Shown: in pieces, positions 1-35,629 of the stretch
Position numbering within the stretch: position 1 is the stretch's first letter
Layout of the letters: each line of letters begins with the position of its first letter
Origin: Actinomycetota bacterium
GTDB taxonomy: Bacteria; Actinomycetota; Humimicrobiia; Humimicrobiales; Humimicrobiaceae
Direction: 5' to 3'
Assembly (NCBI GenBank): GCA_026392215.1
Contig: JAPLCN010000192.1
Location: forward strand, 1 to 35,629
Length of the DNA stretch: 35,629 bases
The notes under the pieces: model-generated
Database searches by the model: none
What the model saw: only the letters and a program-made list of their open reading frames with translations
What the model was told of the DNA's origin: nothing
Translations under genes and position numbers: made by a program

Positions 1-2
1 AT

Positions 3-86
3 CATATCAAGGAATTGTTTGATGAGGCAGGCAAAGAATTTAAAAGCGGCCAGTACAAATGCTTTGATCTGGCATTAGGAAATTAA
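3..86 (+). pseudogene. C-terminal fragment of an unidentified ORF running in from the left edge (…HIKELFDEAGKEFKSGQYKCFDLALGN*)
   Basis: Open reading frame from the window edge to TAA at 84-86; 5' part is outside the window, so it may be an intact gene cut by the window. Confidence 0.35.
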
Positions 87-88
87 GC

Positions 89-169
89 GGTGGTTTTACT
101 AAAAAAACAACAAAGACACCTGTTAACGAGTTGGAAGTTGCAAGAAACAGAATGAAAGAATTTAAATAA
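89..169 (+). pseudogene. C-terminal remnant of a RelE/HigB-like (Gp49-type) toxin
   Basis: Frame reads GGFTKKTTKTPVNELEVARNRMKEFK*, resembling the conserved C-terminus of HigB/RelE toxins (…GFxKKTxKTPxxEIexAkxRmkef). No N-terminal part is present upstream in this frame. Confidence 0.5.
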
Positions 170-195
170 TTTAAAAAAAAATGAGGAAAAAGTAA

Positions 196-399
196 ATGAA
201 AACCATAAGTTGGGAAGAAGGAGAAAAACGATTATTAAGTAATTTTGAAGTATTAAAAGAATGTCAGAAGTTGGAGCCTGAGTTCAGAATTCTAAGGGAG
301 TTAATATATCTAAGAAAAGGAAAAAGAATTTCACAGGAAGAACTTGCAAGACTAATAAAAATTAAACAATCAAATATTGCCAGGAGTTGCAAGCATTGA
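196..399 (+). pseudogene. N-terminal part of an XRE-family HTH antitoxin (HigA-like), truncated inside the HTH
   Basis: [63 protein letters not shown] then stops after 4 unrelated codons; the recognition helix and C-terminus are missing. Confidence 0.6.
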
Positions 400-535
400 C
401 CAGGGGCAGTGGTATAACCCAGATAGCAATGGCATAGACTTTGACAGTTGTATAAATGTATTGACCCGGGACGAAAAGTCACCGGTTGGAGCATTTGCAT
501 CAAATACCTGTCTTGTGCAGATAGAAAAAATGTAA
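386..535 (+). pseudogene. C-terminal tail of a DMSO-reductase-family molybdopterin oxidoreductase
   Basis: Frame reads [49 protein letters not shown], matching the molybdopterin-dinucleotide-binding domain tail pattern (…GxWY…G.D..G.INVLT.D..SP.G….NT.LVQ.EK). The rest of the gene is absent. Confidence 0.7.
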
Positions 536-549
536 TAAAAATAATATTA

Positions 550-583
550 TTATTGTAATTTATACAATAATATTCTACAATAA
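550..583. promoter_or_regulatory. Candidate toxin-antitoxin operator: three TACAATAA half-sites at 13-bp spacing
   Basis: TTATTGTA at 550-557 (inverted), TACAATAA at 563-570 and 576-583; the first two form an 11/12-bp inverted repeat (attattattgta-attta-tacaataatatt). Located just upstream of an RHH antitoxin. Confidence 0.5.
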
Positions 584-640
584 CAATCAATAGTAAAAAT
601 CATATCAATAAAAAATTTTTTTTAAACGAAGGACTTTGCA

Positions 641-913
641 TTGAAAGAAAAATTAAAAAATGCAACATTTTCGATACCAGTAGAATTGCTGGATGATTTA
701 AAAAACATTGTAAAAACTGGACGTGCAAGGTCAGTTAACTCTGCTGTAAGAGAAGCAATAGAGCTGTATTCTGCAGAAAAAGAAAAAGAAAATTTAAAGG
801 AAGAAATGAAGAGCGCTTCCAAAGACCCATTATTTTTAAAAGATCTGGGTAACTCTATGGATAGTTTTAGAACTTCAGATGGTGAAACAGCCAGAATAAT
901 ATCAGACTGGTAA
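641..913 (+). CDS. Ribbon-helix-helix (CopG-like) antitoxin
   Basis: TTG start with upstream purine-rich RBS (aaggac); NATFSIPVELLDDLKNIVKTGRARSVNSAVREAIELY fits RHH; directly followed by a MazF-like gene. Confidence 0.75.
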   Translation: MKEKLKNATFSIPVELLDDLKNIVKTGRARSVNSAVREAIELYSAEKEKENLKEEMKSASKDPLFLKDLGNSMDSFRTSDGETARIISDW

Positions 914-918
914 AATAA

Positions 919-1299
919 ATGCTTGACTACCAATGGAAAATTTTTTGGGCTAACCTTGACCCGACAAAGGATTCTGAGCAATCAGGAATCAGGCCGGTTA
1001 TTATAATATCAGTAGAAGAAAGCAATTTATTTCTTCCAATAATTGCTGTTCTGCCTCTTACTTCTTTTAAGCCGGAGAGAAAAATCTATCCAACAGAAGT
1101 TTTTCTTCTTAAAAATGATACAGGCCTAAAAAAAGATTCAATAGCCATGGCTCATCAAATAAGAGTTATATCTAAAGAAAGGCTTTTAGAACAATGCGGT
1201 TCAATTGATTCCGATGATATTAAAGAAAATATTAAAAATGCTGTAAAGATATTTTTAGGAACAAAAGTGGGAACCCTCGGTTTTTCAAATCCGAGATGA
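919..1299 (+). CDS. MazF/PemK-family toxin (endoribonuclease)
   Basis: WKIFWANLDPTKDSEQSGIRPVIIIS… matches the PemK/MazF N-terminal motif (G-x-x-W-x-x-x-LDPTxGSEQxGxRPvvviS); complete ORF. Confidence 0.85.
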   Translation: MLDYQWKIFWANLDPTKDSEQSGIRPVIIISVEESNLFLPIIAVLPLTSFKPERKIYPTEVFLLKNDTGLKKDSIAMAHQIRVISKERLLEQCGSIDSDDIKENIKNAVKIFLGTKVGTLGFSNPR

Positions 1300-1383
1300 G
1301 AGCATTAAAACAGAGGACTATCTGCATAGTAAAAAATTAAGATATATTTTGAAAAGTAATGGATTTTTTAATATACTATATGT

Positions 1384-1814
1384 ATGTATGATTTAATACA
1401 TGATAGAACTACGGTTTATAATATCAGATACCATATTGTTTGGTCAGTTAAGTATCGAAAAGATGTGTTGATTGGTAAAGTTGAAAAAAGCTTAAAACAA
1501 ATATTAATAGATATAGCTAATGATGTCATCCGTCACCAGCATTGAACCATACGTCAGTAGCATTGAACCAGTCACCCAGAATAATGTCTGATCCTGTGCA
1601 TTTGTTTGTATCAGCAAAACCAAAGTATTCACCAAGTTATATATACAAGATGCTTAAGGGAATAAGCGGCAGAAGGCTTTTTATGAAATACCCGGGTTTA
1701 AAGAAGTAATTATGGAAAGGTCATTTATGGAACCCTTCAACGTATGTTGAAACAGTAGGTCATATATCAGAAGATACCATAGAAAAATATATACAGGATC
1801 AAAAAAAGAAATGA
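1384..1814 (+). pseudogene. tnpA: IS200/IS605-family Y1 transposase TnpA, degenerate
   Basis: 1384-1545 encodes MYDLIHDRTTVYNIRYHIVWSVKYRKDVLIGKVEKSLKQILIDIAND…; after a ~50 nt repeat-containing interruption the gene resumes in another frame with MSDPVHLFVSAKPKYSPSYIYKMLKGISGRRLFMKYPGLKK*LWKGHLWNPSTYVETVGHISEDTIEKYIQDQKKK* (1584-1814), including an in-frame stop at 1707-1709. Confidence 0.85.
1531..1577. repeat. Imperfect ~20-bp tandem repeat inside tnpA remnant
   Basis: CGTCACCAGCATTGAACCA (1531-1549) and CGTCAGTAGCATTGAACCA (1552-1570), 17/19 identical, followed by a partial third unit (GTCACC). Confidence 0.7.
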
Positions 1815-3000
1815 AAAACAAGAAAGATGATAATTATATAGAAATTGGATATAAGTTTAAAATATATCCAACAGAAGAACAAAAAGCTTTTTTTGAAAAG
1901 CATTTTGGATGTGTACGGTTTATATATAATTATTTGCTTAATTTAAGAACGGAAGTCTATAAAAAAGATAAAACTAATATATCAGGATATGAAGCAAAAG
2001 CCTTCAAGAAGCTGCAATTGATCTTGAGAAAGCTTACAGGAGGTTTTTTAAGAAACTGGCAGTCTATCCAAACTTTAAAAAGAAAAGAAATGAACAAAAA
2101 TTTAAAATACCTCAAAATTTTTACTTAAGAGAAACAAAAAAGGGTAAATTCTACTTAACAATTTCAAAGCTTAAATCAGATATAAAAGTTAATTTGCATA
2201 GAAAAATAGAAGGTGCGATTAATCAGATAACTATATCAAGAACCCCTTCCGGGAAATATTTTGTAAGTTTTAACTCTACAGTAGCTAAAAATAAAGTTTT
2301 TAAACAAAAAGATAATAAAACAGATAAAACAGGCATAGATCTTGGTATTGAGTCATTTATAACTACAGATAAGGGAGAAAAAATCAAACCCCCTATCTTT
2401 TTAAGATTACTGGAGAGGCGACTTAAAACCTCGCAGAGATCATTATCAAGAAAAAAGAAGTTTTCAGCTAATTTTCATAAGCAAAGAAAAAAAATAGCTG
2501 TTATCCATGAAAAAATCGCTTATCAAAGGTTAAATTTTCTTCATCAATTAAGTTTTAAGATAACTGATGAAAACCAAACCATTTATCTTGAGGACTTAAA
2601 TGTTAAAGGAATGATAAAAAACCGTCATTTATCAAAATCTATCGCAGATGCAAGCTGGGGAGAATTTACAAGACAACTAAAATATAAATCTAAATGGCGG
2701 GATAAAGAATTAATTCAAATCGGTAGATTTGAAGCTTCAAGCAAAACATGCAGTGTTTGCGAATGGAAAAATAAATACTTAAAGTTTCATCAAAGAAAAT
2801 GGCTCTGTCCTGAATGTAAAACTATTCATGACAGAGATATAAATGCAGCTAAAAATATTTTAAAACTAGGGCAGGACATGTCCAAAGTTAAGCCTGTGGA
2901 GAAATCAACCTCTGTTTTTTCTTTCAAAAAGAGACAAGTTGGCTCTGTGAAGCAGGAACCGGTTCCTAATATTGGGATGCACGGTAATTTATTGCCGTGA
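1811..3000 (+). pseudogene. tnpB: IS605/IS1341-type TnpB (RuvC-like, OMEGA nuclease ancestor), frameshifted
   Basis: N-terminal frame 1811-~2005 (YKFKIYPTEEQKAFFEKHFGCVRFIYNYLL…ISGYEAKAF); homology resumes in the frame of ORF 2194-3000 as SLQEAAIDLEKAYRRFFKKLAVYPNFKKKR…GIDLGIESF…YLEDLNVKGM…CSVCEWKN…CPECK…HDRDINAAKNIL. ATG overlaps the tnpA stop as ATGA. Confidence 0.88.
2954..2999 (+). ncRNA. Possible 3' structural segment of an OMEGA-RNA / IS right-end hairpins
   Basis: Perfect 14-bp palindrome AGGAACCGGTTCCT (2954-2967) and hairpin CACGGTAA-TTTA-TTGCCGTG (2980-2999; 8 bp with one G-T pair) overlapping the tnpB stop. Confidence 0.35.
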
Positions 3001-3167
3001 GGATGTCACATTATGATTTAAGAACCTTAAATATAAAATATTAGAATTTATTAAAATAAGTTTTCTACTTAGGTAATATTAAATGTTATTATTATAATTG
3101 ATTAATTTTTGAATATATTTACAGTAAAACAACTTTAATTTTACACCAGGAAATGAGGAGAATGATA

Positions 3168-3584
3168 ATGTTTGGTAAACGTAAAGCTGAAAAACCAAAA
3201 AGTCCGCTGGGGATACTATTATATGAATATGACTTAATCATAAGTTCGGAGCTTAGAGATATTTTTAAATCTATCAAGCAAGGCAGGAATTTAAATCCTG
3301 CCAGAACAGGGAGGGTTATTGATAGTATTTTTTACAGATTTGATTCCTTTATTGAAAATATCTCAAAAGACAATCTAAAGGTAGATTACAGATCGGATAA
3401 GGCAAGAGATTTAATCATAGAAATGATAAAAAAAATCAAAGATTCGTTCGAAAAAATAAGAAATGAAAATTTTGATTTGCAAAACCAGAGCTTAAACGAT
3501 ATTTATAGTGAATTTGAAGCTGCCTTTACTCTCAGGGAAGCAATCAGAAAAAAATTAAAAGATATTGAAAGCGATTATACTTAA
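3168..3584 (+). CDS. Hypothetical protein, helical/charged (~138 aa)
   Basis: Complete ORF; gaggag RBS at 3155-3160 suggests start at ATG 3168 rather than 3153 or 3162; no family recognised. Confidence 0.7.
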   Translation: MFGKRKAEKPKSPLGILLYEYDLIISSELRDIFKSIKQGRNLNPARTGRVIDSIFYRFDSFIENISKDNLKVDYRSDKARDLIIEMIKKIKDSFEKIRNENFDLQNQSLNDIYSEFEAAFTLREAIRKKLKDIESDYT

Positions 3585-3608
3585 TAATTATTTAAATCGG
3601 CAAATAAA

Positions 3609-4520
3609 ATGAATATAGAAGAAAGCCTTAATCTTTACTTAAGATATTTAAAATATGAAAAAAACCTGACTCCAAATACAATCCTTTCATATAATAATGA
3701 CCTTCTTCTAATGAAGGATTATCTCATAAAAAACAAAATATATGATGTAAAAGAAATGACGCTTTCAATTTTCAGGAATTTTTTGAAGTTTCTTGATAAA
3801 TATCAATATAGCAACAGAACAATAATAAGGAAATTTTCTTCTTACATTAATTATTTTAAATTTCTGGAACAAAATTCTTTAATTGATGTGCAGCTTAGCC
3901 AGAAAATATCACTTCCCAAAATTGAAAAAAGATTTTATAATTTCCTGTCTGAATCTGAAATTAATAATCTGCTTGAAACAATTGATGAACAGGATAATTT
4001 TGGAATAAGGGGCAGGGCTATTTTTGAATTATTTTATTCAACCGGAGCCAGAATAAGTGAGCTGGTAAATATTACATTAGATAAGATAGATATAAAAAAT
4101 AAAGAAATAGAAGTTTTTGGCAAAGGAAGAAAATCAAGAATAGTATATTTAAATGATATTTCTTTGGAAAAATTAAGCCAATATTTAAATATAAGGAGCC
4201 AGTTTCTATTTGATAAAAAAAACAATAACTACAAAAAAAACAATTATTTATTTCTTAACAAGAACGGAGGCAGCCTTTCGTCAAGGTTTATAAGAATATT
4301 ATTGGATAAATATTTAAAAAAGGCAGAAATAAATAAGAAGATTTCCCCTCATAGCATCAGGCATAGTTTTGCAAGCCATATGCTTCAGGAAGGCGCTGGC
4401 ATAAGAGAAGTTCAAGAGCTTCTGGGCCATGAGAATATAAGCACAACGCAAATTTATACTCATTTAAATTTAAAAAAATTAAAAAAAGATTATGAAAAAT
4501 TTCATCCGCGGGCAAATTAA
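3609..4520 (+). CDS. xerC: Tyrosine recombinase XerC/XerD
   Basis: Catalytic blocks STGARISELVN, HSIRHSFASHML, LGHENISTTQIYTH; ~300 aa; position upstream of rpsB as for xerC in several phyla (XerC versus XerD not resolved). Confidence 0.85.
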   Translation: MNIEESLNLYLRYLKYEKNLTPNTILSYNNDLLLMKDYLIKNKIYDVKEMTLSIFRNFLKFLDKYQYSNRTIIRKFSSYINYFKFLEQNSLIDVQLSQKISLPKIEKRFYNFLSESEINNLLETIDEQDNFGIRGRAIFELFYSTGARISELVNITLDKIDIKNKEIEVFGKGRKSRIVYLNDISLEKLSQYLNIRSQFLFDKKNNNYKKNNYLFLNKNGGSLSSRFIRILLDKYLKKAEINKKISPHSIRHSFASHMLQEGAGIREVQELLGHENISTTQIYTHLNLKKLKKDYEKFHPRAN

Positions 4521-4562
4521 TTAAAAATCTCCGTGTATGTGCAGCTGTTATTCTATATTTAT

Positions 4563-4591
4563 TTGCCCAAAATATTTTATTATGCTAAAAT
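4563..4591 (+). promoter_or_regulatory. Sigma70-type promoter of rpsB
   Basis: TTGCCC (4563-4568) - 17 bp - TAAAAT (4586-4591). Confidence 0.5.
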
Positions 4592-4679
4592 CATCCAGAA
4601 AAAATACACACACCGTATTATGGGTAATGGTAATTATTTTTGAAGCGGTGGAGGAAAAACCATTTAATTAGGAGGAAAA

Positions 4680-5480
4680 TTGGACGAAATAACTATCAAG
4701 CAGCTGCTGGAAGCGGGTGTTCATTTTGGTCATCAGACCCGCAAATGGAATCCCAAAATGAAGAGATATATATTTGCTGCAAAAAACGGCATATATATTA
4801 TCGATCTTCAGCAAACTCTTCAACTTTTAAACGAAGCTTATGAGTTTGCAAAAAATATTGTAATCGACGGAGGCATTATTCTTTTTGTAGGCACCAAAAA
4901 GCAAACGCAGGATATCATTGAAAATAATGCCAAAGACTGCATGATGCCTTATGTGAAAAACAGATGGCTTGGCGGCACTCTGACTAATTTTGAAACAATA
5001 TCAAAAAGAGTCAAAAGAGCGGATGAGATTGAAGATATGGAAAAAAACGGGGTATTTGAAAAATTGCCAAAAAAAGAAGTTCTTGGTATACAAAATGAAT
5101 ATCAGAAATTAAATTACAATATGGGTGGCATAAGGCACATGAGAAAGCTTCCGGACGCATTATTTGTAATTGACCCCCATAAGGAAGAGATTGCAGTTAA
5201 AGAAGCTGTAAAACTTGGAATTCCAATAATAGCAATAACTGATACTAATTGTGACCCTGATAACATTGATTATGTTATTCCAGGCAATGATGATGCTATC
5301 AGAGCATGCAATTTATTATGCGGCGTTATAGCCAGAGCAGTTAAGGATGGCAATTCAAGCATTGTAAGCGCTAAAGATAATATCGAAAAAGAAAAGCATG
5401 ACCAGGAAGAAATCAAAAAATCAATAGAAAATGAAGATAAATTAGATAACGCGCCTGAAGATGATGAAGTTTGGGCATAA
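4680..5480 (+). CDS. rpsB: 30S ribosomal protein S2
   Basis: [24 protein letters not shown]…; TTG start with AGGAGG RBS. Confidence 0.98.
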
Positions 5481-5506
5481 TTTTTAAATAATAGGAGAGT
5501 GAAATA

Positions 5507-6112
5507 ATGGCAGAAATAAAAGCAGATCAGGTTAAAAAACTTAGGGAAAAATCCGGTGTAGGAATGATGGAGTGCAAAAAGGCTCTTACAGAAGCTTGCG
5601 GAGATATGGATAAAGCTGAATTAATTTTAAGGGAGAGAGGACTTGCAGCTGCTTCAAAAAAATCAAACAGGATAGCTAATCAGGGGCTTATTGAAAGCTA
5701 TATTCATCCGGGCTCAAAAATAGGTGTTTTACTTGAAGTTAACAGCGAAACAGATTTTGTTGCAAGAAATGAGCAATTCAAAGAGCTTGTTCATAATATA
5801 GCTCTTCATATAGCTGCTGCTGCACCATCATATATTTCAAGCGAGGATGTTCCAGCGCAAATTATAGAAACTGAAAAAGATATATATAAAAAACAGGCTT
5901 TAAATGAAGGAAGGCCGGAAGCAGTTCTTGAAAAGATAGCTGAAGGCAGACTGAAAAAATTCTATGAAGAAAACTGCCTTCTTGAGCAGTTGTATGTTAA
6001 AGATAATGATATGACAATTAATGACCTTGTAAAGCAGTCAATTGCTAAAATTGGTGAAAATATTGTAATCAGAAGATTTTGCAGATTTGTTCTTGGAGAA
6101 GAAATAAAATAA
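5507..6112 (+). CDS. tsf: Elongation factor Ts (short form)
   Basis: VKKLREKSGVGMMECKKALTEACGDMDKA…SETDFVARN. Confidence 0.98.
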   Translation: MAEIKADQVKKLREKSGVGMMECKKALTEACGDMDKAELILRERGLAAASKKSNRIANQGLIESYIHPGSKIGVLLEVNSETDFVARNEQFKELVHNIALHIAAAAPSYISSEDVPAQIIETEKDIYKKQALNEGRPEAVLEKIAEGRLKKFYEENCLLEQLYVKDNDMTINDLVKQSIAKIGENIVIRRFCRFVLGEEIK

Positions 6113-6191
6113 AATCTAATAATAAGTAAAAAAATATTTAGGTGTGTATTAAATAATTTAAATTTTATTAAAATTTTATAAGATTTTATAA

Positions 6192-6926
<735 letters not shown>

Positions 6927-6927
6927 A

Positions 6928-7485
6928 ATTAAAGACGTACTACTTGCAGGTAATGAAAGAAAGATGGCAGCAACTATTGATAAAATAGTTCATGAATTTA
7001 ATACTATCAGAACTGGCAGGGCATCAGTAAGTTTGCTTGATAGAATTTTAATTGATTACTATGGGACAAAAACTCCGGTAAAACACATCTCAAACATAAG
7101 TCTTCCGGAACCAAAAACAATAGTTATTTCACCTTATGAGCCAAAATTATTAAAAGATATTGAAAAACAAATTCTTGCTTCCGATCTTGGACTGAATCCT
7201 TCAAATGATGGCAAAGTTATCAGGTTATCCATCCCTGCTCTTAATGAAGAGCGCAGAAAAGAATTGGTAAAAGTTATTAAAAAAATTGCCGAAGATGGCA
7301 GAGTTGCGATCAGAAATATCAGACGGGAAGGTATTGAAGATTTCAAAAAACTTGAGAAAAAAGATGAAATTACAGAGGATGATCTTAAAAGTATTGAAGA
7401 GGAAATTCAGGATCTTACTGATGAATATATAGAAAAGATAAATAATATTTTAGCTCAAAAAGAAAGTGAAATTATGGAAGTGTAG
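6928..7485 (+). CDS. frr: Ribosome recycling factor, probable ATT start
   Basis: IKDVLLAGNERKMAATIDKIVHEFNTIRTGRASVSLLD…; ORF track starts at ATG 6964 but homology extends to 6928; in-frame TGA at 6919-6921 and GGGGGGTGAG SD-like stretch upstream. Confidence 0.93.
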   Translation: MKDVLLAGNERKMAATIDKIVHEFNTIRTGRASVSLLDRILIDYYGTKTPVKHISNISLPEPKTIVISPYEPKLLKDIEKQILASDLGLNPSNDGKVIRLSIPALNEERRKELVKVIKKIAEDGRVAIRNIRREGIEDFKKLEKKDEITEDDLKSIEEEIQDLTDEYIEKINNILAQKESEIMEV

Positions 7486-7501
7486 GTGCATATAAGCTAC
7501 A

Positions 7502-8263
7502 TTGAAAATATTTTCACGTTTATTTTCTTCTAAAAAAAATCTTACAATTGAAGAATTAAGAAAAAGTACTGTCCCGAAACATGTTGCTGTAATAATGGAT
7601 GGTAATGGAAGATGGGCTTCAAGACATGGGCTGCCCCGCCTTGCCGGCCACAGGGAAGGTGTAAAACCTTTAAAAAGAATAGTCCGATTATGTTCTGATC
7701 TGGGCATAAAATATCTTACTGCTTATTCCTTTTCAAGTGAAAACTGGCAGAGGCCTAAAAATGAAGTTTCAGGGCTTATGCAGTTGTTTTTTGAAACAGT
7801 TGTTGCGGAGCTTGAAGAACTTAACAAAAACGGAGTAAGGATCGTCTTAATAGGGAACAGGAATTTAATTCCGCAAAGGGTTTTAAAAAAATTTGAGGAT
7901 GCTGAAATTATAACAAAAAACAATAACAATGTTGTCTTAAATATTGCATTCAGCTATGGTTCCAGGCAGGAAATACTGGAAGCAGTAAAAAAAGCCTGCA
8001 TCAATATTACAAATAAGGAAATAGATATTAATGATATAGATGAAAGTTATTTTTCCAAACTTCTTTTTACCAAAAATTGCCCTGACCCGGATTTGCTGAT
8101 AAGAACAAGCGGAGAATTCAGAATAAGCAATTTTTTATTGTGGCAGATTGCATATAGCGAGCTTTATTTTACAAAAACTTTATGGCCTGATTTTTCAGAT
8201 GCTGAATTTTTAAAAGCCATTCAGGATTATCAATACAGAAACAGAAGATTCGGGAAGACTTAA
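7502..8263 (+). CDS. uppS: Isoprenyl (undecaprenyl) diphosphate synthase
   Basis: VPKHVAVIMDGNGRWASRHGLPRLAGHREG…PDPDLLIRTSGEFRISNFLLWQIAYSELYF. Confidence 0.97.
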   Translation: MKIFSRLFSSKKNLTIEELRKSTVPKHVAVIMDGNGRWASRHGLPRLAGHREGVKPLKRIVRLCSDLGIKYLTAYSFSSENWQRPKNEVSGLMQLFFETVVAELEELNKNGVRIVLIGNRNLIPQRVLKKFEDAEIITKNNNNVVLNIAFSYGSRQEILEAVKKACINITNKEIDINDIDESYFSKLLFTKNCPDPDLLIRTSGEFRISNFLLWQIAYSELYFTKTLWPDFSDAEFLKAIQDYQYRNRRFGKT

Positions 8264-8267
8264 ACAA

Positions 8268-9323
8268 ATGAATACAGTTTTCCAATATATATTAGCAATT
8301 CTTGGTTTTTCAATCATAATAATTGTCCATGAATTCGGGCATTTCATTTTTGCAAAAATAAACAAAATTTTTGTTGAGGAATTTTTTGTTGGAATGGGCC
8401 CTAAAATTCTGAAGTTCAAGGCAAAAAGCGGAACATTATGGGGCCTGTCGGCTATACCTGTAGGCGGATATAATAAAATATCAGGTATGGACAGAGATGA
8501 GAAAGTTTCTGAAGACAAAAAAGACCAGGTATACTACAAAAAGCCATTTTGGGTTAAGTTTTCTGTTATTTTTGGCGGAGTATTAATGAATGTTGTTTTT
8601 GCTGTTATCCTTATTATTATTTTTTTTAGCATGGGCATTTATTCGCCTGCAAATACCATTGATTTTATTGAGAAAAACTCTCCTGCTCAAACATATGGCT
8701 TAAATATTAACGATAAAATTCTTTATTTAAATGATACGCAAATAAAGAATTGGGATGATTTTTCAATTAATGTAAAAAAATATCCGGATAAAGATGTAAT
8801 TTTTAAAGTGCTAAGAGATAGCAAAGAGCTAAGCATTAAAGTAAAGCTGGGAGCTAAAGAAGGTTCAGGATATTTAGGAATAAGCCCTAAACTTGAAAAA
8901 GTTAAACTTGGATTTGGCGGGGTAATTAAAGAAACCTTTAAACTTGTCGGCAATTTTACTGCCACTTATTTCAAGCTTCTCGGAATGCTGTTTGCAGGAA
9001 AACTGCCATTTACCGAGGCTCGTCCGGTATCACCTATAGGATTAGTAGCAATTTTCCAGCAATCTGCGGCACTAGGTTTTCAGAATTTTATAATGCTTGT
9101 AGGTTTGGTATCTTTAATTCTCGGGTTTAGCAATCTGATACCACTTCTTCCTTTAGATGGCGGGCATATTGTAATAATAATAATTGAAGCGATAAGAAAA
9201 AAACCCGTAAGTAAAAAAGCTTTTCAAATATACAGTAACATAGGACTGGTTATTTTTATTGCGCTGTTTGCAATTGGATTTGTATTCGATATTATTAAGC
9301 CTATAAATATAAGCAATATGTAA
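8268..9323 (+). CDS. rseP: Site-2 protease RseP/RasP family
   Basis: HEFGHFIFAKINKIFVEEFFVGMGP, PDZ region, NLIPLLPLDGGHI. Confidence 0.93.
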   Translation: MNTVFQYILAILGFSIIIIVHEFGHFIFAKINKIFVEEFFVGMGPKILKFKAKSGTLWGLSAIPVGGYNKISGMDRDEKVSEDKKDQVYYKKPFWVKFSVIFGGVLMNVVFAVILIIIFFSMGIYSPANTIDFIEKNSPAQTYGLNINDKILYLNDTQIKNWDDFSINVKKYPDKDVIFKVLRDSKELSIKVKLGAKEGSGYLGISPKLEKVKLGFGGVIKETFKLVGNFTATYFKLLGMLFAGKLPFTEARPVSPIGLVAIFQQSAALGFQNFIMLVGLVSLILGFSNLIPLLPLDGGHIVIIIIEAIRKKPVSKKAFQIYSNIGLVIFIALFAIGFVFDIIKPINISNM

Positions 9324-9441
9324 CTTAAAGGCTGCTTCATTTAATTTCCGGTAATGTTAATTAAGCTTAATTTAGATATATTTCATTGCAATTAATTTTA
9401 TTTTACTGATAATTTAATAAATAATTATTACTTATAAGTGT

Positions 9442-10542
9442 TTGCATATGGAAAAAGGATATAAAAGAAAAGTAACAAGGGAAATTACAATTGGCAGAAA
9501 AAAAATAGGTGCAGGAAGTCCAATTCTTGTCCAATCAATGACTAAAAATAAATTTGAGCACCCCGGACTTTTAAAAGAGGAAATCAGGGGTTTAATCAGT
9601 TCAGGCTGTGAAATTGTAAGGATTGCTGTTACAGATAAAGATTCAATAGCTCATGTCAGTTCTTTATTAAAAGAAGGTTTTTTTAACGACGTGCCATTAG
9701 TGGCAGACGTCCAATTTGACTTTGAACTTGCTCTTCTTGCTCTTGAAGCGGGCGCACATTGCGTAAGGATAAATCCCGGCAATATTGGGGGTCTGCAAAA
9801 AACACGGGAAGTAATAAAAAAAGCAAAAGAAATGGACGCCTGCATCAGAATAGGTGTAAATTCAGGTTCAATTGATAAAAAAATATTAAGAAAAACCAGT
9901 AATGATTTTCCACAGGCAATGATTGAAAGCACTTTGGAGTATGTGAGATTTTTTGAAAATATGCAGTTTTATAATTTCAAAATTTCAGCCAAAGCTTCTT
10001 CAGTGACCGATTCAATTTATGTGTATAAAGCTTTATCTGAAAAGATAAATTATCCCTTGCATCTTGGCATTACTGAAGCAGGTTCAAAATTTGCAGGTTC
10101 CATAAAATCTGCGGTAGGTTTGGGAATTTTACTATATGAGGGGATAGGAGATACGATAAGGGTATCTTTAACTGACGATTCAGTTAAAGAAGTTAAAGCA
10201 GGCTATTATATATTAAACAGCTTAAACCTGCGCAGTTATGGAGTTGATATCATATCCTGCCCGACCTGTGGAAGAACAAAAGCTGATTTAAAAAGCATAG
10301 CAGGAGAAATTGAAAAAATAACACAAAAAATTTCAGTACCTTTAAAAATAGCTGTAATGGGATGCATGGTCAATGGTCCGGGAGAGGCAAAAGAAGCAGA
10401 TATCGGAATAGCATTGGGTACAAGTAAGGCTACTATTTTTCTTAAGGGGAAAGTATTAAAAAAAGTTGAAATAAAAGACGTATTTTTTGAATTTAAAAAT
10501 GAACTTGAAAAATTACTGCAAATAAATAACGTTAGGCTTTAA
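9442..10542 (+). CDS. ispG: 4-hydroxy-3-methylbut-2-enyl diphosphate synthase (flavodoxin/ferredoxin)
   Basis: ILVQSMTKNK…; Fe-S motifs CPTCGR and MGCMVNGPGEA; start may be TTG 9442 or ATG 9448. Confidence 0.96.
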   Translation: MHMEKGYKRKVTREITIGRKKIGAGSPILVQSMTKNKFEHPGLLKEEIRGLISSGCEIVRIAVTDKDSIAHVSSLLKEGFFNDVPLVADVQFDFELALLALEAGAHCVRINPGNIGGLQKTREVIKKAKEMDACIRIGVNSGSIDKKILRKTSNDFPQAMIESTLEYVRFFENMQFYNFKISAKASSVTDSIYVYKALSEKINYPLHLGITEAGSKFAGSIKSAVGLGILLYEGIGDTIRVSLTDDSVKEVKAGYYILNSLNLRSYGVDIISCPTCGRTKADLKSIAGEIEKITQKISVPLKIAVMGCMVNGPGEAKEADIGIALGTSKATIFLKGKVLKKVEIKDVFFEFKNELEKLLQINNVRL

Positions 10543-10601
10543 AAATTTAAGCAGGTAACTGAAAATAAAAATAATAAATAATTTAAACAGGGAGAGAAAA
10601 T

Positions 10602-12311
10602 TTGAGGTTTTCAAAATATTTTTTGCCAACGTTAAAAGAGGATCCCAGTGATTCAGATATAATAAGCCATTCCCTAAGCATAAGGGCCGGGCTTATCAGA
10701 AAAGTAGCTTCAGGTATTTATACTTTTCTTCCGCTTGGCTTTAAAATTCTAAAAAAGATTGAAAATATTATAAGGGAAGAGATGAATGATGCAGGAGCTA
10801 TTGAAATTTTTATGCCGGTAATGCAGCCTGCAGAAATCTGGCAGCAGTCAAACAGATGGTATGAATACGGCCCTGAAATGTTTAAGCTTGTTGACAGGAA
10901 CGAAAGAGATTTTTGTCTTGGACCAACCCACGAAGAACTGATTACAACAATGGCAAGCTCTGATATTTATTCATACAAGGATCTACCTGTTAATTTATAC
11001 CAGATCCAGGTTAAATTCAGAGATGAAATAAGGCCAAGATACGGCTTGCTAAGAGCAAGAGAATTCATAATGAAAGATGCATACAGTTTTGGAGCAAGCG
11101 AAGAGGATCTCGATAAAGACTATGATGCAATGTATGCCACGTATGCAAAAATAATTGAAAGAATAGGCCTGAAATATAAGGTGGTGGAAGCAGATACCGG
11201 ATTAATAGGGGGAAAATTTTCACATGAATTTATGATTCTTGCAAAAAACGGTGAAGAAACAATTGCATATTGCGATGAATGCAGATATGCCGCAAATTTT
11301 GATAATGCAAAGTTTAATATAAGGCCGTTTCCTGTAAGTGATGCTGCAGGCTTAAATGAAGGATTAAAAGATATCAAGGAAATTCATACTCCTGGCATTA
11401 AAACCATTGAAGATCTGACAAATTTTTTAACCCAGCCTCCGCAAAATATAATCAAAACAATAGCAGTAAAAAATAATGAAGGTGATGTTTTTGCATTTTT
11501 ATTATCCGGGGATAGAACTCTTAATCTGGCAAAAGCAGAAAAATTTCTTAAAACCAGTCTTGAACTGATAAATGAAGATAATAATATATATAAACTTCCA
11601 CTAGGATTCATTGGTCCTCTCGGATTAAAAAAAGAGATCAGTGTTTATGGAGATTACTCAATACAGAAAAGATCAAACCTGATAGCAGGTGCTAATAAAA
11701 TTGATTATCATTTTAAAAACATAAATATCAACAGGGACTTTGAAGTTAAAGGCTGGGGTAATTTTTCTTATCCTGTCCCTGGAGATTTATGCGAAAGCTG
11801 CGGCAGGGAACTGGAATATGACAAAGGAATTGAAGTAGGCCATATTTTCAAACTTGGAACAAAATACAGCACAAAATTAAACGGTAAGTTTCTTGACAAA
11901 GATGGCAAATTAAAACCTTATATTATGGGCTGCTATGGCATTGGCGTTACACGGATGATGGCAGCAGCAATTGAGCAAAGCCATGATGAAAAAGGGATAA
12001 TATGGCCGAAAAGCATAGCACCTTTTCTTATAAGCCTTATAGCAACCAACATGAGTGAAAACAAAATAAAAGAAGCTGCAGGTAGTGCTTATGAAATGAT
12101 GCTTTCAAAAAAAGTTCAGGTCCTTTATGACGATAGGGATATAAGTGCGGGCATAAAATTTAAAGATTCAGATTTAATAGGCATCCCGATAAAAATGATT
12201 TTCGGGAAAAAGTTTTTACAAAATGAAATTATAGATATTGAATATAGGGACGATGCTTCAAAAACTGAAATTAAATTAAATGAACTGGAAGATTTTGTGA
12301 AAAATTTATAA
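10602..12311 (+). CDS. proS: Prolyl-tRNA synthetase (bacterial type with inserted domain)
   Basis: RAGLIRKVASGIYTFLPLG…LGPTHEE…FRDEIRPRYGLLRAREFIMKDAYSF…CYGIGVTR. Confidence 0.97.
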   Translation: MRFSKYFLPTLKEDPSDSDIISHSLSIRAGLIRKVASGIYTFLPLGFKILKKIENIIREEMNDAGAIEIFMPVMQPAEIWQQSNRWYEYGPEMFKLVDRNERDFCLGPTHEELITTMASSDIYSYKDLPVNLYQIQVKFRDEIRPRYGLLRAREFIMKDAYSFGASEEDLDKDYDAMYATYAKIIERIGLKYKVVEADTGLIGGKFSHEFMILAKNGEETIAYCDECRYAANFDNAKFNIRPFPVSDAAGLNEGLKDIKEIHTPGIKTIEDLTNFLTQPPQNIIKTIAVKNNEGDVFAFLLSGDRTLNLAKAEKFLKTSLELINEDNNIYKLPLGFIGPLGLKKEISVYGDYSIQKRSNLIAGANKIDYHFKNININRDFEVKGWGNFSYPVPGDLCESCGRELEYDKGIEVGHIFKLGTKYSTKLNGKFLDKDGKLKPYIMGCYGIGVTRMMAAAIEQSHDEKGIIWPKSIAPFLISLIATNMSENKIKEAAGSAYEMMLSKKVQVLYDDRDISAGIKFKDSDLIGIPIKMIFGKKFLQNEIIDIEYRDDASKTEIKLNELEDFVKNL

Positions 12312-12318
12312 AAATTTA

Positions 12319-14499
12319 ATGAATGATTCAAATTCCAATCCTCAAATTAAATTAAAAGGAATTTTAGAAAAGATTATTTTTAAGAATTCCAGCAATGGTT
12401 ATATTATTGCTAAATTCAAGCTTGATGATGAAAAAATAGTTGAAACTGTTTTTGGAATAGTGTTTGAAGCTAACCCCGGAGAACATCTTGAGATTGCCGG
12501 AGAATATGTTAATAATCCGAAATACGGCCGCCAGTTTAAAATAAACAATATAAATACATTACCACCTGCTACAACAGAAGGAATAGAGAAATATCTTGGC
12601 TCCGGACTAATAAAAGGCATCGGACCTGCAATAGCAAAAAAGATTGTTTCCTTTTTTAAAGAAAAAACCCTTGAAATTTTAGACAAGGATATCAATAAGC
12701 TAAGCGAAATTGACGGGCTTGGCATTAAAAGGGTTGATATGATAAAAAAAGAATGGGTGAGGCAATCTAAAATAAAAGATATAATGATATTTTTACAATC
12801 TCTTGAAATAACACCCGCCTATGCAAAAAAAATATTTAACAGATACGGTGATAATTCAATTAAGGTAATCAGAGAAAACCCATACAGACTTTGTGATGAA
12901 ATATTTGGTATTGGTTTTAAAATTGCTGATAAAATTGCAAAAAATGCCGGAATAGAGAAAGAGTCAGTTTTCAGAATCAAATCAGGAATAATATATATGC
13001 TTGGGCAGCTGCAGGAAGCAGGTAACTGCTATTTTCCTTATGATATGCTGCTTGAGCAGGCAAAAGACTTTCTTGATATAGAAATAAATGATATTAAAAA
13101 AACTTTGGATATTCTCAGTAAAGAAAAGGATATTATAGTTTCTGACGACAAGATATATCTTTTTGAAACTTATAATGATGAAAAATTTGTTGCAGAAGAA
13201 CTGATTAAAATAAAAAAAGAACCTTTAAAAACAAGATTGGACCTGATAAGTATTGAAAACCGGATTAAGGAAATTTCAAAAATTTCTAAAATTGAAATTG
13301 ATGAATATCAGCAGGAAGCAGTTATAAGTGCTGTTTCTGAAAAAATATTAGTAATTACAGGAAGCCCCGGGACCGGTAAAAGTACAATTTTAAACTATAT
13401 TTTAAAGATTTTTGAAATGGATAATAAAAATGTGAAACTTGCTGCTCCTACAGGCCGGGCATCAAAAAGGCTTTCAGAAACAACAGGTAAAGAGGCTAAG
13501 ACAATTCACAGGCTTCTTGAATATAATCCAAAATTAAATACATTTTTAAAAAATAACCGCAGGAAGCTTTCGTGTGATTTATTGATTATTGATGAAGCTT
13601 CAATGCTTGATATAAAGCTGATGAAGAATTTAATTGATGCCATTGATTATAAAACAAGAATTATTTTTGTCGGAGATGTTGACCAGCTTCCATCTGTCGG
13701 GCCTGGAAATGTTTTAAACGACATAATAAATTCCAAAGTATTTAAAGTTGTAAGATTAAATAAAATATACAGGCAGTTTGGCAGAAGCAAGATTATCTAC
13801 AATGCACATAGGATAAGAGACGGTTTATATCCAAGCCTGATTTTTAATTCTGAAGATGACAATATCAACGATTTTTATTTTATTGAAAAATCAGAACAGG
13901 AAGATGTTGTAAATACTATTTTAAAGATGCTTTTGTATAACCTTCCAAATAAGTTCGGATTTGATCCTTTAAAAGATGTCCAGATTCTTGTTCCTGTAAA
14001 TAAAGGTATTGTAGGGGTAGAAAACTTAAATTTAAGAATACAGGAGAAATTTAACAGTAATTTAAAAAAGATTATGCGGGGCAGTACAGAATTCAGGCTT
14101 AATGATAAGATTATTCAGCAGAAAAATAATTATGAAAAAGATGTCTATAACGGTGATATCGGATTTATAAAAGATATAGATTTTGAACTGCAGGAATTTA
14201 AAGTTGATTTTAGTGGTAAGATTGTTACTTATAATTTTTATGATACAGATGAGATAAATCTGTCTTATGCAATTTCCATACATAAATCCCAGGGATCAGA
14301 ATTTAAATGCGTTATTGTCCCTATATTAACATCACACTACATGCTTCTTCAAAGGAACCTTTTATATACAGCAATAACCAGGGCAAAAGAGCTGGTTGTA
14401 TTAATTGGAAGCAAAAAAGCAATCGGAATGGCTGTAAGCAAAAATAATGTTGAAAACAGGTTTACCAACTTAAAACTTTTGCTCTCTATGAACTGTTGA
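12319..14499 (+). CDS. recD2: RecD2-type ATP-dependent helicase
   Basis: N-terminal HhH-like region, Walker A GSPGTGKST, Walker B LLIIDEASML, GDVDQLPSVGPGNVL, C-terminal SIHKSQGSEF and TAITRAK. Confidence 0.93.
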   Translation: MNDSNSNPQIKLKGILEKIIFKNSSNGYIIAKFKLDDEKIVETVFGIVFEANPGEHLEIAGEYVNNPKYGRQFKINNINTLPPATTEGIEKYLGSGLIKGIGPAIAKKIVSFFKEKTLEILDKDINKLSEIDGLGIKRVDMIKKEWVRQSKIKDIMIFLQSLEITPAYAKKIFNRYGDNSIKVIRENPYRLCDEIFGIGFKIADKIAKNAGIEKESVFRIKSGIIYMLGQLQEAGNCYFPYDMLLEQAKDFLDIEINDIKKTLDILSKEKDIIVSDDKIYLFETYNDEKFVAEELIKIKKEPLKTRLDLISIENRIKEISKISKIEIDEYQQEAVISAVSEKILVITGSPGTGKSTILNYILKIFEMDNKNVKLAAPTGRASKRLSETTGKEAKTIHRLLEYNPKLNTFLKNNRRKLSCDLLIIDEASMLDIKLMKNLIDAIDYKTRIIFVGDVDQLPSVGPGNVLNDIINSKVFKVVRLNKIYRQFGRSKIIYNAHRIRDGLYPSLIFNSEDDNINDFYFIEKSEQEDVVNTILKMLLYNLPNKFGFDPLKDVQILVPVNKGIVGVENLNLRIQEKFNSNLKKIMRGSTEFRLNDKIIQQKNNYEKDVYNGDIGFIKDIDFELQEFKVDFSGKIVTYNFYDTDEINLSYAISIHKSQGSEFKCVIVPILTSHYMLLQRNLLYTAITRAKELVVLIGSKKAIGMAVSKNNVENRFTNLKLLLSMNC

Positions 14500-14523
14500 A
14501 TTATTTTATTTTCATGTTATAAT
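14496..14523 (+). promoter_or_regulatory. Sigma70-type promoter upstream of nusA, overlapping the recD2 3' end
   Basis: TTGAAT (14496-14501) - 16 bp - TATAAT (14518-14523). Confidence 0.55.
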
Positions 14524-14559
14524 CATCCAGAGATTTTTATTAAATTTAATTAATAAACT

Positions 14560-14593
14560 TAGTGGGCAAAACCCACTATTTTTATTATTTTTG
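14560..14593 (+). terminator. Intrinsic terminator / candidate attenuator in the nusA leader
   Basis: TAGTGGG-CAAAA-CCCACTA perfect 7-bp stem (14560-14578) followed by TTTTTATTATTTTT; lies downstream of the promoter above and upstream of nusA. Confidence 0.65.
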
Positions 14594-14620
14594 TAAATTT
14601 TTAACAATAGGTGAATAAAC

Positions 14621-15637
14621 TTGAACAAAGAATTAATTACAGCACTAAAAGAACTGGAAAGAGAAAAAGGCATTGATCTGGATGTTCTGATTGAAGGCCT
14701 GAAAGTTGCTCTTGTCTATGCTTATAAAAAGAATTATAAAGCAAATTTTAATGCAAGAGTTGATTTTGATCTTAATTCCGGCGAAATAAAGGTTCTTAAA
14801 ATTCTGGAAGAGGGAGAAGCCGAAAAGGAAGGCGTATCTGAAGTAGATGTAACTCCTGAAAATTTCGGCAGAGTTGCAGCCCAAACAGCAAAACAGGTAA
14901 TAACTCAAAAAATAAAAGAAGCTGAACGGGAAGTAATGTACAATGAATATAAGGAACGTGTAGGTGAGTTGGTCATTGGCATTATTCAGCAGCATGATGC
15001 CAGGTGGACACTTGTTGATCTGGGGAAAGTGGAAGCTCTTCTTCCTTCAAATGAACAGGTTCCCGGTGAAAGGTACAGGCATGGTGAAAGGATTAAATGT
15101 TATATTTCTGAAGTAAAAAAGACAACAAAGGGTCCTCAGGTAATTGTATCAAGAACACACAGCGGCTTGATAAAAAAGCTTTTTGAACTTGAAGTTCCGG
15201 AAATTTATGAAGGTATTGTTACTATTAAAAGCATAGCAAGAGAAGCTGGTCACAGGACAAAAATTGCTGTCAGTTCAAGCGAGAGAAATGTAGATCCTGT
15301 AGGTGCATGTGTTGGACCGAAAGGTTCCAGAGTAAGAATGGTTGTTGACGAGCTTGCTGGTGAAAAAGTTGATATTGTCCAATATAGTGATGATGTTGTG
15401 GTATACATTAAAAATTCGTTAAGTCCTGCTAAAGTGATAAAAGTTTTAACAGATGAGGATACAAAATTTGCCCTTGTGGTTGTTCCCAATGAGCAATTGT
15501 CGCTTGCTATCGGCAGGGACGGCCAGAATGCAAGGCTTGCAGCCAAGCTGACATACTGGAAAATAGACATAAAAAGCGAATCTCAATATGAGGAAGAACT
15601 TAATGCAGCAAGAAATGAACGAAAAAACATAAGATAA
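14621..15637 (+). CDS. nusA: Transcription termination/antitermination factor NusA
   Basis: MNKELITALKELEREKGIDLDVLIEGLKVALVYAYKK…DPVGACVGPKGSRVRMVVDELAGEKVDIV…LAIGRDGQNARLAAKLT. Confidence 0.97.
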   Translation: MNKELITALKELEREKGIDLDVLIEGLKVALVYAYKKNYKANFNARVDFDLNSGEIKVLKILEEGEAEKEGVSEVDVTPENFGRVAAQTAKQVITQKIKEAEREVMYNEYKERVGELVIGIIQQHDARWTLVDLGKVEALLPSNEQVPGERYRHGERIKCYISEVKKTTKGPQVIVSRTHSGLIKKLFELEVPEIYEGIVTIKSIAREAGHRTKIAVSSSERNVDPVGACVGPKGSRVRMVVDELAGEKVDIVQYSDDVVVYIKNSLSPAKVIKVLTDEDTKFALVVVPNEQLSLAIGRDGQNARLAAKLTYWKIDIKSESQYEEELNAARNERKNIR

Positions 15638-15649
15638 CAGGTGTGGTGA

Positions 15650-18160
15650 ATGGGTTCATATAAAGTTTATCAGATTGCAAAGGAAAATAATTTAGTGTCA
15701 AAAGAAATAATAGATATTTGCGCCAGGATTGGCGTGGATGCTAAGAGCCATTCTTCTGCAGTCAATGATGAAGATTTAAAAAAAATTATGGATGCTTTAA
15801 AAAAATCTAAAAGCATGCAAGATAAAGATTTAAAAAAGGATAAAAATATTAAAGAAAAAAATAATACAAAAGAACAGGTTCGGGAAAAAGTAAATAAAGC
15901 TCAAAATCCTGCAGCAATAGAAAACCCGGAGAAAAAATCAACTGGAAAAAATACAGGAAAACAAACCGGTAAAATCAGTGATCAGAAAGAATTAAAAAAA
16001 GAATCTTTAAAACCCGGGACTCCGGAAAAAGAAAAGTTAAAAGGAAAAAAAGATAAAAAATTTAGTGATAAGAAAATTTTGGCAAAAGAAAAAATACCTG
16101 TTGTTTTTGATATAGCTGCAGCTTTTGATGATAAAGACGTGGAAAATATTGATAAACTTGAAAAGACAGAGCTAAAACCTGTAAAGGAGAGCATTAAAAG
16201 TAAGCCTTTAAGATGGGAAGAAGAGAAAAGATTAAATGTCCGAAGCGTACTGCAAAAAGAACTGGATAAAGAAGATAAATTAGTAAAATCAAGAGGGAAG
16301 ACAGTTTTTCCCGTAAAAACTGACATTATTTCTGGTTCTGATGCCGAAAGTATGGCTAAAAAGAAAAAAGAAGAAAAGCAGCCCGAAGAAGAACTTAAAA
16401 AAAGGCCTGAAATTAAAAAATTAATTGAGCTGCCTGGTGGAGTTACCATGAAGCAGCTTTCAGAAAGAATAAATATATCTTCAAGTGAATTAATTAAAAC
16501 ACTATTTAACCTTGGAGAGATTGTAACCATAAACCAGCCGCTAGGTAATGATCTTTTAGAAATCCTGTCAGGCGAGTATAATTTTAAATTTGTCGTCATA
16601 GGTTTTGAAAATAAGCTTGATGAATTATATAAAGATGAACCGGAAGATTTAGTGCTAAGGCCCCCTATAGTTACTGTAATGGGACATGTCGATCACGGTA
16701 AAACCACACTGCTTGATGCAATCAGAAAATCAGATGTAGCCGGCGGTGAAGCCGGCGGGATAACACAGCATATTGGTGCTTATCAGATTGAGTATAAAAA
16801 TAGAAAAATTACCTTTATAGATACTCCTGGCCATGAAGCATTTACAGCAATGCGTGCAAGAGGTGCAAGAGTTACAGACATAGCAATTATTGTTATAGCT
16901 GCAAATGACGGCATAATGCCTCAATCAGTAGAAGCTATTGACCATGCAAAAGCTGCCGGAGTACCTATAATTGTCGCAATCAACAAAATTGACCTGCCTG
17001 ATGCTGATCCCGAAAAAGTTAAAAAAAGCTTGACTGAACATGGGATCGTTCCGGAAGAATGGGGAGGAGATACAGTTTGTGTTGAAGTTTCTGCAAAAAA
17101 TAAAATCAAAATTGATGAACTTCTTGAGATGATTTTGCTTGTTGCGGATATGCATGAAATAAAAGGCAATCCGAATGCTGAAGGTTATGGCATAATTATA
17201 GAATCAAGGCTGGACAAGGGTATGGGTCCAATAGGCAGTATTATTGTTAAAAGAGGGTCAATTCAAGTTGGAGATTTTTTTATAACAGGTAATTCATTTG
17301 GAAAAGTCAGAGCATTGCAGGATGATAAAGGAAATAAGATTGTCAAAGCACTTTTATCACAGCCTGTTGAAATATTAGGTTTTTCTTTTGTTCCAAAAGC
17401 TGGAGATAAGTTTTTTATAGTAAAAAATGAAAAAATTGCAAAAGAACTTCTTTCTAAAAAATTATATACAGAAAATTTGTTTAAAATTTCAGCAAGCAAA
17501 AGACATATATCTCTGGAGCAGTTATCAGAGATAGTCAAGTCTGCTAAGGTTAAAAAACTGGGAATTGTTTTAAAAGCCGACGTTAATGGATCGCTTGATG
17601 CTGTTGAGCAGGCTTTAAAAAAGATGGAGACAGAAGAAGTAAAAATTGATATTATCCATAGTGGTGTGGGGGCAATTGTAGATAGCGATATTATCCTGGC
17701 TTCCGCTTCAAATGCGATTGTAATCGGGTTTGGAGTTGTTCCAACACCAAAGGCTAAAGCAATAGCTAAAGTTGAAAAAGTTGAAATAAGAACTTATGAA
17801 ATAATATATAAATTAATAGACGAGCTTATACTTGCGTTTAAAGGAATGCTTGAACATAAAACAGAAGAAGCTGAAAAAGGCAGAGTTGAAGTCAGGGAAG
17901 TATTTAAGATGCCAAAAGTGGGGCTGGTTGCCGGATGTTATATTACTGAAGGTGAAATTGAGAGAAATAATCTGGTTAAAATTGTCAGAGACGGGAAAAT
18001 AGTCTTTAATAGTAAGATTGCTTCAATCCACAGATTTAAGGAAGATGTAAAAAAGGTTGCTGCCGGATATGAATGCGGCATAAAGATAGAAAATTTCCAG
18101 GATATAAACAAAGGTGATTTTTTTGAAGTCTACGAAATAAGAGAAGTCAGCGAAAGCTAA
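15650..18160 (+). CDS. infB: Translation initiation factor IF-2
   Basis: Lys-rich N-terminal region, GTPase motifs [45 protein letters not shown]. Confidence 0.98.
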
Positions 18161-18263
18161 TAATTTTAATTATAAAGGATAGCTGATTTTTATTAATATG
18201 AAATATTCAAATGAGTTCCGGTTTAAATTTTAATCATCTAAATATAAAAATCCTTTATGAACC

Positions 18264-18614
18264 ATGGATAGAATTAAGAAAATTGAAATAGATCTGAAAC
18301 GGGAAATCAGTTTTATTATTAATTCAAAAGTAAAAGATCCCAGGGTCGGGTTTCTTACACTTACAGATATAAAACTTTCTGCAGACTATCATTATATGGA
18401 TATTTATTTTACAGTAATGAATAAAGATGAAAATTTAGAAACGTGCCTTGAGGGTTTGAATAAATGTAAAGGTTTTATTAAGAAAAATCTGATTGAAAGA
18501 ATAAAATTAAGAACTATTCCTGAAATTAAATTTATTTATGACCAGTCAATAGATAAAGGTATCAGAATTAGCGAAATATTGGAAAATATAAAAGTAAAAG
18601 ATAATAAGTCATAA
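18264..18614 (+). CDS. rbfA: Ribosome-binding factor A
   Basis: Small ORF after infB; KDPRVGFLTLTDIKLSADYHYMDIYFTV fits RbfA. Confidence 0.9.
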   Translation: MDRIKKIEIDLKREISFIINSKVKDPRVGFLTLTDIKLSADYHYMDIYFTVMNKDENLETCLEGLNKCKGFIKKNLIERIKLRTIPEIKFIYDQSIDKGIRISEILENIKVKDNKS

Positions 18615-18629
18615 GCCGGGGTATCTTCT

Positions 18630-19613
18630 TTGAATCTAACCGATAATCTTAAAAAAGTTGCGGACATTATAAACAATAATAATAATTTCGTAATATTTAC
18701 CCATTTATACCCTGATGGAGATGCAATAGGTTCTTCAATTGCATTTTATAAGATGCTGATCAATCTCGGAAAAGAAGCGTGTATTGTCTGTGATAGCGAG
18801 ATGCCCTATCAGTATCAGTTTCTGCCTTATTTGAACAAAGTTAGGAAAAGCTTGCCAGACATTTTTTTTGAAAACAAATATATTGCATTATTTTTGGATT
18901 GCGCCGATGTTAAAAGAGCGAAACCGGACTTAAAAAAAATAAAAGAAAATGCTATATTTATAATTAATATTGACCATCACTTAAGCAATACAAATTTTGG
19001 GGATATAAATATTGTAGACTCTTCCAGGTCAGCAACTGCAGAAATCGTTTTTATATTGTTTGATGAATTTTTTAAAAAATATATTGATAAGGAAACTTCA
19101 GAAAGCTTATATACAGGGATACTTACTGATACAGGCAAGTTCCAATATTCAAATACAACAAAAGAAGTGCATAAGATAATAAGCTCCCTTCTGGAATACG
19201 ATATTAATTCCTCACATATTTACAGCAGCATTTATGAATGCGAGCCGGTTAACAGATTTAAATTATTGGAGCTTGTTTTAAAAAGGATAAAATTTACTGA
19301 CGGTGAAAAGCTGATTTATTCATATATTCTTGAAAAAGATTTTTTGAAACTTAATCTTCCTTTTTCTTCCAACGACGGGATTATTGAGCTGTTAAGAGCC
19401 GTTAAGGATATAAAAGTAGCTGCACTTTTTAAAGAAATTGGCTTACATCTATATAAAATATCTTTGCGTGCTTCAAATAATGGAGTTAATGTTGCAAATA
19501 TTGCCAGTTATTTCGGAGGCGGCGGGCATAAGATGGCTGCTGCATATACTGCACAGGGAAAGTTAAAAAAGATCGTAGCAGATCTTTCTGAAGCTATAGG
19601 AAAGAATTGCTAA
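18630..19613 (+). CDS. nrnA: DHH-family phosphoesterase, NrnA-like (oligoribonuclease / pAp phosphatase)
   Basis: HLYPDGDAIGSSIA, DCAD, NIDHHLSNTNFGDINIVDSSRSATAE, C-terminal GGGGHKMAA. Confidence 0.9.
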   Translation: MNLTDNLKKVADIINNNNNFVIFTHLYPDGDAIGSSIAFYKMLINLGKEACIVCDSEMPYQYQFLPYLNKVRKSLPDIFFENKYIALFLDCADVKRAKPDLKKIKENAIFIINIDHHLSNTNFGDINIVDSSRSATAEIVFILFDEFFKKYIDKETSESLYTGILTDTGKFQYSNTTKEVHKIISSLLEYDINSSHIYSSIYECEPVNRFKLLELVLKRIKFTDGEKLIYSYILEKDFLKLNLPFSSNDGIIELLRAVKDIKVAALFKEIGLHLYKISLRASNNGVNVANIASYFGGGGHKMAAAYTAQGKLKKIVADLSEAIGKNC

Positions 19614-19671
19614 AAATTTTAAACTATAAATAATTTATTTATATAAATGAAAATAAATGGTTTTTTAAAGA

Positions 19672-20678
19672 ATGGGTACAATTCAAAAATCAGATTTATT
19701 TAATAACTTCAACGGGTTGATTTTACTGAACAAACCTGCAGGCAATACTTCCTATGATGTTATAAGAATACTAAAAAATAATTTTTTTTTAACAAAATAG
19801 GCCATTGTGGAACACTTGATCCTTTCGCTGAAGGACTTTTAATCCTGTTAATAAATAAAGCTTCCAAAATATCCTACTCTTTGCTTTCAAAAGAAAAAGA
19901 ATATGTTGCTACTGTTAAGCTTGGTATAAAAACTGATACATGGGATATTACCGGTCAAATTTTAGAAAAAAATCAAGTTGGCCCAGTAAGCAAAAAAAAT
20001 CTGCTTGAGATCTTAAGAAGTATGAAAGGGGAATATGAGCAGGAAGTCCCGATTTATAGCGCAAAAAAAAGAATGGGGAAACATTTATATGATTATGCAA
20101 GGGAAGGCATTGAAATTGAGGAAGTTAAGAATAAAGTAAGAATATATGATATAAAGCTTATGAGCTTTATATCAGATGAATTTTGTATTAAAATCCGCTG
20201 CAGTTCCGGAACGTATATCAGGTCTGTTGCAAATGATTTGGGTATAAGACTTGGCTGTGGTGCAGTTTTATCAAAACTTAACAGGACAAAAATTGGAAAG
20301 TTTGATTTAAAAGATTCAATTATTCCTGAAAAGTTAATAAGTTTTTTTTACAGCAGCGATTATTACTTTAAGCCAAATGAAATTTTAAATTTAAAATATT
20401 TTATTCCAATCAGACTTCTTGCGGAAAGAAAAAAAACTATTTATGTTTATAAGAAATATCAGAAAATGCTGGAAAGCAGCTACCCGCTATATGGTTATAT
20501 GATAAATTTAAATAAAACAAATGGAAAAAATATCAAAGAAAATGATATTTTATCTGTTAAATGCCAGGGTTCAATTAAATATTACCTTCATAAGGCTATA
20601 ACTGACTTTAATACCATTGATGCTGTAAAAAGTGAACAAAAATTAACAAAATTCATTTTCGAAGAAGATACAATTTAA
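19672..20678 (+). pseudogene. truB: tRNA pseudouridine(55) synthase TruB, single frameshift in a T9 run
   Basis: 19672-19800 reads MGTIQKSDLFNNFNGLILLNKPAGNTSYDVIRILKNNFFLTK*; the +1-equivalent frame continues NKIGHCGTLDPFAEGLLILLINKASKISYSLLSKEKEYVATVKLG… to 20678. The ORF track (19881 on) misses the catalytic GTLDP segment. Confidence 0.9.
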
Positions 20679-20737
20679 AATATGTTTATGTAAATATTCA
20701 TTATTAATTTATTACAAAATTTGGGGGAAGATTCATA

Positions 20738-21691
20738 TTGGCTCAAATAATAAATCTGGCTGATTTAAATGAGGATTTTTTTAAAAACAGTTTGAACATA
20801 TTAGTAATTGGTTTTTTTGACGGAATCCATAAAGGCCATAAAGATATTATTAAAAAATGCATAAAAAGAGCAAAAATTTCCGGTGGAGTAAGTATTGCGC
20901 TTACTTTTGATATCCCGCCTGTTAATATTATAAGCGGTAAAAAGACAAAAAAATTAATAATGCTTTTTGAAGAAAAAATTAAAATGATGGGCAGTATGGG
21001 TATTGACTATATAATTGGTGTTAGTTTTAATAAGGATTTTGCAGGACTTAGCGAAGTTGATTTTTGCAAAGAAATATTGATTAATAAAATCAATGCACGT
21101 GAAGTTTTCATTGGTGAAAATTTTAAATTCGGGAAAGGTGCAAAGGGAGATTATTTATTTTTAAGAAATTTCTTAAAAAAATATAACAGGAAGGTTCATG
21201 CAGTTAAATTACTTAAAATAAATAACATTGTTGTTTCAAGCACTGAAATCAGAAAATTATATAATGATGGAGATGTTGAGAAAATCAAGTTATTTTTAGG
21301 CCGTTATCCATCTGTCAATGGCATAGTTCAAAAGGGGCTTTCAAGAGGTGCAAGCCTTGGTTTTCCAACCGCAAATATAGAAATTGATGAGTCATATGTA
21401 ATACCAAAAAATGGGGTATACACAGGCAGGATTATAATTGAAAACAGCAAACAGTCTCTGCCATCCCTGATAAACATCGGCAATAACCCGACTTTCGGTT
21501 TTCGCAATACACTGATAGAAGCTTTTATCTTAAATTTTAGTAAAAACATCTATAATAAAATCATAACAATTAAATTTCTTAAATATTTAAGGCAGGAAAT
21601 AAAATTTACATCACAGGATGATTTAATAAAACAAATCAATAAAGATATTAAAAAGTCATGCGAGTTTTTTAGATCAGGTAAAAAATCATAG
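20738..21691 (+). CDS. ribF: Bifunctional riboflavin kinase / FMN adenylyltransferase
   Basis: VIGFFDGIHKGHKDII…; VVSSTEIRKL; GLSRGASLGFPTANIE…NGVYTGRI. Confidence 0.95.
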   Translation: MAQIINLADLNEDFFKNSLNILVIGFFDGIHKGHKDIIKKCIKRAKISGGVSIALTFDIPPVNIISGKKTKKLIMLFEEKIKMMGSMGIDYIIGVSFNKDFAGLSEVDFCKEILINKINAREVFIGENFKFGKGAKGDYLFLRNFLKKYNRKVHAVKLLKINNIVVSSTEIRKLYNDGDVEKIKLFLGRYPSVNGIVQKGLSRGASLGFPTANIEIDESYVIPKNGVYTGRIIIENSKQSLPSLINIGNNPTFGFRNTLIEAFILNFSKNIYNKIITIKFLKYLRQEIKFTSQDDLIKQINKDIKKSCEFFRSGKKS

Positions 21692-21771
21692 CATATTATT
21701 TCTTTTAAAAAATATTTTCTTAATAAAATGCAAATTAAATGCTATCATAACAATTCATGAAAAGTAGTTGT

Positions 21772-21800
21772 TGACTTATTTGAAATAATTTCGTAATAAT
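21772..21800 (+). promoter_or_regulatory. Sigma70-type promoter upstream of rpsO
   Basis: TTGACT - 17 bp - TAATAA in the ttgacttatttgaaataatttcgtaataatg segment between ribF and rpsO; an alternative start region cannot be excluded. Confidence 0.4.
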
Positions 21801-21874
21801 GTTAATTTGTGTTAAAGTATATGTTGTAATAAATTGAGAAACTAAAAAATATTTTGAAAGGGTGAAAGTAGAAG

Positions 21875-22144
21875 TTGTCTATTACAAAAACAGATAAGCA
21901 AAGCCTTATTGAAAAATTTAGAATTAATGAAAATGATACTGGATCTGCTGAAATTCAAGTAGCAATATTAACTACTCGAATAAATAGATTAAATGAACAT
22001 TTAAAATTAAATAAGACAGACCATGCTTCCAGAAGAGGCCTTGTAATGATGGTTGGCAAAAGAAAAAGGCTGATCGAATATTTGAAAAGTCATGATCTGT
22101 CAAAATATAAAAAATTAATAAAAGACTTAGGTTTAAGAAAGTAA
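21875..22144 (+). CDS. rpsO: 30S ribosomal protein S15
   Basis: NENDTGSAEIQVAILTTRINRLNEHLKLNKTDHASRRGLVMMVGKRKRLIEYLK. Confidence 0.98.
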   Translation: MSITKTDKQSLIEKFRINENDTGSAEIQVAILTTRINRLNEHLKLNKTDHASRRGLVMMVGKRKRLIEYLKSHDLSKYKKLIKDLGLRK

Positions 22145-22173
22145 TTTTAAAAGGTTGGGAGGCCTCGTAATAT

Positions 22174-24363
22174 TTGAATAATACTTTTGATTTAAAAAAT
22201 AATAATTCTGAAAACAATAAAGAAAAAAGCATACAGGTTGAAATCGGCGGTAAAGTAATCAGTTTTTCCACCGGAAAGCTTGCAAAACAAGCCAATAGTT
22301 CTGTTTTAGTCAAGTATGGGAACAGCGGCGTTCTCGTAACCACTGCAATGTCCGAAAATAACGAAAGAAGTTCAGACTTTTTCCCTCTTGTCATAGATGT
22401 TGAGGAAAAAATGTATGCAGCCGGTAAAATTCCTGGCGGATTTTTTAAACGTGAAGGCAAAGCCAGTGACAAGGCAATTTTAACTGCAAGGCTTACTGAC
22501 AGGCCATTAAGGCCTTTATTTGATAAAAATTTGCGCAATGAGGTTCAGGTAGTTGCGACAGTATTATCTGTAGACCAGATTAATCCATATGATATTTTAG
22601 TTATGAATGGCGCGTCAATGGCACTTACAATTTCAGATATTCCTCTTGAAGAGCCTATAGGTGCCGTAAGAATCGGTAAAATAAATGATACTTACATAAT
22701 TAACCCCAATTATGAAGAACTAGAACAATCAAACATTGATATAATAATTGCCGGTACTGAAACTGCGATTTTAATGGTTGAAGCTGGTGCCAATGAAGTA
22801 AATGAAGAAACAATTGTGGAAGCTATAGGTATTGCCCATAACGAAATAAAAAAACTAATTAAGGTTCAGAAAGATTTTCAGGAAATAGCCGGCAATAAAA
22901 AACAGGAAGGCATCAAGTTTAAAATAAACGAAGATGTAAAAAATAAAGTTAAAGAGCTGGCTTATTCACTAATAGAAGAAAAGCTGGATTATATTGCTGA
23001 AAAATCAAAATCAAATGATATGGTGCTTATCCTTGAAGATTCAAAAAAAGGATATTTTCATGATGAGCTTAAAAAAATAGGCGAGGAAGTAAAGGATAAA
23101 TTGATTGAAGAATATCCTGATGACGCAGAAAGTATCGCGTACAGCGTAAAAGATCTCGAGAGAACTTTAGTCAGAAAAATGATAATTGAAAAGGGCATAA
23201 GGCCCGATGGCAGAAAATCTGATGAAATAAGGAAAATTACCTGCGAAGTAGGTCTTTTCCCTGAAACGACACACGGGACAGGATTATTTACCAGAGGCAA
23301 AACCCAGGCTTTAACCATTCTTGCATTAGGGTCAATGAAAGAAGCCCAGAAAATTGATACCATAGATTCTGAAGAATTTAAAAGATTTATACACCACTAT
23401 AATTTTCCGGCATTTTCTGTTGGTGAAACCGGAACTAACAGAGGACCTAAAAGAAGAGATATAGGCCATGGTGCTTTAGCTGAAAGAGCCCTTAAGCCAA
23501 TGATACCCGATAAGGAAACTTTCCCATACGCTTTAAGGCTTGTATCAGAAATACTTGAATCCAATGGTTCAACTTCAATGGCAAGCGTATGCGGTTCAAC
23601 TTTAGCATTAATGGATGCAGGTGTCCCGATAATAAATCCTGTTTCCGGTATTGCTATGGGTTTAATAAAAGATGAAGAAAGCGATAATTTCGTAGTCTTA
23701 TCTGACATACAGGGCATTGAAGATTTTTATGGTGACATGGATTTCAAAGTAGCCGGAACAAAAAATGGCATTACTGCACTTCAGATGGATATAAAAATAA
23801 AGGGGATATCAGTAGATATCATCAGTAAAGCTATTTATAATGCACAAGCAGGCAGATTGTTTATTTTAAACAAGATGCTTGAGGCAATACCAGTGTACAG
23901 GGAAAAATTATCTGACAGCGCTCCAAAAATTACTGCTTTCAGGATTCCTAAGGAAAAAATAGGAGAGATTATTGGTCCCGGCGGTAAAAATATCAAGGCT
24001 TTAAAAGAAGAATTCAGCCTGGATGGAATAGAGCTTTATGATGAAGACAACGAAGGCGTTGTTGAAATAATTTCTTCAGATGCAAACAATGTCTTTCTTG
24101 CCCGAAAGAAAATCGAAGCTTTAATTAAGGGCCTTGATGATATAACCGTTGGAGACGAATTTTTAGGAACAGTAGTAGGTATCACCAAATTCGGAGCTTT
24201 TGTAAATATTGTTCCAGGTGTTGACGGACTGCTTCATATTTCTAAAATTACTGATAAAAGAATTGATAGAGTAGAAGATTTTTTAAAGTTAAATGAAAAA
24301 ATACTTGTTAAAGTTGCTTCTATCGATAAGAAAGAAAGAAAGATTTCTTTAGAAAGAGCGTAA
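22174..24363 (+). CDS. pnp: Polyribonucleotide nucleotidyltransferase
   Basis: Two RNase PH domains, KH (IPKEKIGEIIGPGGKNIKAL) and S1 (GAFVNIVPGVDGLLHISKI). Confidence 0.98.
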   Translation: MNNTFDLKNNNSENNKEKSIQVEIGGKVISFSTGKLAKQANSSVLVKYGNSGVLVTTAMSENNERSSDFFPLVIDVEEKMYAAGKIPGGFFKREGKASDKAILTARLTDRPLRPLFDKNLRNEVQVVATVLSVDQINPYDILVMNGASMALTISDIPLEEPIGAVRIGKINDTYIINPNYEELEQSNIDIIIAGTETAILMVEAGANEVNEETIVEAIGIAHNEIKKLIKVQKDFQEIAGNKKQEGIKFKINEDVKNKVKELAYSLIEEKLDYIAEKSKSNDMVLILEDSKKGYFHDELKKIGEEVKDKLIEEYPDDAESIAYSVKDLERTLVRKMIIEKGIRPDGRKSDEIRKITCEVGLFPETTHGTGLFTRGKTQALTILALGSMKEAQKIDTIDSEEFKRFIHHYNFPAFSVGETGTNRGPKRRDIGHGALAERALKPMIPDKETFPYALRLVSEILESNGSTSMASVCGSTLALMDAGVPIINPVSGIAMGLIKDEESDNFVVLSDIQGIEDFYGDMDFKVAGTKNGITALQMDIKIKGISVDIISKAIYNAQAGRLFILNKMLEAIPVYREKLSDSAPKITAFRIPKEKIGEIIGPGGKNIKALKEEFSLDGIELYDEDNEGVVEIISSDANNVFLARKKIEALIKGLDDITVGDEFLGTVVGITKFGAFVNIVPGVDGLLHISKITDKRIDRVEDFLKLNEKILVKVASIDKKERKISLERA

Positions 24364-24420
24364 TCTTTTATCTTAATCGTATATTTTTTAATAATTTTAT
24401 AGGGAAGATTAATATATTTA

Positions 24421-25701
24421 TTGTCTAGTTTAATTCTTGAAAATTATGAGATTACTGAACTTGAAAACGGAATAAGGATTATAAGTGAGCATATTCCTTA
24501 TTTCCGTTCAATTTCACTTGGTATCTGGGTAACCAGCGGCTCAAGAGGTGAGTCTAAAAATCTAAATGGAATCACTCACCTTATTGAACACCTTGTTTTT
24601 AAGGGAACCAAAAAAAGATCAAACAGGGAGATAGCCATAGAGTTTGATTCAGTCGGAGCAGATTTCAATGCGTTTACTGATAAGGAAAATTCGTGTTTTT
24701 ATTGTGATTTCATTGACACACACCTTGAAAAATGCGCAGAGTTGTTATTTGATGTTGTTTTAAATCCGTCTTTCCTTCAGGAAAATTTAAACACCGAAAA
24801 AAAAATAATACTTGAAGAAATAAAAATGGTTGAAGATACGCCTTCGGAAGATATCTTTAACTATTATTATGAACTTGTTTTAAACAGTCATCCTTTAAGT
24901 TTGTCAATACTTGGCACCAGACAATCACTTCAAAATATTCAGATAAAGGATGTCTGGGATTATTTTAATAAAAGATTTGTTTTTAAGAATATTGTTGTTT
25001 CTGCTGCCGGAAATGTATTGCATAAAGATCTTGTTGAAGCTGTTAAAAAAAATATTGATAACCTTGTTTTAAACGGCTTAAATGAAAAAGCCGTCATAGA
25101 AAAAGAAGATCCTTTAATCAGCAGCGGATTAAAAATAATAAAAAAGAAAATCAAATCAGCCAATATTTGTTATGGGGGCATTGGATGCAGGAGGTCAAGT
25201 TCTGACAGATATCCTTTAAGTGTTTTAATGAATCTAATCGGAGGCAGTATGAGCAGCCGTTTGTTTCAAAAAATCCGGGAAGATTTAGGGCTGGCATATT
25301 CTGTTTTTGCCGGCAACACACAATATACTGATGCGGGCGTCATAGATATTTATGCTGCAAGCGATTCTAAAAATATTGGGAAAGTCATTGAAATTATTAA
25401 TGATGAAATAAATGATATAAAGAAAAATGCAGTAAACGTAATTGAGCTGGATAGGACTAAGGAGAATATCAAAGGCGGAGTTGTATTAAATGTAGAAGAA
25501 ATAAGTTCAAGGATGTTTAGGTTTGGCAAAAGTCTTTTAATTGATAACGAGGTTTTGCCTATTGATGATATTTTGAATAAAATAGACTTAGTAAGCATTA
25601 AAGATATATATGAAATTTCAAATAAATACTTTAACCCGGATAGGAAAAATATAGCAATTTTAGGTGAAGTGGGTAAAGGAGTTTTAAAGGAGTTAAGATG
25701 A
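24421..25701 (+). CDS. M16-family (insulinase/processing-peptidase-like) peptidase
   Basis: HLIEHLVFKGT (HxxEH), downstream E in EEIKMVEDTP, GGSMSSRLFQKIREDLGLAYSV. Confidence 0.95.
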   Translation: MSSLILENYEITELENGIRIISEHIPYFRSISLGIWVTSGSRGESKNLNGITHLIEHLVFKGTKKRSNREIAIEFDSVGADFNAFTDKENSCFYCDFIDTHLEKCAELLFDVVLNPSFLQENLNTEKKIILEEIKMVEDTPSEDIFNYYYELVLNSHPLSLSILGTRQSLQNIQIKDVWDYFNKRFVFKNIVVSAAGNVLHKDLVEAVKKNIDNLVLNGLNEKAVIEKEDPLISSGLKIIKKKIKSANICYGGIGCRRSSSDRYPLSVLMNLIGGSMSSRLFQKIREDLGLAYSVFAGNTQYTDAGVIDIYAASDSKNIGKVIEIINDEINDIKKNAVNVIELDRTKENIKGGVVLNVEEISSRMFRFGKSLLIDNEVLPIDDILNKIDLVSIKDIYEISNKYFNPDRKNIAILGEVGKGVLKELR

Positions 25702-26495
25702 AAAAAATTGCTTTGTTCGGGATTTGCGGGAAGATGGGCAAATCAATGCTTTCAGAACTTATTCTGGAAGAAGATATAATTATCGCAGCGGGCTTTGATA
25801 AAACAAACATAGGAACAGACATAGGTGTGTTAACCGGAAGAGAAATTTCAGGGATTAAAGTTACAGATAATTATGAAGACATATTACTTGCAAAACCTGA
25901 TCTTATTTTAGATTTTACAGGGCCGGAGATAGTATATAAAAATATTTTGTGGGCGATTGAAAATAAAATTGATTTGATTGTTGGTGCAACAGGCTTAAAA
26001 AGAGAAGAAATTGAGATTATAAAAGAAAAAACTAAAAAGTCAAAAAACAAAGTTTTTATAGTTCCGAATTTTTCGATAGGCGCTGTTTTAATGATAATGC
26101 TGTCATCAATGGCAGCTAAATATTTTGAAAATTGTGAGATTATCGAAATGCACCACGATAAAAAGAAAGATGCTCCGTCAGGCACAGCAATTGCAACTTC
26201 AATAGCAATAAGTGAAAAGAAAAAGTTTAATTCAAGTAAATTATTATCAGATGAAAAAGAAACATTAGAAGGCAGCAGAGGCGCATTTTCTGATGGTGTC
26301 CACATACATAGCGTAAGGCTTCCGGGACTGCTTGCCCATCAAAGCGTAATATTTGGTTCGAAGGGGCAGACATTAACTATTAAACATGATAGCATAGACC
26401 GTTCTTCTTTTTACCCCGGTTTGATTTTAGCAATAAGAAATTTGGATAAGCTGCAAAATTTTACTTACGGTCTTGACAAGCTTATTGAAATTTAA
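25698..26495 (+). CDS. dapB: 4-hydroxy-tetrahydrodipicolinate reductase
   Basis: GICGKMGKSM, HHDKKKDAPSGTA; ATGA overlap with preceding gene. Confidence 0.96.
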   Translation: MKKIALFGICGKMGKSMLSELILEEDIIIAAGFDKTNIGTDIGVLTGREISGIKVTDNYEDILLAKPDLILDFTGPEIVYKNILWAIENKIDLIVGATGLKREEIEIIKEKTKKSKNKVFIVPNFSIGAVLMIMLSSMAAKYFENCEIIEMHHDKKKDAPSGTAIATSIAISEKKKFNSSKLLSDEKETLEGSRGAFSDGVHIHSVRLPGLLAHQSVIFGSKGQTLTIKHDSIDRSSFYPGLILAIRNLDKLQNFTYGLDKLIEI

Positions 26496-26520
26496 AAAAT
26501 TTTATTTTATGGAGGATTAA

Positions 26521-27402
26521 ATGATTGATTTAGGTGAAGTTATAACTGCAATGGTTACTCCATTTGATAAAGATTATAAAATTGACTGGAAATATGCAGA
26601 TAAACTCATTGATTACCTTGTAGAAAATGGCAGCGACAGCCTGCTGCTTGCAGGAACAACTGGAGAATCACCGACTCTTACTGATGATGAAAAAGTCGAG
26701 TTGTTTAAATTTGGCAGGAAAAAATTAAATAAAAATGTAAAACTTATAGCAGGAACAGGCTCAAACGATACTTTTCATACTATTGAATTGTCAAAAAAAG
26801 CTGAAGAAGCCGGTGCGAATGCACTTCTGGTTGTTACGCCTTATTACAATAAACCAACACAAGCAGGACTAATCAGGCATTTTGAAGCAGTATCTGATGC
26901 TGTAAGCATACCGATACTTGTATATAATGTTCCATCAAGAACTTGCTGTAATATTAATTCCGGAACATGCAAAGAAATTTCTGAAATAAAAAATATTATG
27001 GGAATTAAGGAAGCAAGTGGCGATTTGAAGCAAATTTCAGAAATCATAAGAGATTGCAGGAAGGATTTCAAGGTTTACAGCGGAAATGATGGGGATACAT
27101 TCCCTATTGTTGCGCTTGGGGGCGTGGGAGTTGTGAGTGTTGCTTCGCATATTATCGGAAAAGAAATTAAGCAAATGATAGATTTGATAAAAAAAGGCAG
27201 CATTATCCGGGCAGCAGATTTGCATAAGAAGTTTCTGGACATATTTTATGGTATTTTTATGACAACAAGCCCTATTCCAATAAAGAAAGCATTAAATCTT
27301 AAAGGTATAAGTGTCGGAACCTTAAGGCCTCCATTATATGATATGGATGCCAGGGAAGAAGAAATTTTTAGTAAATTACTTTCAAAATATAATATAATAT
27401 AA
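26521..27402 (+). CDS. dapA: 4-hydroxy-tetrahydrodipicolinate synthase
   Basis: LAGTTGESPTLTDDEK, YNVPSRT, GIKEASGD. Confidence 0.96.
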   Translation: MIDLGEVITAMVTPFDKDYKIDWKYADKLIDYLVENGSDSLLLAGTTGESPTLTDDEKVELFKFGRKKLNKNVKLIAGTGSNDTFHTIELSKKAEEAGANALLVVTPYYNKPTQAGLIRHFEAVSDAVSIPILVYNVPSRTCCNINSGTCKEISEIKNIMGIKEASGDLKQISEIIRDCRKDFKVYSGNDGDTFPIVALGGVGVVSVASHIIGKEIKQMIDLIKKGSIIRAADLHKKFLDIFYGIFMTTSPIPIKKALNLKGISVGTLRPPLYDMDAREEEIFSKLLSKYNII

Positions 27403-27494
27403 AATAAAATAATATAAAATATGTTTTTTTTATAATTATTTTTTAAAAGTAAATAGTAATATTATCATAATTTTTATAATAATTTTTTTTAACC

Positions 27495-29159
27495 ATGTCA
27501 AAAAAATCAAGCATAAAACTAATACCACTCGGAGGGTTTAATGAAATAGGGAAGAACATGATGGTACTGGAAAAGGGAGAAGACATGATCATTATTGATT
27601 GTGGGGTAATGTTTCCCGATGAAGAATTTCCCGGTGTTGATTACGTAATCCCTGATTTTTCATATATTACAAGAAATTCGAGTAAACTTCGTGCAATTAT
27701 TATTACACATGGTCATGAGGACCATATTGGCGGCCTGCCTTTCCTTTTTAAAGAAGTGATGGCACCAATTTATGCCACAAAACTTACAAAGGGTTTAATA
27801 GAGTTGAAATTAAACGAGCATCAGATTTTTGAAGGAGTGGAAGTTAACGAAATAAATGAAAATGATGTACTTAATATCGGTCCTTTTACTATTGAATTTT
27901 TCAGAGTAAGCCACAGTATCCCTGATTCAGTAGGCATAGTAATAAAAACTGATGTAGGAACAATCGTCCACAGCGGTGACTTTAAATTTGATCAAAGCCC
28001 AATGTATGGGAAAAGTACAGAGTTTTCAAAGATTGGCGCTTTTGGTATGCAAGGCGTTCTGGTATTACTTTGCGACAGCACAAATTCTGAACAGGAAGGC
28101 TATACTTTACCTGAAAAGGTTGTTGGCAAGGCCTTACTGGAGAAATTTTCACAAGCCCAGGGAAGGGTAATAGTAGCTACTTTTTCTTCACATATACACA
28201 GGATTCAGCAGATAATGGATATGTCAGAAAAATTTCAAAAAAAACTGGCAATTTCAGGTAGATCTTTACTTAAGACTATAAAAATTGCTGGTGAACTTGG
28301 CTATCTTAAAATACCTGATCAGATGATAATTCCAATCAATAAAATAGATGAATATCCTTTAAAAAAAGTAACAATACTTGCAACAGGGACTCAAGGCGAG
28401 CCTCTTTCAGCCTTATATAAAATGGCTGTAAACGAGCATAAAAGAATCCAGATAATGAAAAGTGACATGGTAATTATTTCTGCTTCACCAATTCCCGGAA
28501 ATGAAAAAGCAATAGCAAACATTATTAACATGCTTATTAAAAATGGCGCGGATGTACTTTATGAATCAATTGCCGGAGTTCATGTTTCAGGCCATGCAGC
28601 GCAGGAAGAAATTAAAATGATGATAAACCTTATCAGGCCGAAATACTTCATTCCAATTCATGGTGACAACATGCATAAAGTTCAAAATGGAAAAATTGCC
28701 CTGGAAGTAGGAATTCCTGAAGAAAATATTGTAATTGCCCAAAATGGAGATGTGATTAAAATTAATTCAAGCCTTTGTAAAGTATCTAAAAATATTAATA
28801 CCAGAACAATATATGTAGATGGTCTGGGATATGGCGATATTGATGACATTGTTTTAAAAGACAGAAAATTGCTTTCAAAAGATGGAGTAGTTATAAATAT
28901 TGTTGGACTTGATTTAATAAAAGAAGAAATTTTTTATGAGCCTGACTTAACATTTAAAGGCATAACTTTTATTGAAAATTTTGATGCTATTATTAAAGAA
29001 TGCAAAAACATTGTCAGCGAATCAGTCAGAAGCTGTTTTAAAAATAATTTAAAAATACCGGCTACTATCGAAAAATATGTAAATGACAGGCTTGAAAAGT
29101 ATCTGATAAAAAAAATAAGAATAAAGCCTGTGATAATAACCAAAGTTTTACCAAAATAA
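27495..29159 (+). CDS. rnj: Ribonuclease J
   Basis: ITHGHEDHIGGLPFL, HSGDFKFDQ, HVSGHAAQEEIKMMI, PIHGD. Confidence 0.96.
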   Translation: MSKKSSIKLIPLGGFNEIGKNMMVLEKGEDMIIIDCGVMFPDEEFPGVDYVIPDFSYITRNSSKLRAIIITHGHEDHIGGLPFLFKEVMAPIYATKLTKGLIELKLNEHQIFEGVEVNEINENDVLNIGPFTIEFFRVSHSIPDSVGIVIKTDVGTIVHSGDFKFDQSPMYGKSTEFSKIGAFGMQGVLVLLCDSTNSEQEGYTLPEKVVGKALLEKFSQAQGRVIVATFSSHIHRIQQIMDMSEKFQKKLAISGRSLLKTIKIAGELGYLKIPDQMIIPINKIDEYPLKKVTILATGTQGEPLSALYKMAVNEHKRIQIMKSDMVIISASPIPGNEKAIANIINMLIKNGADVLYESIAGVHVSGHAAQEEIKMMINLIRPKYFIPIHGDNMHKVQNGKIALEVGIPEENIVIAQNGDVIKINSSLCKVSKNINTRTIYVDGLGYGDIDDIVLKDRKLLSKDGVVINIVGLDLIKEEIFYEPDLTFKGITFIENFDAIIKECKNIVSESVRSCFKNNLKIPATIEKYVNDRLEKYLIKKIRIKPVIITKVLPK

Positions 29160-29224
29160 TATAGTAATTATTTTTAAATAAAGCATAAACAAATACTTTA
29201 TTTATAGAATAAATTCTTAAAAAG

Positions 29225-31615
29225 ATGGCTGCAAACAATACAAAACGCAATATAAAATCTGAACTCAAACTAACTGGAAAAAAATATAAGCCGGGGGAGA
29301 TACCCGAAGCAAAAACTTATGTTAAAAGCAGGAAAGAAGTATATGGAATCATAATAATACTTGTCTCAATCTTATTTTTCATAAGTTTGTTTGTTAAGGG
29401 CGAAAGCGGAGTTGTTTTAAAATACATTAATTACTTTTTATCATATTTATTCGGCATAGGGAAATATATTTTTGCTCTCTTTATTCTTGTTTGGGGCATA
29501 AGCTTCTTTATAAGAAAATCTGCTTTTTTAGAAGCAAGACTTGGGTTTGGGTGTTTACTTTTATTTTTATCACTTTCTGGATTATTTGCTGCAAGTAGTG
29601 AAGTAAACAATATTTTTGATGAAATTTTTATCACAAGCCATGGAGGCATAACAGGCTCAGGAGTTTATTACGGTCTTTTCAAGCTTACAAATAAAGCCGG
29701 TTCGGTTACAATACTGGCTTTTTTACTATTGATTTCAATAATCATTATTACAAACATTTCTCTGGTTGAAGTATATAAAAAAATTTCGGCAAGATACAAA
29801 GAGTCAAGATTAAAAAAATTAGAAAAAGTTAAAAATAAAGTAACTTATCCCGGCTTGGGAAAAGAGCCTGTGGTATTTAATGGAAGCAAGGATTTAGTAA
29901 GGGTTAGATATAATGAAAATATTGAATCTGCATTTAATAATTTGGGTGATAAAAACATCAGTGCCGTCAATAATAAATTTCCCTTTATAGTTGACCATGT
30001 AAAAAAATCATCAAAAAATATTGAAAATGATATTGAAATTAAAGATGATGCGCTGTTAAAAGAAAAAATAGAAAAAGCAAAGGAATCAGCTAAAGAAATA
30101 ATCCCAAAAATAAGTAAAGAGTCGCAACTTGAGATGGCTATACCAAATGAAGAAAATGAGGAGTTCAATTACAGACTTCCACCGGAAAGCCTGTTGAAAA
30201 AATCCAAAGCTATTTCTCCAAGCTTATATAAACAGGATGTAAAGGAAAATATTTTTATCTTAAATAATCTATTTAAAGATTTTAATCTTGCTGCTAAAGT
30301 TACTGCTGTTGTCAGAGGACCTTCAGTTACTTTATACGAGCTTACTCTTTCCCCTGGAGTTAAAGTTCAGCGTTTGTTAAGCCTGGAAGATGATTTCTGC
30401 GTTGCGCTTGGCTCTTCAGATATCAGGATTTTAACACCTATACCAGGTAAATCAGCAATCGGAATCGAAGTTCCAAACAAGATAAAAAGCATAGTTACTT
30501 TAGGAGATGTTTATTCACTTTATGATTCGCCTGTTTCAAAAGAGACTTTAAGAGTTCCGCTGGGAAGAAATTTATCGGGGGAAGTAATTTACATGGACCT
30601 TAATCATATGCCACATCTGCTTATTGCAGGAGCAACAAATTCCGGAAAGAGTTCATGCATCAACAGCATTATTATCTCCCTTCTTTTAAAGTTAAAACCT
30701 AATGAAGTAAAATTTATAATGATAGATCCAAAAATGGTTGAATTAAGCATTTATAATGGAATTCCGCATCTTCTGGCACCTGTAGTCGTAAATCCTAAAA
30801 AGGCATCAGTTGCGCTTTCATGGGCTGTAGATGAAATGGAAAACAGGCTTAAAATTTTATCAGATTACAATTGCAAGAATCTTGAACAGTTTAACAGTGA
30901 AGTGCAAAAAAATAAATCCAGAGATCCGGATTTAATCAGGCTGCCATATGTTCTTGTTTTCATAGATGAGCTTGCTGACTTAATGATTGTTTCAGCGTCA
31001 GAAGTAGAAGAAAGCATAAACAGGATCGCTCAAATGGGAAGGGCGGTAGGGATTCATTTAATCATTGCAACTCAAAGACCTTCAGTTAATGTTATTACCG
31101 GAGTCATTAAAGCCAATATTCCTTCCAGGATAGCTTTTAGTGTTGCCTCTAATACTGATTCCAGAGTTATATTGGATATACCCGGGGCTGAAAAATTAAT
31201 AGGAAGAGGAGATATGCTATACTCTCCGGTATCATTTTCCAGGCCCGAGAGAATTCAGGGAGCATTCGTAACCATGGGAGAGATTGAAATAATAACTGAT
31301 TATATTAAGGACCAGAAAAGCTCTTCATACCTTAAGGATATTTTTGAAGCAGCTATAAAAGTTGAAAAAAAGGGAATGGCAGATGATTCTCTGATTTACG
31401 AAGCTCTGGAAGTTTTCATTGAATTTGGCCACGCTTCTGCATCGCTTCTTCAAAGAAGATTAAGAATCGGATATTCAAGAGCAGCAAGAATAGTTGACCA
31501 GCTTGAAAACAGAGGTTTTATAAGTGGTTATGATGGCGCAAAGCCCAGAGAGGTTTTAATTTCAAGAGAAGATTTTTTAAAGTTTAAAAAAGATATGAGG
31601 ATGGATGAAGATTGA
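29225..31615 (+). CDS. ftsK: FtsK/SpoIIIE-family DNA translocase
   Basis: N-terminal TM segments, Walker A GATNSGKSSCIN, IDELADLM, C-terminal winged-helix gamma domain (SASLLQRRLRIGYSRAARIVDQLENRGFI). Confidence 0.96.
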   Translation: MAANNTKRNIKSELKLTGKKYKPGEIPEAKTYVKSRKEVYGIIIILVSILFFISLFVKGESGVVLKYINYFLSYLFGIGKYIFALFILVWGISFFIRKSAFLEARLGFGCLLLFLSLSGLFAASSEVNNIFDEIFITSHGGITGSGVYYGLFKLTNKAGSVTILAFLLLISIIIITNISLVEVYKKISARYKESRLKKLEKVKNKVTYPGLGKEPVVFNGSKDLVRVRYNENIESAFNNLGDKNISAVNNKFPFIVDHVKKSSKNIENDIEIKDDALLKEKIEKAKESAKEIIPKISKESQLEMAIPNEENEEFNYRLPPESLLKKSKAISPSLYKQDVKENIFILNNLFKDFNLAAKVTAVVRGPSVTLYELTLSPGVKVQRLLSLEDDFCVALGSSDIRILTPIPGKSAIGIEVPNKIKSIVTLGDVYSLYDSPVSKETLRVPLGRNLSGEVIYMDLNHMPHLLIAGATNSGKSSCINSIIISLLLKLKPNEVKFIMIDPKMVELSIYNGIPHLLAPVVVNPKKASVALSWAVDEMENRLKILSDYNCKNLEQFNSEVQKNKSRDPDLIRLPYVLVFIDELADLMIVSASEVEESINRIAQMGRAVGIHLIIATQRPSVNVITGVIKANIPSRIAFSVASNTDSRVILDIPGAEKLIGRGDMLYSPVSFSRPERIQGAFVTMGEIEIITDYIKDQKSSSYLKDIFEAAIKVEKKGMADDSLIYEALEVFIEFGHASASLLQRRLRIGYSRAARIVDQLENRGFISGYDGAKPREVLISREDFLKFKKDMRMDED

Positions 31616-32928
31616 AATCAGCAATCATATGTATTGGAACAGAGCTGAATTTAGGATTAATTTTAAATACAAATGCAACTTATATTTCTGAAAAGCTCGC
31701 TGAAAATGGTATTGAATGCAATCTGATTATAACAATCAAAGATGATGAAAAAGATATATCAGATGCACTTAATTATTCTTTAAGCCAAAGTGATTTAATA
31801 ATAATAAGTGGCGGTCTGGGTCCTACTGATGACGATATTACAAGAAAAGCAGTCTCGGAAACTTTAGGGCTTAAATTATATAAAGATGACAGTCTTGATG
31901 AGACAAGCCTGCGGTTTATTAAAAGAGTCCTGACAGATGAATTAAAAAACAGGCTGCTAAGGCAATCATTTATTCCTGAAGGATCAAATCCCATAATCCC
32001 CAACATAGGAAGTGCATCCGGGTTTATTATTAGCCTTAAAAATAAGAATAAATGGATTTTTTCAGTTCCTGGTGTCCCTAAGGAAATGAAAGACATGTTT
32101 GATAACGCTGTACTTCCGGAGCTAATTAAATTATCTGATGAAAGTAGCAGGAATAATTTTAAAATTAAAAGAAAGATTTTACTTACAACCGGACTCAGTG
32201 AAAGCGAAATTGAGGAAAACATAAAGGATATTTATGTTGAAGGTTGTAAACTGGGAGTAAAAATTGGAATAACTGCTTCTCCCGGATTAATAAAAATAAT
32301 TATTGTATCGAAATCGCCATCAAATGAAATAAATGATAAAAATACTGAAATCATATCAGGCAGAATAAGAGAGAAGATAAATGGTTTTATTTATGGTGAA
32401 AATGAAGATCTGGTTGCGGAAGCTTTAAAGAAAAGCATTCTGGGATATGGTGAGAAAATTACAATCAGCACTGCAGAATCTTTGACAGGCGGGTTGATTT
32501 CAAGTATGATTTCTGATGTTTCCGGCAGTTCAGAATATTTTTCAGGCGGGATCATATCTTATTCCAGTTATTCAAAAATTAAATTGCTTGGTGTAAAGGA
32601 AAGCGATTTAGAAAAATATGGAGCGGTTAGCAGACAGGTTTGTATGCAAATGGCAATGTCCTCAAAAAAGATTTTTAACTCCGATTACGGCATAAGCGTA
32701 ACCGGTTTTGCCGGTCCAACCGTTAATGAGCCGGGAAAGGAAATAGGACTTGTTTACTCATGTATTGCTAAGCCAAATGGAGATGCAAAAATATATAAAA
32801 GGAGATTTATGGGAACAAGAACAGAAATTAAATTCAGGGTTTGCCAGTTTATTTTAAACATGTTAAGAACTGAAATAGAAAATAATAAAAAAATAAGATT
32901 TGAAAAACAGGTTAAAATTGGAAAATAA
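31612..32928 (+). CDS. cinA: CinA (competence/damage-inducible protein; nicotinamide-nucleotide amidase domain)
   Basis: IGTELNLGLILNTNATYISEKL, GGLGPTDDDITR, C-terminal STAESLTGGLISSMISDVSGSS; TTGA overlap with ftsK. Confidence 0.96.
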   Translation: MKSAIICIGTELNLGLILNTNATYISEKLAENGIECNLIITIKDDEKDISDALNYSLSQSDLIIISGGLGPTDDDITRKAVSETLGLKLYKDDSLDETSLRFIKRVLTDELKNRLLRQSFIPEGSNPIIPNIGSASGFIISLKNKNKWIFSVPGVPKEMKDMFDNAVLPELIKLSDESSRNNFKIKRKILLTTGLSESEIEENIKDIYVEGCKLGVKIGITASPGLIKIIIVSKSPSNEINDKNTEIISGRIREKINGFIYGENEDLVAEALKKSILGYGEKITISTAESLTGGLISSMISDVSGSSEYFSGGIISYSSYSKIKLLGVKESDLEKYGAVSRQVCMQMAMSSKKIFNSDYGISVTGFAGPTVNEPGKEIGLVYSCIAKPNGDAKIYKRRFMGTRTEIKFRVCQFILNMLRTEIENNKKIRFEKQVKIGK

Positions 32929-33505
32929 TCTTCAGTCAAAGGATAAGGAAAGTAAAAGGCTTTTTATCGGTATCAGCCTTTCAGAGGAAATATGCAATTA
33001 TTTTTATGATTTAATGCTGAATTTAAGTAAAATAAATAAGGATATCCAACCAATTCCGGCTCAAAACATACATATCACATTAAAATTTCTTGGAAATGTA
33101 AAAGAAAGTGATTTGGAGAGTATTACCGCCAATATAAAACTTTCTCTAAAAGAAAGTGAAAGCTTTAAATTTAATATAGAAAATTCCCTGGATGGTTTTC
33201 CCAGACTATCGGCTTCAAGAATCATTTTTGGAACAATAGGGGGCGGAAGAAGTGAAATGGAAAACTTATTTAATATAATTAAAGACAATGTTTCAAAAAT
33301 AGGATTTAACAGAGAAGAAAAAAAATTTATACCCCATATTACAATTGCCAGGATGAAATTTCCTGTAAATTTCACTGATCTTATTGAGAATTCGCAGTTT
33401 AAGATATTTAAGAATATTTCTTGTAATAAAGTAATTCTTTTTGAAAGTATTCTTTCAAGAAAAGGGCCTGAATATTTAATTGAAAAAGAATTTTTATTAA
33501 AATAA
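32900..33505 (+). CDS. thpR: RNA 2',3'-cyclic phosphodiesterase (2'-5' RNA ligase family)
   Basis: Two HxTx motifs (HITLKFLGNV, HITIARM); true start may be TTG 32918. Confidence 0.92.
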   Translation: MKNRLKLENNLQSKDKESKRLFIGISLSEEICNYFYDLMLNLSKINKDIQPIPAQNIHITLKFLGNVKESDLESITANIKLSLKESESFKFNIENSLDGFPRLSASRIIFGTIGGGRSEMENLFNIIKDNVSKIGFNREEKKFIPHITIARMKFPVNFTDLIENSQFKIFKNISCNKVILFESILSRKGPEYLIEKEFLLK

Positions 33506-33642
33506 ATTGAATATAAAATTATCCATAAGCTTATAATCTTAATCTTTTTATAATCTTTTTTATTTTTTATCTGCTAAACTAAATCTGTAAAACAAAAAAT
33601 TTAATTGCGTTAAATTATTTTGAAATATATGTTTATATATAT

Positions 33643-33682
33643 TTACACATATGTTAGTATGTAATATAACATAAATGTGTAA
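33643..33682. promoter_or_regulatory. Large imperfect dyad in the recA upstream region, candidate operator
   Basis: TTACACAT-ATGTTA (33643-33656) mirrors TAACATAAATGTGTAA (33667-33682) with a 2-nt offset; contains nested ACATATGT and ACATAAATGT palindromes. Confidence 0.45.
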
Positions 33683-33819
33683 ATGAATATAATTGATAAA
33701 AAATTTATTTAATCTTTAAAAATAGTTTTACTTTTATATCTTTTTTATAATTTGATTTAATATTAAAATTTCTGTGAATTCCTGAATTTTTATAAATTTA
33801 AGTTATTATAGGAGGCTGA

Positions 33820-34854
33820 ATGGATAAAGATAAAATAATCGAAAATGCATTAGCGCAGATAGAAAGAGCATACGGGAAAGGCGCTATCATGAAGCTGGGC
33901 AATGCCGGACCATTAAAAGATATTGAATCTGTGTCAACAGGATCATTGGAGCTTGATATGGCGTTAGGCGTTGGAGGAATACCCAAGGGAAGAGTTACTG
34001 AAATCTTCGGACCTGAATCAAGCGGCAAGACAACTCTTGCCCTGCATGTTATAGCAAATGCTCAAAAAACCGGAGGTATCGCAGCTTTTATAGATGCAGA
34101 GCATGCGCTTGATCCCATTTATGCTAAAAATTTAGGTGTTAACACTGATGAGCTTCTTTTATCTCAACCAGACAGTGGTGAACAGGCGCTGGAAATTTGC
34201 GAAATTCTTTTAAAAAGCACGGCTCTGGATATTATCGTTATTGATTCAGTAGCTGCATTGGTTCCAAGGGCAGAGCTTGAAGGTGAGATGGGAGATTCTT
34301 TTATGGGGTTGCAGGCAAGGCTTATGTCGCAGGCACTAAGAAAATTAACCGGGCTTGTTGGTAAAACAAAAACAATTGTAATATTTATAAACCAGTTAAG
34401 AGAAAAAATAGGAGTAATGTTCGGAAATCCAGAAGTTACTCCCGGAGGAAGAGCTTTGAAATTTTATGCATCTGTCAGACTTGACATCAGAAAAATTGAT
34501 ACTATTAAAAATGGCACCGAAATGATTGGCAGCAGAGTAAAAGTCAAAGTTGTTAAGAATAAGGTAGCGGCGCCTTTTAAGGCTGCAGAGTTTGATATAA
34601 TGTACGGGAAGGGCATATCAAGAGAGGGAAGTATAGTTGATATTGGGGCAGAGGTAGAGGTACTAGGGAAAAGCGGATCCTGGTATTCCTTTAAAGGTGA
34701 AAGAATAGGCCAGGGCAGGGAAAATGCCAAGCTGTTCCTGGCGCAAAATCCTAAGATAATGGATGAAATTGAAAAAGAAATAAAGAATGTATTCCAGGCA
34801 AAAAAAATTGAGTCAAGCTCTCCAGGTGATACCGGGAAGAGTACAGATTCCTAA
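33820..34854 (+). CDS. recA: Recombinase RecA
   Basis: [36 protein letters not shown]…[11 protein letters not shown]…[31 protein letters not shown]. Confidence 0.99.
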
Positions 34855-34906
34855 ATAATCTTTTTATTTTTTCTTAATTTATTTAAAAAAAAGAGTAAAT
34901 TCCTTA

Positions 34907-34934
34907 TTGACTTATAAATACGTAATGCTATACT
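34907..34934 (+). promoter_or_regulatory. rRNA promoter P1
   Basis: TTGACT (34907-34912) - 16 bp - TATACT (34929-34934). Confidence 0.65.
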
Positions 34935-35027
34935 AATAAGGCTTTAAAGAAGTAAAATGTTTTTTTAAAAGGTTACCTTTTTCTTCCTGCGTTAAATAAA
35001 AAATTTTAACAAAATAAAATTATTTTG

Positions 35028-35056
35028 TTGACATGGAAAAATGATTATGGTAACTT
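35028..35056 (+). promoter_or_regulatory. rRNA promoter P2
   Basis: TTGACA (35028-35033) - 17 bp - TAACTT (35051-35056). Confidence 0.55.
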
Positions 35057-35077
35057 AGGTAAGTTTGCAAGATAGAG

Positions 35078-35087
35078 TGTTCTTTGA
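35078..35087 (+). promoter_or_regulatory. boxA-like antitermination element in the rRNA leader
   Basis: TGTTCTTTGA, close to boxA consensus TGCTCTTTRA; followed by gaactaaatagtg as in many rRNA leaders. Confidence 0.6.
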
Positions 35088-35134
35088 GAACTAAATAGTG
35101 CGAGTTTTTTAAGCAAGTTATTTGTATGTTAGTT

Positions 35135-35629
35135 TTTTTTGAGAGTTTGATCCTGGCTCAGGATTAATGCTGACGGTGTGCATAATACATGCAAGTCGAA
35201 CGTGCAATGTGAAAGTAGCAATACTTTTGCAAAGCAAGTGGCGAACGGGTGAGTAACGAGTGGATAATCTGCCCTTAAGATCGGGATAACTCTTCGAAAG
35301 GAGAGCTAATACCGAATATTTTATATCTTTCTATGATCGATATAACAAAGGTAGCCGCAAGGCCTCCGCTTTTGGATGAGTCCGCTTCCTATTAGCTAGT
35401 TGGTAAGGTAATGGCTTACCAAGGCTATGATGGGTAGCCGGCCTGAGAGGGTGTCCGGCCACACTGGGACTGAGATACGGCCCAGACTCCTACGGGATGC
35501 AGCAGTAGTGAATATTGCGCAATGGACGAAAGTCTGACGCAGCGACACCGTGTGTAGGATGAAGGTCTTCGGATTGTAAACTACTGTCAGTTGAAGAAGA
35601 AGGTATGAAAGTTAAGAGCTTGAGTATTG
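35135..35629 (+). rRNA. rrs: 16S ribosomal RNA, 5' portion (truncated by window end)
   Basis: AGAGTTTGATCCTGGCTCAG (27F site), CATGCAAGTCGAACG, GGCGAACGGGTGAGTAA, CTGGGACTGAGATACGGCCCAGACTCCTACGGG. Confidence 0.98.

Follow-up and report, generated by a model that had tools for sequence, protein, structure and literature searches.

The truB gene is kept out of frame almost throughout the uncultured bacterial order Humimicrobiales (phylum Actinomycetota), the same one-base offset recurring at a homopolymer just ahead of the catalytic motif. Judging from comparison of the genomes, truB is probably a programmed-frameshift gene in which RNA polymerase slippage on a T9 tract supplies the correction, a reading that we hold with good, though not full, confidence. 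The window analyzed here, that is, the whole stretch of 35,629 nucleotides of contig JAPLCN010000192.1, comes from a 2.15-Mb metagenome-assembled genome of the Candidatus Humimicrobium lineage, whose sampled contigs have a G+C content of 33%. It carries a translation-gene operon consisting of infB, rbfA, an nrnA-like gene, truB, ribF, rpsO, and pnp. The order rbfA-nrnA-truB-ribF-rpsO was common to the relatives checked, in which the neighbors of truB likewise matched as single unbroken proteins. The features of the truB region are as follows.

18264-18614, forward strand: rbfA, upstream of truB, unbroken (single full-length match).
18630-19613, forward strand: nrnA-like phosphoesterase gene, upstream of truB, unbroken (single full-length match).
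19672-19800, forward strand: upstream 0-frame truB ORF, 42 aa, MGTIQKSDLFNNFNGLILLNKPAGNTSYDVIRILKNNFFLTK, from the sequence, with its frame kept in relatives (pN/pS 0.37).
19779-19781, forward strand: TAA closing the catalytic frame directly 5' of the tract, from the sequence.
19782-19790, forward strand: T9 slippage tract, the proposed site of a +1 nucleotide RNA insertion (T9 to U10), with a run in 29/29 frameshifted orthologues.
19782-19791, forward strand: overlapping candidate -1 heptamers U_UUU_UUU (19782-19788) and U_UUU_UUA (19785-19791), from the 0-frame sequence and the efficiency classes of PMC4066793.
19782-20678, forward strand: downstream (-1 relative) truB ORF, NKIGHCGTLDP..., the catalytic and C-terminal part, from the sequence and profile matches.
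20738-21691, forward strand: ribF, downstream of truB, unbroken (single full-length match).
21875-22144, forward strand: rpsO, downstream of truB, unbroken (single full-length match).

Elsewhere in the window, a small two-gene unit resembling an antitoxin and a PemK/MazF-type toxin lies near the contig start (641-1299), and a TnpB-like gene in two ORFs (1811-2128 and 2194-3000, within 1811-3000) is probably a decaying transposon gene.

The first-pass annotation had described truB as split by a one-base frameshift at T9 before the GTLDP motif, and this description was confirmed by base-level reading, by profile matches, and by alignment with Escherichia coli TruB. The run contains exactly nine T (A19781, T19782-19790, A19791), and the two ORFs are offset by one base missing there. 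The 0-frame ORF starts at ATG 19672, bears the conserved N-terminal NG-LL-NKP-G-TS motif, and runs through ...NNFFLTK to TAG 19798-19800. The catalytic-frame ORF, closed on its 5' side by TAA 19779-19781, extends to TAA 20676-20678, and its first ATG, GTG, or TTG occurs at 19881, past the catalytic GTLDP. One added base joins MGTIQ...ILKNNFF with NKIGHCGTLDP. The catalytic half matched the TruB_N profile with 163.6 bits and TIGR00431 (TruB) with 195.2 bits, the latter above the curated cutoff of 151.45, and the joined product aligned with E. coli TruB (PDB 1R3F/1K8W) with an ungapped junction (E ~1e-43). Furthermore, the GHxGTLDP motif and the N-terminal KPxGxTS region occur together in the joined reading, whereas neither ORF alone has both. 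The joined product is predicted to be TruB, the tRNA pseudouridine-55 synthase. A family search of the window's genome found no second truB, so that the gene is present as a single copy.

The orthologue set comprised 30 truB genes from 35 genomes of the order (one family, 15 genera), and 29 of these genes carried the identical one-base offset at the identical codon. When tract length was compared among these relatives, a check proposed in the first-pass annotation, the run was T9 in 24 of the offset genes, T10 in four (G004, G007, G031, and G033), and A9 in one (G022); in other words, its length was nine or ten, and never below nine, in all 29. The T10 alleles differ from their neighbors by substitutions and, having arisen in this way, are still out of frame. 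In G022, A9 substitutes for T9 a few bases further upstream, with the offset unchanged. The lone in-frame truB of the order (G005; L023/L039, G005:C179, first 130 bases) has kept T9 and has an extra A upstream; because its tract lies 87 bases from the contig end, this in-frame allele may or may not be real, and it may represent either a natural revertant or a local assembly error. In the outgroup families of the class (G035-G039), truB is an ordinary in-frame gene, and the long run was absent from the three outgroup genes read at base level. When the site pattern was searched across 397 Actinomycetota genomes, matches were confined to Humimicrobiales (29 genomes, a count that includes G005 and misses the A9 species G022). 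On this comparison, the recurrence of the offset at one codon in 29 of the 30 genes is far beyond chance. Five of the orthologues (G006, G007, G022, G025, and G033; loci L030, L173, L026, L019, and L024) have a catalytic/C-terminal ORF that is approximately 70-90 residues shorter, with 205-221 codons versus 294 in the window's genus, which suggests that the C-terminal domain of TruB has been lost in several genera.

Approximately 100 of the 113 exact T9/A9 sites in the window's genome were inspected, together with runs of at least ten where these fell within the stretches examined, and truB was the sole non-mobile gene with a convincing split among the inspected T9/A9 sites. The other clear split was an IS3-like orfA/orfB transposase pair at an A9 near positions 1198-1206 of locus L166 (G000:C177:1700-3851). 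On the minus strand of locus L113 (G000:C54:3300-5445), at about position 875 when counted on the reverse complement, a further pair of ORFs is offset at an A9; the upstream ORF looks like a helix-turn-helix transposase.

Both halves of truB are under purifying selection at the protein level. The pN/pS ratio pooled over all pairs was 0.37 for the upstream piece (26 codons) and 0.49 for the catalytic piece, at a pooled pS of approximately 0.72, that is, with synonymous sites saturated. The two alternative frames of the upstream piece were full of stops in relatives. Phenylalanine is encoded by TTC at 55 of 318 positions elsewhere in the truB genes and at none in the tract of the T-run species; the probability of this avoidance, approximately 5e-8 if independence is assumed, exaggerates the case, since the species share ancestry. 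The catalytic frame lacks any ATG, GTG, or TTG ahead of the catalytic motif in 27 of the 29 species with the offset, and full-length TruB would therefore require frame correction there. The comparison thus strongly indicates that full-length TruB needs such correction. A single added T, turning T9 into T10, would bring the gene back into frame; even so, 29 of the 30 genes have stayed out of frame across deeply diverged species (the median end branch of the tree is 0.41 changes per column), and hence the offset itself appears to be selected. The truB offset is probably a selected gene-expression signal, kept across the order, rather than a rescued accident.

Transcriptional slippage is preferred here to a ribosomal shift because the run holds a length of at least nine even as its phase moves, because A9 replaces T9 in one genus, because no conserved RNA stimulator accompanies the tract, and because long A/T runs are depleted in the genome's coding sequence. 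As in programmed slippage, an A/T homopolymer roughly nine bases long or longer stands at the frame transition in every frameshifted orthologue, and the site is evolutionarily conserved with both frames under selection. The codon phase of the run differs by one base between groups of species: at bases -28 and -19 from the Gly codon of GTLDP, T is nearly mutually exclusive (19/8/1/0, Fisher p 3e-6), a probability that overstates the case because the tree needs just two phase changes of the run and the independent events are therefore few. No conserved RNA structure was found in six windows around the site (alifold energy 0, z ~0.4), and comparison of the orthologues found no conserved Shine-Dalgarno-like element near the tract. 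In 181 kb of coding sequence from the window's genome, 11 A/T runs of at least nine were observed versus approximately 32 expected from codon shuffling, and runs of 4-8 were about equal to or above the expectation. In many genomes, selection against runs prone to slippage becomes visible at a length of nine, a signature that has been linked to slippage-prone polymerases, although replication slippage, and not transcription slippage alone, may contribute to the depletion of long runs (Baranov et al. 2005, PMC1088944). Insertions during transcription grow exponentially with the length of an A/T run (PMC5574713). An in-frame run of this otherwise depleted length, A9 at 24796-24806 on the sense strand, occurs in the intact M16 peptidase-like gene at 24421-25701. 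Among the options listed in the first-pass annotation, which drew on a single sequence, slippage or programmed frameshifting at T9 is supported by the order-wide offset together with a run that never falls below nine.

The process that we propose starts from a one-base offset of the genomic frame, located in a homopolymer of nine or more T (A9 in a single genus) immediately ahead of the catalytic GHxGTLDP, such that full-length TruB would be obtained only after frame correction, the step to which the comparison points. The nascent RNA would realign along the template at T9, and some transcripts would gain one U (U10). These U10 transcripts would be translated into normal TruB (...NNFFFNKIGHCGTLDP...), and the unslipped transcripts would yield an inactive peptide of approximately 42 aa. 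Less firmly, we suggest that selection keeps the offset, probably holding TruB, and perhaps the downstream genes too, at a low or tunable level.

An unlikely but credible alternative is programmed -1 ribosomal frameshifting, in which the ribosomes would re-pair on U_UUU_UUU (in the window also U_UUU_UUA, and A_AAA_AAA in G022). The required correction is exactly -1, a 0-frame slippery heptamer is present in 29/29 species (U_UUU_UUU in all T-runs, A_AAA_AAA in G022), a 0-frame stop that may assist the shift directly follows the run in 19 of the 29, and motifs of the type H_HH.U_UU.Y rank with the more efficient ones in E. coli, in whose terms U_UUU_UUU would be a usable -1 heptamer (PMC4066793). 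However, unlike the well-studied dnaX-type -1 sites, the truB site has neither a conserved stem-loop nor a conserved Shine-Dalgarno-like site as a stimulator. Furthermore, seven bases would suffice for a ribosomal shift, yet the run is held at nine or more, and the phase moves and the A9 swap are more simply explained by run length alone, as transcriptional slippage would have it.

A different question is why the arrangement has persisted, whatever the mechanism by which it is read. It might be a tolerated accident, in which an ancestral indel was rescued by background slippage and maintained neutrally, as has been described for endosymbionts; the slippage chemistry would be identical, and runs of this kind are hypermutable, but we consider this very unlikely, given that deep divergence has left 29 of the 30 genes, T10 alleles included, out of frame and that the host genome, at 2.1 Mb, is not that of a reduced endosymbiont. 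Translation of the catalytic half as a separate polypeptide, through internal initiation or re-initiation, finds some encouragement in a downstream ORF that is long and opens near the upstream stop. It is nevertheless extremely improbable, because the downstream frame of 27 of the 29 species offers no ATG, GTG, or TTG ahead of the catalytic Asp, and a split enzyme would give no need for conservation of the homopolymer. Homopolymers are error-prone and these genomes are metagenome assemblies, but a sequencing or assembly error, which the first-pass annotation had considered, is refuted by the recurrence of one offset in 29 species that were assembled separately, kept across two phases, T10 alleles formed by substitution, and A9; the genes adjoining truB are, moreover, unbroken, and an error is almost certainly the wrong explanation. 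The annotation had also allowed for true loss, or for a decaying copy with a second truB elsewhere. The frame does break ahead of the catalytic motif in a gene with a single copy, but the retention of the offset across the order in 29 species, purifying selection on both halves, no second lesion, and no second truB in the genome refute this option and leave a pseudogene with next to no probability.

With transcriptional slippage as the preferred reading, truB can be set beside several known systems. The dnaX gene of Thermus thermophilus (A9) is, like truB, a chromosomal housekeeping gene with a nine-base A/T homopolymer. In T. thermophilus dnaX, RNA polymerase reportedly adds bases at the A9, resulting in two products. 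The full-length protein of Thermus dnaX is the in-frame product and slippage leads to the shorter one, whereas in truB slippage would be needed for the full-length protein; truB also differs in having a T run and in being a different gene. Shigella spa13 and the orfAB genes of IS elements resemble truB in having an offset at an A/T run and a longer product that requires slippage, but they are secretion or mobile-element genes, whereas truB encodes a conserved tRNA-modification enzyme. The release factor gene prfB (RF2) resembles truB as a conserved, translation-related gene of the chromosome whose full-length product always depends on frame correction; the prfB shift, however, is ribosomal and +1, with a Shine-Dalgarno stimulator and RF2 autoregulation, none of which was seen at truB. 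Rescue at poly(A/T) tracts in Buchnera and Blochmannia likewise concerns disrupted ORFs of AT-rich genomes that are read through by slippage, but those cases are scattered, lineage-specific, and thought to be accidental, whereas truB is one gene with order-level conservation. Finally, the GeneTack survey described split dnaX and magnesium chelatase fs-genes with a conserved two-ORF arrangement and A7-A11 runs that need frame correction, and frameshifting of 10-63% was measured in E. coli for the magnesium chelatase fs-genes (PMC3711429). Those are A runs in other genes, whereas the truB arrangement is fixed in one order, and the main text of the survey does not mention a pseudouridine synthase (PMC3711429).

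Our literature searches, which covered open-access papers, found no earlier report of a truB frameshift or of slippage in truB. To our knowledge, few chromosomal, non-mobile bacterial genes depend on conserved homopolymer frame correction for a working product. The truB gene joins the known slippage-dependent genes; what is unusual is that the arrangement is fixed across an order and in a gene for tRNA modification. Automatic annotation is likely to label truB a pseudogene or to omit it across the order, and frameshift polishing of such assemblies would remove a real signal. The natural variants (two phases, T10, A9, and one in-frame allele) of this near-universal tRNA-modification gene constitute a test set for distinguishing transcriptional from ribosomal frameshifting and for asking why a lineage would keep a core gene out of frame. 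The simplest idea is that the benefit of the kept offset may be a low, tunable level of TruB. A more elaborate possibility, which we regard as quite unlikely, is that slippage acts as a regulator: TruB output would follow the proportion of transcripts with U10, itself governed by how fast RNA polymerase moves or by the UTP level, and unslipped transcripts, with a stop after approximately 42 codons, would lower ribF, rpsO, and pnp by polarity. If this were true, slippage on a U run would serve the whole order as both sensor and attenuator within its translation-gene operon.
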